Positions 1 through 64,000 of a stretch of 64,000 nt of DNA are shown piece after piece; position 1 is the first letter of the stretch; each line of letters opens with the position of its first letter. The DNA is taken from positions 124,001 through 188,000 of the forward strand of contig JAGSHN010000012.1 in NCBI GenBank assembly GCA_029855935.1. The letters are read 5' to 3'. The position numbers and the translations under genes were made by a program. The DNA comes from Candidatus Thorarchaeota archaeon (GTDB taxonomy: Archaea > Asgardarchaeota > Thorarchaeia > Thorarchaeales > Thorarchaeaceae). The notes below the pieces were generated by a model that saw nothing but the letters and a program-made list of their open reading frames with translations, did no database searches and had not been told where the DNA came from.

Positions 1-90
1 ATAGAGGAGTCCCTCGCAGAGTCTTGTTCCCGCGCGAGCGAGTGACCGTACCTTGCATATCTTCTCTCACCGATGTATTTGACCGAGCTA

Positions 91-98
91 CCTTTTTT
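91..98 (+). terminator. T-tract at left edge
   Basis: A run of seven T residues lies in the gene-free first 190 bases. Archaeal transcription commonly ends at such T-tracts, so it may end a transcript entering from the left. Nothing else is recognisable in bases 1-190. Confidence 0.25.
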
Positions 99-192
99 TG
101 TTCTCACTTCTACAGACTCGACCGAGTCTGAGTGTCGTGTATCGACATCAGAGACATACGTGACAATGCTCCACCAATGGAGTTGAAGAAGA

Positions 193-822
193 ATGGTAAT
201 GCGCAGGTTGTTTGGTCGGAAGAAGGAAGAAAAGAAAGAAGAAAAGGGGACCGAAGAGGCCGTCGAAGAGGCTGCCGAAGCGGCGGCCGAGGAAACAGCC
301 GCGGAGGCAGCTGAGGGGCCAGTGCCAGAACCGGAGAGTGCTGCTGCCGAAGAGAGCAGCCCACTGGAGGTTGTCAACGAGCCCGCGGCAGAGTCGAGGC
401 CCGAAAGTGCCGCTCCTGAGGAGACGATTCCCTATCATGACTCTCTTCAGAAGCGACTGAAGTATCTCCTTGAGGAGTCTGAGATCTCATCTACAATTCG
501 ACCAGAGGACGAGTTTACAATCGAGATCATGGCGATGGGTGAGCGAGTGTGGGTCAGAAAGAGAGCGCACGGCCCTATAGAGTACGGCACTGGTGCCATA
601 TCTGACAAAGATGTCTTCATCCGGGTCGCGAACGACGTCGTGCGTGAGCTGCTTGACGCACCCAACTTCACAGAGTTCTCGCGTACCTACATGCACTACT
701 ACCGGAATGCTGACCCAGGAAAGTTCGTAAAGATTGAGCTTCGGAGATCAATCGATGAACTCACGCCTCGCGGCTATGCTCGCTGTCCACTGTTGAAGCT
801 GCTGGTCGGCGAGTGGAGATAG
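193..822 (+). CDS. hypothetical protein with charged Ala/Glu-rich N-terminus
   Basis: Not recognised. The protein has 209 residues. Residues 1-15 are basic, and about 15-85 are a low-complexity Ala/Glu/Pro stretch that is probably disordered. A compact domain follows (about 90-209) with alternating strands and helices, including motifs such as FTIEIMAMGERVW and IRVANDVVRELLD. There is no signal peptide or membrane segment. The start is supported by GGAGTTGA about 7 bases upstream; an in-frame ATG lies two codons later. The size and pattern of the folded half loosely recall small SCP2-like or ligand-binding domains, but no motif proves this. It stands alone, about 100 bp before the triosephosphate isomerase promoter. 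Confidence 0.7.
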   Translation: MVMRRLFGRKKEEKKEEKGTEEAVEEAAEAAAEETAAEAAEGPVPEPESAAAEESSPLEVVNEPAAESRPESAAPEETIPYHDSLQKRLKYLLEESEISSTIRPEDEFTIEIMAMGERVWVRKRAHGPIEYGTGAISDKDVFIRVANDVVRELLDAPNFTEFSRTYMHYYRNADPGKFVKIELRRSIDELTPRGYARCPLLKLLVGEWR

Positions 823-848
823 TCGTTCTCTGAGGTACCTTCACCAAC

Positions 849-856
849 CTTATATT
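849..856 (+). promoter_or_regulatory. TATA box of tpiA
   Basis: CTTATATT lies about 25 bases before an inferred transcription start near 878. The start would fall inside the inverted repeat at 865-890. Confidence 0.6.
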
Positions 857-864
857 GTGGGGCG

Positions 865-890
865 CAGGGCAACGCGCACCAGTTGCCCTG
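865..890. promoter_or_regulatory. perfect 9-bp inverted repeat overlapping the tpiA start site
   Basis: CAGGGCAAC and GTTGCCCTG form a perfect dyad with an 8-base spacer. It lies between the TATA box and the coding region and covers the inferred transcription start. In archaea this is where repressors block RNA polymerase. It could instead be a hairpin in the 5' leader, but much of it would lie upstream of the expected start. Confidence 0.55.
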
Positions 891-893
891 TGA

Positions 894-1610
<717 letters not shown>

Positions 1611-1653
1611 AGCGCGCATACGTACGTCACTGTTCGTGCCGTGGGTGGGACCA

Positions 1654-2553
1654 ATGGTGAAGGTATCAATAGAATGTGCCCATTGTCTGCTCCAGAGAGC
1701 CGTGAATCAAGTACAGCTTGCAACAGACGACCCCGAACTTCAGATGCGAGTCATAGCGGAGATGACCCGATTTCTTGCGAAGCGGTTCACTGCAGATGCA
1801 GTCCCCAGCCACATCGGTACGGACCGTGACCTGCTCGTACAGAGGATGACCGGACGTGATCCCTATGCGGACCTGAAGCGGCAGTCCAACAAGATGGCGC
1901 TACAGCTGCTACCCCGCCTCCTCTCGATAGTGGAGTCCTCGCCGGACGGGGAGGCGAGATTCCGGCGGGCCGCCCTGATTGCTGCAGCGGCAAACGCTAT
2001 CGAGTTCGATGTGTCGGGTCGTGACTTCAGCCTTGAGGAACTCCAGTCAATACTAGACAGGGTGGAGCACGATCTCGCTATCGACATGGTTGACGAGTTC
2101 AGGCACCTCTGCTCCGAGGTTGACGAGGTCATCTATCTGACGGACAACGCCGGAGAGATAGTACTCGATACTGTTCTCATATCCGAGATTCGTCGGCTGG
2201 GTCCGCGCGTGGTTGTCTACGTCAAGGGTGGGCCAGTCCTCAACGACGCGACAATGGAGGACGCTGAGGAGGTCGGTCTTCATCGGTACGCCGACGAGGT
2301 GCGTGACACGGGTGCTCCCGCCATTGGGGTCAATCCCGAGCGAAACTCAAGGGAATTCCTCGATGCGGTCCTCTCTGCTCAGCTGATCGTCGCCAAGGGG
2401 ATGGGCAACTACGAGTCTATGACCGAGTTCGACCCGCCCTGTCCCGTCGTCCACATCATGCGCACGAAGTGCAACACAGTCGCAAGTCACGTGGGTGTTC
2501 CGCGGGACAAGAACGTGGTCCTGATACGATATCCTCCGCAGCAGGTCACCTAG
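1654..2553 (+). CDS. DUF89/ARMT1-like metal-dependent phosphatase
   Basis: Member of the DUF89 damage-control phosphatase family. These metal-dependent enzymes remove phosphate from unwanted or damaged phospho-metabolites, including sugar phosphates; the exact substrate is not readable here. The archaeal form has an N-terminal Cys pair (IECAHCLLQRA). The family aspartate-asparagine site is DNAGEIVLDT (about residue 162 on), followed by VKGGPVLNDATMEDA and, near the C-terminus, a KGMGNYE motif. The start chosen is ATG 1654, preceded by GGGTGGGA; an in-frame ATG at 1603 overlaps tpiA and lacks such a site. The end overlaps the opposing NIF3-like gene by 4 bp. Position behind tpiA fits metabolite repair. 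Confidence 0.85.
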   Translation: MVKVSIECAHCLLQRAVNQVQLATDDPELQMRVIAEMTRFLAKRFTADAVPSHIGTDRDLLVQRMTGRDPYADLKRQSNKMALQLLPRLLSIVESSPDGEARFRRAALIAAAANAIEFDVSGRDFSLEELQSILDRVEHDLAIDMVDEFRHLCSEVDEVIYLTDNAGEIVLDTVLISEIRRLGPRVVVYVKGGPVLNDATMEDAEEVGLHRYADEVRDTGAPAIGVNPERNSREFLDAVLSAQLIVAKGMGNYESMTEFDPPCPVVHIMRTKCNTVASHVGVPRDKNVVLIRYPPQQVT

Positions 2554-3377
2554 TTTCCCGCGCTGTACGGCCGGATGACCCTCGAGACCGGTTGGGTCTG
2601 GAAGAACGTGAACTTCGTGTCCGGGAACTGGAGACTCAGGTAGTTGTACAGTCTCCTCATTCCTGGTTCCTCGGTGTAGAAGTCACCAGTCTCGATGACG
2701 TTGATGCCCTCCTCGCTCGCCAGCAGTCTGACCTCAGGGGGGAGTGTGCCGGTCACTATTGTGCGAATCCCCTCCCTCTTGGTCCTCACTATCTCAGGCA
2801 TATCTAGAATGGTGCCGGCAACGACAAGTATGTCCTCGACATCTTGGTCGAGATCGCCAGTAAAGAGGATGTTGTCCACAGCAAGTTTTCCGGCAACGAG
2901 ATTGACCAGTGTGGAGTGATTGATGGTGTCCTCGGTGCGACAGACCCTGCCGATGGGCACCTGCGTACCAAGATCCCCCCTGGTCTCGAACTTCCGGAGC
3001 GACTTCATCTCCAAGACGTCCACGAGAGCATCGGTCAGGCCATCACGTGCCGCAATCCACGGACTCCCCATTACGTATAGCGACATGTAGTTCTTGAGAA
3101 TGAGTCGAAGGCGAATCTCGTCGATACCCGTGATTCTGTCCACAGGCCAGATGAAGAGGGGCCGCTCAGTTATGATCAAGTTCGCCTTCGCCTGAGAGGC
3201 CTGCGCGACTGCTCGAGGTGAAGGATATGTAGTCACTAGGACACGACTCACAGCCGTCTGCGCCTGTTCCACGTCTGTCTGCGGACCAACCTCGACGCGG
3301 CTCTCAAGACCCTGCAGGACGAACTCAGGGGGCGCCAGAGTGGCAAGATGGCTCACTATGTCTCTCAGGGTTATCAT
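2550..3377 (-). CDS. NIF3/DUF34-like protein with most metal ligands replaced
   Basis: The protein has 275 residues with the spacing of the NIF3 (DUF34) family, whose members usually hold a dinuclear metal centre; their function is still poorly defined. The normal IIxHHP motif reads IITERPLF here. The segment that usually carries the metal aspartate reads MGSPWIAARDGLTD, and the C-terminal GHxxTE reads GDFYTEE. Compared with E. coli YbgI, four of the five ligands are changed and only the last glutamate remains. ATG 3377 is preferred over GTG 3386 because AGGTG sits 6 bases before it. It is convergent with the DUF89 gene. It may be a scaffold or regulatory relative rather than a metal enzyme. 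Confidence 0.7.
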   Translation of the reverse strand: MITLRDIVSHLATLAPPEFVLQGLESRVEVGPQTDVEQAQTAVSRVLVTTYPSPRAVAQASQAKANLIITERPLFIWPVDRITGIDEIRLRLILKNYMSLYVMGSPWIAARDGLTDALVDVLEMKSLRKFETRGDLGTQVPIGRVCRTEDTINHSTLVNLVAGKLAVDNILFTGDLDQDVEDILVVAGTILDMPEIVRTKREGIRTIVTGTLPPEVRLLASEEGINVIETGDFYTEEPGMRRLYNYLSLQFPDTKFTFFQTQPVSRVIRPYSAGN

Positions 3378-3482
3378 GGTGCGCACCTGTCACAAGGACC
3401 AGCGTGAACGGGGCTGACGTGCCCACTACCACTGGTAGGTGGCTCCACCTAAGTTTACCGCTCGACGACAGGACGCATTCTG

Positions 3483-3866
3483 CTATTCAGATGGGGTGGC
3501 GTCCATGTCCTCGCCCTCGAAATCTGTGTCGGCCTCGTCGGGGAGTTCCTCACCCTCCTCTTCCTCAAAGTCCTCGTCTACGCTGTAGATCTCCTCGAGT
3601 TCCTCCCCAATATCAATCTCCTCAATCTCAGGCTCCTTGGCCTTCTCTCTCTTCTTCTCCTTCTTCTTGCCCTTCTTCTCAGGCCTCTTGGCCTGCTCCC
3701 CTATCCTGCCATGACGTCTCTTGAGCAGGAGCCAGTATCTCGCCCTAGCCTTGCGTAGTCTCCGCATTCGCCTGAAGTCGGTTGCTGAGGGATTCTGGGT
3801 CTTCCTCAGGCGTGTCAGTTCTCGTACAAGGGCCTTCTCTTTGTTCAAGCCTGCCATCTCCTTCAA
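3483..3866 (-). CDS. hypothetical bipolar charged protein
   Basis: Not recognised. The protein has 127 residues with strong charge segregation. Residues 1-55 are Arg/Lys-rich and probably helical, 56-75 are a lysine-rich tract, and 76-127 are almost wholly acidic. There are no membrane segments and no cysteines. Such proteins often bind nucleic acid or act as acidic-tailed chaperones, but nothing here decides that. The start used is TTG 3866; an ATG at 3857 directly follows AAGGAG and is an alternative. It is divergent from the regulator at 4030, and the two may share the palindromic TATA element at 3894-3901. Confidence 0.6.
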   Translation of the reverse strand: MKEMAGLNKEKALVRELTRLRKTQNPSATDFRRMRRLRKARARYWLLLKRRHGRIGEQAKRPEKKGKKKEKKREKAKEPEIEEIDIGEELEEIYSVDEDFEEEEGEELPDEADTDFEGEDMDATPSE

Positions 3867-3893
3867 AGAGTCGACTGTCCAGAAGTAGTTCTT

Positions 3894-3901
3894 GTTATAA
3901 C
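3894..3901. promoter_or_regulatory. palindromic TATA element between divergent genes
   Basis: GTTATAAC is a perfect 8-bp palindrome. Read leftward it predicts a start near 3870, just before the charged-protein gene. Read rightward it predicts a start near 3925 with a leader of about 105 bases before the regulator gene. Confidence 0.4.
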
Positions 3902-4029
3902 TGTGACGTTGTAGATTCCTATGGGAGAGATGCAGCCATGGGCAATCCTTTTCACATCAGACGCAGTCCTCATCTGATGTGCGACTGTGGCGGGAGTGAT
4001 GACAGCTGTCCCCGAAGAGAGACTCGCCG

Positions 4030-4527
4030 ATGAAAAGCATACGGGTGAACCTTGAGCAGGATGTCCTCGACAGGGTCGACAGAGTCGCGGGCCCGGGCGG
4101 TCGTCAGAGGTTCATCCGCGAGGCAATCCTCTGGCGTCTCGACAGAGAGATTCCTCCCTTCGTCACTGAACTTGAGTCGCGCCTCAATGAACTGGAGAGT
4201 CGTGTCTCACGTCTGGAGGATCTTCATGGGCCGCAGACGTTCGCAGGCGAGTTGAGCGACGTGGTCACACGGCAGGTCTGCAGAGACGATCTCGAGCGGC
4301 GAATCCTTACCTATTTCCTCCGTCACGGTGGTGCCACAACGCCTGAGCTCGCGGAGGCCCTCCTTGGGGACAGCAGAAAACGACGTACAATTCTTAGCAG
4401 GATGGAGGGCATCAATAGGCGCGCCACGGAGCTGCTTGGCGCCCCGCTCTTCAGACTCGAGAAGGGAGTTGTCAGAGGAAAGCGCGGCGCGTGGTGGTTG
4501 ACGGACGTGGACCTACTCAGACGATGA
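4030..4527 (+). CDS. RHH-winged helix transcription regulator
   Basis: A 165-residue DNA-binding protein with two different DNA-binding modules. Residues 1-40 fit a ribbon-helix-helix domain: the strand SIRVNLEQDVL, then RFIREAILWRL. Residues 45-68 are a short heptad-rich coiled coil (LESRLNELESRVSRLEDL). Residues 85-165 resemble a winged helix with ERRILTYFLRHGG and TTPELAEALLGDSRKRRTILSRM. The coiled coil would dimerise the protein. The gene stands alone, upstream of two tRNA-Arg genes, so its targets are unknown; autoregulation from the long leader is possible. Confidence 0.75.
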   Translation: MKSIRVNLEQDVLDRVDRVAGPGGRQRFIREAILWRLDREIPPFVTELESRLNELESRVSRLEDLHGPQTFAGELSDVVTRQVCRDDLERRILTYFLRHGGATTPELAEALLGDSRKRRTILSRMEGINRRATELLGAPLFRLEKGVVRGKRGAWWLTDVDLLRR

Positions 4528-4627
4528 TTGAGATCTGGGGGTACACACATGGTCTTCGTGTTGGTGGGCTGGGACTAGGACTGCGCCCCACGGGGCTATC
4601 ATCTTGTGGATGTGCTCCAGAGCAAAT

Positions 4628-4635
4628 CTTTAAAG
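4628..4635 (+). promoter_or_regulatory. TATA box of tRNA-Arg(CCG)
   Basis: CTTTAAAG lies 24-31 bases before the mature tRNA 5' end, the normal archaeal spacing. Confidence 0.6.
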
Positions 4636-4658
4636 AACTGCCACTGACCCTGATAATC

Positions 4659-4736
4659 GGGGCCGTAGTCTAGCTTGGATAAGGCGCCAGCCTCCGGAGT
4701 TGGTCTTCCCCGGTTCGAATCCGGGCGGTCCCGCCA
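4659..4736 (+). tRNA. tRNA-Arg, anticodon CCG
   Basis: Complete cloverleaf. The acceptor GGGGCCG pairs with CGGTCCC. The anticodon stem CCAGC/GTTGG holds loop CTCCGGA, anticodon CCG, reading CGG. The T arm CCCGG-TTCGAAT-CCGGG is perfect. Discriminator G is followed by an encoded CCA (included in the coordinates). It is nearly identical to the tRNA-Arg at 5234. Confidence 0.95.
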
Positions 4737-4787
4737 TCTCCTTCTCCGATTGCCCCTGAGCCGCTCCAGACCTAGTGTGGTGCTTAT

Positions 4788-5033
4788 ATGAGCCCCTCAA
4801 CACAGGATGACGAGGAGACCGTATTGAGTGTCGTCAACCAGCATGTGCCGGAGGCAGAGGGCGACGAGGGTCATAGTATTGCCCGCAGGCTTGAGAGGTA
4901 TCTCAACAGCAGCCTAGGTTGGATGATAATGAATCATCTTGAGGACGGTGAGAGCTTTGTCCTTCGTGTGGAGCGAGAACGGGTGCGCGTGACGAAGAGA
5001 AACGGGCGTGCGATAGTCGAAGTCCTCGGCTGA
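4788..5033 (+). CDS. small hypothetical protein between two tRNA-Arg genes
   Basis: Not recognised. The protein has 81 residues and no cysteines or membrane segments. Residues 1-28 are acidic and polar. Residues 29-81 look folded: a helix containing ARRLERYLNSSLGWMIMNHL, then two basic beta strands (FVLRVERERVRVTKRNGRAIVEVL). A GTGGTG stretch lies about 10 bases before the ATG. The C-terminal hairpin could bind nucleic acid, but that is only a suggestion. It sits alone between the two tRNA-Arg genes. Confidence 0.55.
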   Translation: MSPSTQDDEETVLSVVNQHVPEAEGDEGHSIARRLERYLNSSLGWMIMNHLEDGESFVLRVERERVRVTKRNGRAIVEVLG

Positions 5034-5202
5034 GACAGCAATCAGGCATCCTCTCTGTTGTTCTGCGCCTGTCGCGAGCTGGCTAGATGCCGGCATCACA
5101 CCGCGATCAGCACAGGGTCTACAGTAATAGTTCCATACGCTCTCCGCGACAAACTGCCAGTCATCTCCCCCGACAGTCAGCAGTCGCATCCTCAGCGAAG
5201 AG

Positions 5203-5210
5203 TCTATAAG
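5203..5210 (+). promoter_or_regulatory. TATA box of tRNA-Arg(GCG)
   Basis: TCTATAAG ends 24 bases before the mature tRNA 5' end, the same spacing as for the first tRNA-Arg gene. Confidence 0.6.
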
Positions 5211-5233
5211 AGAAACGCTCGCTCCGAGTCAAC

Positions 5234-5311
5234 GGGGCCGTAGTCTAGCTTGGATAAGGCGCCAGCCTGCGGAGTTGGTAATCCCCGGTTCAAATCCGGG
5301 CGGTCCCGCCA
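5234..5311 (+). tRNA. tRNA-Arg, anticodon GCG
   Basis: Complete cloverleaf with the same acceptor and T stems as the copy at 4659. Anticodon loop CTGCGGA gives GCG, reading CGC (and CGU by wobble). CCA is encoded and included. It differs from the first copy at only four bases by eye: the first anticodon base, two in the variable region and one in the T loop. This indicates a recent duplication with an anticodon shift. Confidence 0.95.
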
Positions 5312-5413
5312 TCTTTTCTTCTCTTGTACCGCCTACAATTCGAGAGCCTTATATGGCGTCTTTCACGGGCGACACGACCTGTCACTAACGGTACTGTCAT
5401 AGGGCTGTGAGAT

Positions 5414-6541
5414 ATGCAATTCATCCCTGGACGCATAGATAGAACGCATCGTTTGATGCGGAACGAGGGTATTGACGGGATCATAGTGACCCGTCCCTCA
5501 AACGTTCAATACCTGACAGGTTACGGCCAGACAAGGGATGATATGCCTGTCGCTTGCGTATTGGGGACGGACAGTCTTCCTGTTCTGATCATCCCCGACG
5601 GACTGCTTGTTTCTCTGCCTTCTGATTCTGTCTTGGGCAATGCCGTGGGATACAGCCGTCATGAGTACAACTATTGGGACTTCTCACTAGAGTCAGACTT
5701 CTGGCAGTGCATCTCAGAGGTCGTTAGAGGCGCATCGCTTGCTGACGGAGAGATAGGCCTAGAGCTGAACTGGCTGTCGGTGAGAGAGTTCGAGGGACTG
5801 AAGAAGCTCCTCCCTGACGCTGGCTTCCGCGACTTCTCCCAACAGCTCTGGCATCTGCGTTCGGTCAAGGACGCCGCCGAGATTGACGCCATCGTGCAGG
5901 CTGTCCGAATCGCTGAGATCGGGATGCGCACCGCACTGGAGCTTGTTCGTGCAGGTGAGTCTGAGATGGCCGCATCACTTGAGTCGGAGTCTGCGATGCG
6001 ACGCGCTGGCGGTCAGCAGCGAGGGATTCGCGCTGCGGTTCTGTGTGGTGCCCACGCACGTGACCCTCAGGCGCAGCCGGGAATGACACGCATCTCTGCG
6101 AAGGATATTGTTGTCATAGACGTGACTGTCAGCCTTGCTGGCTACTTTGCGGAGATATCACGGACCTGTCATCCTACCACTCCTAGTGTTCACCAACGGC
6201 GTCTCTTTGAATATAGCACCACCCTGCTGGAAACGCTTGCCGACGGCCTGAGCGCTGGAGAGGCGATAGGACCTGTTGTCGAGCGGTCGGTGAGGATGTG
6301 TCATCAGTCACTTCCCGAGTGTACGGTCAACGAGCCCCTCGGTAGCTCGATAGGACTTGACCTCCACGAACCGCCCTTCATCGAGTCTGCGTGTGACTCA
6401 GTGTTACGGGAGAATGCAGTAGTATCTCTCAGACCGACGTGCTCGTTGAGCGATGCTGGAACCGTACAGATTGCGGATATGTACCTCGTGACCCGTGATC
6501 GACTACATCGTCTAAGCCGGGTCTCTCTGGAGACACTGTGA
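5414..6541 (+). CDS. M24 (Xaa-Pro peptidase/creatinase fold) protein with degraded metal site
   Basis: The protein has 375 residues: a creatinase-type N-terminal domain (about 1-150) and a pita-bread catalytic domain (about 160-375). Aminopeptidase P and prolidase relatives need two Asp, one His and two Glu as metal ligands. Here the first Asp is kept (VVIDVTVSLAGY). The second is Glu (FAEISRT), the usual GHGIG His is replaced (GSSIGLDLHEPP), the EPG glutamate is Arg (SLRPT), and the last RxED glutamate is Ala (VQIADMYL). It is therefore unlikely to be a normal metallopeptidase. A metal-independent activity like creatinase, or a binding role, is possible. It is convergent with the gamma-carbonic-anhydrase-like gene 5 bases away. 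Confidence 0.8.
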   Translation: MQFIPGRIDRTHRLMRNEGIDGIIVTRPSNVQYLTGYGQTRDDMPVACVLGTDSLPVLIIPDGLLVSLPSDSVLGNAVGYSRHEYNYWDFSLESDFWQCISEVVRGASLADGEIGLELNWLSVREFEGLKKLLPDAGFRDFSQQLWHLRSVKDAAEIDAIVQAVRIAEIGMRTALELVRAGESEMAASLESESAMRRAGGQQRGIRAAVLCGAHARDPQAQPGMTRISAKDIVVIDVTVSLAGYFAEISRTCHPTTPSVHQRRLFEYSTTLLETLADGLSAGEAIGPVVERSVRMCHQSLPECTVNEPLGSSIGLDLHEPPFIESACDSVLRENAVVSLRPTCSLSDAGTVQIADMYLVTRDRLHRLSRVSLETL

Positions 6542-6546
6542 TGGCG

Positions 6547-7071
6547 TCACGGGACAGACTGCCACTTCTTTAGCTTCTGAAACACCAGAGATATGGTCTC
6601 TGCACGATGTTCCGCCTTTTCCAGCTCATCGCGGGACAGCTCGCGTATCTGGGCTGCGGGCGCCCCCGAATTGACGCTTCTTGGTGGGATAACGACGTTC
6701 GCTGGTACTATGGCTCCGGGGGCCAGTACCACACCCTCCCCCAACGTCGCGCCGTCGAAGACTACGCATCCCTCACCTATTGTCACTAGGTCGCCCAGAT
6801 ACACACCGTGAAGGACCGACGCCGTGCCAATGACAACTCGATTGCCTATGACGGCTGGATTGTCTTTGTTGTGCGCATGAATGACAACACTGTCTTGGAT
6901 GCAGCTCTCCTCTCCAATTCTGACTGGGGCCTCGTCGCCGCGAATGACGGCACCGGGCCAGATGCTCGTTCTGGCCCCAATCTCGACATCGCCTACTATC
7001 GTTGCCTGAGGACTCACGTATGCTGACTCGTCGATGCGTGGCATGACATCACGAAAAGGTAGGATTGGCAC
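6547..7071 (-). CDS. gamma-carbonic-anhydrase-like left-handed beta-helix protein
   Basis: The protein has 174 residues with hexapeptide repeats over about 18-140 (VSPQATIVGDVEIG, TSIWPGAVIRGD and so on) and a C-terminal helix that would pack along the trimer. Family members bind zinc or iron through three histidines contributed by neighbouring subunits. Two are present (VVIHAH and SVLHG). The middle one, normally in IGHxA, is Thr (VIGTASVLHG). This may lower or abolish carbonic anhydrase activity; related YrdA/PaaY-like proteins have uncertain roles. The start is GTG 7071; an ATG at 7044 with a GTGAT site is the alternative. It faces the M24 gene tail to tail. Confidence 0.85.
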   Translation of the reverse strand: MPILPFRDVMPRIDESAYVSPQATIVGDVEIGARTSIWPGAVIRGDEAPVRIGEESCIQDSVVIHAHNKDNPAVIGNRVVIGTASVLHGVYLGDLVTIGEGCVVFDGATLGEGVVLAPGAIVPANVVIPPRSVNSGAPAAQIRELSRDELEKAEHRAETISLVFQKLKKWQSVP

Positions 7072-7176
7072 CTTCGAATCACTCCCTGTGCATATGTTCT
7101 ACGACAGATGCGTCATATAAACCATAATATCGCCTGCTCAATGTGATGACACCGAGATTGAGGTGGCGCGTGAGAG

Positions 7177-7548
7177 TCAGTCCCCCAAGAACTGTTCGAT
7201 TACCTCCTCGTACACCTCTGTGTCTCGCAGGCCGATTATGCGGTCAGTCTCTTGATATCCTCCGGTCAATCGACTGTACATCTTCACGCGCGCGGGCTTT
7301 CCGTCGAAGTAGACCAGGACGCACGGGATGGCTGTTATCTGATGTTCAATGGCAAACTCACGATATTCATCGACGTTGAGCTTCACGAAGGCGATATCGG
7401 GATTATGAGAGTGCTCTCTCTCAAGCTCTTCAAGACGCGGGGTCAGCGCCCTGCAGGGCCCACACCATGCAGCCCAGCAGTCGACGAAGACGAGTCGTTT
7501 CTCCTTTATGATCTCCTCAAGTTCCTCGGGACTGACGTCTCTGACCAT
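7177..7548 (-). CDS. thioredoxin-like protein with WCGPC active site
   Basis: A thioredoxin-fold thiol-disulfide oxidoreductase of 123 residues. The canonical CGPC site is in VDCWAAWCGPCRAL (about residues 22-35). The cis-proline loop reads AIPCVLVYF, with an additional cysteine directly after the cis-proline where Thr or Ser is usual. No signal peptide is present, so it acts in the cytoplasm. It is downstream of, and parallel to, the second thioredoxin-like gene but separated by 235 bases, so it probably has its own promoter. It reduces protein disulfides in general; a specific partner cannot be read from the sequence. Confidence 0.88.
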   Translation of the reverse strand: MVRDVSPEELEEIIKEKRLVFVDCWAAWCGPCRALTPRLEELEREHSHNPDIAFVKLNVDEYREFAIEHQITAIPCVLVYFDGKPARVKMYSRLTGGYQETDRIIGLRDTEVYEEVIEQFLGD

Positions 7549-7732
7549 AGTCCGTTCCTCCTCTGCACTCAGTTATGATTGGGTGACCTACGCGGTTCCC
7601 TCTGTAAAGTGTTACGTCCTATACGTAGCTCCCCGTCCTTTCAGGATCGGGTCGGAGTAGCGCCATACCATCAGTCTCTCGGGCCGCGGGTCAGTCTGCA
7701 GTCCCTTTCACTGCATAACACATAGTTGTGAG

Positions 7733-7771
7733 AAAAAACAGGTCTAGAGGGGTGGGACCGTAGAGTCCCAC
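7733..7771 (-). terminator. hairpin plus T-tract after second thioredoxin gene
   Basis: GTGGGAC and GTCCCAC (7752-7758 and 7765-7771) form a perfect 7-bp stem. Read on the minus strand, a run of six T residues follows about 14 bases later. It lies just past the stop codon at 7784. Confidence 0.5.
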
Positions 7772-7783
7772 AGAGTCCTCTGA

Positions 7784-8146
7784 CTATGCCGCTGCGTCAG
7801 CGAGCAGGTTCTGAATGATCTGTTCGTAGACCTCCTCGGGCATCACGCCGACAAGCTTGTCTAGCTTTCGGCCGCTCCCATCGTCAAATATGACTCGTCG
7901 TCCCTCACTGTAGACGAGGACACTGGGCACGCCCGTAATCTGATTGACCATGCTGAACTCTTGGTTCTGGTCCACGTCAATCTTGACGACCTTGAATCCC
8001 CTGTCGGCGTACTTCTCGTGAAGTTCCTCAAGGATTGGACTGAGTATCTTGCATGGGTGACACCAGACCGCATAGCAGTCCACGAATACAACTTTGTTCT
8101 CACTGATCACCTTGTCCAGCTGATCTGCATTGATCTCTTCGACCAT
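7784..8146 (-). CDS. thioredoxin-like protein with WCHPC active site
   Basis: A thioredoxin-fold protein of 120 residues. The active site CHPC (VDCYAVWCHPCKIL) has His at the third position as in DsbA-type oxidants, which usually raises redox potential compared with CGPC. The cis-proline loop is GVPSVLVY. There is no signal peptide. ATG 8146 is preferred to the longer in-frame start at 8200, which would lie upstream of the start site predicted from the TATA box at 8206-8213. The promoter carries a perfect inverted repeat (8179-8205), so regulated expression is likely. A thioredoxin of standard type lies just downstream. Confidence 0.88.
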   Translation of the reverse strand: MVEEINADQLDKVISENKVVFVDCYAVWCHPCKILSPILEELHEKYADRGFKVVKIDVDQNQEFSMVNQITGVPSVLVYSEGRRVIFDDGSGRKLDKLVGVMPEEVYEQIIQNLLADAAA

Positions 8147-8178
8147 CTTTATCACTTCATCTCCCGTTGCTTTACGGG

Positions 8179-8205
8179 CGGTTGTGTACGACTCGCGCAC
8201 AACCG
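8179..8205. promoter_or_regulatory. 8-bp inverted repeat in second thioredoxin promoter
   Basis: CGGTTGTG and CACAACCG form a perfect dyad with an 11-base spacer. It directly abuts the TATA box at 8206-8213 on the downstream side and spans the inferred start near 8182. This suits a repressor operator. Confidence 0.5.
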
Positions 8206-8213
8206 CTAAAAAG
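8206..8213 (-). promoter_or_regulatory. TATA box of second thioredoxin gene
   Basis: Reads CTTTTTAG on the minus strand and predicts a leader of about 35 bases before ATG 8146. Confidence 0.5.
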
Positions 8214-8340
8214 CATTGTGATAGGTCCTCATCCCCGGTCCACCTCTCGTGAGAAGAAACAGCCCGTTGATGGCGTCTCTCACACTAAAACCTTCATAAG
8301 TGAAGCTCTACCGGCTGTTTCTAGTCGGGTGTGTACTCCA

Positions 8341-10986
8341 ATGCCAGTCCTGCACTGTGCGCGCTGCGGCTCGAAGCTGACAATCTTCAAGGCTGGCGGC
8401 ATATGGACCGTACGATGCAGCACGTGTGGGATTGAGTTGATGGTCGATGGGCGTTCGAAAGACCTCTTCGATGCCTACGAGGAGTTCACGGAGGGCGTGA
8501 TGTCTGGGCGTCTAAGACCCTCGGCTCCCAGAGCTCGGACTGCAGCGACAGAGGTTCTGAGTGTGGAGCCAACTACTCGTAGGCGAGCCCAGAGGGGCAA
8601 GTCCCCGGCACGCGTTGAGACACCCTCGGAGGTCAAGGCCAAGATCTTGGCCGGGGGGAGTCGGCTTGAGGATCTCCCCCGGGCCGTCAGGGCTCTGGTC
8701 GAGCGCGGTCGCGACTATCTCGTTTCGTACAAGTATATGCCAGCGACCGATGCAGACTACGGGGCGTCCATTGATGACATGCCCATACCAAACCGGCTGC
8801 GCGAGGTGCTGAAGAGGAGGGGAATCGACCGGCTGTATAGGTTCCAAGAGGAGGCGTTCGGTGCCATTCTTGATGGCCGTGACGTCGTCATCACGGCTCC
8901 GACAGGGCAGGGCAAGACGGAGGCATTCATCCTTCCAATCATATTGAGGCTCGTCAAGACAATCGATGAGGCGATGTTCAATCCAGGCGTCCGAGCGCTG
9001 CTAATCTATCCGACGAAGGCGCTTGCCCGTGATCAATACGAGAAGATACGAGAGATGTGCAGGGCCGCAAGCCTCATTACTGGAATCTTTGATGGTGATG
9101 TGTCGTCCTCCGAACGCGATAGGCTGTACGAACGTCCGCCCGACATACTGCTGACGAATCCTGATGTGCTTCACTATCATCTTGGATGGTCGAGGTCGCG
9201 TCTGACACCAATTCTGCGCTCGGTGCGATATGTTGTCCTAGATGAGATTCATCTCTATACCGGGTCAATGGGCGCCAATGTTTACTACATTCTCAAGCGG
9301 CTTGAGCTGGAAACCGGACGCCTACAGAAGATTGGTGCCTCTGCCACAGTTGCGAACCCCAAGGAGTTCGCCGACATGCTCTTTGACAGTGACACCTATC
9401 TCGTTCGCTCTGAGAGGGCCCGGAGGGGCCCGGTGCACTTTATGATGTATTATCCGGGAGAGCGAAGCAAGTACAGCATGATTACCGACATCGTGTCGAC
9501 ACTTATCCGTGGCGGATTCAAGACCCTCGTCTTCGGGAACACGCACAGCGAGGCCGAACTGCTGAACCTCCTGCTGCGGGAACAGGGAATCAAGTCAATG
9601 GTCCACCGCGCGGGCCTGCCAAAGAAGTACCGACTGGAAGTCGAGGACAGTTTTCGGAGGGGCGCTCTCCCAGTCATAGTCTCGACGCCGACGCTGGAGC
9701 TTGGCATAGACATTGGAGACCTCGACTGTGTAGTGAGCATGATTGTGTCGATAACTCGGCTGACGCAGCGTGTCGGACGTGCCGGGCGGAAGGGTCAGGA
9801 GAGCGTGGCAGTGCTGGCGCTGCGCGACAACGACCCCATCTCATCGTTCTACCGCTACAAACCTGAGAAGTACTTTACGGACATCGATGCGGCCTATATG
9901 GAGCCCGAGAACGAGGTGGTCGGACGCGTTCAGCTCATAGCTGCAGCCATGACGGGGAAGCTGAGGACCTCGATGTTTCCGCGTCAGATGCGACTGTTTG
10001 AATCGCTTCAGGAGGAGGGGCTGATCTCAATTGATGAGGATGGTACAGTACGTATCAAGGACTTCTCTCGTGCAAGGAAGATCTGGCACGAGTACAGCAT
10101 ACGTGGAATTGGCGATGTCGTGGAGATTCGCACAGAGCGCAAGAAGATTGGGGAGCGCACCATGCCAATGGCCGCGCAAGAGCTGCATCCTGGTGCCATC
10201 TATCTCCACGGAGGCAACGCCTATCGGTCTGTAGAGTTCAAGTATCGTCCTGGCCTCGGTAGGGCTCGTGTCGTCCCGTACCAGGGACCCAGGGTCTACA
10301 CTAGGCCGCTCTACTCAATAATGCCAGCAATAGTGCAGGTGCACGAGGCGAAGCAGGTACTTGGTATGAGAGTGATCTATTGTACCCTGCGAATGACACA
10401 GGAGGTAACGGGCTACCTCACGCTCGAGACACGCACTGGCAAAGTCATCGGAAAGGAGTGGCTGGCCGAGCCGCTCGTCTATAGCTATCTGACCAGGGGA
10501 ATCGCCTTCAAGGCGCCACCACCGAAGCGCTCAGTAGAGCAGTACTTGAAGAGGAATCTGGAGGACTCCAGAGGAATGCTGATGGGAGTCACGCAGCTCT
10601 ATGGTGGCGCTTACCATGCGCTTGAGCACGTCCTCATTGAGTCGAGTGACATGCTTACAGGAGGCAGCACGCGCGAGATCGGTGGTGTCTCGATGGGCGA
10701 CTCGGGTGTCATATTCGTCTACGATGGCAGTCCTGGCGGGAATGGCGCCTCCAAACTGCTCTTTTCAAGGCTGCCGGAAGCGTTTTCACGTGTGGAGACA
10801 ATACTGTCAAGATGCGAGTGCAAGACTGTAGACGGATGTCCCCTGTGCACGTACTCGTACCAGTGCGGCAACAACAATCAACCGCTCTTCAAGCCTGGCG
10901 CGCTGGAGAGCGTGAGACAGATTCTGAAGGGCGTCAGTACATCGATTGAGGATGACTCTCACATCGGGTATGAGCCTCTGGTCTGA
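8341..10986 (+). CDS. MrfA/YprA-like DEAD-box helicase with DUF1998 domain
   Basis: An SF2 helicase of 881 residues. An N-terminal zinc finger (CARCGSKL...VRCSTCGIEL, about 6-35) is followed by a RecA pair. Q motif and Walker A: FQEEAFGA and APTGQGKTEAF (about 185). Motif II DEIH, motif III GASAT, and motifs IVa-VI STPTLELGIDIGD and QRVGRAGR. The C-terminal DUF1998 part has four cysteines (CECKTVDGCPLCTYSYQCG, about 823-841). That layout is the MrfA family, 3'-5' helicases in bacterial mitomycin and crosslink repair. ATG 8341 follows GGGTGTG, and a TATA-like CTTCATAAG is at 8292-8300. No MrfB-like nuclease is adjacent. The next gene, ArcS, starts 36 bases on. Confidence 0.88.
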   Translation: MPVLHCARCGSKLTIFKAGGIWTVRCSTCGIELMVDGRSKDLFDAYEEFTEGVMSGRLRPSAPRARTAATEVLSVEPTTRRRAQRGKSPARVETPSEVKAKILAGGSRLEDLPRAVRALVERGRDYLVSYKYMPATDADYGASIDDMPIPNRLREVLKRRGIDRLYRFQEEAFGAILDGRDVVITAPTGQGKTEAFILPIILRLVKTIDEAMFNPGVRALLIYPTKALARDQYEKIREMCRAASLITGIFDGDVSSSERDRLYERPPDILLTNPDVLHYHLGWSRSRLTPILRSVRYVVLDEIHLYTGSMGANVYYILKRLELETGRLQKIGASATVANPKEFADMLFDSDTYLVRSERARRGPVHFMMYYPGERSKYSMITDIVSTLIRGGFKTLVFGNTHSEAELLNLLLREQGIKSMVHRAGLPKKYRLEVEDSFRRGALPVIVSTPTLELGIDIGDLDCVVSMIVSITRLTQRVGRAGRKGQESVAVLALRDNDPISSFYRYKPEKYFTDIDAAYMEPENEVVGRVQLIAAAMTGKLRTSMFPRQMRLFESLQEEGLISIDEDGTVRIKDFSRARKIWHEYSIRGIGDVVEIRTERKKIGERTMPMAAQELHPGAIYLHGGNAYRSVEFKYRPGLGRARVVPYQGPRVYTRPLYSIMPAIVQVHEAKQVLGMRVIYCTLRMTQEVTGYLTLETRTGKVIGKEWLAEPLVYSYLTRGIAFKAPPPKRSVEQYLKRNLEDSRGMLMGVTQLYGGAYHALEHVLIESSDMLTGGSTREIGGVSMGDSGVIFVYDGSPGGNGASKLLFSRLPEAFSRVETILSRCECKTVDGCPLCTYSYQCGNNNQPLFKPGALESVRQILKGVSTSIEDDSHIGYEPLV

Positions 10987-11021
10987 CCGACGGTCCGGTT
11001 GATCGACCGACCCGCGAGTGG

Positions 11022-12992
11022 ATGAAGATGAGCAGATTCGAGATAGAACGCGGTCACGATGGTCCTGCAAGGCGTGGAAGGTGGGTCTCCCCTGTTGGAA
11101 TTATCGAAACTCCATTCCTTCTTGGCCCTCCCAACATCAAGGATGTTGATGCTGTGTATATTGTTCCCGACCACGACATACTCACGCAGGTGTCACAACC
11201 TACCGTGCTTGTTATGCCCACACTGCTTAGTGGGAGGAGTGCAGGTGAGGACATTCTCTCAGAGCGTTCGCCACTCGTTGCTGCCCCCTCTGTCGTGGGC
11301 GCCTCAGCTGTTTCATCCGAGATGGTCACCGCTCTGATTCGCGAACAGCTTCATATGGCGGGCGACCACGATGACCCATCGCGAGTGGTACTACGTCTTC
11401 CCCCAATTGACGATATGGCTCTGCTTGGGCCCTTGGTGACAGAGGCACACAACATAGGTGTACGTGCTGCGCTACTGCAGTTCGATGGGATGCTGGGTCG
11501 ACGCGATCTCAACTCGGTCATCATACGTTCTATGCTTCCGCGCAACTGGCTCACCATAGCTGTTGGTAGTATCGAACCCTGCCTCGTCCCACTGCTATCC
11601 TACATAGGCATTGATGGCTTTGATGTCAGTCGTGCGGATGAGGCCGCCAGACGGCACGAGCGACTGTGGCAGAACGGAACCGAATGTGTGACCAGCATCC
11701 ATGATGCGCGGTTCTGTGCGTGCACAGCCTGCACAATGGCCACGGACAGTGCGGAGGGTGATCTGGAGTCTGTGTTGAGAGGGCACAACATTCACATCTA
11801 TCGCACTGTGCTCTCCGAGGCAGTGCACGCCCGGTCAAGAGGTCTACTCAGATGGCTTGTTGAATCAATGACACACGTGTCACCGGGGATGGCTACGTTT
11901 CTCCGCAGAGTGGACCGCGCTGTCTATCCTTACATTGAGGAGTTTACGCCGACGGTCGGGCCGTCTTATCTCCCTCTCATAGGCCCGGAGTCCTATCACG
12001 CTGCAGCTGTTGCGCGATTCCGACAACGGCTGGCTGAGAGATATAGTCCACCGGAGGATAAGCAGATTGTTCTATTGTTGCCCTGCTCTGCACGGAAGCC
12101 GTACTCGGAGTCACGTTCTCACCGGAGATTCATAGAAACGATAGAGTCCGCCCTGCAGGGAGCCAGATCTGCAGTCGCAGAGGTCGTGATCACATCCCCT
12201 CTCGGAGTCGTCCCACGTGAGCTGGAACGCCTGTACCCCGCTGCACAGTACGACATACCTGTCACTGGCGACTGGGATGCCGAGGAGATTCGGATTGCAG
12301 CCGAGGCCCTGCGGACACACTTGAGCAAGTTCAGCAGCGATGTCGTCGTGGTGGCTCACACCTCCGGTGGGTATGCCGATGTACTTCGTGCCGCACAGGA
12401 CGATATCGACCAGAGCATAATCTATACGATACAGGGAGGCTCTGCCACGTCAGACGAAGCTCTCGAGTCGCTCCGAGAGACTCTCAGTGATGTGGGTGGC
12501 CTTCTCGGCCTTCAGGTTTCGTATGAGGGTCGCTCTGATAGACGTCGCCGTCGTCCTCGGAACGCGCTTGTGGGAGAGACACTGAGAGCAACAGCTGACT
12601 TCCAGTTCGGCCCCGGTGCGGGATCGCTCCTTGTTCCTGACAGCGCCCGCCTGAGAGGACGACTATATGCAACGGTCACATGCACAGTGGAGGGGCAGCA
12701 ACTCTGCTCATACGTTGGTTCCACGGGACTACTCTCTCTGACGCTTGCGGGGGCACGCCGAATATCCTCCTTGGGAAACTATTGGGTACGTTTTGATGGT
12801 GAAACACTGAGAGGTGGTTCCCTCTTTGCAGTTGCAGTGACAGATGCAGACCCTCTGATCCGGCCCGGTGACGAGGTGATAGTTCTGAACACCGATGGCG
12901 AGGTTGTCGGAGTGGGACGCAGTGAGATGTCTGGTCGTGAGATGTGTGAGTTTGACAATGGCCGCGCAGTCTCGATACGACACAAGGAGTAG
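11022..12992 (+). CDS. arcS: archaeosine synthase ArcS
   Basis: The protein has 656 residues. ArcS adds lysine to preQ0-modified position 15 of archaeal tRNA; its partner RaSEA then converts the adduct to archaeosine. It has a degenerate TGT-like N-terminal domain (about 1-330), a core domain with the ArcS-type signature LLPCSARKPYSESRSH (about 350-366), and a C-terminal PUA domain (about 570-650) for tRNA binding. The start is ATG 11022, with ATG 11028 as an alternative. RaSEA follows 9 bases after the stop, so the two form an operon matching the known ArcS-RaSEA complex. Queuine-type transglycosylase TgtA is not in the window. Confidence 0.9.
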   Translation: MKMSRFEIERGHDGPARRGRWVSPVGIIETPFLLGPPNIKDVDAVYIVPDHDILTQVSQPTVLVMPTLLSGRSAGEDILSERSPLVAAPSVVGASAVSSEMVTALIREQLHMAGDHDDPSRVVLRLPPIDDMALLGPLVTEAHNIGVRAALLQFDGMLGRRDLNSVIIRSMLPRNWLTIAVGSIEPCLVPLLSYIGIDGFDVSRADEAARRHERLWQNGTECVTSIHDARFCACTACTMATDSAEGDLESVLRGHNIHIYRTVLSEAVHARSRGLLRWLVESMTHVSPGMATFLRRVDRAVYPYIEEFTPTVGPSYLPLIGPESYHAAAVARFRQRLAERYSPPEDKQIVLLLPCSARKPYSESRSHRRFIETIESALQGARSAVAEVVITSPLGVVPRELERLYPAAQYDIPVTGDWDAEEIRIAAEALRTHLSKFSSDVVVVAHTSGGYADVLRAAQDDIDQSIIYTIQGGSATSDEALESLRETLSDVGGLLGLQVSYEGRSDRRRRRPRNALVGETLRATADFQFGPGAGSLLVPDSARLRGRLYATVTCTVEGQQLCSYVGSTGLLSLTLAGARRISSLGNYWVRFDGETLRGGSLFAVAVTDADPLIRPGDEVIVLNTDGEVVGVGRSEMSGREMCEFDNGRAVSIRHKE

Positions 12993-13001
12993 AGTCCAGA
13001 G

Positions 13002-14093
13002 GTGAGCGACGTGATACGAGACATGGACAGGCTGACAGAGGCAGTCTCCAAGATGAGTCTTGAGGCCCGCGCGGACTCGATTGCGTCCCGACGGAGGAGA
13101 AATCCGGAGATTCCCGCGGCAGCCTGGACAGCAAGAACGGTCGTTCAAGGCAATGAGGGAACAGCAATTGCCATAGTCCTCTCCACAATCGGTTGCAGTC
13201 ACGCTCGAGATGAGAACGGCGGGTGCACAATGTGCAGCTACCTCCTCGACGGGACTGAGGCCCCTGTGACTGCCGACGACCTCGTCAAGCAGTTCAGAAC
13301 CGCAATGATGAGGGTCTCTGACGCGGATGGTCCATTGTCCGTCAAGCTGTACACGAGCGGAAGTTTCCTCGACCCGGAGGAGGTGCCCCCACAGGCACGT
13401 GGCGAGATTCTGCAGCTCATCTCAAGCGACAGTCGTGTCCAACACGTGGTGATCGAGTCAAGGCCTGAGTTCGTCATTGAGGATGCAGTCGTAGAGGTGA
13501 GGCAGGCTCTTCCTGATGTCTTTGTCGAGATTGGCATGGGACTGGAGTCGAGCAATGACGTGATCCGCCTATTGTGCCTAAACAAGGGCTTCACGAGGGC
13601 CGAGTTCATCTCGGCGGTTGAGACTGCCCGGCGCCATGGCATAGGCACAAGAGCCTACGTCTTGCTCAAGCCCCCATTTCTGACGGAGCAGGAGGCACTG
13701 ACGGACGCCGTTGAGACAATGCAGGACGCTGCAGAGATGGGTGTGACGACAGTCTCGGTCAATCCAGTGAACATCCAGCGGCACACGCTCGTGAGTCAGC
13801 TCTGGAGCCGTGGTGCCTACCGGCCCCCGTGGCTCTGGACAGTTGTGGAGGCACTGCAACGTGCCCGGATGTTCTTGCCCGTGGGGGTCAGGATCGAATG
13901 CGATCCCGTTGCTGGAGGCACGCATCGCGGTGCACATAATTGTGGCGACTGTGATGGTGCCGCACTCGATGCGATTCGAAGGTTCTCTCTGACTCAGGAC
14001 CTCAGAACATTTGACGGGCTTGACTGTCACTGTCGTCCTCGGTGGCATCACGTTCTGGAGCACGAGGGTGCCTCACTGGTTGTGCACTACTGA
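13002..14093 (+). CDS. archaeosine radical SAM protein RaSEA
   Basis: A radical S-adenosylmethionine enzyme of 363 residues. The cluster cysteines are in STIGCSHARDENGGCTMCSY (about 62-80); the wide spacing before the CxxC pair is the Elp3-like arrangement described for RaSEA. The central barrel contains the GMGLESSNDVIR and KGFTRAEF segments typical of that group. The C-terminal region carries extra cysteines (HNCGDCDG, DCHCRPRW). It converts the lysine adduct made by ArcS into archaeosine at tRNA position 15. The start is GTG 13002. Co-transcribed with arcS. Confidence 0.88.
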   Translation: MSDVIRDMDRLTEAVSKMSLEARADSIASRRRRNPEIPAAAWTARTVVQGNEGTAIAIVLSTIGCSHARDENGGCTMCSYLLDGTEAPVTADDLVKQFRTAMMRVSDADGPLSVKLYTSGSFLDPEEVPPQARGEILQLISSDSRVQHVVIESRPEFVIEDAVVEVRQALPDVFVEIGMGLESSNDVIRLLCLNKGFTRAEFISAVETARRHGIGTRAYVLLKPPFLTEQEALTDAVETMQDAAEMGVTTVSVNPVNIQRHTLVSQLWSRGAYRPPWLWTVVEALQRARMFLPVGVRIECDPVAGGTHRGAHNCGDCDGAALDAIRRFSLTQDLRTFDGLDCHCRPRWHHVLEHEGASLVVHY

Positions 14094-14188
14094 GGCCCAG
14101 AAGACCTCTCTCAGGTGTGCCCGAGTGGTGACTAAATACTGTGGTCCCAACAGGCCAGTGCTGAACAGATGTTCTGAGAGGTTCTTCG

Positions 14189-15532
14189 ATGACCAGTCTC
14201 TTGCAGACGGAACGGGATGGGGAAACTCCTCTTCCACTCAAGGCCGCACTGCGGGACCTCTTGGGGCGGAGGAGCTACACGGTGTTCCTTGCGACAGCCT
14301 GGAGTCTATACGCCTTTGAGTCGCTGAACATCTTCTTCAATCTCTATCTCCGGGATCTCGGATGGACGTTTCTGTCGATTGGGATACTCGGTGCCGCGAA
14401 TCAGGCAATCGCCGCTCTCTCACGCATCATTGGTGGATACGTTGGCGATCACGTGGACCGGAAGAGCCTCGCTGCTGCGTCAATGCTGGTCGTTTCCGGC
14501 TTCTACCTGCTCATCGCTCTGTCCATTCATCCAGTCGTCCTCGTCCTTGCTCTTCTCCTCTACTCGACTATGCATCTCGTGACGAGTGGCTCGTCCGCCT
14601 ATGTGATGAACAGCATTCCTCAACGACATAGTGGTCTGGCTCTCTCCCTGTTCACAGCCGGACGTGCAATCGGGATCTCGGCCCTCCTAGCTCTGAACAT
14701 CCTCGTACCAGTCATAGGGTTCGGTGCAGGATTCCGTTTCCTTGCATTGCTGGCATCCTGCGTACTGATGGCGAGCGCAGTGGTGCGTCATGTATGGTTG
14801 GCACCCAGCCCAATAGAACACGAGATGGGTCCAGAGGGTCTCCTCCGTAATTTCCTCTCCGAGAATGCACGGGCGCTGCGTGTCCTCGTCTTGGCGCTCC
14901 CCGGCACTCTTCTCGTTGTGCTGCTTGATGCCGTGAGCGATGGCCTGTTCAAGTTCGGCGCCCTTCTCTATGCCAACGAGTTTCTCAACGTGTCGATTCC
15001 GGGTATCGGCAGCATAATGATCTTCACGCTGCTCTTCTCGGTGCCGCTGCTCATCTGGGTGGGCCGTGTGGCTGACACCCGAGGTCTGAGCAGCGCCGCC
15101 GACCTGGTCTATGCTATGATGCCTCTCTCAACATTTCTGATTCTGGTGGCCCCGGCTGTTCCGATGTGGGCCCCCGCTGACTGGGCAATAGGGGCGGAGT
15201 CCCTATTCCCCGGTCTTGGAGCAGTGTTCACCACAGTCTTCCTCGCGATAGTCCTCAAGTATGTGAACGACATTCTGTGGAACCTTGTGCTGATCACTCT
15301 GATACGCAAGAACCTCCCATCCAGCGACACGTCGAAGTTTCTGGCTCTCTTCTGGTTCTTGGTCGCCCTGTTGACCGCTCTTGGCCCGGTCTTGGGCGGC
15401 TTACTGTTCTCGTTCGGCGTGCCGTCTCTTGTCTTTGTCGCGGCCCTGTTTCTCAACGTCCTTATCCTGTTCTCTCTGCATCGGTACGGGCTCTTCGCAC
15501 GACCGGGCGTCCCCAACGTGGAAGACAGATGA
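14189..15532 (+). CDS. MFS transporter
   Basis: A 447-residue polytopic membrane protein with about 12 hydrophobic helices in two bundles. The loop after helix 2 (IIGGYVGDHVDRKSL) is the major facilitator superfamily motif A, and the second half has a related VGRVADTRGLSSA. Substrate cannot be told; many such archaeal proteins export drugs or small metabolites. The ATG follows an AGAGGTT site. It lies 95 bases behind the RaSEA gene and may have a separate promoter. Confidence 0.85.
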   Translation: MTSLLQTERDGETPLPLKAALRDLLGRRSYTVFLATAWSLYAFESLNIFFNLYLRDLGWTFLSIGILGAANQAIAALSRIIGGYVGDHVDRKSLAAASMLVVSGFYLLIALSIHPVVLVLALLLYSTMHLVTSGSSAYVMNSIPQRHSGLALSLFTAGRAIGISALLALNILVPVIGFGAGFRFLALLASCVLMASAVVRHVWLAPSPIEHEMGPEGLLRNFLSENARALRVLVLALPGTLLVVLLDAVSDGLFKFGALLYANEFLNVSIPGIGSIMIFTLLFSVPLLIWVGRVADTRGLSSAADLVYAMMPLSTFLILVAPAVPMWAPADWAIGAESLFPGLGAVFTTVFLAIVLKYVNDILWNLVLITLIRKNLPSSDTSKFLALFWFLVALLTALGPVLGGLLFSFGVPSLVFVAALFLNVLILFSLHRYGLFARPGVPNVEDR

Positions 15533-15596
15533 ATAAAGTCTTAAAGGCCATCCAGCGGCGAATTCAATGTTCAGGTAGTCTGGAGACGGGCCCAAC

Positions 15597-15944
15597 ATGC
15601 CGAGATATGTGACACGTGTAAGCATCTGGTTCTATAGCGAGGGAGCCTCTCCCTCTGAGGTGATCAAACGTCTGACGGAGCTTGGTTTCACTCCAGTGCG
15701 GGGTGCCTTCGACTTTGTCTACGAGCACAAGCAGGAGGACATGGACGAGCGGGACCTCAGCAGCTCGATACTGGAGATTGCCAATGCTCTCCACGCCGCT
15801 CTGTCAGGGTTCAAGGTCTGGTACAACCTTGACACACATCTCGCGGACGAGGGGGCCGACTACGTCCCGCTGGAGGCAATAGACGCGGAACTCGCAGCGA
15901 CCCGCGAAGAGATCTCCAAGATGGAGAACGAGATTGAGCAGTAG
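15597..15944 (+). CDS. small hypothetical protein with C-terminal coiled coil
   Basis: Not recognised. The protein has 115 residues. Residues 1-85 have strand-helix alternation (VTRVSIWFYSEGA, PSEVIKRLTELGF, FKVWYNLDTHL) that could be a small alpha/beta fold. Residues 92-115 form an acidic helix with heptad character. There is no membrane segment. A TATA-like GTCTTAAAG at 15538-15546 predicts a start near 15567. The gene is convergent with the beta-sandwich protein gene. Confidence 0.6.
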   Translation: MPRYVTRVSIWFYSEGASPSEVIKRLTELGFTPVRGAFDFVYEHKQEDMDERDLSSSILEIANALHAALSGFKVWYNLDTHLADEGADYVPLEAIDAELAATREEISKMENEIEQ

Positions 15945-15973
15945 TTGCTTCTTCAGTGCAAAAGGAGTGTGAA

Positions 15974-16001
15974 GGGGGACGGGAAGAGCATCCCGTTCCC
16001 C
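15974..16001. terminator. GC-rich hairpin between convergent genes
   Basis: GGGG-ACGGG pairs with CCCGTTCCCC with one bulged T and an 8-base loop. It lies between two convergent genes and may help end transcription from either side, although no long T-tract follows. Confidence 0.35.
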
Positions 16002-16059
16002 TCACCGGGAGGGACCGACTAATTGCGGTGAGTGGGAATAGGAGGTACTCTCTCTCCGG

Positions 16060-17841
16060 CTAGTCGGATGTGACCTCCGGTTCGCGGCGCTCATACTCGC
16101 CCTCGCCACGAACGGTTACATTGAGCTTCTTCCTGTCACCGGGATTCATCCGTGCCCAGGACCATCTCATCGTTATGCCATCGTCGACTGTGTCGATTCT
16201 TGGCTCCTCGTCCGATGGCTCGACTGAGACGAACTCGAAGCCCTTGGGGACCCAGTCGGTCACGGTCACGTTCTCGACTGTCACCTCGCCCTTGTTCTCA
16301 ATGACGAGCACAACCACGTACTCACCCGGGCTGGCACCCCTGTTGATGGCCTTCTTCGCTGAGATGCGCCGCTTCTTGTAGACGACACCAATCTTATGAC
16401 CGTCCTCCGGGCTCTGGACATCTATGACGGTCCCAGGTGGGTATATCGTCGCCTCACACCGTATAGGACTTGGGTACTCCTTCTCCGGTCGGCTCTTCCA
16501 CGCCATAATGGCGTAATTGATCTTTATGCTGTCACCCGGCTCAAGTTCGCCGACCGTGTCCTTCAGGTCCTTGAATCTGAACGTCAGTGTATGGGCCGAT
16601 TCAGGGTCTTGGTCGTCAGGATCAATCGTGAACTCGTAGTCCCCAGTGTATTCCTTCCCTGCTATCCAGACTGTTATGTGTTCGGGCTTCGGCGGCATGA
16701 CATCGTCGGGGAGATGGTCAATGATTGTAACCTCGTTCAGCCTTGCCGTGCCTGTGTTCTTCACCTCTATGGTGACCTCGACAGGAGTCTTATCGAAGCT
16801 GGCGACCTCCGGAGGATCAAACACCTTTGTGTAGTCAATCTTGTAGACCGGGATTGTCTGGGGAGTCTTCTCAATGGTTCCGAGAACCCTCTTGGTGACA
16901 GTCCTGACGGGAGTGTAGATGACCTCGTGTGTCACCTTCGGTGGTGTCTTGCTTTCAATCTGAAAGCTGACGCTCCACTCTTGTCCAGGACCGAGCTCGA
17001 CTGCAGGTGACTCGTCAATCCTCTTGATCTTCTCTCCTCCCTCCTCGGGAGTCACGTACACCTCTGCGTGGTCAATTCGCACAACAAGGTCGCTCTCATT
17101 GGCACACTCCAGGGTGCACTCCCACTGGTTCGGCTGTGTCTCTGCAGTGTCCACACCAGTGAGAAACTCTGTGAGGGCTGTCATATCTGGGTCCAGACTC
17201 GACCTCTGCTGTCCCTCCGCACGGTACGTGACGACAACGTCGCCAGAGTTGACCACAGTGATGTCTTCGACACGGACAACGCCTCGGATCACAATGGTAG
17301 ACTCCTCGTGCGGGTATATTACGAAGTCCTTCCATATCACCTGACGTGTACCCTCATCGAACTCTGCAGTACCGGACTGTGTGGACTCGATGACAACATC
17401 CGTCATCTCTGGCGGTATCGTCTTGTTGAGCACGATGTTGTCAATCTCACCATCAGTCTCATTTCTTACTTGGATAGTGATTCTGATGTTGTTGTCCTTG
17501 CCGTGAGCGTATGCCCAGTGCGGCTCTTCGGTCTCGACGTCGGCGCACGTGTCATATCTCTCAGTCACAGTGAGCAGTGGCGCATCAATATCCACAGTAT
17601 ACTCGTACTCCCAGCGTCCACCTGCATCAATCTCCCCAGCAGAGAGGGTCTCCTCTTCTATGTTGGTCCGTTCTCGGCTGTCTCCGAGCAGTACTCTGAC
17701 GTTCCATATTCTGTTCTGCTGTGACACGTTATTGACGCTGAGGATACCAGTCGCAGTGGCAGACAGGAGCTCGCTCTGTTCACCAAGCGTCGCCTTCTCT
17801 TTCTCCTCAATGTCGATGACTACTCTCTTTTCCTCGCTCAA
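16060..17841 (-). CDS. DUF11-like beta-sandwich repeat protein, no export signal
   Basis: About 593 residues made of tandem Ig-like beta-sandwich units. Repeated signatures resemble DUF11/CARDB-type modules: RITIQVRNETDGEIDNIV, VTIEVKNTGTARLNEVTI, VVVLVIENKGEVTVENVTV, each followed by a xxxPPxxxDVV or VPKGFEF turn. Such modules are normally on the cell surface. Here the N-terminus is charged (SEEKRVVIDIEEKEKA), with no signal peptide and no C-terminal anchor, so the protein is probably cytoplasmic. The start chosen is TTG 17841 behind GGTGGGTGAGA; GTG 17871 would add ten residues and still no signal. It follows the inactive metallo-beta-lactamase-fold gene by 69 bases, probably in one transcript. 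Confidence 0.7.
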   Translation of the reverse strand: MSEEKRVVIDIEEKEKATLGEQSELLSATATGILSVNNVSQQNRIWNVRVLLGDSRERTNIEEETLSAGEIDAGGRWEYEYTVDIDAPLLTVTERYDTCADVETEEPHWAYAHGKDNNIRITIQVRNETDGEIDNIVLNKTIPPEMTDVVIESTQSGTAEFDEGTRQVIWKDFVIYPHEESTIVIRGVVRVEDITVVNSGDVVVTYRAEGQQRSSLDPDMTALTEFLTGVDTAETQPNQWECTLECANESDLVVRIDHAEVYVTPEEGGEKIKRIDESPAVELGPGQEWSVSFQIESKTPPKVTHEVIYTPVRTVTKRVLGTIEKTPQTIPVYKIDYTKVFDPPEVASFDKTPVEVTIEVKNTGTARLNEVTIIDHLPDDVMPPKPEHITVWIAGKEYTGDYEFTIDPDDQDPESAHTLTFRFKDLKDTVGELEPGDSIKINYAIMAWKSRPEKEYPSPIRCEATIYPPGTVIDVQSPEDGHKIGVVYKKRRISAKKAINRGASPGEYVVVLVIENKGEVTVENVTVTDWVPKGFEFVSVEPSDEEPRIDTVDDGITMRWSWARMNPGDRKKLNVTVRGEGEYERREPEVTSD

Positions 17842-17910
17842 TGTTTCTCTCACCCACCTATACGTTCTCACGCTCCCGGGCGTTCCGGCTCATCAGGTTC
17901 GCGTCCGAGT

Positions 17911-18606
17911 TCAGGACAATGTGAAACGGAACTCATAACCCGCCGCCCACTCCGCAGTCACGGACTGATTCGGTTCCATGACCAGAGGAGTACAACCAGA
18001 TGCAAACTGGTCCACATACTTCTTGAACTTCGTGGTCTGCTCCTCAGAGGACCAGCGCATCGCGATACCAAGTTTCGGTGACGCATCGATGCAGAGGTTG
18101 ACAGCATCCTTGACACCGAACACACCCTCACCACTGATGGGGACAATCAGGATGTCGGTGTCAAACTGACCGAAGGGCCCCCTGACGATGGTGTCACCCA
18201 GATACGAGACTCGCATCTTGCCCATCTGAATATACAGTCCAAGGTTTTCGACATCCTCGTTCGCCTCCGGACTCCGTCTCTTCAGCGGGAATGCCGTGAC
18301 CTTGAGACCCGGTATCTCGTAGGGCTCGTCTGGCCGCAGGACGTGCAGGAGCCAGGGTCTGGCGCCCTGCGCGCGGGCCTTCTCGATGGTCTCCTCGTTG
18401 CCCAAGATCCACGCCTTCGCGTTGTTCGCGATCGTGGCGGCATTGCCGAGCGCATCGTCCATACGATTGGTGGCTATGATCACCCTGACATCGAGGTTGT
18501 CTGGGACCACAGCCTCGCCATTCCAGATGCCAGGATTCAGCAGGACTGACGTTTCCTTGGACTCTACTACGAAGGACGTGTGACCCAGGTAAGTTATCTT
18601 CAGCAA
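17911..18606 (-). CDS. metallo-beta-lactamase-fold protein lacking the HxHxDH motif
   Basis: The protein has 231 residues and resembles the UlaG/YtnP-like branch (MBL_B): LKITYLGHTSFVVES at the N-terminus, VSYLGDT in the middle and DILIVPISG. The active enzymes hold two metals with HxHxDH. At that place this protein has IIATNRMDDALGN, and the LLDP aspartate before it is Asn (VLLNPG). It is probably catalytically dead. The start chosen is TTG 18606 after GGAAGTGAT. The longer reading frame to 18714 would begin upstream of the start predicted from the TATA box at 18683-18690. It is followed by the beta-sandwich protein gene. Confidence 0.75.
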   Translation of the reverse strand: MLKITYLGHTSFVVESKETSVLLNPGIWNGEAVVPDNLDVRVIIATNRMDDALGNAATIANNAKAWILGNEETIEKARAQGARPWLLHVLRPDEPYEIPGLKVTAFPLKRRSPEANEDVENLGLYIQMGKMRVSYLGDTIVRGPFGQFDTDILIVPISGEGVFGVKDAVNLCIDASPKLGIAMRWSSEEQTTKFKKYVDQFASGCTPLVMEPNQSVTAEWAAGYEFRFTLS

Positions 18607-18682
18607 ACAATCACTTCCTTTCCTCGGACTTGGTACCCTCTGAGCCGGAAAACTTGCGTCGAGATATGGAAACCACTGCTGG

Positions 18683-18690
18683 CTTAAAAG
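18683..18690 (-). promoter_or_regulatory. TATA box of MBL-fold gene
   Basis: Reads CTTTTAAG on the minus strand and predicts a transcript start near 18660 and a leader of about 55 bases before TTG 18606. Confidence 0.5.
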
Positions 18691-18848
18691 GAAATTGTAG
18701 AGGGACTTGAACACGAAGCGGGTCGTGAATGGCAGTCCCCTATGAGATGCATAGCGCGCGTTTTGATGTCACTCGGCATTCCCTAGAGTTGGGCTTATGT
18801 ACGCCGAGCAGTGATATGGGATGGATGATTGACAGATGAGGGGATAGA

Positions 18849-20132
18849 GTGTTTCCGCATGTCGTCACCAGTAAGTTTCGCAAGAAGCTGAAGGCCGTCC
18901 TGCTGGATGTCAAGGCTGACTTCGAGCGGCGTGAGAAGGCCTTCGAACGCGACGAGCGGAGAATCAAAGAGGAGCTTCTGGCAGCCATAGACTGTCATCC
19001 GCCACGACCAAAGATCGACGACTTCTACATTGCAGCTGTTGATGGTTCAGGACATCCGCGCGTTGCCACCTTTGACGACATTCGGGTGCACATAGTCACT
19101 CGCGCTATCTCCTTGCTGCGCACCAGTCCGGATGGGGACGCACCATTCCAAGAGGTGGGTCCGCAGGCCAGGGACGCGGGACTCCTCACGGAGCAGCCAG
19201 AGTCGGACTTCTTCTGGCACTCAGGCGTTGGTCGCGATGCCCTTGAGAAGCTGAAGGAGACAATACTGGAGTTCTATCCCATTGATGACACCGAGAAGAT
19301 AGTTCTGCCCTACTTCAAGGATCTGCTGGGAGTGTCCTCCCTAGACGAGCTGGCGGACCACTCCCCCGAATACCAGATACCCAACTCGGTGCGCGAGAGT
19401 CTGATCTCTGATGATATGATACTCTCCGAACGCACACTCCACGAGCAGGTCATGAGGGTCTACGAGTATGCTGCTGCCCGCCAGCTCGTTGAGAATGAGG
19501 AGATGCGGCCGAGGTATCTCTTCCTCGACGGGTCCCTCACACTGTTCCTACGTCGTTCAAGGTCATATCCCTCATATCCATCGGGCTTTGTCCTCCGTGA
19601 GCTCGTCTCATCTGCCCGCAAGAGAGGAGTGATCATTGGAGCTGTCAGCAAGGACCACACCATTCCGTTTGCCCATAGGATTGCCACGATGGCGACGGAG
19701 GTCTTCCCACGAGGAACCAAGTGGTTCTGCAGACTTCCATCAGATGACGACCCCGGTCACGGTCTTGAGATCTACAAGGACAGAATCTACATACCCCCGA
19801 CTCTGGCAGTGACCTATCTGTTCTGCTTCTCACCTGACAATCGTCCGTCGAGAATAGACTTTGACCGCATCTGGTGGCTTGAGAATATCTTTGTCAATGG
19901 TGACCCAGAGACCACACGGGCGAATGAGATTACTCTGTTTCGTGACATCGAACTGATGTCCCGGGATGCCCGATGGTACGGCTATCCTGTCCCCCTCGCC
20001 CTTGCGCACAATGAGTGCACGCTGACGCGGGACAATCTCCGTGCCATTCGTCACGAGGCACGGGCTCTGCTACGGGAGATTGAGCTCGACTTTACCGAGG
20101 TGAATCCTCTTCGTGAGGACTACAATCTATGA
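18849..20132 (+). CDS. nurA: NurA 5'-3' nuclease
   Basis: The protein has 427 residues. NurA is the nuclease partner of the HerA translocase in archaeal end resection of double-strand breaks. The NurA domain carries the metal aspartates in AVDGSG (about 65-70) and LFLDGSL (about 223-229), plus VSKDH (about 264-268). An N-terminal helical region (1-50) is rich in Arg, Lys and Glu. Starts at GTG behind GAGGGGATAGA. First gene of a four-gene run with herA, mre11 and rad50, all on the plus strand and with gaps of 3-14 bases. Confidence 0.9.
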   Translation: MFPHVVTSKFRKKLKAVLLDVKADFERREKAFERDERRIKEELLAAIDCHPPRPKIDDFYIAAVDGSGHPRVATFDDIRVHIVTRAISLLRTSPDGDAPFQEVGPQARDAGLLTEQPESDFFWHSGVGRDALEKLKETILEFYPIDDTEKIVLPYFKDLLGVSSLDELADHSPEYQIPNSVRESLISDDMILSERTLHEQVMRVYEYAAARQLVENEEMRPRYLFLDGSLTLFLRRSRSYPSYPSGFVLRELVSSARKRGVIIGAVSKDHTIPFAHRIATMATEVFPRGTKWFCRLPSDDDPGHGLEIYKDRIYIPPTLAVTYLFCFSPDNRPSRIDFDRIWWLENIFVNGDPETTRANEITLFRDIELMSRDARWYGYPVPLALAHNECTLTRDNLRAIRHEARALLREIELDFTEVNPLREDYNL

Positions 20133-20145
20133 GGTGTGAACTGAG

Positions 20146-21948
20146 ATGAATGCGGAGACTGAGAAAAATCAGGAGATAGATCTTGACAAACAGGCCGAGC
20201 TGTTCGGCCGAGTGTCCTCCGGTGACCAGACCTCTCTGGTGCTAATCTGCAACGATGACGACCTGGCCACTGGCCGCTTGCTTCTGATTCGTTCAACGCG
20301 TGGAGGAGAGGAGCGCATATTCTTCTTCCTCGTACTGCGTGTGAGCAACTACCTGAAGTATGTTGACAAGGCAGAGGATGTCGCAAGCACACTTGTGGCA
20401 TTTGAGGACGCATATCTCATAGACGGCAGTCTGAGATTCTTTCTTGAGGTGGAGGGTCATCTCCTTGGGTATGCTCAGAAGAACAAGCAGAAGGGGGTCT
20501 GGGAGTTCCGTCCATCAAAGCGCACACCCGAGCACTTTGCGCATGTATACATCCCCCAGAAGAAGACAGCCGAGAAGTTGATTGGGACTCTCTTCGGACC
20601 ACAGCTCGACGGTGAGATATACGTAGGCGATCTTGAGGACGGGGACACAGCTCTTCCAGTGCGAGTGAACCTGCCAGTCAAGTTCCTCCCGATGCATCTC
20701 GGCATCTTCGGGTCCACTGGTGCGGGAAAGAGCAACCTGATGATGGTCCTCATCAAGTCGTTCATTGACCACAACCTTGAGGTCCGGCGTGGAGCGGCTC
20801 GGTCGAGACAGCCACTTGTCTCCGCATTCTGCATAGACCCTCACGACGAGTTTGCAACTGGCACGGACACATACGGCATTCACGACATCGTCGAGGCTAT
20901 GGATGACAGTCGCAGGAACGAGGTCATGGGCGACTTCTACTACCTGACATCGACGATCAGAGCAGTCCCAAGGGAGATAAAGAGGTACGCACGTGAGCTG
21001 AGAATCCTCTGGGACGAGATACAGCCAGAGGACCTGTACTCAATCATGGACTTCAGCCCGCAGATGTCGTGGTTCATAGATGATGTATACGCCCGCGTGG
21101 GCGATCGCTGGGTCTCCGAGATTCTCAACATGATTGAAACTCCTCAGGGTGTCACTCCAGGGACGTTCAGAGCCGTTCAGCGCCGGTTGGCCTTTCTCAA
21201 GAACTCTGACTTGTTTGTGGACTCGGGGGCGTCGACACTGGACGACATCATCTACGCACTTGAGAACGGGCGAGTTCTCATTGTCAATACGTCTCTGATG
21301 AGCAGCACCGAGCAGTTCTTGGTGACGACAATCGTGACGAGGACGATCTCCGACCTCCGCAGAGCTCTGAAGAGCAGCATGACGCTTGGTGACTTCAAGA
21401 AACAGGCACAGGAGAGGCTTCCTCACGGTCTGTACCAACGGATACACGAGCGGATGATAGCTCTGTATGCGAGAGGGCGAACAGCTAATGACGACTCACC
21501 AGTAGCGAGTCCCACCGAACTTCCCGCTGTGATGATCACTGTGGAGGAGGCCCCCTCCATTCTCAACCCCGAGCTGATGAAGGGGCGGTCGGTCTTCAAG
21601 GATGTTTCGCGCCAGGGGCGCAAGTTCAACATCGGCCTGATAGTCATCAGTCAGCAGGTGAGCGTGCTCGACAGGGTCATTCTCAGCCAGATGAACACGC
21701 AGATCAGTCTGCGGCTCAACAACAAGACCGAGATCAAGAGCTGTATTGACAACGCAAGTATTAACATATCTGGATACGAGGACAAGTTCCGTACGATGGC
21801 ACGTGGTGAGGCCCTACTCACGGCCTCTTATCGTGATGTACCACTTCCCGTGAAGATACCAAAGTTCGATGATCTGTTCGAACATGATAAGAGGCGGTAC
21901 AAGGGCGGCACATCCAAGAGGCGTACAACCAGACATGCCCTCCCGTAG
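20146..21948 (+). CDS. herA: HerA DNA translocase
   Basis: A 600-residue HerA-FtsK-type hexameric ATPase. A HAS-barrel-like N-terminal domain (about 10-150) precedes the RecA core. Walker A is GSTGAGKSN (about 189-197), Walker B TVEEAPS (about 465), and a downstream sensor segment reads IVISQQV, followed by QMNTQISLRLNNKTE. It drives DNA through the ring and activates NurA to produce 3' overhangs. A GAGGTG site lies before the ATG, 14 bases after nurA. Confidence 0.93.
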   Translation: MNAETEKNQEIDLDKQAELFGRVSSGDQTSLVLICNDDDLATGRLLLIRSTRGGEERIFFFLVLRVSNYLKYVDKAEDVASTLVAFEDAYLIDGSLRFFLEVEGHLLGYAQKNKQKGVWEFRPSKRTPEHFAHVYIPQKKTAEKLIGTLFGPQLDGEIYVGDLEDGDTALPVRVNLPVKFLPMHLGIFGSTGAGKSNLMMVLIKSFIDHNLEVRRGAARSRQPLVSAFCIDPHDEFATGTDTYGIHDIVEAMDDSRRNEVMGDFYYLTSTIRAVPREIKRYARELRILWDEIQPEDLYSIMDFSPQMSWFIDDVYARVGDRWVSEILNMIETPQGVTPGTFRAVQRRLAFLKNSDLFVDSGASTLDDIIYALENGRVLIVNTSLMSSTEQFLVTTIVTRTISDLRRALKSSMTLGDFKKQAQERLPHGLYQRIHERMIALYARGRTANDDSPVASPTELPAVMITVEEAPSILNPELMKGRSVFKDVSRQGRKFNIGLIVISQQVSVLDRVILSQMNTQISLRLNNKTEIKSCIDNASINISGYEDKFRTMARGEALLTASYRDVPLPVKIPKFDDLFEHDKRRYKGGTSKRRTTRHALP

Positions 21949-21962
21949 GAGAAGATGAAGTC

Positions 21963-23273
21963 GTGACCATTCGCATCGCCCATCTCTCGGACACCCATCT
22001 TGGCTACTCGCCACGAACTGGTGTCAAGCAGAATGTGTGGGGAGTTGAGATGCGGTCACGGCTCATCGAGAACGACTTCTATGAGCGCTTTGTCGAGGTC
22101 TTTCACAGGATTGCAGCACTGGACCCGCCAGTCGACCTAGTGATTCACTCGGGCGATCTCTATGACTCGCCTTGGGACAAGAACCCCTCGCAACCACCTG
22201 TTATGGCACAGGAGACTGTGATACGCACTCTCCGCGAGTTCATCGAGAAGACGGGCATCCCCGTCCTGATTCTCGAGGGTAACCACGGCCTCTACCGCAC
22301 ACGCCACGTGAGTCTGCTCGACATAATCCGGGTGTCAGTCCCCGGTGTCAATGTGGCCACCCGGATGGACATGAGGCGAGCGTGGGCGGGCGGAGAGCCC
22401 CTGATCTTCTCGTATGACGAGGCCGATGTCTACTGCTTCCCCTTTATCGAGCCTGCAGTCCTTGAAGCCACCGAGACCAAGCATCTGTTCTTTGACTGGA
22501 TTCTCAATCAACAGGCCCCCAAGCCCAGTCGGACATCAATCGCCGTGGCCCACGGAATGCCACTTGACGGGACACTGTACGATCAGATTCTCACGAATGA
22601 CTACGACTATGTTGCCCTTGGTCACGACCATCGGCAGGGAGAGTTCGGTCCTAAGGCGTGGTACGCGGGCAGCATTGAACGCTGGCGGTTCGATGAGGCT
22701 GGCCAGAAGAAGGGCTTTCTCGTCGTCGAGGCCTCAAACGGCGAGAGTCCTGTTGTGGATCCCCAGTACTTGGAGTTCCGTCGTCCGGTGTACAATGAGA
22801 GAGTCGATGTTGGAACGAACCCGACTCCCGAGTGGGTGGCTGAGACTCTGCTGGGCTGGCTCGATGAGCACGGGCTCCGGACTGCCTGGGACCCTGAGTC
22901 TGCCGCCCGGGTGCGGTTTGTCCTGACGGGGGAGATGCCACAGAGTCGGGTGTTGGATCTCTCTCTCAGGCTTGAGGCCCTGAGGGCGGAGGTATTGAGG
23001 GACGGTTCGGAATACAACGTGGCTCAGCTTGTGTGGCAATTTGGCTTCAAGAGGCAGGAGCAGGAGAGTCCCGCTTATCCCGAGGTGGTCTCGGAGTACC
23101 TGATAGACGATCCTGAGGAGGACTTCAAGACCTATCTCAAGGAGTTGAAGATTGATTCCCAATACGACCCGGAGATTCTGACGCGAATAGCTGTGGAGGC
23201 ACTGAGACTCGCTGTGTCGCCTAGCGATGAGCATCTCACGTGGGACACGCTGAAGAAGGATGCGGAGGAGTGA
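21963..23273 (+). CDS. mre11: Mre11 nuclease
   Basis: A 436-residue DNA double-strand-break repair nuclease of the calcineurin-like phosphoesterase fold. Metal-site motifs occur in order: HLSDTHLG (7-14), HSGDLYD, LEGNHG, VAHGMP and LGHDHRQG. Together with Rad50 it processes blocked or protein-linked ends. A C-terminal region of about 170 residues would contact Rad50. The start is GTG 21963. Rad50 begins 3 bases after the stop. Confidence 0.93.
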   Translation: MTIRIAHLSDTHLGYSPRTGVKQNVWGVEMRSRLIENDFYERFVEVFHRIAALDPPVDLVIHSGDLYDSPWDKNPSQPPVMAQETVIRTLREFIEKTGIPVLILEGNHGLYRTRHVSLLDIIRVSVPGVNVATRMDMRRAWAGGEPLIFSYDEADVYCFPFIEPAVLEATETKHLFFDWILNQQAPKPSRTSIAVAHGMPLDGTLYDQILTNDYDYVALGHDHRQGEFGPKAWYAGSIERWRFDEAGQKKGFLVVEASNGESPVVDPQYLEFRRPVYNERVDVGTNPTPEWVAETLLGWLDEHGLRTAWDPESAARVRFVLTGEMPQSRVLDLSLRLEALRAEVLRDGSEYNVAQLVWQFGFKRQEQESPAYPEVVSEYLIDDPEEDFKTYLKELKIDSQYDPEILTRIAVEALRLAVSPSDEHLTWDTLKKDAEE

Positions 23274-23276
23274 ACC

Positions 23277-25364
23277 GTGCGTCTGCTCTACATCAAGATA
23301 AAGAACTTCAAGCCCTTCAGCGAGCTCGAGGTGCCGACCGAGGGCGACCTTCCTGAGGGCCTGATTCTCGTACGCGGCAGGAACTCCACCGGAAAGTCGT
23401 CACTGTTCGAGGCGGTCCTGTGGGCCATCTGGGGTGCGAACGCGGTTGCTCTCTCGAACGAGGACCTGATTAATTCGAATCACACATTCATGCGGGTCGT
23501 ACTGGAGTTCGAGGTTGCAGGCACACGCTACAGGATTGATCGCTCCTACGACCGGGCAACGAGGACGAAGGTTGTTCTATCCAGACACGACGGCTCAAAA
23601 TGGGTGCCAATCGGTGACAGGGTTGGTACTGTAGAGCGTGCCATTCAAGACATTCTCAGACTTGACGTTGACCAGGCACTGAACACACTCCTCGTGCGTC
23701 AGGGTGAGGTCGCTAAGATTGCTCTATCTCGACCAGCCGAGCTCCGAGATCTGCTGGTCAAGGTCTACAATATCGATGTCATTCACGATATGGGTAAACA
23801 CATAGAGTATCTGGAGGACAATCTCAGGGCACGAGTAAAGGCGCTTGAGGAGGACTATGTCAAACCAGAGCGATTGGAGCAGGACCTACGCTCCCTCGAG
23901 GAAGAGGTTGCTACACTTGAGCGCGAGCTGGAGAAGAACACTGCCGAACTGGAGAGCCGTCGTCAGAGCCTGCAAGAACTGCCAGATGGGACCCTAGTAG
24001 ATCGGCTTGAGGCTCTTCAGGAGCAGATGGAGAATACAGAACGCGACATCTCAAGGACTCTAGAGGAGCGCAAGCACGCCCTCAAGCAGGCTGGTCTGCC
24101 TGTGGACTCGGAGGAGGCAGTCTCAGCGCGTCGGAAGGCCCTCGAGTCGCAGATTGAGCGAACGGAGAAAGAGATTGAGAAGCTGAGTCAGGAGTCTGCT
24201 TCTATCAACCAAGAGATTGGGGCAATCAAGGGACGCGAGGCAGACCTGAGAAAGAAGATCGAGACACTGCAGGACGCGTCTGCAGACGACAGTGGAGTGA
24301 CACGCTGTCCCACCTGTTCAAAGCCGCTCGCCCCCGACGAGCGCGATCACATTGTCAGCGAATACCGGGAGATGATAGAGGCTGGGCGGAAGCGGCTGAG
24401 CAAACTCACTCAGAGACGCAAGGAGATCGAGAATGATGTTCGCAAGCTCAGGCACAGACGGTCCAGCCTTGACCTGGCCCTACGTGCGATTGATGATGTG
24501 ATTCGACATGACGAGCGCATAAGGGTAGCACGACAGACTCTGGAGGAGCTCAGACGTCATCTGACATCGACGTTCAAGAAGGTGGGTGTTCCAGACCTTG
24601 ATGCCCTGCTCTCTCGATACGGTGTCAAGGACCTTCCCACACTGAGAAATCAAGCGCGGGTCCTGAAGACTCAGATTGAGGCGCTTGAGAGACGTTGCGA
24701 GGACCTGAGGCGCGATATCGATAGGAGAAAGGACCGGATTGAGGAGTTGCGAGTGGAAGTCGAGACGATGCGGCAGAGGGGGGCCGAGATTGAGGAGCTC
24801 AGGCGCTATGCGGAACATGCTCGATATGTCCGCCTGAACTTGGCCAAGGGCTTCGTGTCTGACTGGGTATTTCAAAAGCGTCTGATAGGGATAATAAGGA
24901 GGGTAACGGTCGACTATCTCGCCTCCTTCACAGCCCAGCAGTACACCTCCATAGATCTCGTGCCAGCGTCTACGGGGAGGACTCCCGGTCTTGTACTTGA
25001 GGTCTACGACCAGCGTGATGGGCTGCGCAAGAGAAAGGAGAAGCTCAGCTACGGCGACAGAACGGCTGTCAGTCTTGCACTACGTATGGGGATTGCTCGC
25101 ACGATGAGTGTCCTGCGGCCGCTGAGAGACAGTCCGTCCAATGCTCCACGTGTGAGATGCGTGATGCTGGACGAACCTCTCTCCGGTCTGGACGCCGAGC
25201 GTCGACAGGCGGTGGTCCTGAGTCTTGTCAACGACTCGAACTTTAGGCAGATCTTCCTCATCACTCACACCGAGGTACAGAACCTCGAGGGAGTGCCTGT
25301 CATTGAGGTGGAGAAGAGCGGGGACTATAGTACCGCCACGCTCGTCCTACCGTCCGAGATATGA
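23277..25364 (+). CDS. rad50: Rad50 ATPase
   Basis: SMC-like ATPase of the Mre11-Rad50 complex. Walker A is GRNSTGKSS near residue 37. Two coiled-coil arms flank a zinc hook (CPTC, about 344-347). The C-terminal half has the KLSYGDRTAVSLALRMGIA signature region and Walker B VMLDEPLSGLD. At 695 residues it is shorter than the roughly 850-900 usual for archaeal Rad50, because the coiled-coil arms are short. The start is GTG 23277. The end of the gene overlaps a possible ATG of the next frame, but that gene probably starts at 25439 behind its own TATA element. Confidence 0.93.
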   Translation: MRLLYIKIKNFKPFSELEVPTEGDLPEGLILVRGRNSTGKSSLFEAVLWAIWGANAVALSNEDLINSNHTFMRVVLEFEVAGTRYRIDRSYDRATRTKVVLSRHDGSKWVPIGDRVGTVERAIQDILRLDVDQALNTLLVRQGEVAKIALSRPAELRDLLVKVYNIDVIHDMGKHIEYLEDNLRARVKALEEDYVKPERLEQDLRSLEEEVATLERELEKNTAELESRRQSLQELPDGTLVDRLEALQEQMENTERDISRTLEERKHALKQAGLPVDSEEAVSARRKALESQIERTEKEIEKLSQESASINQEIGAIKGREADLRKKIETLQDASADDSGVTRCPTCSKPLAPDERDHIVSEYREMIEAGRKRLSKLTQRRKEIENDVRKLRHRRSSLDLALRAIDDVIRHDERIRVARQTLEELRRHLTSTFKKVGVPDLDALLSRYGVKDLPTLRNQARVLKTQIEALERRCEDLRRDIDRRKDRIEELRVEVETMRQRGAEIEELRRYAEHARYVRLNLAKGFVSDWVFQKRLIGIIRRVTVDYLASFTAQQYTSIDLVPASTGRTPGLVLEVYDQRDGLRKRKEKLSYGDRTAVSLALRMGIARTMSVLRPLRDSPSNAPRVRCVMLDEPLSGLDAERRQAVVLSLVNDSNFRQIFLITHTEVQNLEGVPVIEVEKSGDYSTATLVLPSEI

Positions 25365-25438
25365 CCACACTCGACGCACACAAGACATTCTCTCCACTTA
25401 CAGCAAGTATATCTATACGTTCGAGAAGTCCCTATTCT

Positions 25439-27076
25439 ATGGCGCGGCGGATGGTAAGGTTCCTTGTCCATCTTGTCACAGAGTACGGGATCCTTGTAGT
25501 CGTTCTTGGCTTCGGTCTGTACGTCTGGTTGGTCGTGTTCAATGCCGCACTTGTGGACTATCTTGATGCAAATCTGTGGCGATTCAGGGCTGTATGGCTG
25601 GGGAACGGAGACTTCACGGTCTTCGGCTACACGGTGTCGTATCACCTCGAGGGGTATTCTGACTACTCCTTCTTCTACGTCCACTGGGGGAACAACCTTC
25701 TCAATGGTGTGATGCCCTACTCCGACAGTTTCGGCCACATCTACTTGGACGGGTTGACCAACAACAACGGTCTATACATATTCCCTCCCCTGTACGCCTA
25801 TCTCTACGGGATTGGAATCGCCCTTGGTCTTGATGGCTACTGGGGGATTGGCGCAATTCTAGCTGCATTTGGTTATCTTACAGCTCTTCCGACCTACGGC
25901 CTCGCAAGGCACCTCTCTGGGAGTCGTCACGCCGGCGAAGCTGCTGCACTGACCTATCTCCTCAACCCGAATGTCCTCTATCATGTCGACTTTGTCTGGC
26001 TCAATACCTCCCCCTTCATATTCTTCTTCTTCCTGGGATTCTATCTGCTCGTCAGAGGTCACAGACATGCTGGTACTCTATCGATAGTGACAGCCGCGCT
26101 CTTCAAGCAGATGGCTTGGTTTCTGGGAATCCCCTTGGTGATCTACCTGCTCATCCGCCCCCGAAGATGCCCGCATGATGAGACCGACGCTGATGGGGCC
26201 GGTCCAGCTGATGACGAGGGAGCCGATGTCACCATTCCAGAGCCACAGGGTGACGGGGAAGAATCCTCACAGGAGGGGACTCTCGTCCGACTGTTCCATG
26301 TTCTCAACCGTGTCTTCGATCTCAAGGGCTTCATCACCAGTGCGCTGCTCGTTGTGGCCTATGTCATCGCAGTGATGCTACCGTTCCTTGTCATGTATCC
26401 CTCCCTGACACTACGGAACATCTCGCTGGCAGCAGGAGGATTTGCTCTTGACTCTTACACAGACCCTCCACCCTATGGTTCTCCAATGAGGCTACAGGTG
26501 CTTCCAGTCGTCGCCGGTCTCCCGGCCCTCGCCGAGTTTCTCGACGGGCTCATCTACAGCAAGTACCCGCTCATCTTCGGTGTCTGTCTATTGGCTGGTC
26601 TGATGTTGGTTCAGCGAAGAGACGAGGACCGACCAGTCTACTACGCGAGACGCCTGTTGTTCTTGGCTCTCATTCTGATGCTCTGGGTCCATCTCGCAGG
26701 GCCGAGAGGGGTCTACAAGTACTATTTCACGCTCTTCGCACCGTTCTTCTCAATCTTCTCGTCGTCCAAGATGGTGACGAGCAGAGAGGAACACGTGGGA
26801 TTCTCTCTGTCCATGGTGTGGTTGCCGTTCGCGCTATCCGCTCTCATCCTTCTCCCCCCGCGGGAGGTGTACCTTGCTGGTGTCCTCCTAATCTTCGTCG
26901 GCTATCTTGCAGCCGATACGGTGGGTAGTCTGTGGTTCATTGTGACCTCGCCTCTCCGCTGGCTATCACGACTACTCCATCCATATGCGCAACGTCTGAA
27001 GGGCGTTGTCGCGGCACGTGCTAGACGGGCGATGCTCTCACATCCGAATTCCGACACAGAGAACAGGGAGGGATGA
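25439..27076 (+). CDS. polytopic membrane protein, possible GT-C-type glycosyltransferase (paralogue 1)
   Basis: About 545 residues with roughly ten membrane helices. Conserved with the next gene: FRAVWLGNGDFTVFGY, YHLEGYSDYSFFYVHWG, IFPPLYAYLYGIG, and ALFKQMAWF. Multi-spanning helices, an aspartate-containing first outer loop and a FKQ motif resemble dolichol- or polyprenol-phosphate-sugar-dependent mannosyltransferases, but the family is not certain. A charged cytoplasmic loop lies at about 240-285. The start is ATG 25439, since AGTATATCTATA lies at about 25406-25417; a longer frame overlaps the rad50 stop. It overlaps the next gene by 4 bp (ATGA). Confidence 0.75.
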   Translation: MARRMVRFLVHLVTEYGILVVVLGFGLYVWLVVFNAALVDYLDANLWRFRAVWLGNGDFTVFGYTVSYHLEGYSDYSFFYVHWGNNLLNGVMPYSDSFGHIYLDGLTNNNGLYIFPPLYAYLYGIGIALGLDGYWGIGAILAAFGYLTALPTYGLARHLSGSRHAGEAAALTYLLNPNVLYHVDFVWLNTSPFIFFFFLGFYLLVRGHRHAGTLSIVTAALFKQMAWFLGIPLVIYLLIRPRRCPHDETDADGAGPADDEGADVTIPEPQGDGEESSQEGTLVRLFHVLNRVFDLKGFITSALLVVAYVIAVMLPFLVMYPSLTLRNISLAAGGFALDSYTDPPPYGSPMRLQVLPVVAGLPALAEFLDGLIYSKYPLIFGVCLLAGLMLVQRRDEDRPVYYARRLLFLALILMLWVHLAGPRGVYKYYFTLFAPFFSIFSSSKMVTSREEHVGFSLSMVWLPFALSALILLPPREVYLAGVLLIFVGYLAADTVGSLWFIVTSPLRWLSRLLHPYAQRLKGVVAARARRAMLSHPNSDTENREG

Positions 27077-28542
27077 GTGCTCTGACAGACCAGCCACATC
27101 GCTCCGCGTTGAAACGGTTTCTCCGACAGCACCATGAGATCATTGTTGTCCTCGCTGTTGGGGCTGTTCTCTGGGCTGGGGTGTTTGTGGTCGCCACGCA
27201 GTCATTCGGTGGAACTCGACCTTTTCGTGCGGTGTGGAACGGGATGGGAACAGTGAACGTCTTTGGTTACCAGTTCGACTACGATTTGGAGGGCTGGTCA
27301 GACTACGACTACTACTATGTGACCTGGGGATTGGAGCTGCTTCAGGGCCGTCAGCTGTACTCGCCAGAGTTCGGTGCGATTGAGACCGAGGAGGGCACAT
27401 ACAACGCGCCGTATTTCTTCCCGCCGCTCTTTGCCTATATGTGTGCCCTCGGAGTCGCTCTTCCCATCCAGCCGTATGGTATCGGCCTGTTGATCACGCT
27501 CTGCGGATATCTCACAGCCATCCCGATCTATGGTATTGCCCATAGTCTCTCGAGGCGCGAGTCGCAGGCCCTGCTAGCCACGCTGATCTATCTGTTCAAT
27601 CCCCTGGTCCTCTACTATACTGCATTTGAATGGCTCAATTCCGCGCCGTTCACATTCTTTGGTCTGCTCGGCCTGTATCTCATGATGAGAGACCACAGAC
27701 TTGTGGGTGCCGCGACGATTGTCGTGTCAGCCCTCTTCAAGCAGACCGGCTTTTTCCTGATAGTCCCACTGTTGGCCTACGCGGCAAGACCCTCCACAGG
27801 TCTCAGAGTGTTCTCGCACGAGAAGTCCACCAAGCCCGTGATGGACTGGGTCTCTCTGAGGAATACGATGCTCGTCGTTGTGGTTGTTTCCGTGCTACTG
27901 TCACTGCCCTACATCGTGACCGACCCGGTGAACTACCTCTTCTACCTATTCGTCCGCCCCGGGACCGTCTGGATTGATGTCGAGAAGGGGCTTCCATCTC
28001 GCCAGATGCCCACCACCATTGTCTATCCCCTAATCGCAGTTGGCGCTCCTCTCCCCGTTCTGTATGCTGTCAACGTGGTCACATACTACGGCTTTGTGGC
28101 CCTGCTGGGCATTCTTGTGGTCATTATTTTCCAGCTTGTGCGTGTGACACTGGACTGGTCAGAGCCCCAATTCTCACGCAAGACATTCCTATTGCTTGTG
28201 ACCATGTACCTCTGGGTCCATCTGTGGTCTCCGCGTGGAATATACAAGTACTACTGCGTCACTCTTGTTGTTCTGCTGGCTGTGTGGAGTGCTGTGGAGT
28301 CTGCTGACTACTTGGAGCGTGGTCATGAGGTTGGGTGGGTGGTCATCCCGCTATTGGTCCTCCTCTGGTCGCTTCTCATTCTATTCACCCCTCGATGGTT
28401 CTACATTGTTCTGATTGGTCTTGCGGCCCTGGTGGTTCCCCGCAAGTATCTATTCCTGTGGTGTCGTGCGCTTGTACGGAGAATTCGGTCAATGTCGCAA
28501 TGGTCACTGCCCAGTGTAAGTGAGGCACGAGTACGGGAATAG
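27073..28542 (+). CDS. polytopic membrane protein, possible GT-C-type glycosyltransferase (paralogue 2)
   Basis: A 489-residue paralogue of the preceding protein, sharing the same blocks: FRAVWNGMGTVNVFGY, YDLEGWSDYDYYYVTWG, FFPPLFAYMCALG, LIYLFNPLVLYY and ALFKQTGFF. About ten membrane helices are predicted by eye. Its ATG overlaps the stop of the first copy, so translation is probably coupled. Tandem duplication suggests a two-protein enzyme or two related transfer steps at the membrane, perhaps in N-glycan or glycolipid synthesis. No soluble glycosyltransferase is adjacent to confirm that. It is convergent with the GIFT-like gene. Confidence 0.75.
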   Translation: MSALTDQPHRSALKRFLRQHHEIIVVLAVGAVLWAGVFVVATQSFGGTRPFRAVWNGMGTVNVFGYQFDYDLEGWSDYDYYYVTWGLELLQGRQLYSPEFGAIETEEGTYNAPYFFPPLFAYMCALGVALPIQPYGIGLLITLCGYLTAIPIYGIAHSLSRRESQALLATLIYLFNPLVLYYTAFEWLNSAPFTFFGLLGLYLMMRDHRLVGAATIVVSALFKQTGFFLIVPLLAYAARPSTGLRVFSHEKSTKPVMDWVSLRNTMLVVVVVSVLLSLPYIVTDPVNYLFYLFVRPGTVWIDVEKGLPSRQMPTTIVYPLIAVGAPLPVLYAVNVVTYYGFVALLGILVVIIFQLVRVTLDWSEPQFSRKTFLLLVTMYLWVHLWSPRGIYKYYCVTLVVLLAVWSAVESADYLERGHEVGWVVIPLLVLLWSLLILFTPRWFYIVLIGLAALVVPRKYLFLWCRALVRRIRSMSQWSLPSVSEARVRE

Positions 28543-28577
28543 TGGCCGCGTCCCACCACAGAGAATGGTCTGCTATA

Positions 28578-29756
28578 CTACTCCCCCTCTAGACTCTTCA
28601 AGTCCTTCTTCTTCTTCGAGATCTTCCTCTTCAGACTCTTGATACGCGCATCGAGTTTCGCAATCTGCTCCTCGTAGGTGTCCTTGCTCATTGCACCAGA
28701 GGCATGCCTCTCCTCCACGTGCTCTCGGAGCTGCTCCACAGACTGAATCTCCCGCTCTAACGCAGCGATGTCGGACTTGATGCGTTCTGCTTCAGCCTCT
28801 TTCTCAGTGCGGAACTCACCAGCGGGAATTATCATTCCCAGTTGTTCCTGTGTCTTCTGTGCAAAGGCTTGAAACTGAGATCGAAGTGACTCGATGTTGT
28901 TCTGGACGCCATCAATCTTCTCGGACAGGCGCTCCATCCCCTTGCTCAGGTCAAGGACTGTGTCGACGAGTCTCCGCAGCATTTTCTCGAAGTCCTTTGG
29001 TATCTGTACTCCTGCGGCCACGGCGACTGCCTGCGATCCTGGCGCAGCAGTCGTTGGTGCAGTCACCTCACTGGGCCGCACTAGGCTCTCAGTACCGCAT
29101 AGCCACCTGAAGGCGTTCAGTGCGAGTGTCCTATTTCCCTTATTCTTGAGGCCGCCACTTCGAAAGACTTCGTAGGTACCGATGCATATCACGCGTCCCT
29201 CGCCATACTCGGCGACAGCCAGCACCGGCTGACTGGCGGGATCGGCTACCGCTGATGTGAGCGCGAGGGCCATTGCCGGACTTGAGACTCGCAGAGTACA
29301 TGCTGCTGACATCACAATCTCGGCCACGTTCTGAGTGACAGGATGCGGGACTATGTCCCTGATGATTGGCATCGTCGGCATTCCGGCATTGTTGCGAGCA
29401 TCCTTCACGGCAGTGTTCTCGAAGACTATGCCGAACTCTTTCGAGACCATACTCATGTTATTCATCAGGCCGCGATCGCCTCCTGAGAGGGAGAGTAGCA
29501 TCAGTCCCCCGCCCTCCTTGACGAATCTCTTGAGTGTGTCAATCTCCGGGGGCCTCAGTTTGGAACTGTTGGGACAGCCGAATACGATTGCACTGGCCTC
29601 TTTCAGCTTTCGCGGCAGGATCATATACTCCGTATAGGGCTCGACATCAAAGCCGTTCTCGCGGAGCAGTTTTCCCAGCTGTGAGTAGGTGGAGTCGAGA
29701 CGGCCTCGCTCGTTCTGCGTCTGGTCAAAGAATATCATCCCTTTCCTGCCGCTCAA
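28578..29756 (-). CDS. GIFT-domain (IFT52/GldG-like) protein with C-terminal coiled coil
   Basis: The protein has 392 residues. Residues 1-215 form an amidotransferase-like Rossmann domain without a catalytic Cys-His pair. Block order resembles the GIFT domain at the N-terminus of eukaryotic IFT52 and bacterial GldG. A strand GMIFFDQTQNE is followed by a helix, ASAIVFGCPN, a helix-strand unit LKRFVKEGGGLMLLSLSGGD, then KEFGIVFENTAV and PHPVTQNV, and later GEGRVICIGTYEVF. A Pro/Ala linker (220-250) leads to long helices with heptads (about 255-392) ending in a lysine-rich tail. The start is TTG behind GGTGAT. No membrane segment. A scaffold role is likely; relation to transport complexes is inference. 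Confidence 0.7.
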   Translation of the reverse strand: MSGRKGMIFFDQTQNERGRLDSTYSQLGKLLRENGFDVEPYTEYMILPRKLKEASAIVFGCPNSSKLRPPEIDTLKRFVKEGGGLMLLSLSGGDRGLMNNMSMVSKEFGIVFENTAVKDARNNAGMPTMPIIRDIVPHPVTQNVAEIVMSAACTLRVSSPAMALALTSAVADPASQPVLAVAEYGEGRVICIGTYEVFRSGGLKNKGNRTLALNAFRWLCGTESLVRPSEVTAPTTAAPGSQAVAVAAGVQIPKDFEKMLRRLVDTVLDLSKGMERLSEKIDGVQNNIESLRSQFQAFAQKTQEQLGMIIPAGEFRTEKEAEAERIKSDIAALEREIQSVEQLREHVEERHASGAMSKDTYEEQIAKLDARIKSLKRKISKKKKDLKSLEGE

Positions 29757-29854
29757 AGTGCATCACCTTTCTTGTGACAACTGGAGAATTCCTCTAATGA
29801 GACTTCCTACTGCATCGCGAACATTTTATCTCGCTCTCGCGTACAATCTCGGGT

Positions 29855-30283
29855 ATGAGCACTAACGAGGACTGCATATTCTGCAAGATTATCAGAGGTG
29901 AGATTCCAGCCTCCGTTGTCTTCGAGGACGATGTCTGCATAGCCTTCATGGACATCTTTCCGGTGAAGGAGGGTCACTGCCTGCTCATCCCGAAGAAGCA
30001 CTACACCAATATGTTCGATGTCGACCCTGACGTAGTTGCCCATCTCGGCAGACAGTTGGCAGAGTTGACACGAAAGGTAAACGCCGCTTTCAGACCCGAT
30101 GGCGTCCTCAACATAGTGGCAAATGGTTCCGGGGCCGGACAGGAGGTCCCACATCTGCACATTCACGTCGTGCCTAGGAACCATGACGACGAGTTCCGTT
30201 TTCAGTTCCCGAAGAACTATCGGGAGAAGATGGCAGAGCGTGAGGAGCTGGAGCGGGCTGCACGAAAGATTGCCGAGGCGTGA
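29855..30283 (+). CDS. HIT family hydrolase
   Basis: Nucleotide-binding hydrolase of 142 residues, of the HINT/Fhit type. The HxHxH motif is in PHLHIHVVPR (about 105-114). The N-terminal CIFCKIIRGEIP has the CxxC typical of zinc-containing HINT proteins, completed by a His in HYTNMF. These enzymes remove a nucleotide from adenylated or phosphoramidate compounds. It stands divergent from the GIFT-like gene. An ATG start is preceded by ATCTCGGGT, a weak site. Confidence 0.92.
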   Translation: MSTNEDCIFCKIIRGEIPASVVFEDDVCIAFMDIFPVKEGHCLLIPKKHYTNMFDVDPDVVAHLGRQLAELTRKVNAAFRPDGVLNIVANGSGAGQEVPHLHIHVVPRNHDDEFRFQFPKNYREKMAEREELERAARKIAEA

Positions 30284-30291
30284 GACGGCTG

Positions 30292-30729
30292 TCACTGCAG
30301 TTTCAACAGGTTCAGCCCGGTGACTTCGTCGCGCTCTCGCATCAGAGGTCGATCAAACTCTGTGATCACCACCTCAATTGTGGCTGAGACAGTACATCCC
30401 TCCATGACGTGACCGCCGTAGCATCTCCCATCTCTGTCAGCTGTCACCATATGTGCGTGGACGACAACAGTGTCATCCTCGAGTCTGGAGATGTTGCCAA
30501 CACACGACACGACCTCAAGGTCCTCCTTTAGGGAGAACGTGTGATACTGGCTTCTCTCTCTGTCAAAGTAGCCGAGAGTGGCCTGTGACACAGCGCCAAT
30601 CAGACTAAGCTGTCCACCCCTGATATCGTACTGGGTGACCAAGCGCTGTAGGCTCTGGAGGATGTCCTCTCCCGGATAGAGTCGCGCCACTATGGTGCGT
30701 CTTCTCCGCGTCTCAAGTGAGTCTGGCAT
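30292..30729 (-). CDS. PPC/DUF296 domain protein
   Basis: The protein has 145 residues and consists of one PPC (DUF296) domain. Members form trimers; in plants the domain accompanies AT-hooks, while in archaea and bacteria it is usually found alone. GQLSLIGAVSQATLGYFD, VVHAHMVTADRDGR and YGGHVMEGCTVSATIEVVI follow the family order, including the histidines that bind metal. No separate DNA-binding motif is present, apart from a short basic tract (RRRR) near the start. Function in archaea is not established. Convergent with the HIT gene. Confidence 0.82.
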   Translation of the reverse strand: MPDSLETRRRRTIVARLYPGEDILQSLQRLVTQYDIRGGQLSLIGAVSQATLGYFDRERSQYHTFSLKEDLEVVSCVGNISRLEDDTVVVHAHMVTADRDGRCYGGHVMEGCTVSATIEVVITEFDRPLMRERDEVTGLNLLKLQ

Positions 30730-30817
30730 ACCGTACCGTGTGGTCCATCCAACTAATCAATCGCGCTATGTGGGAAGTCCTTATCTGTCTAATACGTGAC
30801 GTATCTGATGAACGGCA

Positions 30818-33772
30818 GTGGCGGACAAGAGAGAGAAACAGGATAGAGGTCAGTCGAGTCTGGACGACTTCATGTCATCATCACCACCCATAGTGTCCTC
30901 CGTGCAGCCGGGAGGAGCACAGGACACCACATCAGACACGGAAGGTGACCAGATTTCTGAGGCAAGGTTCTCCGCGATTCCCCCTCCTATGTCTCCCTCT
31001 TCAGAGGACTCGGGGCGCACGAGATTGAAGGAGTCAGAGTCCCCTCCCCAACAGTCATCGTCTGAGCCGCCCTCGGAGGGCAAGTCGGGCCCCTCCTCGC
31101 CCACCGTCATAGTCTTTGCAGACAATGAGGAGGGCGAAGAGGAGGAGTCTGTGGAGGAGATTGAAGAGCATCTTGCAACATACTGGCTGGCACCCCGCCA
31201 GACGCCCCGCAACACACCCCCCTCCTTCCTGCTCTCTGTCGACTACTCCGGCCAGCATAATCGCGCAATTGTCAGGCTCTTCAACCCCGAGACACGAGAA
31301 ACCGTGTTCTGGCTTGACAACACTGGTCACCAGCCCTATTGTTACACCGACTACCCTCCTCAGGTCGCCGAGATGAAGGCCAAGGCGCATCCCGGGTTTG
31401 TACGCACCGAGACCGTTCGGCTTCATGACCTTCTCCGGGACCAAGAGGTCACGATGACGAAGGTGATTGGTGATAACCCTCTGGCCATAGGTGGCTCGCA
31501 TCGCGCCATTCGCGACCTGCTGACGGAGCTCGTGAGAACTGGAGACCCCGCCCATCCGACAACGGAGGTCAGTCACGCGTGGGAGGCCAACATCAGATAC
31601 AGAAACTGCTACACATACGACCGCAAGCTTGTTCCCGGGATGATGTACCGTGTGGAGAACGGTCAGCTCATCCCCTGTCCGCCAGAGCTTGACGAGGCGA
31701 CCCTGCACAAGTTCATCGAGGCCCTCGATGAGGAGGAGGGCCTCAAGGACATCGTGGAGACCTATGCACCGATGTTCTTCACTGAGGTTCCCGACATTCC
31801 GCGAATTGCCCTGGACATTGAGGTCTATTCTCCTCAGCTCAACCGGGTGCCCGACGCGGCAACGGCGCCTTTTCAGGTCACGGCGATCGGCCTCTCCGAC
31901 AGTGAGGGCTACAACGTGTGTCTCGTACTGAAACGTGAAGATATTCCTCTTGGCGAGCGAGGCGAGGACTATCCCAAGGATCTTGAGGTCGTATTCTATG
32001 ATGACGAGCGTCAGATGCTCCTCGACGCCTTCAGAAAGATTGACGAGTATCCCATAGTCGTGACCTTCGTTGGCGACGCCTTTGACCTGAACTATCTCTA
32101 TCATCGTGCGAAGAAGCTTGGCATCGACGTGAAGACACAGTGTCCCATCTATCTCGGACGTGACATCGCACTTCTACAGAGGGGAGTGCACGTGGACCTC
32201 TACAAGTTCCTGAAGAATCCGTCCGTCCGACTCTATGCTCTATCGGGGGCCTACGAGCAGAGCAATCTTGAGTCCATTGCTCAGGGCCTCCTCGGCTTCG
32301 GCAAGCTCCAACGCACAACGGACATCTCCCATCTGCCCCTGTACGAGCTGGCGCACTACTGCTGGCTCGATGCGAATATCACGCTGCAGATCACGACCTA
32401 CAAGAACAACCTCCTGCTCCGTCTCATCGTACTCTTGATGCGTATCTCGCGCCTCAGCATGGAGGATGTCACGCGTCAGGGCATCTCCTCGTGGATTCAG
32501 TCCCTGTTCCGGCAGGAGCATCGTTCCCGGCGAGCATTGATTCCAAGGCAGGTCGACATCGCGACCGTGAAGGGAGCCGAGGCACATACTGAGGCGATCA
32601 TAAAGGACAAGCGGTTCAAGGGTGCAATTGTCATCGATCCTGTCCCCGGCGTTCACTTCAATACATGCGTCCTCGACTTTGCGAGCCTGTATCCCACCAT
32701 AATGAAGCGCCACAACATAAGCTACGAGACTGTCGACTGTCCGCACGAGGAGTGCAGAAATGCCACGGACAATCGTGTCCCCGAAACAGACCACTGGATA
32801 TGCAAGAAACGTCGCGGGATGATCAGCCAGACGATTGGCTTCTTCAGGGACACTCGTGTCCGATGGTTCAAGCGTCTGAGCAAGGACAAGAGTCTCGACG
32901 AGCGTATTCGTGACTGGTACGGTGTTGTCGAGAAGGCTTTGAAAGTGTTCGTCAATGCGTCGTATGGTGTGACGGGTGCGCAGCACTTCGAGCTGTTCTG
33001 TATGCCTGCAGCCGAGAGCGTCACTGCCTACGGACGACACGCCATCGTGCGCACAAAGGAGAAGGCCGAGTCAATGGGCGTGAGAGTCCTCTACGGGGAC
33101 ACCGACTCGGTGTTCCTTGACAATCCCACGGAGGAGCAGCAGCGAGAGCTCATACGATGGTCGAGGGAGGAGCTGGGTATCGATCTCGAAGTCGAGAAGA
33201 CCTACAAGTACGTGGCCCTCTCCGGTCGGAAGAAGAACTACATTGGTGTCTACCCATCGGGCTACGTTGAGGTCAAGGGCCTCAGCGGCAAGAAGCGCAA
33301 CACCCCGGACTTCGTGCAGGAGGCCTTCCGAGAGATGCTCGGGGTGCTGAGCAAGGTGGACAGCCCTCAGGGGTTCGAGGCTGCGAAGGAGGAGATACGC
33401 GAGATTGTCAACTCCGTCCTTGACCGGCTTGAGGGGAAGGGTGAGCTCTACTCGCCCGAGGAGCTTGCGTTTCGAGTACAGATGACGAAGCCGATTGACA
33501 AGTACGGCTCGACAATGCCGCAGCATGTGCGCGCGGCAAAGATGCTGGTCGAGGCGGGATACGATGTTCAGCCCGGCACGGTGGTGGAGTATATCAAGAC
33601 GAAAGACGAGGCCGGGGTACTGCCCATACAGCTGGCGCGAGAGCGCGCGTATTGGATTGATGTGGACAAGTATGTCGACACTCTGAGGTCGGTATTTGGT
33701 CAGGTGCTGGACGCAGTGGGAATTGACTTTGAGGAGCTGTTGGGATTCACGACACTCGACCAGTTCTTCTGA
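30818..33772 (+). CDS. polB: DNA polymerase family B with proofreading exonuclease
   Basis: A replicative-type polymerase of 984 residues. Residues 1-125 are a Ser/Pro/Glu-rich, probably disordered extension. Exonuclease motifs are intact: Exo I ALDIEVYS (about 330), Exo II FVGDAFDLNYL, Exo III YCWLDAN. Polymerase motif A is LDFASLYPTIMKRHN (about 617), motif B has KVFVNASYGVTG, motif C YGDTDSVF (about 758). A Cys-containing insert after motif A (DCPHEECRN, HWICKKRRG) resembles that of crenarchaeal PolB enzymes. The start is GTG; CCTTATCTG at 30779-30787 is a possible TATA box. No PIP box is obvious at the C-terminus apart from TTLDQFF, which resembles a PCNA-binding motif. Confidence 0.95.
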   Translation: MADKREKQDRGQSSLDDFMSSSPPIVSSVQPGGAQDTTSDTEGDQISEARFSAIPPPMSPSSEDSGRTRLKESESPPQQSSSEPPSEGKSGPSSPTVIVFADNEEGEEEESVEEIEEHLATYWLAPRQTPRNTPPSFLLSVDYSGQHNRAIVRLFNPETRETVFWLDNTGHQPYCYTDYPPQVAEMKAKAHPGFVRTETVRLHDLLRDQEVTMTKVIGDNPLAIGGSHRAIRDLLTELVRTGDPAHPTTEVSHAWEANIRYRNCYTYDRKLVPGMMYRVENGQLIPCPPELDEATLHKFIEALDEEEGLKDIVETYAPMFFTEVPDIPRIALDIEVYSPQLNRVPDAATAPFQVTAIGLSDSEGYNVCLVLKREDIPLGERGEDYPKDLEVVFYDDERQMLLDAFRKIDEYPIVVTFVGDAFDLNYLYHRAKKLGIDVKTQCPIYLGRDIALLQRGVHVDLYKFLKNPSVRLYALSGAYEQSNLESIAQGLLGFGKLQRTTDISHLPLYELAHYCWLDANITLQITTYKNNLLLRLIVLLMRISRLSMEDVTRQGISSWIQSLFRQEHRSRRALIPRQVDIATVKGAEAHTEAIIKDKRFKGAIVIDPVPGVHFNTCVLDFASLYPTIMKRHNISYETVDCPHEECRNATDNRVPETDHWICKKRRGMISQTIGFFRDTRVRWFKRLSKDKSLDERIRDWYGVVEKALKVFVNASYGVTGAQHFELFCMPAAESVTAYGRHAIVRTKEKAESMGVRVLYGDTDSVFLDNPTEEQQRELIRWSREELGIDLEVEKTYKYVALSGRKKNYIGVYPSGYVEVKGLSGKKRNTPDFVQEAFREMLGVLSKVDSPQGFEAAKEEIREIVNSVLDRLEGKGELYSPEELAFRVQMTKPIDKYGSTMPQHVRAAKMLVEAGYDVQPGTVVEYIKTKDEAGVLPIQLARERAYWIDVDKYVDTLRSVFGQVLDAVGIDFEELLGFTTLDQFF

Positions 33773-33778
33773 GTTTCA

Positions 33779-33800
33779 GTTGGTCTGTTCCAACCTTCTC
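33779..33800 (+). terminator. short hairpin after polB
   Basis: GTTGG and CCAAC form a 5-bp stem around a 6-base loop, followed by a pyrimidine-rich stretch, 7 bases past the polB stop. It is a weak candidate. Confidence 0.3.
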
Positions 33801-33907
33801 ATCGTAGAGAGGTTGTCCACCGAGTCTGGGCAAGAAAGTCTTATAGCATAGGTACGGCCTAACTTGGCCCTAGACGGCATCCTCTGCTTGTCCAACTCTA
33901 TGGGGTA

Positions 33908-34948
33908 GTGAAGATGAAGATAGATCTCCGGGAGCTGTTCGCCAAGAATGCACTTCTCATTCTGACTCCTGAGGACATTGGGCCATCCGCACGGGAGTTC
34001 ATCTCCAAGTACGGCTCATACATGCGCCTCGCAGGAATTGAGGCCAAACGAGAGAGCGGCTATGCCATCTTTCCTAGCAAGACCGCCCCTGTAGAACAAG
34101 AGCACACAGCCATGTTCGAGGAGTGGGTCGCAATCACTGACAAGCTCCGCGTGGAGACATCCGTCGTGATGAACTTCTACACGGACAGGTGGTTTGCCCG
34201 TGACCCGAAGTATCAGTCTGTGAGCGCCAGGGGCAATGCCGTGACACATCAGGTATGTCCGAATCGTGAAGAGTTCTGGGAATATGGTGCTGAGATAGTC
34301 AAGGAACTCGGATCCTATCCAATCCGCGAGATAATGGTCTTCGGGACGGGATTCATTCGCGACAGCTTCTGTTTCTGCGAGCGATGCCGTGAGGCCTTTG
34401 CGCCACGCGTGGGTCAAGAGCCAGCCCGCCTGAACTACGGCTATATCACGGAGAATCCAGACTATCATCGCGCCTGGCACGAGTGGAGAACCGAGATAGT
34501 GATGAGCGGACTTGCTCAGCTGGCGGCCGCAGCTCGTGAGGCTGATGAGCTCACCGAGCGTGCAGAGCCGCTGCAGCTCACGGTGGAGATTCCCATTGAT
34601 CCACAGACTGGTCTCCTTGAGGGCGCCAAGACAGAGAATGGCCTTGATCCCGCCAGAATCTTCGATGTCACAAAGAGTGTCGTTCTCAATCTATATCCGT
34701 GGACGCCAGTCCTCCCACGCAAGGGGACCCCGGAGCATGACAGACTGCTAGAGGCCCTGTACTTTGCGAAGGACTACAAGAGGCGTGGCGGGTCGGTCGT
34801 TCTGTACAGATGGGGCGTCTCCTCTGGGGAGAAGGTGGATGAGGTGATGGCCATCGCCCGCGATGCTGAGATTGATCGGGTGGCTGTCAGCTTCAGATTC
34901 CCCGAGAGCTATGCTGAGCGTCGCGAGAGTGCAATTGGCGGCGTGTGA
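33908..34948 (+). CDS. TIM-barrel-like protein resembling putative glycosyl hydrolases
   Basis: Function not recognised. The 346 residues alternate beta strands and helices in TIM-barrel style (TSVVMNFYTDRWF, IREIMVFGTGFIRDSF, LQLTVEIPID, SVVLNLYPWTP, GGSVVLYRWGV). A CFCERCREAF segment (about 158-167) follows a strand; similar Cys-x-x-Cys-x-x-x-F segments occur in putative glycosyl-hydrolase-like barrels. No secretion signal. Catalytic acids cannot be assigned. The start is GTG 33908 or ATG 33914. A TATA-like CTTATAGC lies at 33839-33846. It is convergent with the zinc-ribbon protein gene, 9 bases away. Confidence 0.6.
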   Translation: MKMKIDLRELFAKNALLILTPEDIGPSAREFISKYGSYMRLAGIEAKRESGYAIFPSKTAPVEQEHTAMFEEWVAITDKLRVETSVVMNFYTDRWFARDPKYQSVSARGNAVTHQVCPNREEFWEYGAEIVKELGSYPIREIMVFGTGFIRDSFCFCERCREAFAPRVGQEPARLNYGYITENPDYHRAWHEWRTEIVMSGLAQLAAAAREADELTERAEPLQLTVEIPIDPQTGLLEGAKTENGLDPARIFDVTKSVVLNLYPWTPVLPRKGTPEHDRLLEALYFAKDYKRRGGSVVLYRWGVSSGEKVDEVMAIARDAEIDRVAVSFRFPESYAERRESAIGGV

Positions 34949-34957
34949 GCAGGCTGC

Positions 34958-35932
34958 CTACTGTATAGCCCCGCAGTAGGGACATCGGACCGTTCCCCTT
35001 CCTATTGTCTTTCCGCAGGAGAAACAGAACGATCTACTGTGCGACTCGTCCCCACGAGTCCGTTCGTCGGCAAAGGGGCTAATCTCTCCTTGACGAAACA
35101 GGGCACCAAGACCGCCAACTATCTCCTCGCTGCCAAGACTGCAAGCTGCTGCAGACGGCGCGGCGACAGGTGTCTGTGATGTGAGCGCACCCGTTCCTGT
35201 TCTACTGTCGGTGGCAGGACTGCTGGCGGTGCGCCCGAATGGCGATCGTTGTCTGCCTGAGGACGACGTACTCACTGGCGCACGTGTGCCACGGACATCC
35301 GGACCAGGGGATGACGCCTGTTCTGAAGCGATTCCCGAGCCACTGTGTGTCTGCACTCCCCATCCAACAGTTGACGCCCGATCCGTCCCCCTCCTCAGAT
35401 CTCTCTCCCGCATAGCTCTCTCAAGAGCGTCAAAGTCCCTCCTGTAGTCATCGCCTCCAAAGCCCGCATCGATTGCGGGGCGGTTCGCCGCACGAGGTGA
35501 CGCGGAGTGACCATACTCATCAGCATACCGTGTCAGCGGATCGTGGCTGCCAGCTGCATCAAGGAACTGATGGTGCTCCTCCATCTTGAGCCTCTCGTAG
35601 TCCTCTGGGGTGAGACCCAGGACCTCCAGTGCCCGGTCACGCTCGGGGCATCTCTTTGAGAGCGGACAGCAGTACGCTAGGCTTCCGTGACACAGCGATG
35701 CAAGGGCGCGCTCCTGCCGTGACTTGAAGATTGGGGCAATCTTCCTATGACCTAGAACCAGGGCGTTGCCGACTGTACGAATCTGTGCATAGCCGCTCTG
35801 TGCAAGAGCCTCTATGACCTCTCTCGCTGGATATGGTCTTCCCTCGATTATCACGACCCCCTCAGTGCGGTCCAGTCTTACCGGGCGCTCGTCCTCTCTG
35901 GAATCGTAGGAAGGGTATCTCGTTCCAAACAC
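34958..35932 (-). CDS. zinc-ribbon protein with disordered centre
   Basis: Not recognised. The protein has 324 residues in three parts. Residues 1-75 form a small basic domain (GVVIIEGRPYPAREVIEAL). Residues 80-115 have four close cysteines (CHGSLAYCCPLSKRC) followed by a helix, ERDRALEVLGLTPEDYERL. Residues 125-295 are Ser/Thr/Pro/Ala-rich and probably disordered. The last 22 residues are a zinc ribbon (CFSCG...CPYCG). The cysteine cluster could hold zinc or an iron-sulfur cluster. No enzyme motif is visible. It starts at GTG after AAGAG. Confidence 0.6.
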   Translation of the reverse strand: MFGTRYPSYDSREDERPVRLDRTEGVVIIEGRPYPAREVIEALAQSGYAQIRTVGNALVLGHRKIAPIFKSRQERALASLCHGSLAYCCPLSKRCPERDRALEVLGLTPEDYERLKMEEHHQFLDAAGSHDPLTRYADEYGHSASPRAANRPAIDAGFGGDDYRRDFDALERAMRERDLRRGTDRASTVGWGVQTHSGSGIASEQASSPGPDVRGTRAPVSTSSSGRQRSPFGRTASSPATDSRTGTGALTSQTPVAAPSAAACSLGSEEIVGGLGALFRQGEISPFADERTRGDESHSRSFCFSCGKTIGRGTVRCPYCGAIQ

Positions 35933-36166
35933 CTCTTATGGCCGCTCTCAGGCTGGTCTACCCGGCTCGGAAATAGAATATCGTGTATTACGAAGGTATA
36001 GCGGCCTCTCTCGTGCCTGCGCGGCGTGTACACTACGGTGCCCTCTCGGCCGCTTTGATGATGAGTGTCGAGGCCGTTGTGCGTTCCCCCCGAGTCACCA
36101 CACTCTGGCCGTATAGCCTTTAAGGACGATTCGACTAACGACAGAACTACCGAATTGAGTCAGAGG

Positions 36167-36553
36167 ATGTTGTCAACAATGGGATGCAAGGCTGAAGGTG
36201 CTGCACAGGGCCTTACGCTCCTTGGTGCAGCAGTACTGTTTGTCTTTGGGCTCTTTAGCTTGGTGATACCTGGAGCACAGGTGGCAGCGTTCAGCGGCGA
36301 CGTGAATGCGGTCATCGACCTTGTTCTGGGAATCACACTGATACTGATGGCCATACTGGGCCTCGACGCATGCGGGTTCGTGAGTTGGAAGATCACCCGA
36401 AGCGGTCTTCTGCTGGCCATCTTTGGTTTTGTGTCCATAATCATAGTGGCACGAGGCCTCAATTTCAATCTTCTTAGTTGGCTGATGAACGCCGGAATGC
36501 TGGCAGGTCTAATGTTCATCATTGCAGGCATACTCATTCTGACGAAGAGCTGA
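36167..36553 (+). CDS. small four-helix membrane protein
   Basis: Not recognised. About 128 residues with four hydrophobic helices and very short loops; the cytoplasmic start has MGCKAEGA. The start at 36167 follows TATA-like CCTTTAAGG at 36116-36124. The longer frame upstream would begin before the predicted transcript start. A hairpin follows the stop. A comparable small membrane protein lies on the other side of the aminotransferase gene (38173-38508). No functional motif is visible. Confidence 0.65.
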   Translation: MLSTMGCKAEGAAQGLTLLGAAVLFVFGLFSLVIPGAQVAAFSGDVNAVIDLVLGITLILMAILGLDACGFVSWKITRSGLLLAIFGFVSIIIVARGLNFNLLSWLMNAGMLAGLMFIIAGILILTKS

Positions 36554-36557
36554 GAAC

Positions 36558-36574
36558 GGCCCCTCATAGGGGCC
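36558..36574 (+). terminator. hairpin after small membrane protein gene
   Basis: GGCCCC and GGGGCC form a 6-bp all-GC stem with a 5-base loop, 4 bases past the stop. T-rich sequence appears about 15 bases later. Confidence 0.4.
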
Positions 36575-36740
36575 ATCCCCCTGCTAGTTTCGTTTCGATA
36601 GGCCGCGCCAGAGCACGCTTCTGCTATGTACGGCCAGCGCGGTCACTCCTCTCCAGTACCGAGTTGGCCGACATCGGAAACTAGATTAGCCACATATCTC
36701 GCGCAGTCGCTCGACCCGGACCAACGGAGGTACTGTGGTA

Positions 36741-38093
36741 ATGGACAGCAGGCATTTTGAGATATTTAAGGAACTGGGCTTTGACGATATCACTCCAGAG
36801 ACGATGACAAACGAGTACTGGGCGAAGCGCGGCGCGAGGGCACTGGCGCTGACCACTCAGACCCGGGATGTCTATGGCTGCCTTGACCATACGCGCGGTG
36901 AGGGCATAACTCTCTACGACGTTGAGGGAACAGAGTATCTTGATATGACTGGCGGCGTTGCAGTCCGCGCGTTCGGGATTCGATATCGCCCGCTGGCCGA
37001 CTTTGAGTCACGAATCAGCGATGTGATTCACGAGTTCCCAGGCATGGACTTCGACGCCATTCCTCAGACCTTGCTTGCGGAGAAGCTTGCATCGATCACC
37101 CCCGGAGACCATCAGAAGCAGGTTGTATTCACGACCTCCGGTGGTCGTGCGGTCGAGGGGTGTATGAAATCGGCGATGGATCTGAGCGGTCGGCATAGGT
37201 TCGTCGCCTTTCGTCCCGCCTTCCACGGTCGCACAGGTTACGCGCTGGCTCTGACAGCCTCCAACTCCAAGCACAAGACAGGATTCCCCCAAGGTGTGGA
37301 TGTTGTCCGCGTGTTCTATCCGTACTGCTACCGCTGCCCCTATGGACAGACCGAGGAGGACTGCAATCTCGAATGTGTGGAGGCGCTGCGCTATGCCCTT
37401 GAGGTCGAGGGGAACGACATCGCTGCCACCGTGATGGAGCCAATCTGCGGTGAGGGCGGAATCATTGTACCGCCATCCAAGGCGGTCAAGGGAATGTACG
37501 AGGTGACAAAGGAGTTTGGCGGCTACTTTGTGTCTGATGAGGTCCAGGCTGGGATGGGCCGCACCGGGAAGTGGTGCGCGATAGAGAATCACAGTGTCGT
37601 GCCTGACTACGTGTCGATGGCCAAGGCCCTCGGCGGAGGTTATCCTCTTGGTGCGTCAATCGGGCCAGCACCTATGTATACAGGTCCGTCACGTCACTCG
37701 GAGACCTTCTCTGCTGAGCCAAGAATGGCGTTGATTGCCCTCTGGGTCCTGCGCCACATCGAGGAGGGCGACTTCCTCAGGAAGAACCGCGAGAACGGTG
37801 AGTATCTACTCCGGCGCCTTGAGGAGCTCGTGGAGAAGCATGAGGTCGTTGGCGATGCCCGCGGAATCGGTCTGATGGCTGGCATCGAGATTGTCAAGAG
37901 CAAGAGGGGGAAGGAGAAGGCCCCCAAGCTCCGGGACCGGATAATAAAGCATCTTGTGTCTAAGGAGCACCTCTGGGTGCTTGGAGCGGGGCAGAATGTA
38001 ATCCGCTTCACGCCGAGCTATGTCATCACGCCGGAGGAGATTGACGACGCGGTAGATCGTCTTGACCGGGCCATAGGTGCAGTGACAGAATAG
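36741..38093 (+). CDS. class III PLP-dependent aminotransferase
   Basis: A 450-residue pyridoxal-phosphate enzyme of the 4-aminobutyrate/ornithine aminotransferase group. The PLP lysine is in MAKALGGGYPLG (about 293-304), with DEVQAGMGRTGK preceding it and the substrate-side FTTSGGRAVEG at about 132. The YCYRCPYGQTEEDC segment is typical of archaeal branch members, which include omega-aminotransferases and broad-specificity amino acid racemases, so the substrate is open. ATG 36741 lies 9 bases past GGAGGT; GTG 36735 is an alternative. No pathway genes are adjacent. Confidence 0.9.
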   Translation: MDSRHFEIFKELGFDDITPETMTNEYWAKRGARALALTTQTRDVYGCLDHTRGEGITLYDVEGTEYLDMTGGVAVRAFGIRYRPLADFESRISDVIHEFPGMDFDAIPQTLLAEKLASITPGDHQKQVVFTTSGGRAVEGCMKSAMDLSGRHRFVAFRPAFHGRTGYALALTASNSKHKTGFPQGVDVVRVFYPYCYRCPYGQTEEDCNLECVEALRYALEVEGNDIAATVMEPICGEGGIIVPPSKAVKGMYEVTKEFGGYFVSDEVQAGMGRTGKWCAIENHSVVPDYVSMAKALGGGYPLGASIGPAPMYTGPSRHSETFSAEPRMALIALWVLRHIEEGDFLRKNRENGEYLLRRLEELVEKHEVVGDARGIGLMAGIEIVKSKRGKEKAPKLRDRIIKHLVSKEHLWVLGAGQNVIRFTPSYVITPEEIDDAVDRLDRAIGAVTE

Positions 38094-38110
38094 GAATAAA
38101 GAGTGGGGAC

Positions 38111-38150
38111 GAGACGTGTTCCTGGCACGTATGCCGCTGGGACACGTCTC
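38111..38150. terminator. inverted repeat between convergent genes
   Basis: GAGACGTGT and ACACGTCTC form a perfect 9-bp stem with a 22-base loop. It lies between the aminotransferase gene and the convergent small membrane protein gene and may stop transcription from both sides. Confidence 0.45.
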
Positions 38151-38172
38151 TCTGAACGTCCTCTGTACTCGA

Positions 38173-38508
38173 CTATAGCAGTAGTATGATTCCGCCGATG
38201 AGGACGAGAAGTCCTCCAAGGCCCGCACCGATGACCATCAACACGATACCGAGGATGATCATCACGACTCCGTTGTTCTCCAGCTTCAGTGCTGGAATAT
38301 CAACTACTCCACTCGTGGCAAGTACAATCAGTGCGACAACTATCTGTACAATACCAACGACGATACCGCCCAGTGGACCGATGACGTTGAACCAACTGAG
38401 GTAGCCAGATACCCAGTTGATAGCGGTCAGTATTCCTGTCAGAAGTGCTATTATGCCACCGATGACAATCAGAAGGTCAGCTGCCTTCTTGTTGGAAGCT
38501 TTCGACAT
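38173..38508 (-). CDS. small glycine-rich membrane protein
   Basis: Not recognised. The protein has 111 residues, mostly hydrophobic, with about four membrane helices (LLIVIGGIIALLTGILTAI, GGIVVGIVQIVVALIVLA, VVMIILGIVLMVIG, GGLLVLIGGIILLL) and a short basic N-terminus. Glycine-rich helices could pack tightly. A minus-strand TATA-like GATATAAC at about 38562-38569 predicts a start near 38538. Similar in size to the membrane protein at 36167 but not clearly homologous. Confidence 0.65.
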   Translation of the reverse strand: MSKASNKKAADLLIVIGGIIALLTGILTAINWVSGYLSWFNVIGPLGGIVVGIVQIVVALIVLATSGVVDIPALKLENNGVVMIILGIVLMVIGAGLGGLLVLIGGIILLL

Positions 38509-38771
38509 ATGTCTTCCACTCTCCTCTAAAGAGAATTTGCGAAAATTAGCACGCCGCCTTTGTTATATCTCTTGCTGTAAGAGGGGGCCTTCTTCTGAAG
38601 TTCTCTGAAGATGAAACAGAGGGTGAGTGGAGCGGTGTCGGGGCGGAGATGTCAGTACCACATCCCCCATGACCAGTTCTTGTTGTCAATCTCTCATGCG
38701 CCTACTGTAGTAGGTCCATTGACTGTGTCCCTGACCGAACTTGCCCGCTTGTTCGTTTGCCTGACGCTAAT
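38509..38771. other. gene-free stretch between divergent promoters
   Basis: No convincing gene lies between 38509 and 38828. It holds the promoter of the small membrane protein (minus strand) near 38562 and, at 38772-38779, the promoter of the winged-helix gene. A 69-codon frame at 38611-38820 has no ribosome binding site and no convincing protein character. Confidence 0.4.
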
Positions 38772-38779
38772 CCTTATAG
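38772..38779 (+). promoter_or_regulatory. TATA box of winged-helix gene
   Basis: CCTTATAG predicts a start near 38802. The strong AGGAGGTAAG ribosome binding site at 38813-38822 and the ATG at 38829 follow. Confidence 0.5.
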
Positions 38780-38828
38780 GGTTCTATGTTGCTCCTCTGT
38801 CAGAACACAAAAGGAGGTAAGAAGCGCG

Positions 38829-39087
38829 ATGGCAATAACCGAATGGGGGAATCACGTTTGTCCGAAGATCCTTCCTAGCGCTGCCTCCCTCCGCGAAGTT
38901 CGTCTACGTTCTTCTTAAGGCGCGACAGCGCATGTCGCGTCAGGAGCTGATTGATGAGTCGTTCCTGCCTCCCCGGACTGTCAATTATGGCCTCAGTAGG
39001 CTCAAGGAGCTGGGTCTGGTGAGAGAGGAGTCTCACGCGGAGGACTTGCGGAAGGTCGTCTACGAGCTGACGGAGGCTCCCTTCTAG
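38829..39087 (+). pseudogene. winged-helix regulator split by an apparent +1 frameshift
   Basis: An ATG at 38829 sits 7 bases behind the strong site AGGAGGTAAG and encodes MAITEWGNHVCPKILPS before its frame closes at a stop near 38916. The +1 frame continues without a start codon of its own. It encodes LPPSAKFVYVLLKARQR, then SRQELIDESFLPPRTVNY and GLSRLKELGLVREE, a clear MarR/ArsR-type winged helix, ending at TAG 39085-39087. Joined, they give a protein of about 85 residues. Either the gene is broken, the base call is wrong, or a +1 shift is used. An internal ATG at 38932 would cut into the first helix and has no ribosome binding site. Confidence 0.6.
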
Positions 39088-39279
39088 CGACGCCGAGATA
39101 GATGTGTGGATGCCGGGCCCAGCTGTGTCCGGTGTCCTCTCCCTCATCCCCGACGGACAGTCAGAAAGGTCTCGATAGTTGATGTGTGAAGAGCGTGATG
39201 GTCTCGGAGTGCATCCAAAAGCCTCATAATGGGTGGGTCGTGGGCTGTCACATCATCGACTTGAGACGAGGCTGTATCG

Positions 39280-40638
39280 ATGGACTTCTACCAAGCGGCA
39301 GGCGTTGAGCCCATTGGCAATCTCCGAAGGACGCATTTGTCAAGCCAGATAACGAACGACTTGGTTGGCCAGACCGTAGTCCTGATGGGCTGGGTTCACA
39401 TCCTACGCGACAAGGGCCGGATCAAGTTTCTCATCCTGAGAGATGAGGGAGGCACGGTCCAGATCACAATTCCGAAGAAGAAGGTGTCTGAGGAGGTCTT
39501 TGATATCTCCGGCCGACTCAAGCCAGAGGCCGTTGTGGCAGTTGAGGGTGAGGTGGTAGAGGCCCCACAGTCAAAGACGGGTGTGGAGGTCATCCCGCAT
39601 TCCATTCACATCCTCAACACTTCTGAGCCTCTGCCCATTGACGTCGTGGAGGGAAAGGTGTCCATAGAGCTTGACACTCGTCTCAATTATCGTATCTTGG
39701 ACCTTCGCAAGCCGACGGTCAATGCAATCTTTCGCATCCAACACTCTCTTGTCCGCTTCTCACGGGAGTTCCTTGAGAGCAACGGCTTTGTCGAGATACA
39801 CACTCCCAAGATTGTGGCTGAGGCGACAGAGGGAGGGGCTAACCTGTTCGAGATACAGTACTTCGAGCGAAAGGCGTTCCTCGCGCAGAGTCCCCAGTTC
39901 TACAAGCAGCTGATGCTGCTGGCTGGCTTTGGCCGCGTCTTTGAGATAGCCCCCGTGTTCCGCGCGGAGAAACATAATACTCGTCGTCACATCAACGAGT
40001 ACACGTCCTTCGATTTCGAGATGGCATGGATTGGAGGTGTGGAGGATGTCATGCAGATGGAGGAGCAGATGCTGAGCTACGCCTTTGCCAAGACCTTGGA
40101 GGCATCAGAGCGGGAGCTCAAACTACTGGGTGTCGATCTCAAGGTTCCGAAGACACCCTTCCCTCGAATCAAGTATGCTGAGGTCATAGACCTGCTCAAC
40201 TCCGAGGGCAAGGAGATCTCCATTCACGACGACCTCGACCCGGAGAGCGAGAGGATGTTGGGAGAGATATTCCCTGAGAAGTTCGGCACCGACTTGGTGT
40301 TCATCACACACTATCCTCTGGAGCTCCGACCAGCGTACACGATGCCGAGCCTGACGGACGAGGGGATGACAGAGAGCTTCGACCTGACCTACAAGGGAAT
40401 GGAGATCACCACCGGCGGGCAGAGAATACATCTCTACGACCTGCTCGTGGAGCGTTTCAAGGCAAAGGGCTTCAACCCCGACCACTTCCGCTTCTACCTC
40501 GACCCGTTCAGGTATGGTGCGCCACCACACGGGGGTCTTGGTCTCGGTGTGGAACGCCTGACGATGCAGCTGCTTGGTCTGGAGAACATCCGTGAGGCCG
40601 CGCTGCTGCCTCGTGACCGCGACCGACTCACCCCATAA
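39280..40638 (+). CDS. aspS: aspartyl-tRNA synthetase, archaeal type
   Basis: A class II aminoacyl-tRNA synthetase of 452 residues that charges tRNA-Asp; archaeal forms may also charge tRNA-Asn. The N-terminal OB-fold binds the anticodon ([26 protein letters not shown] is split across residues 32-58). The catalytic domain has motif 1 around [15 protein letters not shown], motif 2 [19 protein letters not shown] and motif 3 GLGLGVERL. Discriminating or not cannot be settled without comparing the anticodon-recognition loop. A possible TATA box CCTCATAA is at 39223-39230. It is upstream of the ESCRT locus on the same strand, but the ESCRT gene has its own promoter. Confidence 0.95.
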
Positions 40639-40660
40639 CCAGGGGCAACGTAATACTACG

Positions 40661-40668
40661 CCTTAAAG
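40661..40668 (+). promoter_or_regulatory. TATA box of vps28/22 fusion gene
   Basis: CCTTAAAG predicts a start near 40692. ACTACG at 40655-40660 and CGTAGT at 40678-40683 flank it as a 6-bp inverted repeat, which could be chance. Confidence 0.45.
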
Positions 40669-40729
40669 GAGCCGCTACGTAGTCGGTGACTGGTCAGCAG
40701 GTGTTGGCAGTAGCGTAGAGGTTTTGAAC

Positions 40730-41509
40730 ATGAGTGATGCTTTCCAGTCCGAAGTGTATGCCTCCATTGCCACACTGGACCAGCTCAAGCGTCTCTACGA
40801 CCTCGGCGATATCGATGTCCGCTTCTTCGAGCGTGAGTCGCGAGCATTGATCAACGAGGTTCAGCGTGGTCTCGAACAGATGAAGCGTCTTGGGCTGGAT
40901 GTGCAGGCCTTTCTGACAGACTGGAGCATACACCAGCGTTTTCCGGAGGCTGCGAATCTACTCGGACTGGTCCCTGCGCAGCCGGCAGGCCCGACGTGGA
41001 CGGCGGGCCAGTGGGCATCGAAAGAGGAGTTCTATGACTACCTAGGTCTGCTTGTTCTTGATGTGGCGACCAAACATTCCTCAAAGGGTCTGATCGGTCT
41101 GGCTGAGATGATAGTCGAGGTGCTCCGCAGCCTGCCTAATCCCCAGGTGGCCAAGTTCACTGACGTCATCGAGGCCGTCAACCGCGTTTCGGGGGCTGGA
41201 CTGATTCCCGGTATCCGTACGCTGAAGGGTGGTGTCAAGGTTGTCGAGCTCCGCCCCCTTGAGCTGAGACGTGATCAGGCCGATGTCATCAATCTCGCGG
41301 CGGGCAAGGGCTACGTTTCTCTTGAAGAGGTGATGATGAACCTCGGTTGGTCCGAGGATCACGCACGACGCGTCCTGGCCAGTCTTGTAGAAGCCGGGAT
41401 AGCGGTCGTGAGCCTGAAGTATAGCACAGGTGGCAGATACTATTTCCCCGGGCTCCGTCCGATGGAACAGGATGGTGGCCCGGACGGCAGTCCTACAGTC
41501 TCAGAGTGA
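40730..41509 (+). CDS. Vps28-like/Vps22 (EAP30) fusion protein, ESCRT-I/II
   Basis: A 259-residue protein joining two ESCRT parts. Residues about 8-75 follow the Vps28 N-terminal domain pattern: VYASIATLDQLKRLYDLGDID, then a helix, then DVQAFLTDWSI and a terminal EAANLL. Residues about 95-250 follow Vps22/EAP30: FYDYLGLLVLDVATKH, KGLIGLAEMIVEVL, FTDVIEAVNRVSGAGLIPG, then a second winged helix (VINLAAGKGYVSLEEVMMNLGW, RRVLASLVEAGIAVV, GRYYFPGL). In eukaryotes Vps28 bridges ESCRT-I to ESCRT-II; here the link would be covalent. ATG 40730 has AGAGGT 7 bases upstream. It overlaps convergent vps25 by 17 bp. Confidence 0.82.
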   Translation: MSDAFQSEVYASIATLDQLKRLYDLGDIDVRFFERESRALINEVQRGLEQMKRLGLDVQAFLTDWSIHQRFPEAANLLGLVPAQPAGPTWTAGQWASKEEFYDYLGLLVLDVATKHSSKGLIGLAEMIVEVLRSLPNPQVAKFTDVIEAVNRVSGAGLIPGIRTLKGGVKVVELRPLELRRDQADVINLAAGKGYVSLEEVMMNLGWSEDHARRVLASLVEAGIAVVSLKYSTGGRYYFPGLRPMEQDGGPDGSPTVSE

Positions 41510-42179
41510 TGGCATGGCGTTTCTTGTCAAGCCACTCGGCCAGTCCGTCCTCCACCAGGATTTGGAGAGCCCTGTGCAGCTCCTCCTCGGGCAGAGATGA
41601 GAAGGTTTCCTCTGGACACTGAATGACAAGGGTCTTGACATCAATCTGCCGTTCCCCTCGCCTCAGTGCCCATGCGTAGATGACCTCGGCCCACTCCTGC
41701 ACGGAGCGCCAGTATACCCTCAGCCTCCTCTTCTCCTCGTCCATCCACTCTGCGACTCCCTGCCCAACCAACCAGTCCCCAATCAGTCTGAATGCCTCAA
41801 TCTTTCCGTGAATCTCGCCGAACTCTCTCTCTATGATGAAATCGCCAAGCGAAACAACATGGGCACCCTGATGCCTCGCCCAGTCGAGCAGATACTCTCC
41901 CCACTCTGCTGTCCATCTTTCCCTTGCCGCGTCATTCTCTGGAACTGTATACATCCACACGGCGGCGCGCGAGCCACCCCATGGAGGCGGTGGTCCTCTC
42001 TCCCTCTGGGCCACGGTGACTGCCTGCGTCCGCACTCTCGCTGAATCCCTCGTCCTGTCGTGGCGTATCGCACCGGAGATTGGGAGCGGCTGACCTCTCG
42101 CTGTTTCCGTAGCTGGTACAGTGTCCCGCTGTTCCCCGGTTCGTTTCTCCCGCTGTTTCCGTTGTTCTCTCACAGCCAC
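41493..42179 (-). CDS. vps25: Vps25-like ESCRT-II subunit with long N-terminal extension
   Basis: The protein has 228 residues. The C-terminal 150 follow Vps25: two winged helices. Key segments are AEWGEYLLDWARHQGA, GVAEWMDEEKRRLRVYWR, VQEWAEVIYAWALRRG and LHRALQILVEDGLAEWLD; the WR...EWAxxIYxW block is the most telling. Residues 1-70 are basic, Gln/Arg/Thr-rich and probably disordered, ending in a PPPPWGG stretch that recalls the aromatic-proline start of eukaryotic Vps25. In ESCRT-II it binds Vps22 and recruits ESCRT-III. It starts at GTG 2 bases after the vps4 stop, so the genes form one transcript. Confidence 0.85.
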   Translation of the reverse strand: MAVREQRKQREKRTGEQRDTVPATETARGQPLPISGAIRHDRTRDSARVRTQAVTVAQRERGPPPPWGGSRAAVWMYTVPENDAARERWTAEWGEYLLDWARHQGAHVVSLGDFIIEREFGEIHGKIEAFRLIGDWLVGQGVAEWMDEEKRRLRVYWRSVQEWAEVIYAWALRRGERQIDVKTLVIQCPEETFSSLPEEELHRALQILVEDGLAEWLDKKRHAITLRL

Positions 42180-42181
42180 GG

Positions 42182-43381
42182 CTACGGTGCCTCCGCCCAG
42201 CTGACGTACCTGCTTATGTCATTGGCTCTGATGGCTGGCCTCGTCAGGTCGATGGCGTACAGAAAGTCGTCCATACTCACAGGACGCAATACGGGGGTCA
42301 GACCATCACTCGAGAGCTGTCCGGTTCGCTGAAGTTCTCTGATCGGCTCCATTGCAGCCTCCCTGCATATCACGCTGATGTCCCTCCCGCTGTAGCCCTC
42401 GGTCAGGTCGGCAAGATCGCGGAAGCTCACATCTGCAGCGACTTCGACATCACGCATATGGACCCTGAAGATCATCTCCCGGGCATTCAGGTCCGGTAGA
42501 GGCACCAGTATCCGCTTCTCGAATCTGGACAGCAAGGCAAAGTCGAGTTCCCAAGGTAGATTTGTGGCCGCTATCACTGTGACTCGTTCTTCCGGTCTGC
42601 TGTTCAGGCCCTGGAGCTCGGTGAGGAGTTGAGTCTTCAATCGACGTTCTCCTCCGACATCGTCTGAGGAGCGCAGGCTACCGATGGAGTCTATCTCGTC
42701 GACGAAGATGATGGACGGCTGTCTCTCCCGGGCCATTGCGAAGAGAAGGTGGACGAGCCGCTCTGACTCCCCCAACCATTTGCTCACAATATTGGCTGCG
42801 GATACGTTGAAGAAGGTGGCGTTGATCTCTGCGGCTACCGCCTTGGCAATCATGGTCTTTCCGCAACCAGATGGACCATAGAGCAGGATGCCCCTCCACG
42901 GCTGTCTGGCCCGTCCTCGAAATAGCCCCGGATACCTCATTGGGACAATGACTGCGTCGTTGATTGCCTGTTTCGCCATCTCAAGACCCGCCACATCTGT
43001 GAGCCGGACGTTCGGTCTCTCCGTCACCATGGTGTCCTCAAGGGCCTCCATGAGATTGCGAGTTTCTGCAGAATCGGTTGCGAGTTCAGACCGTGGTGAG
43101 GCTGGCGAGACTGGCATGTCCGACGAGCTGGTGGGCCGTGGTCTCCGGGCGCGATGTTCGACAGTCACTCCCGACAGCTGCTTGACTCGCTGTATGCACT
43201 CCTCTGCGCGCCTGTAGTAGTAGTCTCTGACAGAGGGAATGCTTGTAGACCTAGACAGCTGCACGAGGACCCTGCTGGCCTGCAGATATGCCTGACAGGC
43301 CTCTCTTGCGAGGTTCTTCTGGTCCAGCTGTATGGCACGGCCGAGCAGCTCTCTCAGACCGCGGTCTATTCTGTCTGACAT
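42182..43381 (-). CDS. vps4: Vps4-type AAA ATPase with MIT domain
   Basis: An AAA ATPase of 399 residues that disassembles ESCRT-III filaments. Residues 1-72 form an MIT three-helix domain (LLGRAIQLDQKNLAREACQA, YYYRRAEECIQRV). A flexible linker (75-105) is followed by the AAA core: Walker A GPSGCGKT (169-176), pore loop KWLGES (201-206), Walker B IIFVDEID (224-231), sensor 1 AATN (271-274), and arginines near LLSRFEKR (283-290). The C-terminal part ends with the Vps4-type YAIDLTRPAI segment. The MIT domain should bind the C-terminal MIM1-like motif of the ESCRT-III protein at 48001. A TATA box lies at 43412-43419; vps25 follows directly. Confidence 0.95.
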   Translation of the reverse strand: MSDRIDRGLRELLGRAIQLDQKNLAREACQAYLQASRVLVQLSRSTSIPSVRDYYYRRAEECIQRVKQLSGVTVEHRARRPRPTSSSDMPVSPASPRSELATDSAETRNLMEALEDTMVTERPNVRLTDVAGLEMAKQAINDAVIVPMRYPGLFRGRARQPWRGILLYGPSGCGKTMIAKAVAAEINATFFNVSAANIVSKWLGESERLVHLLFAMARERQPSIIFVDEIDSIGSLRSSDDVGGERRLKTQLLTELQGLNSRPEERVTVIAATNLPWELDFALLSRFEKRILVPLPDLNAREMIFRVHMRDVEVAADVSFRDLADLTEGYSGRDISVICREAAMEPIRELQRTGQLSSDGLTPVLRPVSMDDFLYAIDLTRPAIRANDISRYVSWAEAP

Positions 43382-43411
43382 AGGTACCCTCTACTGGTGA
43401 GTCAGAGTGGG

Positions 43412-43419
43412 ATTAAGAA
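43412..43419 (-). promoter_or_regulatory. TATA box of vps4-vps25
   Basis: Reads TTCTTAAT on the minus strand and predicts a start near 43390, giving a short leader before the vps4 start codon at 43381. Confidence 0.5.
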
Positions 43420-43464
43420 CCTCTGTGACTGCTCGGTATTACGTGCCTATGCGTTCCTACTTGT

Positions 43465-44814
43465 TCAGCCGGACGTGATCTGTGCCTGCTCTACTACGAT
43501 GGAGGGTGTGATTGCCTCAGAGGTCCTCCTCACATCCCCTCCGACGAGGATCACTCGTCTGAGCAGGTCGAGCATGTTTATTCCGATGAGAGTACTCTTC
43601 ACAGGGTACCGAATCTCTCCATTCTCGAAATAGTATCCCTCCATCACAAGTGCGCTGAGGTCGCCTGTCGTCATATTCGGTCTGTCGCCCGTGTCGCGAC
43701 AGAGTATACCGCGACCCACCTCTTCAACCAGATCCATCAGCCCGCCTCTTCCCGGTTGGACTATGAGATTACTTGGAGCAATCCTTGGAGGGCTGGAGTA
43801 GGAGGATCGGCTTGCGTGAGCGGTGTTCTCAACTTGATCCTTCTGTGCAGTGTACGAGTTGTGCAGTAGACTCTTTAGTACTCCCTGCTCAAGTAGCATT
43901 ATTCTCCTCGACGGAACCCCCTCTCCGTCGAACGGTCTTGAGCTGACCTCTCCAGGGCTCAGCGCATCATCTACTATAGTCAGGTGTTCAGAGGCTATCT
44001 GCTGTCCGAGGGCATCGGCGACGTACGACCGGCCGAACTGAACCTCCTCAGCGTTGACCGCTCCACCGAACCCGCCGCCAAGTACCGAGCCGACAGCTAT
44101 CGGCCCGAATACCACCGGCATCTTGTCGTTCTCAATTCTTCTGCCTCCGAGGTTTGCGATGACCGCAGCGGCCGCCTCTCTACCGACCTTCTCAGGGTCG
44201 AACTCGCGCAATGCTCGCGCCAGCTCATATTCAGAGCTCGATGTCTGTTCATCCTCTGTCTTGATGGTCGGAGCCGAGTAGATGTATCCGGTAGTCCCCT
44301 CGTAGTATGCCTCGATGCCCAACGAATTCACGATGCCAGCGCCCCCACGCGAGGTCCGCATCTGTGCCTCAATTGCATACTTGTAGTCTGACAAGCTCTC
44401 TTTGGTCGCGTCGACCATCCTTGTGACAATGTCGGCGGCCTCTTCGGAGCTGAGGTTGGCCATCGCCCGGTCGTAGAGTCTCTCAACAACTGGATATCCA
44501 CCGCTCGCCGAGGGGAGCGATCCAAAATCGGGGTCGGGGACAGAGACATGTGCGAGCGAGATGGCTCTCTCGACAGCGGCCCTGACGTCCTCCTCTCGGA
44601 TGGTCGTGACGTATGCAAAGCCGATTCTACTATCAATGACACACCTTATTCCACAGCCACTGTCACACCTCTCTGCAGCGCTCTTGATTGAGTTGTTCTC
44701 CACCTCAATTGTGAACGAGCGAGTGCTCGCCACAAAGGCCTCGGCCTGCTCGGCGCCTTGTCTCTCAGCGTGTCTGACCGCTATCTCAGCGATACCAAGT
44801 ATCTCTTCCCGCAC
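43465..44814 (-). CDS. tldE: TldE/PmbA-type subunit of TldD/E protease
   Basis: A 449-residue non-catalytic partner of TldD. It shares the fold (SRIGFAYVTTIREEDVRAAVERAI; VVFGPIAVGSVLGGGFGGAVNAEEV) but lacks the HExxxH zinc motif. At the end, GDLSALVMEGYYFENGEI matches PmbA. TldD/TldE heterodimers thread and cleave unfolded peptides. The start is GTG 44814, directly 2 bases after the tldD stop and behind GGAGGGAT; the longer frame to 44901 lies inside tldD. The pair lies between vps4-vps25 and the steadiness-box gene. Confidence 0.92.
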   Translation of the reverse strand: MREEILGIAEIAVRHAERQGAEQAEAFVASTRSFTIEVENNSIKSAAERCDSGCGIRCVIDSRIGFAYVTTIREEDVRAAVERAISLAHVSVPDPDFGSLPSASGGYPVVERLYDRAMANLSSEEAADIVTRMVDATKESLSDYKYAIEAQMRTSRGGAGIVNSLGIEAYYEGTTGYIYSAPTIKTEDEQTSSSEYELARALREFDPEKVGREAAAAVIANLGGRRIENDKMPVVFGPIAVGSVLGGGFGGAVNAEEVQFGRSYVADALGQQIASEHLTIVDDALSPGEVSSRPFDGEGVPSRRIMLLEQGVLKSLLHNSYTAQKDQVENTAHASRSSYSSPPRIAPSNLIVQPGRGGLMDLVEEVGRGILCRDTGDRPNMTTGDLSALVMEGYYFENGEIRYPVKSTLIGINMLDLLRRVILVGGDVRRTSEAITPSIVVEQAQITSG

Positions 44815-44816
44815 CT

Positions 44817-46202
44817 CTACATCCCTCCGACAGGAACTTCTGTGGCCCGTGCGTGTGGTCCACCGCTCATGTCCGGCACCCATTGACCATTCTTTCCGCA
44901 AGTACCTGCGTCAAGCTCGAAGTCCCTGCCCACCGCGTCTATCTTGGAGAGAACCTCCAGTATGAGACCTGACAGCGAAACATCCCTGACCATCTGGCCA
45001 ATCTCTCCCTTCTTGATCACGTATCCGTATTGGGCTTGAAACATGAAATGTCCCATAGAGGGGTTCGTGTAGCCGTAGTTGAATCTGCACAGGAGAAGGC
45101 CATGTCTGGTGTCCTCAATCAGCTCATCAACATCCCAGTCACCCGGCTCCATGAACGTGTTGCTCATCCTCGGGATGGGTACGTGTGCATAGGACTCAGC
45201 TCTGGCTGCGCCATTCGACTCCATCCCCAGCCTAGATGCCGTTTCGAGAGAGTGGAGTATCTCTGTCAAGATGCCGTCTTTGACAAGGATTCGCTTTCTC
45301 GTCTTTGTCCCTTCCCAGTCATATGGGTAGGATCCGCGGGCACAGTCCAGCGTGGGATCATCACTTATGTTGAGCCACTCTGGTCCGACACTCTGTCCGA
45401 GCTTGTCCTCAAGGACTGTTGTGTGCGCAGGCCAGCCATCGGCCTCACAGGCGTGTCCAAACGCCTCATGCACCATTACGCCGTTGAGGACCGGATCCAT
45501 CACGACATCGTAGACGCCTCCCCTTACAGCCACCGACGAGAGCAGGTCGACGGCGGTTCTTGCGGCTCTCTCTCCAACCGTCTGAGCGTCCTCTTCCATC
45601 ATCATCTCGAACCCGCCCTTTACTCCGACAGACCTGTAGGCACGCTGCCGATTCGCCCCCTCTCTTGCCGTTATTGACGATATGATGCGCGGGAGGGAGT
45701 TCTCAATATACACAGAGGTCCCAAGAGAATTGGCCACATAGAGCTCGCTCCACAGCTCCCCGTATACAGTCCTCGCATTGGAGACACGCTCGTCAAACTC
45801 ACGTGCCTGCATGTCAATCTGTTTGACAAACTCCATCTTCTCCTCCATCGGGACATCAGGGAAGGGGCGCCTGACGGAGATGAACTCCTTCGCCCTGAAA
45901 GTGGGGCCGTCGATCTCAAATCGTTCGGCAACAAGTGGACGGACAGCGAGAGCCAGCTTGGTAGCAGACTCGCCAACCCCTCGCATTCCCTCGGGTGTGA
46001 GTTCCGTCGTCTGAGCAAAGGCCCACGCCCCGTCGATGAACGCCCTCACTCCTGCGCCTCTGAGATGGGCGGACATCGACCTCCGAGTCACGCCATTGAC
46101 CATCTCTATAACGGTAGAGTGAGTGTTCTCAATTCTCACGTCAGCGAACGATGCTCCTGCGTCGAGTGCAGACTCTACGGCAATCTGGGCAAGGTCTTCC
46201 AT
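44817..46202 (-). CDS. tldD: TldD metallopeptidase
   Basis: A zinc metallopeptidase of about 461 residues. The HExxxH motif is in MVHEAFGHACEADG (about 246-259), and a third ligand cysteine would lie near the C-terminus (GTCGKNGQ). DVRIENTHSTVIEMVNG opens the N-terminal part. With TldE it forms a cage that degrades flexible peptides, and in bacteria it matures some peptides. The start chosen is ATG 46202 with GTGAT upstream. The frame to 46286 would begin before the minus-strand TATA-like AATTATAAC near 46235. Confidence 0.93.
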   Translation of the reverse strand: MEDLAQIAVESALDAGASFADVRIENTHSTVIEMVNGVTRRSMSAHLRGAGVRAFIDGAWAFAQTTELTPEGMRGVGESATKLALAVRPLVAERFEIDGPTFRAKEFISVRRPFPDVPMEEKMEFVKQIDMQAREFDERVSNARTVYGELWSELYVANSLGTSVYIENSLPRIISSITAREGANRQRAYRSVGVKGGFEMMMEEDAQTVGERAARTAVDLLSSVAVRGGVYDVVMDPVLNGVMVHEAFGHACEADGWPAHTTVLEDKLGQSVGPEWLNISDDPTLDCARGSYPYDWEGTKTRKRILVKDGILTEILHSLETASRLGMESNGAARAESYAHVPIPRMSNTFMEPGDWDVDELIEDTRHGLLLCRFNYGYTNPSMGHFMFQAQYGYVIKKGEIGQMVRDVSLSGLILEVLSKIDAVGRDFELDAGTCGKNGQWVPDMSGGPHARATEVPVGGM

Positions 46203-46340
46203 CAGAATCACTAGCCGGTCGCATACACCGCTCGTTATAATTGCTTTGAAGAGTGAGTGGCGGTCGGTGTAACCTTGGTGATACACAGCTCTTTCTTATC
46301 CCATCACTGAGTCGAGACCAAGGCACACGGAGGCACACAG

Positions 46341-47909
46341 TTGAGTCAAGAATCCGCGCGCGACTCTTGCCAGGTCTGCAGAAGGTCTAACGGCGTCTAC
46401 TTCTGTGAGGACTGCGGTGCTGTTCTGTGTGCTGACTGTGTTGAAACGGTCACAAGCGACTTCTACTTCTGTGGCGACTGCCACTCCCAGATCCCGTCCT
46501 CGGAGACCGACAATCATCCGCAGAAGTGTCCCGAGTGTGGCTCCGAAGAGATTCGTACGGGGCGCCGGGAAGAGGAACGATGCCCCCGGTGTCACTCGAC
46601 AAGGCTTGTGCTCGTGTCGGAAAAGCGACGTACTCTCGCTCAGGACCTGCGTCAGGCAATCAATGTTCTCCAGTACGGACACTCAAGATTTCACGAGCTC
46701 TCTAGACGTCTTACTCGGATTGTCGAGACTCTGGTGTCACTACGGATGGCAAAGTTCGTCCACTACCACTGGCTTGAGCGCCACTTGGAGGAATTGCAGG
46801 AGGAGGTCCCTGCACTCAGGAACCGAATAGTCAACCGGGCCGAGATGGTGGCGCGCCAGATGGCTGCGGAAACATCAGGGATAATGCACGACCCTCTATG
46901 GACGGCTGACCAGTTCCCGTTCATATCAGGTGTGGTGAACAGGCTGCGCGAGCTTGGACGGGAGTACAAGGAGCGAGTCGATGAGACCCTCGCTGGTGCA
47001 TTCCGTCGTCTGGAGGAGATCAGCAAGACGATTGAGGGTCTCGAGTATTTCCGACGAGCCTTTGTGGCCTTTTCTAGCCTCGTCCCCCTTGAGGTCAATG
47101 AGCTGCCCGTCTGTGCACTGCCGGATATCCGCCTCACGGGGTCCGACTTTCTCAAGCACGACAAAGCCGCAGGAACGCTCTATCTGACCGACCGGCGAAT
47201 GGTCTTCATTGCCACCACTGGGACTATTCGAAAGAGGGAGTCCGTGGTCTTTGACTTTCCTCTGCCGTATCTGTCGGGGATTGAGGAGGACGGCAGACGG
47301 AAGAAGCGTCTTGTTCTGAGGATGCAACAAGGCGACATCAGGATAGTCTGTCCTGAGGGAACACGACGTGTGATGAGCGACTACATGGAGATTGCTCGCA
47401 GCTTTGCCAAGTATGCACAGACCAATCTTCAGCGTACGAGGCAGCTGCAGCGGTTCAGTTGTGCGCCTGATGAGGTGAGGATCCGTATATTGGATCTGAT
47501 TGATGACCTGCTCTCTCGAGAACGACGCAGAGCGATTGCCATGAGCGGTACGGGGGCGTACACTCGCTCTCCTCCTCCGGTCCACAGCTGGGGCTATCCG
47601 GAGACCTCGAATAGTCCTAGGGCCACATTCTCGGGGTCGCCATTCAGTCCGCAGGCCACAAGTCCAGATAGTCGCTACAGCTTGGACGGCTCGTATGTGA
47701 GAACGGCTGCGACTTCGCCCCCGCGCGGTGTCTACTCGCAACACTATGGCGACGGGGACATGACTGCACTACTCAATCACGAGATCCAAGAGACAATACG
47801 TGCACTCAGACGGGGTCGACTTCCTCCTGACGAGTTTGTTCGGCGTTATCGTGACCTGATGCGGAGTTCATTTGAGATGGAGCGACGCTTCTACGAAAGG
47901 GTTCGGTAG
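46341..47909 (+). CDS. zinc finger-coiled coil-GRAM/PH-steadiness box protein (Vps23-like ESCRT-I candidate)
   Basis: The protein has 522 residues. Residues 10-47 form a B-box-like finger with four CxxC pairs (C10/C13, C22/C25, C30/C33, C44/C47). Residues 63-84 form a zinc ribbon (CPEC...CPRC). Residues 95-250 are helical and coiled-coil-like. Residues 265-370 resemble a GRAM/PH domain (AGTLYLTDRRMVFIATTGT; KRLVLRM). Residues 395-465 are a Pro/Ser/Tyr-rich linker. The last 45 residues (IRALRRGRLPPDEFVRRYRDL, then SSFEMERRFYE) resemble the steadiness box of Tsg101/Vps23. It has no UEV domain. TTG is the start, with GGAGG 7 bases upstream. It is next to the ESCRT-III gene, convergent. A membrane-binding ESCRT-I subunit is inferred. 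Confidence 0.72.
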   Translation: MSQESARDSCQVCRRSNGVYFCEDCGAVLCADCVETVTSDFYFCGDCHSQIPSSETDNHPQKCPECGSEEIRTGRREEERCPRCHSTRLVLVSEKRRTLAQDLRQAINVLQYGHSRFHELSRRLTRIVETLVSLRMAKFVHYHWLERHLEELQEEVPALRNRIVNRAEMVARQMAAETSGIMHDPLWTADQFPFISGVVNRLRELGREYKERVDETLAGAFRRLEEISKTIEGLEYFRRAFVAFSSLVPLEVNELPVCALPDIRLTGSDFLKHDKAAGTLYLTDRRMVFIATTGTIRKRESVVFDFPLPYLSGIEEDGRRKKRLVLRMQQGDIRIVCPEGTRRVMSDYMEIARSFAKYAQTNLQRTRQLQRFSCAPDEVRIRILDLIDDLLSRERRRAIAMSGTGAYTRSPPPVHSWGYPETSNSPRATFSGSPFSPQATSPDSRYSLDGSYVRTAATSPPRGVYSQHYGDGDMTALLNHEIQETIRALRRGRLPPDEFVRRYRDLMRSSFEMERRFYERVR

Positions 47910-47958
47910 GCTCCGCCAGAACCCCTGCGTGAAACTATGAGGCGTGCACGGACTGTGG

Positions 47959-47988
47959 GACATTGAGCGTGAGGACATTGAGCGTGAG
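47959..47988. repeat. 15-bp unit repeated twice in tandem
   Basis: GACATTGAGCGTGAG occurs twice in direct succession in the gap between the convergent steadiness-box and ESCRT-III genes. No function is evident. Confidence 0.6.
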
Positions 47989-48000
47989 TCTGAGCGGAGT

Positions 48001-48633
48001 CTAGAGGCCAAGCCTCCTCTCAAGCGCCTGAATCTCTTCTGCCAGTCTGTCGGGTGGTGCCTTGGTGGATGGAGTGGTCCCCCTACGGCCGCCACTCTCC
48101 ACAACCTCGGAATCTATCTCCGCCATCACGTCTGCCAGCTCCTCAGGAGCAATTCTGCCATCCGTGGCTCCGTGGAGGGTCTCCTCGAAGATGCCGTTCT
48201 CAATCTCGAACTGCTCGAGTCTTCGTGCCACCTCGTCGAGATTCTGAATGACCCTCTTGGCACTGATCTCTTCTCCGAGGATACCAAAGATTGCTGCCAC
48301 CCTCTCCATGCCTATGTTGACTCTTGCTGTTATCCTCGCTCGCTTGATGTAGGACGCAATACGTAGAAGAGAGAACCGGACACGCTCGATCTTGAGAATA
48401 TCACGATGTGTCCGCAGGACCTCCCCGGCATAGAGTATGCAGGCCTCGTTCTGCCCGTTTCTGCGAGCTGTCACTGCCCGCCTCTTGGCATCGGCAGCCA
48501 GTTTCTCCAGATGGTTGCGCTCACGTTCGAGCTCTCTGGCCATCACCTGAAGACCGCTGACAATCTCCGTGACATCTGGCTTTTTTCTGCCCCATATGGC
48601 GGCCCGCTTCAACAGACGCAATAGTTTCACCAC
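48001..48633 (-). CDS. ESCRT-III subunit (Vps2/24/46-like) with C-terminal MIM1-like motif
   Basis: A 210-residue, almost wholly helical protein. A basic N-terminus (MVKLLRLLKRAAIWGRKK) suits membrane contact. A long helical hairpin follows (about 25-100: ELERERNHLEKLAADAKRRAV, then a helix ending in ILRTHRDILK-like residues), then shorter helices with MERVAAIFGILGEEISAKRV and an acidic C-terminal half. The extreme C-terminus has ALERRLGL, which fits the LxxRL core of MIM1 motifs that bind Vps4 MIT domains. It would polymerise on membranes in division or scission. A TATA box lies at 48673-48680. Only one ESCRT-III paralogue is in the window; most Asgard genomes carry a second elsewhere. Confidence 0.85.
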   Translation of the reverse strand: MVKLLRLLKRAAIWGRKKPDVTEIVSGLQVMARELERERNHLEKLAADAKRRAVTARRNGQNEACILYAGEVLRTHRDILKIERVRFSLLRIASYIKRARITARVNIGMERVAAIFGILGEEISAKRVIQNLDEVARRLEQFEIENGIFEETLHGATDGRIAPEELADVMAEIDSEVVESGGRRGTTPSTKAPPDRLAEEIQALERRLGL

Positions 48634-48672
48634 TGCTGGTATCCTGTCTCAGGAGTGGGTCAAGGAGGCCTT

Positions 48673-48680
48673 GTATAAAC
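48673..48680 (-). promoter_or_regulatory. TATA box of ESCRT-III gene
   Basis: Reads GTTTATAC on the minus strand, about 40 bases before the start codon, predicting a start near 48650. Confidence 0.5.
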
Positions 48681-48717
48681 CCTAGTAGGACGCTGGGCAT
48701 ACGTGGCGCTACAGCTC

Positions 48718-50745
48718 TCACATCCGTTCGATGACCGGGATACCGAGCATTTGAAGGCAGTTGCGTATGGTGTCCCTGAACGCTCTGACAAGGGCAAGTC
48801 TTGCCCTTCGGAGGTCGCCATCAGCCTTCAGCACGGGACAGTTGTCGTAGAACTTGCTGAAGAGGGTCGCAATCTCGAAAGCATATTCTGTGAGTCTATT
48901 GGAGCTGAAAGCTGTACCACGTACCTCCTTTTTCAGTCCCCTGACGACCTGAACCACCTCGTAGGGGAATCTGGACAGTGCCTTCACGAGCGCGAACTCA
49001 TATGGTGTCACCAGGAGCGTGGCGTCGCCTCCCTCCCCTTCATCGCCAGCGCGTTCGAGTATCCGTTGGGCGCGCGCATAGGAGTACTGCAGGTATGGCC
49101 CGGTGTCGCCCTCGAAGTCTAGCACCGAGTCCCACCGGAAGGTTATCTTCCTGTCAGGTGAGGCATTCAACATGAAGTACCTGAGCGCCCCAACAGCAAC
49201 CTGTCCCGCGACGCGGTTCTTGAACTCATCGCTGGCGTCAGGATTTCTCTTCTCGACCTCAATCCTAGCGATCTCCTCCGCCCGGTCAAGAACGTCGTCC
49301 ACAGTATAACCTATCCATGTCCCCTTCCGTCCCGAGAACTCGGTGTCCTCAAGCCCGACGAACTCGTAGGCTATGTGGTGAGAGTTCTCGCTCTCCCTCT
49401 TGTAGCCCAACAGTTCGAGGATGTTGTAGATCAGCCTCTGAGGGTGGGCCTGTGCTGCAGCTATTACATTGAACACGAGGTCCACCTTACCCAAGTCGTG
49501 TCTATGACCCTCAAGAGTGGTACGATACACAGGCTTACCATTGGGCTGGACCTCGAACTCGACGTACCTGAATGGGTCCTCGATTATCTGATGTTTCCAC
49601 ATCTGAAACGCCAGGTCTGCGCCGGTGTAGGTACGTGTCCCATCTGACCGGAACAGCACCTTGTATGGATCCTTCATCCCCTTGAATTCCTCAAGGTCGT
49701 CGAGCTTTGCAACGATACATCCTGCCTTTTCGCCCTCCTGAAGGATCATCACCGAGGGGCATTTGAGAATCATCTTCTTTGCGATGTCCAGCAGGCCGCT
49801 GTGAGCAATGGAGCTCTCCCAGACCTGATAGTCGTGGTAGATGCCAAGTCGGTATGCTGTCTGACACTGTGCTTTCAGACACTCTGATACCATCTTCTCA
49901 CTGAACCTGGCCTCGTCAGAGTCGGGAATCTCCAGCTGTCTCGCCACCTCCCTCACGGCACGCTCCACTGCAGGGTCGCTCTCGAAGTCCCTCTGAATGT
50001 CAACATACACCCTGCCGAGGAAGTGGTCGTACTTCTCTCCCTTCTCGGGCTGTAGGTCGCCATCCATGAGCCGCCATGTCAGCTGCGCAATCTGGAGGCC
50101 GAGGTCATTGATATAGTCGAGTCTGATGACCTCAAAACCCACCATCTCAAGGACGTTGCAGAGAGTGTCTCCTAGGACCGCATTCCTTGCGTGCCCGATA
50201 TGCCACGGCTTTGACGGGTTGACCGCGGGAAACTCCACCAGAGCCCGTTTCCCCTCAAAGTCTCTGGTCCTCCCGTAGCTCGGTCCGGTCTCTGAGATTG
50301 CGTTGATGACGAAACGGGCAACTACCGCACGGTCGAGGAACAGGTTGATGTATGGCCCTTTCACCTCCACTCTCTCGAACAGTGGCTCCGCATCAATCGC
50401 GGTCTTGACCCTCTCTGCGACCTCAGCCGCAATTTGCACAGGACTCCTTCTCAGATGCTTCGCCAGCGCGAAGGCAACGGTCGTGGCCAGGTCCCCGAGA
50501 GCAGGGTCGGGCGGTACCTCCAAGAGATCAAGACTCTCATCGGCCCCTATGTCAGCTGCTTGTGCGATAATGTCAGCTGCCGTCTTCAGCATATGTTCCC
50601 AGGGGTTGATGACCGGTGATCGCACTGTCGAGCTCACCTGCTCGGGGTCACTCGGTGTGGTTCTCCTCATAAATGACGCGATGGGTGGCTGTTCGGCGAC
50701 CTCTTTCTCCTCTCCTAACACGAGCCGACGAAGGGAGCGGAGCAT
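48718..50745 (-). CDS. argS: arginyl-tRNA synthetase
   Basis: A class I aminoacyl-tRNA synthetase charging tRNA-Arg. HIGH motif: NPSKPWHIGHARNAVLGDTL. The N-terminal Add-1 domain carries PPDPALGDLATTVAFALAK. The KMSKS region is replaced by SGRKGTWIGYTVDD, common in archaeal and many other ArgRS. A DALR-type anticodon-binding domain ends in a C-terminal MLGIPVIERM. The 675-residue frame begins at 50745, about 45 residues before the usual ArgRS N-terminus; GTG just before the RSPVINPWEHM segment, behind AGGTGAG, is a plausible shorter start. Two tRNA-Arg genes are in the same window but far away. Divergent from the TFB gene. Confidence 0.94.
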   Translation of the reverse strand: MLRSLRRLVLGEEKEVAEQPPIASFMRRTTPSDPEQVSSTVRSPVINPWEHMLKTAADIIAQAADIGADESLDLLEVPPDPALGDLATTVAFALAKHLRRSPVQIAAEVAERVKTAIDAEPLFERVEVKGPYINLFLDRAVVARFVINAISETGPSYGRTRDFEGKRALVEFPAVNPSKPWHIGHARNAVLGDTLCNVLEMVGFEVIRLDYINDLGLQIAQLTWRLMDGDLQPEKGEKYDHFLGRVYVDIQRDFESDPAVERAVREVARQLEIPDSDEARFSEKMVSECLKAQCQTAYRLGIYHDYQVWESSIAHSGLLDIAKKMILKCPSVMILQEGEKAGCIVAKLDDLEEFKGMKDPYKVLFRSDGTRTYTGADLAFQMWKHQIIEDPFRYVEFEVQPNGKPVYRTTLEGHRHDLGKVDLVFNVIAAAQAHPQRLIYNILELLGYKRESENSHHIAYEFVGLEDTEFSGRKGTWIGYTVDDVLDRAEEIARIEVEKRNPDASDEFKNRVAGQVAVGALRYFMLNASPDRKITFRWDSVLDFEGDTGPYLQYSYARAQRILERAGDEGEGGDATLLVTPYEFALVKALSRFPYEVVQVVRGLKKEVRGTAFSSNRLTEYAFEIATLFSKFYDNCPVLKADGDLRRARLALVRAFRDTIRNCLQMLGIPVIERM

Positions 50746-50864
50746 TGTTTCATAAATACAATAACGATATTTTTGAAGAGCCGTGCAAACCCTTATTTAT
50801 GTTTGTTGTTTGGCGAACATGATTGTTCTCCGACAGGAGAACTCTCCCGTGTCCGCGTCCCACC

Positions 50865-51923
50865 ATGCGGTCCCTCATCACGCCACGAGGGGTCGCACAG
50901 CATCGGTTCATTGACACCTCTGAGCGCAGGTCCTTCAGCGAAAGGGACTGCAGGGAGATGATCGGACTGGCCAGCAGACAACCAAAGACCCGGACTCACA
51001 GGGAGAGTGGCCTTGGCGCGACTCGTTATGTCTGTTCAGCCTGCAGCTCGACTGATGTATACATTGATTCTACTCGTGGGGAAGTCATCTGCTCTAATTG
51101 CGGACTCGTTCTCTCTGACCACTCTATCGATATGGGGCCGGAGTGGAGAGCATTCACTGCTGACGAACAGAATGCCCGTCAGCGTGTTGGTGGTCCAAAC
51201 GACTGGAGCAAGTTCGACCAGGGCCTCACCACCATAATCGGCCGGCAGAACGTTGATGCCTCCGGCCGAAAACTCTCATCGACGCGTCGAGCGCAGATAC
51301 ACAGACTCAGAAAATGGCAGATTCGTACCAAGGTTCACTCGTCCGACAAGCGCAACCTCGCGGTTGCGATGACCGAACTCCACAGGATAAGTTCCCAGCT
51401 AAGCATCCCGTACTCGATTCGGGAGACATCCGCAGTGATCTACCGCAAGGCGCTGAAGAAGCGTCTGACCCGTGGTCGCACAATTCTCGGAATGGTCGCT
51501 GCCTCGCTGTATCTTGCCTGCAGAGTACACCAAGTGCCACGGCCTCTTGAGGAGATTGTGGAACAGATTCACATCACCAGGAAGGAGTTGAGCCTCTGTG
51601 TGAGACTCATTCTTAGATACCTAAATCTCAAGATCCCCCACAGCAACCCCATCGAGTTCGTCCACCGTTTTGGAACGGAGCTCAATCTCCCAGGTGAGGC
51701 CAAGAAGAAGGCCATTGATATCCTCAAGAAGGCACGCGAGCACCATCTCACGATTGGCAAGGACCCGAAAGGGATGGCAGCTGCTGCCATCTATGTTGCA
51801 AGCATCCTGACAGGTTCTCGAAGAACTCAGCTGGAGATTGCACGCACTGCTAGGGTCACGGAGGTGACTGTCCGCAATAGGTACAAAGAGATGGTTGAGC
51901 GCCTCGGTATCACGACGATGTAG
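50865..51923 (+). CDS. tfb: transcription factor B (TFIIB homologue)
   Basis: An archaeal general transcription factor that bridges TBP and RNA polymerase. A zinc ribbon (CSACSSTDV...CSNCG, C-x2-C-x15-C-x2-C) is followed by a B-reader segment (GPEWRAFTADEQNARQRVGGP) and B-linker, then two cyclin-like repeats (DKRNLAVAMTELHRISSQL; IEFVHRFGTELNL) and a final helix-turn-helix (TEVTVRNRYKEMVERLGI) that reads the BRE. About 50 residues precede the ribbon, longer than usual; the true start could be TTG 50823, ATG 50865 or ATG 50958. TATA-like CTTATTTATG lies at about 50792-50801. Confidence 0.93.
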   Translation: MRSLITPRGVAQHRFIDTSERRSFSERDCREMIGLASRQPKTRTHRESGLGATRYVCSACSSTDVYIDSTRGEVICSNCGLVLSDHSIDMGPEWRAFTADEQNARQRVGGPNDWSKFDQGLTTIIGRQNVDASGRKLSSTRRAQIHRLRKWQIRTKVHSSDKRNLAVAMTELHRISSQLSIPYSIRETSAVIYRKALKKRLTRGRTILGMVAASLYLACRVHQVPRPLEEIVEQIHITRKELSLCVRLILRYLNLKIPHSNPIEFVHRFGTELNLPGEAKKKAIDILKKAREHHLTIGKDPKGMAAAAIYVASILTGSRRTQLEIARTARVTEVTVRNRYKEMVERLGITTM

Positions 51924-52001
51924 AGTCGAGGTACGGTGCCAAACTCGGGCGGGGGTCCATCTTTCCCCGCCCCTCCGTACTCTTTCTCCACGGTGATTTC
52001 G

Positions 52002-52334
52002 ATGGACGTGCTCGTTGACGTGACTGTCACATGCCGGATGAACCGACACGAAAACTGGGAGTGCCTGAACAGGTGTCGTCTCCGGCTTGCCGGCGGCTCG
52101 ATGACAATCGAGGTCCTCGACGACCCGGGGCCATATTGCATTGACACAGTTCTTAAGGACGTGAGCTACGAGGTTGAGATGTCATCAATTGGCCCTGTGC
52201 TGTTCATGACGTGGGACAACGAGGGTTCAAGGACCACCCTTGAGATCCGTGGTGAAAGTTCATCAATCGACCGCCTCTCGGCGGCGCTGGAGGCTCTCAT
52301 TGCGGGGCCGTCCCCCGTGCCCGCGCAGGACTGA
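52002..52334 (+). CDS. small hypothetical protein
   Basis: Not recognised. The protein has 110 residues, mainly beta strands (MDVLVDVTVTCRM, MTIEVLDD, YEVEMSSIGPVLFMTWDN, TTLEIRGES) with one C-terminal helix (SIDRLSAALEALI). ATG 52002 has GGTGAT upstream; an in-frame ATG at 51936 is closer to the tfb stop and lacks a good site. It has a compact alpha/beta character with no catalytic motif. Its length and closeness to the longin-domain gene (49 bases later, same strand) suggest co-transcription. Confidence 0.6.
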   Translation: MDVLVDVTVTCRMNRHENWECLNRCRLRLAGGSMTIEVLDDPGPYCIDTVLKDVSYEVEMSSIGPVLFMTWDNEGSRTTLEIRGESSSIDRLSAALEALIAGPSPVPAQD

Positions 52335-52383
52335 GAGAAACTGGTACTCTTGCGAACGACCGAGTCTGAGGTGAAACTGGAAA

Positions 52384-53223
52384 TTGTCGTTGAGGCGGTC
52401 CATTCTTGGCATATGGGTGATTGAGCGGCACACCGGCCGTAATCTCGTCGCCCGTGCCTACGGGGGCATAGATGTGGATATGGATCTGATAGCTCCCTTT
52501 CTGTCAGCGACGCACACCTTCATCGACAAGGCATCGAACGAGTCTCTTCAGACAATCGACACGGTGAATTCACGATACGTGTGGGTCAGAAATGATCATC
52601 TACTGCTCGTGATGATTGTGAGCAAGGCGGCCCGGATTGGTCATATGCGTTTCCTGCTGAAGTACGCACTGAAGGAGTTCGTTGACACGATGATACCAAA
52701 GGGCCGTGACCTGGGAGAGTTCCTGAGCGAGTGGAAGGGCAATCCTGAGACCTTTGCCTCGTTCGGGGCATTCCTTGATGAGCTTGTCGAGCAGTATGAG
52801 ATGACTGATGAGAGTCTTGTTGCTGGAAAGTCTATGGACTCCTTGGAGGTGTACAATCACCTCTTCCGCGAGCTGATGCGGATCGATGTGGACCGCGTGA
52901 CGAAGAGGAAGATAGTCCGGGACATCAAGAGGCGCATGGCCTCTCTCATTGAGACATATCCGTTCTTGGAGGACGTGCCTGTCGATGAGGCTGGCGTCGA
53001 GGTGCTCGAGATTGACGTGCTCAACAACCAGATACCATATCGGGCCCTCCGTGCTGCACTTGAGGACCTGTTCCAAGTGGTTGCCGAGGCAGTCAGGTCG
53101 AATGTCGATTCAGGGTCCTACAGAGACTGCGTCTTCAGCCACGTGATGCGATACGTCAAGGAAGATCTGAAGCGTCTCCAGACATACGCCATTCTCGATG
53201 ATGTGGTCCGCTATCTCTTCTAG
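52384..53223 (+). CDS. longin/roadblock-like domain protein
   Basis: The protein has 279 residues. Residues 1-105 follow the longin fold order: strand ILGIWVIERHTGRNLVARAYGG, a helix (LIAPFLSATHTFIDK), a strand pair (SRYVWVRNDHLLLVMIVSKAA) and a long helix (MRFLLKYALKEFVDT). Longin domains occur in SNAREs, adaptor subunits and GTPase regulators; Asgard genomes are rich in them. The C-terminal part (about 145-279) is helical and not recognised. No membrane anchor is visible. The start is TTG 52384 or TTG 52390, after GAGGTGA. Convergent with the Trm11-like gene. Confidence 0.7.
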   Translation: MSLRRSILGIWVIERHTGRNLVARAYGGIDVDMDLIAPFLSATHTFIDKASNESLQTIDTVNSRYVWVRNDHLLLVMIVSKAARIGHMRFLLKYALKEFVDTMIPKGRDLGEFLSEWKGNPETFASFGAFLDELVEQYEMTDESLVAGKSMDSLEVYNHLFRELMRIDVDRVTKRKIVRDIKRRMASLIETYPFLEDVPVDEAGVEVLEIDVLNNQIPYRALRAALEDLFQVVAEAVRSNVDSGSYRDCVFSHVMRYVKEDLKRLQTYAILDDVVRYLF

Positions 53224-53224
53224 G

Positions 53225-54562
53225 CTATGGTCTTCCCAGTACGACGACCTCTCGCTGTACGATCTGCCCCCTCTTTCTCTCGGGAAGCCTTGTTCTCTCG
53301 GGATGGATTGTCAGTCCGCCTCGTTTCCTCAGTAGAGGTCGAAGGGCCTGCTTTGGTAACATTCTGTACGTGATGAATGGGGTCCCCTCCAGCATCGAGT
53401 CGACATCGACCGACACGGTCTTGTCTCCGACGACTACTACGGGCAATGTCATTGCCACCCGTCCATTCTCGTGCAGGACATCGCCTGCTGCCCTCAGGAC
53501 ATCCCGGTAGAGTGATGTCAGTTCAGCAATCGTCTGTTGTGCCTCGTTCAGAGCAGGAGGAGTCGCAAAGACGGGACCGAGGGGCGGTTCGGTGGCTATC
53601 GCATGAACTGTTTCATCAATCAGCTGAGGCAGTTTCCTGGCATCTCCCCTTATCACTTTGAAAACAATCTGTTCACCGAGTTCTCGACCCAGCCACTTCA
53701 GGTTGGACCGAGCCCCGCGCACTGCGTCCCCGTCGATGTCTATGCCGACCGCTCTCATACCGAGCAGAGCCGCCTCCATCAGGATGGTCCCGGTGCCGCA
53801 GAATGGATCAAGTATTGTGTCCCCCGGGCGGGCTCCCGCCAGATTCAGAAGAGTCCTGCACAGCTTCGGGCTGGTCGTTATCTCTGCTGAAACATACGGG
53901 CGCGCCTCATCCCGGTATTGCTGGAGAAGGGAGTCATAGGCACTGAGGGTCTTCCCGACGTACATCTTCGTGTCCGTTATCCCGACAAGTATCTCCGCGT
54001 TCGGAGGCGAGAGAAGTCTATGACGCGCGATGGTCTGCGGCCATAGTGCTGTTGGAGTCTTGGTAGGATGCCGACGATCAGGCTGTGTGTAGAGATGGTA
54101 CGCCGCTCTCTTGGCCCCGGCCTCCAGGAGCCAGTCCTTGACAGCCTCGCTCAGCGCACGCGCTAGGCGGACGGCGTGAATGGTGTCGTCATTGGAGGCC
54201 GGGTAGACACTCACTGCGAACTCCACCCTCTGCCCATCCGGCGCAGGCCAGACCTGAGGGCACCACTGGCAAGAGAGGACTCGTTTCCGCTCGGTCTTTC
54301 GAGGACGCCGGTCTCGCGGATACGCTCTCTCCACTGCTCTCTTCTCCTCGGTGTGAATGACGACACCGACCTTGAAGCACCCACCTAGGGCAGACTGTAT
54401 CTCCATAACCTCGTGCTCGGGCAGCTCGGACATGTCCAGTATGGCCACGTGTCTCGACAGGTCTGTCACATGAGCTGTGATTCCTCTGTTATCAAGCAGT
54501 GCTATCAGTTCTGCAAGTGAGAGTATCCAGTTCTTGCCGAGGACGAAGATGTAGTCCGTCAC
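53225..54562 (-). CDS. Trm11/TrmG10-like tRNA guanine methyltransferase
   Basis: The protein has 445 residues: an N-terminal THUMP-like domain (about 1-170) and a Rossmann methyltransferase domain (about 230-445). Motif I is ILDPFCGTGTILMEAALLG, followed by AVGIDIDGDAV. Motif IV, normally DPPYG in amino-methyltransferases of this group, reads TEPPLG. Relatives methylate N2 of guanosine 10 in tRNA. The EPPLG variant may change activity or substrate. The start is GTG, which overlaps the stop of the AP-endonuclease-like gene by 4 bp. Confidence 0.82.
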   Translation of the reverse strand: MTDYIFVLGKNWILSLAELIALLDNRGITAHVTDLSRHVAILDMSELPEHEVMEIQSALGGCFKVGVVIHTEEKRAVERAYPRDRRPRKTERKRVLSCQWCPQVWPAPDGQRVEFAVSVYPASNDDTIHAVRLARALSEAVKDWLLEAGAKRAAYHLYTQPDRRHPTKTPTALWPQTIARHRLLSPPNAEILVGITDTKMYVGKTLSAYDSLLQQYRDEARPYVSAEITTSPKLCRTLLNLAGARPGDTILDPFCGTGTILMEAALLGMRAVGIDIDGDAVRGARSNLKWLGRELGEQIVFKVIRGDARKLPQLIDETVHAIATEPPLGPVFATPPALNEAQQTIAELTSLYRDVLRAAGDVLHENGRVAMTLPVVVVGDKTVSVDVDSMLEGTPFITYRMLPKQALRPLLRKRGGLTIHPERTRLPERKRGQIVQREVVVLGRP

Positions 54563-55395
54563 CGCTGTGCCTCCTCAAGTTCTTGGAGCAGGAACTTGGC
54601 ATACAGAGCTCCCCTTACCGGGGTGGGCGTTTCGGAGATGATTGTTGGTGAATAACCTCTCTCACGAATCACTTCAAGCAGTGGGAGGATATCGGGTCCC
54701 CAGCTCTCGCCGAGAGGACGATGCGCCCTCTCGCCAGCCTTTGTGTATGTGATTCCGCTCACGTGAAAGTGCATATTATCGACGAAGAGGTCTCCGAGTT
54801 CTCTCTCAAACATATCTATGACCCTGACAAAGTCCTGCTTACGCCGCAGTGCTCCCTGTGAGCGCGCATACAGATGGGCCCAGTCGATTGTCGGAATGCA
54901 CCCCTCCACCTCTGTGCACAGCATAAGAATCTCGTCGACGGAGCCAAAGGCATTCACCTTGCCAGCTACCTCCGGGGCAAGGAGCGCCCCACAGCGGCGA
55001 CCGTCAGCCTGTTGCCACACCTCCCTCAGTGCGTTGCGGATCACTCTGAAGGCCTCTCTCTTGTCAAGGCCTCCGTATCCCCCTGGGTGGAACACTACTC
55101 GCCTCACTCGCATCAGCGGTGCAAACGTCAGTGCCTTCACAAGGCGTTCCTTGGACCGCTCTCTAATCTCAGGCTTGCGAGAAGCGAGGCTGATGTAGTA
55201 GGCGCCGTGAACACTCATTGCGATGTCATGTCTCTCGGAGAGAGAACCAATCTCGCGAGCCCGCTCCTCTCCTAGTCTGAGTCCTCTAACGGCTGCATAC
55301 TCCAGTGCGTCAAGGCCAATCTCGCTGAGAATGGCGAATACTCTCTCCAGCTTGCCTCTCGCCTCGTCCGGGTATCCTGCGGGACCAAACCTCAC
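54559..55395 (-). CDS. endonuclease IV-like TIM-barrel protein
   Basis: A 278-residue AP-endonuclease-2-type barrel. Metal-site residues occur in order: SVHGAYYISLAS, VVFHPGGYG, ALLAPEVAGK, PTIDWAHLYAR, MHFHVSGI and a final ISETPTP. Endonuclease IV cuts DNA 5' to abasic sites with three zinc ions, and most ligand positions look intact, so this may be a true archaeal Nfo-like nuclease. The start is GTG 55395, 12 bases after the DUF6125 stop. Part of a three-gene operon with the Trm11-like gene. Confidence 0.82.
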   Translation of the reverse strand: MRFGPAGYPDEARGKLERVFAILSEIGLDALEYAAVRGLRLGEERAREIGSLSERHDIAMSVHGAYYISLASRKPEIRERSKERLVKALTFAPLMRVRRVVFHPGGYGGLDKREAFRVIRNALREVWQQADGRRCGALLAPEVAGKVNAFGSVDEILMLCTEVEGCIPTIDWAHLYARSQGALRRKQDFVRVIDMFERELGDLFVDNMHFHVSGITYTKAGERAHRPLGESWGPDILPLLEVIRERGYSPTIISETPTPVRGALYAKFLLQELEEAQR

Positions 55396-55407
55396 TCTGG
55401 CCAGTGG

Positions 55408-55917
55408 CTACTCCTCCAATGTGAACTCCCATGAACAGTACGCGTCTTCAGGATGTTCGTCAGGCGGGCAGAACAGGCACCGCGTCTTGATTCTCGGGTC
55501 TATAGTCTTGGCAAACTCTGTGTACTCGATGATGCCCACTGACTTGCACGGAAAGTCCGGAAGGCCCTTTCTCTTTCTCGCCGTCTGCACCCTGCAGGTA
55601 TTCATCGTGAAGACAAGCCTGTTGGGCCCATCCCACTCTATGGACTGCTTGTTCAGTGACGCGTAGACCCTGTACTTGAGCGCCTGCTCAAGAGACTTCA
55701 GCCCGCCTCCCTCCTCGATACCGAACTCCCGCATTATTCGTCGCGCCTCAATGGGGGAGAATATTCGCCAGGCCTCGCGGTCCATCTCCATTGCTACATC
55801 CATTCCGTACTTCTTCTCCAGTGAGAGGAAGTAGGCACCGTCCATTGCCTGCCACGCCTTCGCATAGGCATCGATGATCTTCAGGAGCGTTTCTCGTGGA
55901 AGGTCTTCAAATGTCAT
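55408..55917 (-). CDS. DUF6125-like cysteine-containing protein
   Basis: The protein has 169 residues. The N-terminal half is helical. The C-terminal half carries conserved cysteines: MNTCRVQTARKRKG, DFPCKSVG, and TRCLFCPPDEHPEDAYCSWEF. That layout resembles DUF6125 and, more distantly, the L-2-amino-thiazoline-4-carboxylate hydrolase-like family, often found in archaea and anaerobic bacteria. Function is unknown. It is first in an operon with the AP-endonuclease-like and Trm11-like genes. Confidence 0.7.
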   Translation of the reverse strand: MTFEDLPRETLLKIIDAYAKAWQAMDGAYFLSLEKKYGMDVAMEMDREAWRIFSPIEARRIMREFGIEEGGGLKSLEQALKYRVYASLNKQSIEWDGPNRLVFTMNTCRVQTARKRKGLPDFPCKSVGIIEYTEFAKTIDPRIKTRCLFCPPDEHPEDAYCSWEFTLEE

Positions 55918-56040
55918 TGCGGTTCACAATATCTCGCTCCCTCTTCCTCTGCTTAATGCTTTGGGTTGCTCCACGCCCTCCCTCCGCACCGCCCCCGCTC
56001 GCACCGGACTCACGACAGATCTTCATCAGGGTGCCGGAAG

Positions 56041-56048
56041 TCTTTAAT
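56041..56048 (+). promoter_or_regulatory. TATA box of UbiA-type prenyltransferase gene
   Basis: TCTTTAAT predicts a start near 56070 and supports ATG 56102 rather than the upstream ATG at 56051. Confidence 0.45.
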
Positions 56049-56101
56049 CAATGATGACCACCGTTGCCACGAACTGGACGGTGTTCCGAGGAGCGACGCG
56101 T

Positions 56102-57010
56102 ATGGAAGGCCGCAAGACTGACCCTAAGGCATTCTTCTCCATAATCCGGCCACAGAACTGTGTGATTGGTGCTCTCACGGTGATTGCCGGGATCGCCATT
56201 GCCTACCGTGTGAATCCTGTGGGTCTATTGGGTGACTATCTGTACAACTTCGTCTACGGATACCTGACATACTTCTTTGTGGCGGCCGGCGGGAATGTTG
56301 TGAACGATATATTCGACATCGAGGTGGATAGGATCAACCGGCCGCACAGGGCGCTGCCCAGTGGAAGGATGACTGTGCGCCAGGCTTGGGTATACGTCGT
56401 CTTCCTCAGCATCTTGGGGACATTCTTTGCCTGGCTGAACGGGCCCTATGGCTCACTCGTCGTCGTGATATTCCTCCTCGTGGGTTACGCCTACGCCTCC
56501 AAGGTCAAGGAACTCGGCATAGCAGGCAACTTTCTTGTTGCCTTCTCCTTCGCCTTCGGTGTCATCTATGGGTCTTTTGTCTACGGAGAGCTCGTGGGAT
56601 CTATTGTGATACCGGTTCCCACGTGGCTGTTCTTTATCACCGCATTCATGATTCTTCAGGCACGTGAGACCATCAAGGGGGCGGAGGATGTCGAGGGTGA
56701 TGCGCTGAGAGACGTGCGGACCGTGGCACGAGTCTATGGCCACAAGGTGGCCGCTGCTGTAGCCTTCGTCTTCAACTTGATAGGTGTGCTGTGCTATACA
56801 CTGATCTGGACCTTGGGCTTTGCAAGCTGGGACCTCTGGCCGCTGCTCGTGCTGGGTGACGTTGTCGTTCTCGGTGCGGCTATTGCCCCTCTGACAGGCT
56901 ATGACAGCAAGCGGTCGCTGCTCATTGGTAGTACCCTTGACAAGATTGGCGCACTGGTGGGCCTCATCGCCTTTGTCATCATCCCCCTCTACGGCATAGC
57001 CCTATTCTAG
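56102..57010 (+). CDS. UbiA-type geranylgeranyltransferase (DGGGP synthase-like)
   Basis: A polytopic membrane prenyltransferase of 302 residues with about eight or nine helices. The two Asp-rich diphosphate/metal motifs are VVNDIFDIEVDRINRP and GAEDVEGDALRDVRT. In archaea the closest role is digeranylgeranylglyceryl phosphate synthase, which adds the second isoprenoid chain in ether-lipid synthesis; quinone-type prenyltransferases look similar. The start chosen is ATG 56102, behind GAGGAG. Convergent with the Yip1-like gene, 10 bases away. Confidence 0.85.
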   Translation: MEGRKTDPKAFFSIIRPQNCVIGALTVIAGIAIAYRVNPVGLLGDYLYNFVYGYLTYFFVAAGGNVVNDIFDIEVDRINRPHRALPSGRMTVRQAWVYVVFLSILGTFFAWLNGPYGSLVVVIFLLVGYAYASKVKELGIAGNFLVAFSFAFGVIYGSFVYGELVGSIVIPVPTWLFFITAFMILQARETIKGAEDVEGDALRDVRTVARVYGHKVAAAVAFVFNLIGVLCYTLIWTLGFASWDLWPLLVLGDVVVLGAAIAPLTGYDSKRSLLIGSTLDKIGALVGLIAFVIIPLYGIALF

Positions 57011-57020
57011 TTCCTCTACG

Positions 57021-57827
57021 TCAGTGCACCTGCCAGAATGTCCACATCAGGACAGTCATACATGCCAGCGCCATCACGAAGGCCCACAGTGTGGAGGTAT
57101 TGTGCGCCTCTCTGATGCCAAATATCAGCAGGAACCCCACCCAGGCAAATGACGCGGCCGTCATATAGTCGAGAATGGTCCAATATGGTGCGTCATAGAT
57201 TGCAGTCACAAGCGCTACGAGATTGGTGGTCCCGGTCAGGTCAAATGGGGCCGCCATAACGGCGACGATGGCGAGACCGACCAGTCGTACCAAGACAATG
57301 GGCATGATGCTGTACCCGACAATGGACATAGTCTTCAGCCTGTTTCCAACGCCGCCCATTATCTTGAAGGCCAGATGTGCAAATGCGCTGCCAAGGATGA
57401 AGTAGACAATCCCCATCATGATATTGCCGATGAGCAGCCCGAGTGCACCGAGGTAGAATGTGGCGCCCAGGTCCGTGTTCAAGATGGAGGTCTGCACTGG
57501 TGTCCCGTCGATAATGACTGTGGTCGTGAACTTGGACGAGATGAGCAGGAAGTAGCCTGTCACAATCAGCGCGTTGATCAATATCAACAGTACCGGCCCT
57601 GCTGTGTCCGGTCGCCGTCCTATGTCGCGAAAGGTGGGGCCCGGCCTCCTGATGGTCCCCCACAGTCGCTCTACGGGGCTCAGGAATCGCACATCGGGCG
57701 ACTCAGGCCTCTTCAGCAACGGTAGGAGTCTCTCAAGGGTCTCCTCCCCTATCTCCTCTTTGCACACCGGACAGGTTGTTGCATCTGACGGTACTGGACT
57801 ATCACAGAACGGGCAACGTCGGACCAT
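57021..57827 (-). CDS. zinc-ribbon Yip1-domain membrane protein
   Basis: The protein has 268 residues. Residues 1-25 are a zinc ribbon (CPFCDSP, CPVCKEE). Residues 50-75 lead in with PGPTFRDIGRRPD, which fits the pre-membrane segment of Yip1/DUF1282-type proteins, followed by five membrane helices. In eukaryotes Yip1 proteins act in vesicle traffic with Rab GTPases; in prokaryotes their role is largely unknown. The zinc ribbon would lie in the cytoplasm. A minus-strand TATA-like GTTAAATAC lies near 57886-57894. Confidence 0.75.
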   Translation of the reverse strand: MVRRCPFCDSPVPSDATTCPVCKEEIGEETLERLLPLLKRPESPDVRFLSPVERLWGTIRRPGPTFRDIGRRPDTAGPVLLILINALIVTGYFLLISSKFTTTVIIDGTPVQTSILNTDLGATFYLGALGLLIGNIMMGIVYFILGSAFAHLAFKIMGGVGNRLKTMSIVGYSIMPIVLVRLVGLAIVAVMAAPFDLTGTTNLVALVTAIYDAPYWTILDYMTAASFAWVGFLLIFGIREAHNTSTLWAFVMALACMTVLMWTFWQVH

Positions 57828-57966
57828 AGAGGGGACTCCCTACGGTTGTTTTATGGACCACTGGGGTGATGGCAGGGAGTCTATGTATTTAACTCATTTT
57901 GGACGGGACCCATTCCATTCTCCGTGACGCTCAAGATATCGCGTTCGGCCCCACTGTTGTGATGAC

Positions 57967-58608
57967 TCACCACATTCCGAAGTGCTTGAACAGCGGGGTC
58001 CTGTAGACAACCACGAAGGGCACGAGAGCGTCCCAGAATCCCTGTACTATGTTGAGCACCACAGTGTACTGCACTATGAAGCTGATGTCATTGAAGCCCA
58101 TCAACAGCGGGACAAGAACGATGTTGATAGGGACCATCAGTGCCAGTCGGACGACCAGTGCAAGTATCATCAGCAGTGCATATACAGCACCATTTGATAG
58201 TCTCTCACCACCACCATCAGTCCCAGCTCTAAGCTTGACATACAGCATCGGCACTATCATCATCGGGAGTGTCGCTGCCAGCTTGAAGAGAGGACCGACG
58301 AGCGTGGGGTCGGTCAGGAGCAAGGCGAAGGTCCCAGCCAGTGCGGCGGTCAGGCCGACATAGGGCCCACCGATGAGGAAGGCTGCAATCCAGAATAGCG
58401 AAACGGGATCAAATAGGGCAATCCCCCAGCTCAGTCTCGGCAGGAACGCAGCCACAGGCGATACTGCGACCGAGAGTGCTGCGAGTTCCGCTGCGGTGGC
58501 GACTTTCATGGTCAGGGTTCGACCACTCGCACTCGCCACGGGGGTGAGTTCAGTTCTATCAGTCTGAACACCATTGGGCGGATCGGATCCAGAATTGTCA
58601 CTCTTCAT
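57967..58608 (-). CDS. ECF transporter S-component-like membrane protein
   Basis: About 213 residues with an N-terminal polar tail (to about 35), then five or six membrane helices. WGIALFDPVSLFWIAAFLIGG, followed by GPYVGLTAALAGTFALLL, has the size and helix pattern of substrate-binding S components of energy-coupling-factor transporters. The substrate is not clear. ATG 58608 is used because the TATA box at 58631-58639 predicts a start near 58610, a nearly leaderless message; GTG 58623 would lie upstream. A perfect 18-bp palindrome lies just upstream of the TATA box. No ATPase or T component is nearby. Confidence 0.65.
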   Translation of the reverse strand: MKSDNSGSDPPNGVQTDRTELTPVASASGRTLTMKVATAAELAALSVAVSPVAAFLPRLSWGIALFDPVSLFWIAAFLIGGPYVGLTAALAGTFALLLTDPTLVGPLFKLAATLPMMIVPMLYVKLRAGTDGGGERLSNGAVYALLMILALVVRLALMVPINIVLVPLLMGFNDISFIVQYTVVLNIVQGFWDALVPFVVVYRTPLFKHFGMW

Positions 58609-58630
58609 ATGCTCAGGCGTCACGGTGCCC

Positions 58631-58639
58631 CTTATAAAT
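58631..58639 (-). promoter_or_regulatory. TATA box of ECF-S-like gene
   Basis: Reads ATTTATAAG on the minus strand, placed about 25 bases before ATG 58608. Confidence 0.6.
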
Positions 58640-58658
58640 GCTACTCAAGAGAGAGGAA

Positions 58659-58676
58659 TTACTCAGTTCTGAGTAA
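58659..58676. promoter_or_regulatory. perfect palindrome upstream of the ECF-S-like gene
   Basis: TTACTCAG and CTGAGTAA form an 8-bp inverted repeat with a 2-base spacer. It lies between the stop of the winged-helix gene (58678) and the TATA box (58631-58639), where activators or BRE-blocking repressors bind in archaea. The neighbouring regulator is the obvious candidate. Confidence 0.55.
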
Positions 58677-58677
58677 A

Positions 58678-59256
58678 TCATTCTTGCGACCGCTGGGCCT
58701 CTCGTAGCCGCGCCCGAGTCAGCATCTGGAGGAGCCTGCGGGTGGGTTCGAGCCAGTTCGGATTGATTCTCCACTCGGCCCACTCGATTCCGGAGGACGG
58801 AGGTGTCCGGCTGAGTATCAGTTTCGCCGAGACAAGATCGTTCAGTCCTGACAGTATGGTACCGATGGTCACGGCACCAAGAATTGGCCGTGCCTGTCTG
58901 GCCACCCGGAGCAGGTCCGAGGTCGTGACCCATCCACCGTCCTCAATCAAGAGCCTAAGAAGTCTGGACCTCACGGGATCCGATTCAAGAATGCCCTTCA
59001 GTGGTGCAAGGTTGACCGCTCGCAAGCGTGCAGCCTGCTCCTCAGGGTCTATCCAGGGTCCCTGCCCCGTGAACCGGCTCCCCGCCATCTCTCTGCTGGG
59101 GGTCCGCTGGTCATAGTGATCCCGAAACGGTCCAGCAGGTTGGTCAACAGAAGAAGACAGTTGCCGGCGCGCTTCTCCAGAGGGATGTTCAGACAGAGAG
59201 TGTATGTCTCTCTGGGGGTGGTCTTCAAATTCCTTGAACGGTGGTCGAGGGTCCAC
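58678..59256 (-). CDS. winged-helix transcription regulator
   Basis: The protein has 192 residues. Residues 1-75 are polar, Pro/Gln/Arg-rich and probably disordered; the true start may be an internal one. Residues 85-190 are a winged helix: RSRLLRLLIEDGGWVTTSDLL, TIGTILSGLNDLVSAKLI, then wing strands with WAEWRINPNWLEP, and a C-terminal basic helix. It resembles ArsR/MarR-like archaeal regulators. It is on the same strand as, and 69 bases upstream of, the ECF-S-like gene, with the palindrome in between. Divergent from the TrmB-like gene. Confidence 0.68.
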   Translation of the reverse strand: MDPRPPFKEFEDHPQRDIHSLSEHPSGEARRQLSSSVDQPAGPFRDHYDQRTPSREMAGSRFTGQGPWIDPEEQAARLRAVNLAPLKGILESDPVRSRLLRLLIEDGGWVTTSDLLRVARQARPILGAVTIGTILSGLNDLVSAKLILSRTPPSSGIEWAEWRINPNWLEPTRRLLQMLTRARLREAQRSQE

Positions 59257-59318
59257 TGCACTTCACTCTCACATAGAGTTCGTCGTCACATCCTTTTCAA
59301 GTCCAGTATTATGACGGG

Positions 59319-59337
59319 TGTGCAAGGCCATTGCACA
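59319..59337. promoter_or_regulatory. palindrome before the TrmB-like regulator
   Basis: TGTGCAA and TTGCACA form a perfect 7-bp inverted repeat with a 5-base spacer. It lies directly upstream of the TATA box at 59340-59347, so autoregulation or control of the downstream ECF-S/HypB genes is likely. Confidence 0.55.
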
Positions 59338-59339
59338 AC

Positions 59340-59347
59340 CCTTATAC
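59340..59347 (+). promoter_or_regulatory. TATA box of TrmB-like regulator operon
   Basis: CCTTATAC predicts a start near 59368, close to ATG 59379. Confidence 0.55.
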
Positions 59348-59378
59348 ACGGATTGTATCGATTGTATTCCGGTGAGTC

Positions 59379-59756
59379 ATGACTACGCACGATCCGCTGG
59401 ACGGGATATTCTCACGTGGGTTCGACAAGCCGTCCGACTTCCTGTGTTGCGCGTGTGGGCTTAGGACGACCGAGATTGACACTTACTTTGCTCTGCTCTC
59501 TGGAGAGAAAACGGTAGAGGAGATACGGGAGATCATCAACAGAGACCGCACCACTGTTCAGCGGGTGCTGAGTCGTCTGTACAAGAAGGGGCTGGTCGTT
59601 CGTGAGGCCCGTACCTTTCCACGCGGCGGATACTACTACGTCTATCGTGCGGTTTCCACCAAGGACGTGAAGCGACGCATCTTGGAGCAACTGGAGCGCT
59701 GGTATCAGGAGACGAAAAGGTTCTTAATGGAGTCGTGGCCGGACCCGCCCGAATAG
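59379..59756 (+). CDS. TrmB/MarR-like winged-helix regulator
   Basis: A DNA-binding protein of 125 residues. A short N-terminal segment carries CCACGLRTTEID (about 23-34), where the cysteines could sense metal or redox. The winged helix includes EEIREIINRDRTTVQRVLSRLYKKGLV (split here at about 48-74) and a wing RTFPRGGYYYVYRA. A C-terminal helix (about 95-118) would dimerise. ATG has GGTGAGTC upstream. It heads a plus-strand set with an ECF-S-like protein and HypB, and a palindrome abuts its TATA box. Nickel-responsive control is a possibility, not shown. Confidence 0.8.
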   Translation: MTTHDPLDGIFSRGFDKPSDFLCCACGLRTTEIDTYFALLSGEKTVEEIREIINRDRTTVQRVLSRLYKKGLVVREARTFPRGGYYYVYRAVSTKDVKRRILEQLERWYQETKRFLMESWPDPPE

Positions 59757-59781
59757 TACATCCAAGTGGGGTACGACTGAG

Positions 59782-60354
59782 ATGGAATCGATTCCCGTCC
59801 AAAAGAGCAATGTCGTCTGGCTGGCAACTCTGTCCATGGTGGCAGCGCTTGGCGCAGTGTTCAGGCTCTTCGTCCGAATACCTGTCATTCCCGATTGGGT
59901 GGAGCTCACACCAGCCTTCACGTTCTCCGAGCTTGGAGGAGTCATCGGTGGGATTCCGGGTGGGATCTTTGTCGGTGCGGTTGTCGGAGTGGCCGGAGCA
60001 ATGGCTGGTGGCGAGGTCCCGCTGTTGCCAGCAATTGGTAACATCTGCCTTGGGATAGGCACTGGGTACGCGATTCACGTGACTCGTGAGCGTGACAGCG
60101 TTCTATACTGGGTGCTTGCAATAGTTGGCGGTGCGTTCATTGGCGGATTTATACCCACGCTGACTATCTTCGGTGGATTCTCACTGTCTCTTGAGGCGTC
60201 GATAGTCCCCGCGACCATCGATGGCTTGCAGGCCGCTCTGTGGGCATTTGTCGCTCTTGTGTTGGAGCGGACGGTGGTGCGCCCGATTGCTGGTGTCTAC
60301 CTCTACCCAAATGTTGAAGGTCAGAGTCCGTCGTCTGAAACGACGGAGGAATAG
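59782..60354 (+). CDS. second ECF transporter S-component-like membrane protein
   Basis: The protein has 190 residues and about five membrane helices. VVWLATLSMVAALGAVFRLF, ELTPAFTFSELGGVIGGIPGG and the glycine-rich third helix (FVGAVVGVAGAMAGG) resemble S components of ECF importers; the substrate is unknown. HypB begins 2 bases after its stop, so the two are co-transcribed. That context would suit nickel or cobalt uptake, although no CbiM-type His-rich N-terminus is present. Confidence 0.65.
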   Translation: MESIPVQKSNVVWLATLSMVAALGAVFRLFVRIPVIPDWVELTPAFTFSELGGVIGGIPGGIFVGAVVGVAGAMAGGEVPLLPAIGNICLGIGTGYAIHVTRERDSVLYWVLAIVGGAFIGGFIPTLTIFGGFSLSLEASIVPATIDGLQAALWAFVALVLERTVVRPIAGVYLYPNVEGQSPSSETTEE

Positions 60355-60356
60355 GC

Positions 60357-61007
60357 TTGACTGGCAAGACGATCACGATAGATGTGAGGCAGGACCTCTT
60401 CGGTGCTAACGAGGAGGCGGCTGCTATCAATGCGGCAGTCTTCCGTGAGCACGGCAACCGGGTGTTCGACATAATGGGCTCCGTGGGCACCGGGAAGACC
60501 CTGCTCATCGAGTCCCTGTGCGAGCGTCTTGGTGACAAGTATCGCATTCTGATGGTCGCAGGCGACCTTGCAACCTCGATCGATGCTGACAGGGTGGCGC
60601 AGCACGGCGTCGACACGCTCCAGATCAACACACAGACTGCGTGTCATCTCGATGCAAGAATGGTGCGGGTGGCCCTGAGGGATGTCGACCTGTCAAAGTA
60701 CGATGTCATCTTCATAGAGAACGTGGGGAACTTGATCTGTCCGGCAGGGTACCCTCTCGGCGCAGAGAAGAAGATAGTCATTGTCAGTCTCACTGAGGGC
60801 CCCTACATGATTCGAAAGCATCCGCTGACAATCAAACGATGCGACGCAGTGGTCATCAACAAGATCGACCTTGCGGAGGCTCTTGAGATTGATGTTGATG
60901 CAATCGAACGCGACATTCGAGAGATTGACGCGAAGATACCTGTCGTCAGGGTCAGTGCGAAGACTGGCACGGGTATTGACGACCTCATTCAGGTACTCGG
61001 TCTGTAA
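60357..61007 (+). CDS. hypB: HypB nickel-incorporation GTPase
   Basis: The protein has 216 residues. HypB delivers nickel to [NiFe]-hydrogenase and, in some species, to other nickel enzymes, using GTP. The P-loop is GSVGTGKT (about 41-48). The metal-binding Cys-His pair is in TACHLDARMV (about 97-106), switch region ENVGNLICPA (about 121-130), and the base-recognition motif is NKID (about 164-167). The start is TTG behind GGAGGAATAG. No hydrogenase or other hyp gene is in the window. It is downstream of the ECF-S-like gene and the TrmB-like regulator. Confidence 0.93.
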   Translation: MTGKTITIDVRQDLFGANEEAAAINAAVFREHGNRVFDIMGSVGTGKTLLIESLCERLGDKYRILMVAGDLATSIDADRVAQHGVDTLQINTQTACHLDARMVRVALRDVDLSKYDVIFIENVGNLICPAGYPLGAEKKIVIVSLTEGPYMIRKHPLTIKRCDAVVINKIDLAEALEIDVDAIERDIREIDAKIPVVRVSAKTGTGIDDLIQVLGL

Positions 61008-61009
61008 CC

Positions 61010-61714
61010 CTATCTCTGTGACTCGGACCTCAATCTTGCCAGAAGGTGATCCCTGACTCCCTCTATGTGCCCTGCACCGAGAACCGCAACTATCTTGCCC
61101 TTGACATCTCCTAGAATTGACTCCAGTGCCCGTGCTACATATTCGTCGCGCTGGTCTATCAGTGCGTCCGTGATTGCGGGGAACTCGCTGCGAAACTGTG
61201 CCATCATCTCGGCCACGCCCTCCTCTGTCTTCAGGGAGTCCACGTACTCCTTGGCCTCTCCTGAGGCGACCTCTTGTGCGGTCTCGGGTATCAGATTCAT
61301 CAGTCTGTAGATCTCGTCCAATGGGACCTTCATCAATGCCCTCATGGTCTCCCTAATGGGCCTGTCAACGAGTGCTATCTTCGCCCCGATTCTCCGGCCC
61401 TCCTCGATGGCTGCAAGCATCTCTGCTCCAACGCCCGAACCCATCTGATTGCCGAGGGCCAACTCAAGGCTGGCAATCTGCTGCATCAGGTTCTCGATTG
61501 GATCGCCGGACGACACAAACTCTGTCAGGTCCACTCGCCCGCCATCCCTCACCTGTTCGTACCTCTCTCTATCGAGCTCAACTGCCACGACCTCGGGTCT
61601 CTCGTTTCGGACTATCTCGCGTACCCGCTCTATGCTCTCAGTATCCGTATGAATCACAGGAACGAATATTATTCGCTCGATATCTTTCTCTGTCATCGCT
61701 GGCGGGAGAGACAC
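61010..61714 (-). CDS. TraB-domain protein without membrane part
   Basis: The protein has 234 residues. The TraB/PrgY domain has FVPVIHTDTESIERV at the start, ERPEVVAVELDRERYEQV, and AVLGAGHIEGVRDHL at the end. Bacterial PrgY and many archaeal members add several membrane helices; here the protein stops right after the soluble domain. TraB proteins inhibit a peptide pheromone in enterococci, and the archaeal role is unknown. The start could be ATG 61714 or 61696. Convergent with hypB, 2 bases away. Confidence 0.8.
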   Translation of the reverse strand: MSLPPAMTEKDIERIIFVPVIHTDTESIERVREIVRNERPEVVAVELDRERYEQVRDGGRVDLTEFVSSGDPIENLMQQIASLELALGNQMGSGVGAEMLAAIEEGRRIGAKIALVDRPIRETMRALMKVPLDEIYRLMNLIPETAQEVASGEAKEYVDSLKTEEGVAEMMAQFRSEFPAITDALIDQRDEYVARALESILGDVKGKIVAVLGAGHIEGVRDHLLARLRSESQR

Positions 61715-61841
61715 ACAACCATCTTAACTTGTTTTCCACAGATGAGCCCTATCACTGGGCGGTGCAGCTGGTTGCAGCCCAGCATGAGCGTTACAAAGCT
61801 TTTTCACGAACGCGTCCAGTATCACGTCCGGTTGAGAAAAG

Positions 61842-62198
61842 ATGTGGCCAGACATGGACGTGGCTTTCTCAAAACTGATGAATCCAAGGATGCGTGTGGG
61901 CATCACCGTTCTTCAGACGCTGCTGACTCAGCTTCACGGTCCTCCGGTGCCCCCGAAGGAGGTCCGTGATCAGCTGAGAGAGATGTTTGGAGAGACTAGG
62001 ATATCGAAGCAATCAATCACAAATGCAGCTAGGCGGCTCTACGAACTTCATCTGCTTGAGCGACCCCAGGAGGGAGGCTATTCGGTCCGCTACGGCTATC
62101 TCATCGCTATATTGGTGGGTGCCATGATGGACTTGGTGAAACGTGTCGAGTCCCTTGAGGACGAGATAGAGAGTCTACGTCGGCCACGACAGCCCTGA
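61842..62198 (+). CDS. winged-helix regulator with C-terminal coiled coil
   Basis: The protein has 118 residues. A winged helix covers about 14-85 (RVGITVLQTLLTQLHG; SKQSITNAARRLYELHLLER; GGYSVRYGYL). A C-terminal helix with heptad leucines and valines (MMDLVKRVESLEDEIESL) would dimerise it. ATG 61842 or 61854. It is convergent with the MfnA-type gene, whose stop directly follows. Target unknown. Confidence 0.72.
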   Translation: MWPDMDVAFSKLMNPRMRVGITVLQTLLTQLHGPPVPPKEVRDQLREMFGETRISKQSITNAARRLYELHLLERPQEGGYSVRYGYLIAILVGAMMDLVKRVESLEDEIESLRRPRQP

Positions 62199-63380
62199 CT
62201 ATGCCGGAATGGTCGTTGAGATATCGTCGAGGTCGTTGAAGAAGGCGTTGATGGCACCCTCTTTGACGTGAGGCATTATCACCAGCCTGAGCGTGGGCGG
62301 CAGCGGCGATGTGGCCAGCCTCCATCCGCGAGCCTCCATCCTCTCGACTATGTCATCAAGAGGGACCTCCCTGCTCTCTATTCCAACAATGTTCATCACG
62401 GGGCTGATGGCCAAGTCCAGCAACGGGTTCTGTTCGACTCTGTTGACAACGTGATCGGTCCGCTTCATGCATGTTTCAACGACCTTGCGATATCCCTCTC
62501 TTCCCAGATGTTTCATTATGGCCCAGGCTGCAATGATAGGTGCTGCGGGTCGTGTTCCGAGGATCGACACCTGGACGGCACTCTCCCCTCTGAGATAAGG
62601 CACGGTCTTTGTGATGCGCCGAACGTAGCCCTTGTTGCGGAAGATGATGGCGCCTGCTGGGATTGGTGCCAGCCCCATCTTGTGAGGGTCAACACTGACG
62701 CTTGTCACACCGTCGACCTCGAACGCGAATCTGTAGTCACCTCTTCCGAGATCATTTAGAAATGGAATGACAAAGCCGCCGAAGGCAGCATCGATGTGCA
62801 GCGGAAGCCGATGGTCCTTGGCAATCTCGGCAATCTCCTCTATCGGGTCTATCTGGCCAAGATAGGTTGTCCCGGCAGTCAGCACGATACCGACAGTGTT
62901 CTCGTTGATCTTCCTCTCGATGTCCTTGGGTACCGCTCGGTATTCCCTGTCAACGCGTGTTCGGACTACCTTGACCCCAAGCAGCCATCCCGCCTTGTCG
63001 ATGGACGAGTGGGCTGTCCTCGGAGCGACTACCTCGGGCCGTTCGACCCTCCGTCTCGCCTTCTCTCTCGCGGCGAGTATTGCAAGGATGTTGGACTCGG
63101 TGCCTCCCGAGGTCGTCGTACCGTAGGCCTCGCCCCTGAGATTGAGGAGGTCGGCTATCATCCTTAGTAGCTCCTGCTCAATGCGCGCCGATCCCTGAAA
63201 CGTATGAAGGCGCCCAGCATTCTTCTCGAGGGTTCTTGAGAACACCTCCACTCCTAGGCTGTGCGGTATCGTGGACATTGATGCCACAGGATGACCGCTG
63301 CTGTACGTGCTGTCTGCTCTCAGCAATGCATCAAGCTCTTCCAGCACCTCGGTCCGATTCTGACCCTTCTCTTCGAACAT
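62199..63380 (-). CDS. mfnA: MfnA-type PLP decarboxylase (tyrosine/aspartate)
   Basis: A group II pyridoxal-phosphate decarboxylase of 393 residues. The PLP lysine is in SVDPHKMGLAPIPAG. The TTSGGTESN segment (about 89-97) and HIDAAFGGF (about 194-202) hold the cofactor. In methanogens MfnA makes tyramine for methanofuran. In other archaea relatives decarboxylate aspartate to beta-alanine for coenzyme A, which is the more likely use in a non-methanogen. The start is ATG 63380. Convergent with the small winged-helix gene. Confidence 0.9.
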   Translation of the reverse strand: MFEEKGQNRTEVLEELDALLRADSTYSSGHPVASMSTIPHSLGVEVFSRTLEKNAGRLHTFQGSARIEQELLRMIADLLNLRGEAYGTTTSGGTESNILAILAAREKARRRVERPEVVAPRTAHSSIDKAGWLLGVKVVRTRVDREYRAVPKDIERKINENTVGIVLTAGTTYLGQIDPIEEIAEIAKDHRLPLHIDAAFGGFVIPFLNDLGRGDYRFAFEVDGVTSVSVDPHKMGLAPIPAGAIIFRNKGYVRRITKTVPYLRGESAVQVSILGTRPAAPIIAAWAIMKHLGREGYRKVVETCMKRTDHVVNRVEQNPLLDLAISPVMNIVGIESREVPLDDIVERMEARGWRLATSPLPPTLRLVIMPHVKEGAINAFFNDLDDISTTIPA

Positions 63381-63491
63381 TGTCTATGCTCCGTGGGCTG
63401 GCCAGCTGTCTGGCGCGAGTTCTCTGTATTCTCTGGTATAATCATTGTGGCCATTACGACGCAACAGTGACAGCACGTGAGAATGAGAATA

Positions 63492-63566
63492 TGGGGCCCG
63501 AGGCGGGAATCGAACCCGCCGCCAAGGATCCACAGTCCTTGAGGTTGCCACTACCCCACTCGGGCC
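63492..63566 (-). tRNA. tRNA-His, anticodon GTG
   Basis: Read on the minus strand: acceptor GCCCGAG pairs with CTCGGGC. An extra G at position -1 is encoded, opposite discriminator C, the hallmark of tRNA-His. The anticodon stem AAGGA/TCCTT holds loop CTGTGGA, anticodon GTG. The T arm CGGG-containing stem with loop TTCGATT is complete. CCA is encoded and included. Confidence 0.95.
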
Positions 63567-63691
63567 ATAGGTGTGATAGACCTTCAGGATTCGCTCCTGT
63601 GGGCCGCTCTTATTAGCTTATCTGTGCATCTCCGTTGTTGACGAGGAGTTCCCAAAGAGATATCGCCATCGGAGTCAGAGTGACCGGACGG

Positions 63692-64000
63692 ATGGTGACC
63701 CTCACAATGGGCGGATCAGGCAAGATAGTCATCAGGGTCAGAGAGGTGAGAGGACAGTGCCCAATCTTCACACCCGGCGACACCATCACCATTGATGGCG
63801 CTGAGCTGGACATGAAGGCCACAGACGCATATTGTGTATGGGCATCCGCATCCTTCTTGCCGTACCTAGTTGCCGCGCGCTACGGTGTACCTGCTGATGA
63901 GATAGGGTTGGGAACGGCCCCGACACAACCATATGTCGTCCAGTGCCTAGACCCAGGACCACCACTGACACCAGGCGGAACTGTCGTGTTCGAGATTCGG
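63692..64000 (+). CDS. TIGR04076-like small protein, cut by the window end
   Basis: A partial gene of 103 codons running off the right edge. The order GKIVIRVREVRGQCP, FTPGDTITIDGAELD, YCVWASASFLPYLVAARYG, then VQCLDPGPPLT and GTVVFEIR fits the TIGR04076 family of about 90-110 residues, so only a few residues are probably missing. Family function is unknown. Start: ATG 63692; an internal ATG at 63707 is also possible. A TATA-like CTTATTAG lies at about 63608-63615. Confidence 0.75.
   Translation, partial: MVTLTMGGSGKIVIRVREVRGQCPIFTPGDTITIDGAELDMKATDAYCVWASASFLPYLVAARYGVPADEIGLGTAPTQPYVVQCLDPGPPLTPGGTVVFEIR

Follow-up and report, generated by a model that had tools for sequence, protein, structure and literature searches.

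Fusion of the Vps28 N-terminal domain to the Vps22 winged helices in Thorarchaeota, a probable covalent link between ESCRT-I and ESCRT-II

In eukaryotes, the N-terminal domain of Vps28 (Vps28-N) joins Vps23 and Vps37 in the ESCRT-I headpiece, and its C-terminal domain (Vps28-C) contacts ESCRT-II via Vps36, as outlined in the main text of Makarova et al. 2024 (PMC10936438). Eukaryotic Vps28 and SNF8 (Vps22) are separate proteins, and the connection made by Vps28-C and Vps36 is non-covalent. Joined ESCRT proteins have been described in Asgard archaea. In Heimdallarchaeota, HeimAB125_14070 is a UEV-Vps23-Vps28 fusion (Hatano et al. 2022, PMC9192718). One sentence in the main text of Makarova et al. 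(PMC10936438) describes an Asgard 'Vps22#', cog.002769, as Vps22 'fused to an SB'.

The window analysed here is the whole stretch of 64,000 nucleotides from a Candidatus Thorarchaeota archaeon. An open reading frame with its ATG at 40730 and its stop codon at 41507-41509 encodes a protein of 259 amino acids, in which Vps28-N is followed by the tandem winged helices of Vps22. The uninterrupted frame given for 40730-41509 in the preliminary description was thus borne out. Since the same single frame without internal stops is present in 44 genomes, an assembly artefact as the source of the fusion is ruled out. The features of the locus are as follows.

40730 to 41509, + strand: Vps28-N/Vps22 fusion gene, a single ORF of 259 aa with orthologues in 44 of 47 Thorarchaeota genomes.
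40745 to 40972, + strand: Vps28 N-terminal (ESCRT-I headpiece) domain, residues 6-81, by profiles, models and fold matches to the Vps28 chains of 2f6m, 2caz and 6vme.
40973 to 41017, + strand: low-confidence interdomain linker, residues 82-96 (pLDDT 55-72 in residues 81-100).
41018 to 41458, + strand: tandem winged helices of Vps22/EAP30, residues 97-243, by Pfam, SNF8 match and profiles.
41493 to 42179, - strand: Vps25 (ESCRT-II) gene (PF05871, E 2.3e-14), running towards the fusion gene and sharing 17 bases with its 3' end.
42182 to 43381, - strand: Vps4-type AAA ATPase with MIT domain (PF00004, MIT, Vps4_C; CdvC family, E 1e-81).
46341 to 47909, + strand: protein with Zn-ribbon, coiled coil, PH-like domain and C-terminal steadiness-box-like hairpin (Znr_PH_CC_SB type), by profile and by orthologues near the fusion.
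48001 to 48633, - strand: ESCRT-III (Snf7 family) gene (PF03357, E 6e-9).

The protein resembles cog.002769, an Asgard Vps22 in which a steadiness-box-type domain accompanies the tandem winged helices. That class very likely includes the Thorarchaeota protein, and therefore the fusion itself cannot be counted as new. However, the main text describing cog.002769 does not give Thorarchaeota, the Vps28-N identity, the replacement of the Vps22 N-terminal helical domain (Vps22-N) or the loss of Vps28-C and Vps23. Its wording implies a feature general for Vps22, which is untrue of the canonical Vps22s examined here, and the box termed 'SB' there is read here as Vps28-type and not Vps23-type. HeimAB125_14070 is likewise a single chain of ESCRT domains including Vps28 in an Asgard archaeon, but it stays inside ESCRT-I (Vps23 and Vps28), whereas the Thorarchaeota fusion spans ESCRT-I to ESCRT-II and carries Vps28-N only. 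The separate Asgard Vps28 and Vps22, encoded in a vps23-vps28-vps22 operon, have the same two domains in adjacent genes and in the same order, but as two proteins, each with a second domain (Vps28-C and Vps22-N, respectively). With respect to eukaryotic proteins, the winged-helix half matches human SNF8 across residues 71-242 (E ~1e-15; human and yeast structures 2zme, 3cuq and 1u5t), and the headpiece fold of the Vps28 N-domain (2f6m, 2caz, 6vme) is matched by the N-domain of the fusion. What appears new, as judged from the main texts of the literature (supplements may hold some of it), is the Vps28-N identity, the Vps22-N replacement, the operon precursor, the limitation to Thorarchaeota and a disappearance of Vps28-C and Vps23 that coincides with the fusion.

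Three separate alignments were made, of the N-domain of the Thorarchaeota fusion, of Vps28-N from separate Asgard Vps28 proteins, and of the N-terminal helices of canonical Asgard Vps22. In profile-profile comparison, the Thorarchaeota N-domain matched Asgard Vps28-N at 99.2-99.3% (E 2.1e-19 to 3.8e-20) over about 80 ungapped columns (82 in one comparison). A Vps28-N HMM made exclusively from non-Thorarchaeota sequences gave 52.4 bits on residues 6-81 of the fusion (E 2e-13 scaled to 100,000 sequences), against a maximum of 6.9 bits among 5000 shuffles. The reference alignments were anchored in the PDB, where the Asgard Vps28-N profile ranked the yeast and human VPS28 headpiece chains first and the canonical Asgard Vps22-N profile ranked human SNF8 first; the separate Asgard Vps28 genes also passed Pfam VPS28 across almost the entire length of the family. 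The Thorarchaeota N-domain alone as a PDB profile query gave no meaningful match, and the Asgard Vps28 intermediate was required. Residues conserved in genuine Vps28 (IATLD, G-x-[VI]-D, FP.A) are retained in the N-domain. These comparisons confirm that the N-terminal half of the fusion is Vps28's own headpiece domain. Pfam VPS28 on residues 7-69 remained below the cut-off (E 0.0026 for the isolated half); because Pfam alone is weak for this part, the earlier recognition of a Vps28-type N-terminus was right but profiles were required as proof. The boundary then placed at residue 75 shifts somewhat: the domain extends to about residue 81 and the winged helices start at 97, with a flexible linker, variable in length and sequence among orthologues, between them.

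An AlphaFold2 model of the whole fusion (mean pLDDT 88) contained a confident helical N-domain, a low-confidence linker at about residues 81-96, and the winged helices. Its pTM was only 0.48, a value to be expected when a flexible link holds two bodies. Helices in the N-domain comprise residues 2-24, 30-53, 58-64, 67-70 and 72-78. In Foldseek searches the whole model matched human and yeast ESCRT-II chains, and for a model of the N-domain only (pLDDT 89.5) the top ten PDB matches were all Vps28 headpiece chains. These ten matches had query-normalised TM values of 0.65-0.77 over about 80 residues, with E-values >0.1 because the domain is short and helical. As Vps28 rows were contained in the input alignment of the N-domain model, the fold matches are supporting and not independent evidence.

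The C-terminal half was assigned to Vps22 by Pfam EAP30 (PF04157; residues 70-227, E 1.1e-9, above the cut-off), by a Vps22 winged-helix HMM (137.6 bits, residues 97-243) and by profile-profile comparison to Asgard Vps22 winged helices (100%, 4e-42). The reading of the remainder as Vps22 with two winged helices was thus upheld, and profile searches with the two halves separately led to Vps28-N (99%) and to the Vps22 winged helices (100%). The C-terminal helical-bundle domain of Vps28 is absent from the fusion protein by HMM. The N-terminal helical domain of Vps22 is missing as well (-1.9 bits with the canonical Asgard Vps22-N HMM; 0.2% in profile-profile comparison with hhalign), and the protein is therefore classed as a fusion variant and not as a canonical Vps22.

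The distribution of the fusion was surveyed in 228 Asgard genomes, 47 from Thorarchaeota and 181 from other lineages. The full-length fusion was found in 44 of the 47 Thorarchaeota genomes, the three without it being 74-86% complete, and in 0/181 of the other Asgard genomes. A survey across Asgard Vps22 genes, suggested when the locus was first described, thus confines the fusion to Thorarchaeota. A profile search of contigs yielded 39 named loci of the same family, including SMTZ1-45 and AB_25, whose names confirm it as Thorarchaeota, although four are otherwise labelled ('Lokiarchaeota' or plain 'archaeon'); these were found with the alignment as query, a single-sequence query of contigs giving none. 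A separate observation concerns the Vps22 proteins of families f20 and f21 (L109-L113), which are 328-339 aa long and begin with some 170 aa of unrelated helical sequence in place of the canonical N-domain. They were considered as a second Vps28 fusion and rejected, as these 170 residues match neither Vps28-N nor Vps22-N; they represent a second, different N-terminal replacement.

Vps23 is the ubiquitin-binding subunit of ESCRT-I. A Vps28-C profile, which found its domain in 17 of 22 non-Thorarchaeota genomes, gave no credible match in 37 Thorarchaeota genomes, the one match being a 53-aa frame with stops (E 0.01). A Vps23 (UEV-coiled-coil-SB) profile gave the same picture, with matches outside Thorarchaeota and no detectable Vps23 within, except for one match to the coiled coil only, in the window's genome. 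Vps28-C and Vps23 thus appear to be absent from Thorarchaeota, in the sense that no sequence for them is detectable. With Vps23 also undetected, the fusion module is expected to attach to a partner that is not a standard ESCRT-I. Hatano et al. (PMC9192718) reported finding no ubiquitin genes in Thorarchaeota.

Other ESCRT-like proteins were seen in these genomes. A Pfam VPS28 match at G000:C21:327533-328054 was considered as a retained full Vps28 and rejected, as it belongs to a coiled-coil family of 410-450 aa that gives 0.3% in profile comparison with Asgard Vps28. This family, with sub-threshold Pfam VPS28 matches (L059 1884-3218 (+); G000:C21:327383-328717), is the best candidate found for the 'Vps5-BAR' protein that Eme et al. 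2023 (PMC10307638) reported as often fused to Vps28 in Thorarchaeia, and may be the same protein. Another EAP30-type protein, the second in Thorarchaeota and about 790 aa long, ends in a canonical-type Vps22 N-helical domain and winged helices (L114 1288-3633 (-), L115-L118; alignment A9) and could be a Vps36-like partner. It is present in 35 of 47 Thorarchaeota genomes and absent from the window's own genome, so the ESCRT-II make-up of this genome may differ from that of its relatives.

The fusion is encoded together with Vps25, Vps4 and ESCRT-III. The Znr_PH_CC_SB gene is conserved with it: 36 of 37 Thorarchaeota genomes have an orthologue, and its distance to the fusion is 2.7-4.8 kb in 31 of 34. 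In profile-profile comparison the C-terminus of this protein matched the Vps23 steadiness box at 77.5% (E 2e-5), a moderate level of support. A Vps23 steadiness-box HMM at E 0.05 detected no clear steadiness box anywhere in Thorarchaeota and missed Znr_PH_CC_SB. This architecture is classed as a likely ESCRT-I component in the main text of Makarova et al. (PMC10936438). The Znr_PH_CC_SB protein is the likeliest candidate for a headpiece partner of the Vps28-N domain. In this genome its gene is oriented opposite to that of most Thorarchaeota relatives, a local rearrangement. Two adjacent genes between Vps4 and Znr_PH_CC_SB (window 43465-46286, - strand) we take, by eye, to be a TldD/PmbA-like pair. 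Near the ESCRT cluster, a 279-aa protein (window 52384-53223, + strand) shows weak longin-type similarity (Fuz_longin_1, E 0.013), and its C-terminus is probably helical.

Taken together, it is probable that the fusion is a Thorarchaeota-specific ESCRT-II subunit, arisen once, with Vps28-N in place of the Vps22 N-helices and acting as a covalent bridge to an ESCRT-I-like partner. The hairpin of Vps28-N would pack on the steadiness box of this partner, for which the Znr_PH_CC_SB protein encoded nearby is the most likely candidate, and membrane binding would come from that protein. The winged helices would bind Vps25, which in turn would recruit ESCRT-III and Vps4, both encoded alongside. The covalent link would assume the ESCRT-II-binding job that Vps28-C performs elsewhere, and Vps28-C could be lost because of this proposed takeover. 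That the fusion hardwires ESCRT-I to ESCRT-II is supported indirectly by the sequences, in which the headpiece half is fused and the ESCRT-II-binding half is undetectable; read most simply, the covalent bond would have replaced the Vps28-C contact.

Alternatively, Vps28-N could be real but repurposed as a dimerisation or stalk domain of Vps22 replacing the lost helices, the link to an ESCRT-I-like partner being gone. It occupies the exact former place of the Vps22 N-helical domain, its usual partner Vps23 is undetectable, and self-interaction of Thorarchaeota Vps22 has been reported by Y2H (Hatano et al., PMC9192718). However, the N-domain retains the residues of genuine Vps28, a gene with a steadiness-box-like C-terminus is kept 2.7-4.8 kb from the fusion in nearly all Thorarchaeota, and we regard repurposing as unlikely.

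A second alternative treats the N-terminal half as a generic hairpin of the steadiness-box type, as in Vps23/Vps37, and not specifically as Vps28's domain. The fused domain was named SB in the main text of Makarova et al. (PMC10936438), and the Vps23 steadiness box and Vps28-N are themselves related (96.6% in profile-profile comparison). Yet the Thorarchaeota N-domain gave 0.8% against the Vps23 steadiness box and 99.3% against Vps28-N, the match extends past the hairpin to the third and later Vps28-N helices, and Vps23 steadiness-box chains aligned over just 52-55 residues in the fold search. A generic hairpin is thus very improbable, and the assignment to Vps28-N is retained.

The preliminary description had left it open whether the fusion is ancestral or derived. 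Outside Thorarchaeota, 15 families carry vps22 immediately downstream of a vps28 gene of the same orientation, with gaps of -77 to 441 bp, and the fusion is accordingly resolved as derived. In other Asgard lineages vps23 lies upstream of both, and the gene order vps28 to vps22 is the domain order of the fusion. Thorarchaeota form a single clade with support of 100/100 both in the N-domain tree and in the winged-helix tree; the lineage nearest to them was not resolved by the former. An ancestral fusion, split later in every other Asgard lineage and in eukaryotes, would also predict the adjacency of vps28 and vps22 in many lineages. It is hardly credible, as the fusion is restricted to one clade and a split must regenerate both Vps28-C and Vps22-N, homologous to the eukaryotic domains. 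A single origin in the Thorarchaeota stem, from the vps23-vps28-vps22 operon of other Asgard archaea, is most likely. It probably involved in-frame loss of Vps28-C and Vps22-N, in which a deletion would have brought together the linker that follows Vps28-N and the one that precedes the Vps22 winged helices. Between vps28 and vps22 of several Asgard families, a small free-standing Vps28-C-like ORF of about 95-104 aa was seen (L031 ~2348-2620, L033 ~1899-2150, L125 1789-2082), in agreement with the main text of PMC10936438.

An ordinary Vps22 whose N-terminal helices chance to look like Vps28 also starts with a helical hairpin, and in some other Vps22 proteins the alignment extends weakly to residue 18-44, but this reading is refuted at profile and fold level and retains practically no probability: the N-terminal 75 residues are not closer to ordinary Vps22 helices (99% for Vps28-N vs 0.2%; HMM -1.9 bits), the canonical N-terminus is present and clearly distinct in other Asgard families, and the Pfam EAP30 alignment starts at profile position 2 for a canonical Asgard Vps22 and at 58 or later for the fusion. 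The matches starting at query residue 18-44, considered as a shared N-domain, proved to be local extensions into the canonical Vps22 N-helices of other families.

In the preferred reading, two steps carried out by separate proteins in eukaryotes are joined in one Thorarchaeota molecule. As the fusion coincides with the loss of a domain that it would make redundant, it provides natural evidence that the Asgard role of Vps28-C is that of an ESCRT-I/ESCRT-II bridge, as in eukaryotes. It also indicates that the order of ESCRT domains was still changing within Asgard archaea, and its small proteins lend themselves to testing. More tentatively, the Thorarchaeota pathway may be ubiquitin-independent and its separate ESCRT-I dissolved, with Vps23 and Vps28-C gone, the headpiece placed in ESCRT-II and cargo or membrane recognition taken over by Znr_PH_CC_SB. 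Thorarchaeota offer a setting for studying an ESCRT system that lacks Vps23-based ubiquitin recognition.

Follow-up and report, generated by a model that had tools for sequence, protein, structure and literature searches.

The 64,000-nucleotide stretch of Candidatus Thorarchaeota DNA analysed here (the window) contains, among ESCRT genes, a gene for a protein with cysteine-rich fingers at one end and a helical hairpin at the other, which raises the question of whether and how this protein serves the ESCRT pathway. The frame is open at exactly 46341-47909 on the + strand, runs from a TTG start to a terminal stop codon and encodes 522 aa; the gene call is based on the open frame and on homologues. 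A Shine-Dalgarno-like GGAGG, read from the sequence, lies 7 nt upstream of the TTG (46329..46333, + strand), and a full-length frame was not found on the opposite strand. From the N- to the C-terminus, the product, referred to here as Znr-CC-PH-SB, has 12 conserved cysteines followed by a middle region of helices, a PH/GRAM block, a linker predicted to be disordered and, at the end, a hairpin. Since matches in other genomes reach E 2e-167 and homologues are present in 187 of 227 Asgard genomes, this architecture is not a product of chance; its close relatives in GTDB contigs all belong to Candidatus Thorarchaeota. When module profiles built solely from distant lineages were run against the 906 ORFs of the window, the PH (E 1e-32) and zinc (E 4e-22) profiles selected this very frame, and for the steadiness box (SB) profile it was one of the top two ORFs (E 0.008), together with a Vps22-like ORF (E 0.002). 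A Foldseek search with the full AlphaFold model returned no match at E <0.001.

An ESCRT setting had been proposed for this gene from the sequence alone, and the neighbouring genes bear this out, repeatedly across loci. The window carries genes for a Vps22-like (EAP30) protein (40724..41509, + strand), a Vps25-like ESCRT-II subunit (41493..42179, - strand; PF05871, E 2.3e-14), a Vps4-like AAA ATPase with an MIT domain (42182..43381, - strand; Pfam match) and a Snf7-family ESCRT-III subunit (48001..48633, - strand; PF03357, E 6e-9). Out of 13 Thorarchaeal loci, one (L003) ends within the Znr-CC-PH-SB gene and a Snf7-type gene adjoins it in the other 12; Vps4, Vps25 and Vps22 are also present in 11 of these 12, the remaining locus (L007) stopping at Snf7. 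In the distant lineages L051, L053 and L063, the gene is again linked to Snf7, Vps4 and Vps25. L063 harbours a compact ESCRT cluster (L063:1515-8918) with genes for Znr-CC-PH-SB, UEV-Vps23, Vps25, Vps4, two ESCRT-III-like proteins, Vps28 and Vps22. When compared to L001 and the other Thorarchaeal loci that carry these genes, the PmbA-TldD-Znr-CC-PH-SB-Snf7 segment of the window (43465-48633) is inverted as a block, and owing to this inversion of four genes the Snf7 gene of the window no longer lies beside Vps4. Further downstream, 52384-53223 encodes a conserved 279-aa protein that is found near a TFB gene in many Thorarchaeal loci and has a weak longin-domain match in Pfam (E 0.013).

The sequence-only reading had described four CxxC pairs at the N-terminus followed by a second CxxC...CxxC ribbon, B-box-like fingers and a helical middle. 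All of these are present, with the B-box likeness confirmed for the first finger. The first zinc module (residues 10-47; 46368..46481, + strand) contains C10, C13, C22, C25, C30, C33, C44 and C47 in a B-box/cross-brace-like arrangement for which two zinc sites are expected. The zinc ribbon that follows (residues 63-84; 46527..46592, + strand), recognised by its conserved cysteines and by DZR and zinc-ribbon models, would provide a third site through C63, C66, C81 and C84. These 12 cysteines in six CxxC pairs are conserved in 31 Asgard sequences from many lineages, nine of them without exception, and this conservation fits three predicted zinc sites, which would then be occupied. zf-B_box was the commonest Pfam model for the first module (27 of 31 members) and also the best match of the isolated segment of the window protein (E 8.6e-6). 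FYVE was considered for this finger and rejected, as just five of the 31 members matched it. The helical middle, or CC region (residues 92-245; 46614..47075, + strand), is assigned from AlphaFold secondary structure, with helices at 92-108, 111-136, 143-178 and 189-245 (pLDDT 59-94 by 10-residue block); structural comparison of this region yielded common helical bundles as sole matches. A Ser/Pro-rich linker (residues 402-469; 47544..47747, + strand; pLDDT about 30-39) lies within a longer region of predicted disorder (395-469) in the AlphaFold model.

Matches of the N-terminus to B-box and several zinc-ribbon models, and of the zinc profile to PHD and RING chains, could point to a regulatory protein that has nothing to do with membranes, for instance a B-box/TRIM-like or transcription-related zinc protein that lies beside ESCRT genes by chance. 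We regard this as very improbable: the PH and SB modules are retained phylum-wide, the ESCRT linkage is repeated, and none of the RING models reached the cut-off against the window protein, which has a B-box-like finger only and not the combination of RING, B-box and coiled coil that defines TRIM proteins.

Residues of about 250-358 (47088..47414, + strand) were assigned to a PH/GRAM-type domain on the basis of Pfam matches of family members and structural alignment. The AlphaFold model shows a strand-rich block with a helix at its end, at low confidence (pLDDT 40-67 in the full model and 39 when folded alone). The PH segment of the window protein by itself matched no Pfam family. Among 35 members, bPH_3 was matched by 30 (best 3e-7), GRAM by 19 and the Vps36 GLUE domain (PF11605) by 15 (best 0.0015), and a PH profile searched against the PDB matched two bacterial PH domains (E 0.023 and 0.16) and Vps36 (2cay, E 0.65), with no others. 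Structurally, the low-confidence model aligned to the Lam6 PH-like domain (Z 8.1, rmsd 2.1), the MTMR2 GRAM domain (Z 7.4) and the EAP45 GLUE domain (2hth, Z 6.6), with PH-fold matches overall spanning Z 6.4-8.1. The GRAM/PH block proposed from the sequence alone thus stands as a predicted PH/GRAM domain, which may bind lipids; we do not assign it to the GLUE type specifically.

The GLUE similarity is of interest because the protein might be a functional counterpart of Vps36, its GLUE-like PH domain and zinc fingers serving ESCRT-II and its SB merely acting as a tether. Support for this possibility comes from the 15 members that match GLUE, from Vps36 being third in the PDB search and from the alignment to EAP45, together with the report that full-length Vps36 was not found in Asgards (Hatano et al. 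2022, PMC9192718) and the Vps22-like nature of the partner proposed below. However, bPH_3 and GRAM models outperformed GLUE, other PH folds scored as high as or higher than GLUE in structural comparison, the zinc fingers are N-terminal and not inserted in the PH domain, and a Pfam search found no EAP30 winged-helix region in the protein. We therefore give the Vps36 counterpart only a small chance.

The C-terminal hairpin (residues 471-521 in the AlphaFold model) contains the 'LRRG ... DEF ... RDL' pattern at 489-507, and the sequence-only reading had likened it to the steadiness box of Tsg101/Vps23. To characterise the SB (residues 470-522; 47748..47906, + strand), we used PDB profile matches, Pfam Vps23_core and AlphaFold alignment. 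A profile of 36 Asgard hairpin sequences (A2) matched yeast Vps23/Stp22 (2f66_A, 4.3e-6; 2p22_A, 5.8e-6; 2caz_A, 3.3e-5) and human TSG101 (6vme_B, 5.6e-5) in the PDB and covered 43 of 49 positions of Vps23. The same search also matched repetitive phycobilisome linker proteins over short stretches, and no Vps28 or Vps37 chain was among its matches. As a control, the A2 sequences were reversed, which gave two unrelated matches and no ESCRT chain. Vps23_core was matched by 29 of the 36 A2 members (best 2.7e-7); the SB of the window protein on its own falls below the Pfam cut-off, and a Vps23_core search of its own genome gave no match, with the controls equally silent, so that this search was left out of the evidence. 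The structural match anticipated for the last ~50 residues was also found, the AlphaFold model of residues 466-522 aligning to 2caz_A over 57 of 58 residues (Z 7.2, rmsd 2.6, 26% identity), although helical-bundle Z scores below about 13 may mean merely a common arrangement, and so the claim is carried by the sequence evidence. On this evidence, the predicted hairpin is a Vps23-type SB.

The C-terminus could nevertheless be a generic SHOCT-like helical hairpin on a zinc/PH membrane adaptor that acts beside ESCRT and is not an ESCRT-I subunit. In this regard, G-x-I-x-x-E-E-F hairpins recur, and the SB profile matched an L071 membrane protein (21.5 bits) and, at 21 bits, a small Thorarchaeal protein encoded away from the ESCRT genes. 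In hhalign, the probability against the SB profile was 96.5 for the latter (family A9) and 91.7 for the Vps28-type SB described below. A9 searched against the PDB, however, found no Vps23, Vps28 or Vps37 chain, and Vps23_core is absent from its listed Pfam families, whereas A2 recovered both Vps23 chains and Vps23_core. SHOCT was matched by just three of the 36 A2 members, most Vps23 positions are covered by A2, and ESCRT gene linkage is recurrent across lineages, which makes a generic hairpin an unlikely explanation. The A9 protein itself is a SHOCT-like hairpin protein of about 105-120 aa (L075:5411-5698; G000:C8:72410-72697) that has no ESCRT genes nearby and is conserved in 43 of the 47 genomes of the window's family. 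The possibility that this hairpin protein, 116 aa long on contig C8, provides a Vps37-like third SB was not supported, given that it found no ESCRT chain in the PDB and matched SHOCT and coiled-coil families in Pfam.

In the ESCRT-I headpiece, Vps23 associates with Vps28 and with Vps37 or a second Vps23; the partner proposed here is the Vps22-like protein encoded at 40724..41509. Its N-terminus (about residues 8-72) carries a Vps28-type SB, a profile of which (A6) matched the Vps28 chains 2f6m_B, 2f66_B, 2p22_B and 2caz_B in the PDB (E 0.005-0.008), with Pfam VPS28 matched by eight of its 12 members. Thus, with A2 finding Vps23 chains and A6 finding Vps28 chains, two proteins of the window each correspond to a distinct subunit of a single solved headpiece. 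The Vps28-like domain predicted earlier for the product of 40730-41509 holds in so far as there is a Vps28-type SB at its N-terminus, but the protein is mainly Vps22 (EAP30). Full-length Vps28 (PF03997, 1.3e-12 and 2.2e-16) and full-length EAP30 are encoded by separate neighbouring genes in L053 and L063, which belong to other lineages, while in Thorarchaeia the hairpin sits on Vps22. The simplest reading of these sequences would therefore be that the Vps28 hairpin was fused to Vps22 in Thorarchaeia and that the Vps28 C-terminal domain is gone.

We surveyed 227 Asgard genomes, 47 of which represent the window's own family (Thorarchaeia). Znr-CC-PH-SB was found in 46 of these 47. A UEV domain was detected by Pfam PF05743 in 53 of 227 genomes and by the UEV-Vps23 query from L063 in 116 of 227 (this query also catches E2-size proteins elsewhere), but both searches gave 0/47 in the window's family, and Vps28-C was found in 91 of 227 and again in 0/47, absences that depend on how sensitive the profiles are and on the assemblies, which are not equally complete. 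The Vps28-N SB was present in 163 of 227 genomes, including 44 of the 47, where it lies inside Vps22-size frames. No UEV match was obtained in the window protein, in its own genome or in its 47-genome family. A PF00179 E2 search was silent, as were all its controls, so that it is no evidence of absence. Two further matches were discarded: that of PF03997 at C21:327533 (L044) fell in a long coiled-coil protein, which we did not take as Vps28, and that of PF00240 ubiquitin at C29 had an E of 0.24. The sequence-only reading had a GRAM/PH domain 'instead of UEV'. This does not apply phylum-wide: Znr-CC-PH-SB and PF05743 matches occur together in 38 genomes, and L063 has both in one cluster, so Znr-CC-PH-SB does not replace UEV-Vps23 across Asgards. 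In the window's family, UEV-Vps23 and Vps28-C are undetected and a Vps28-type SB forms the N-terminus of a Vps22-like protein, so that Znr-CC-PH-SB is probably the sole Vps23-type SB there and would pair with the Vps28-SB/Vps22 fusion to give an adaptor that joins ESCRT-I and ESCRT-II and works independently of ubiquitin. A different arrangement is seen in genomes of family f6 (G007-G029; e.g. G012:C129), where single open frames of about 470-490 aa contain matches to UEV, Vps28-N and Vps28-C and resemble the UEV-Vps23-Vps28 fusion reported from Heimdallarchaeota.

Alongside the computed architecture, the two SB assignments, the gene linkage and the lineage distribution, we favour as reasonably probable a role of the protein as an ESCRT-I-type scaffold and membrane adaptor. 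Its C-terminal SB would pack on the N-terminal Vps28-type SB of the 40724-41509 protein, so that the ESCRT-I headpiece would be built into ESCRT-II by a covalent link. Held on the helical arm, the PH/GRAM domain would bind the membrane at its inner face, and cargo or a partner protein would be bound by the zinc module. Vps22 would engage Vps25, leading to recruitment of Snf7-type ESCRT-III, which Vps4 would recycle. As the UEV protein was undetected in this lineage, the Thorarchaeal pathway would not read ubiquitin. A more far-reaching proposal, to which we give somewhat less than an even chance, is that in Thorarchaeia ESCRT-I and ESCRT-II have become a single adaptor that does not depend on ubiquitin. 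In this scenario, UEV-Vps23 and Vps28-C would have been lost, the Vps28 hairpin fused onto Vps22 and the PH/zinc protein left as sole Vps23-type subunit, with a lipid or a zinc-finger ligand replacing ubiquitin as the recruiting signal. These considerations suggest a way in which a close relative of the eukaryotic ESCRT pathway may run without ubiquitin. The window's lineage retains ESCRT-II, ESCRT-III and Vps4 and has apparently lost the ubiquitin-reading half of ESCRT-I, making the PH/zinc protein a candidate recruiter. A small system of two proteins, Znr-CC-PH-SB and the Vps28-SB/Vps22 fusion, may reveal what ESCRT-I does besides reading ubiquitin, and bears on whether PH domains that recognise lipids were already associated with ESCRT-I before eukaryotic Vps36.

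With respect to known systems, the architecture is not new, as an Asgard family termed 'Znr_CC_PH_SB' or Znr_PH_CC_SB (cog.011556) and predicted to belong to ESCRT-I has already been published (Makarova et al. 2024, mBio, PMC10936438). The window protein shares with it three N-terminal zinc modules (from the cysteine pattern), a helical/CC region, a PH domain (low-confidence model) and an SB, arranged as in the label of the published figure, as well as the ESCRT neighbourhood, the Asgard distribution and the predicted ESCRT-I role; we see no architectural difference, and its assignment by architecture as a Thorarchaeal member of this family is well supported. An SB-Vps22 fusion in Asgards was described in the same paper (cog.002769) and the neighbour at 40724-41509 fits that description, the difference being that we assign the fused SB to the Vps28 type. 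Hatano et al. (2022) reported that Thorarchaeota are seemingly without ubiquitin; in Loki- and Thorarchaeota they described a freestanding steadiness-box protein, the Thorarchaeal one examined by two-hybrid, as a possible interactor of Vps28 (PMC9192718). What our analysis adds are the counts over 227 genomes, the Thorarchaeal co-distribution without UEV-Vps23 and Vps28-C, and the two-protein hypothesis. Eukaryotic and Asgard Vps23/TSG101 have the Vps23-type SB in common with the window protein, which in contrast lacks a UEV domain, carries zinc fingers and a PH domain, and is accompanied in other Asgards by true UEV-Vps23. Eukaryotic Vps36, with its GLUE domain and, in yeast, NZF fingers, is likewise an ESCRT adaptor with a PH fold and zinc modules and shows weak GLUE similarity to the window protein, whereas the latter has no EAP30 winged helices, has its fingers at the N-terminus and not inserted, and carries an SB.
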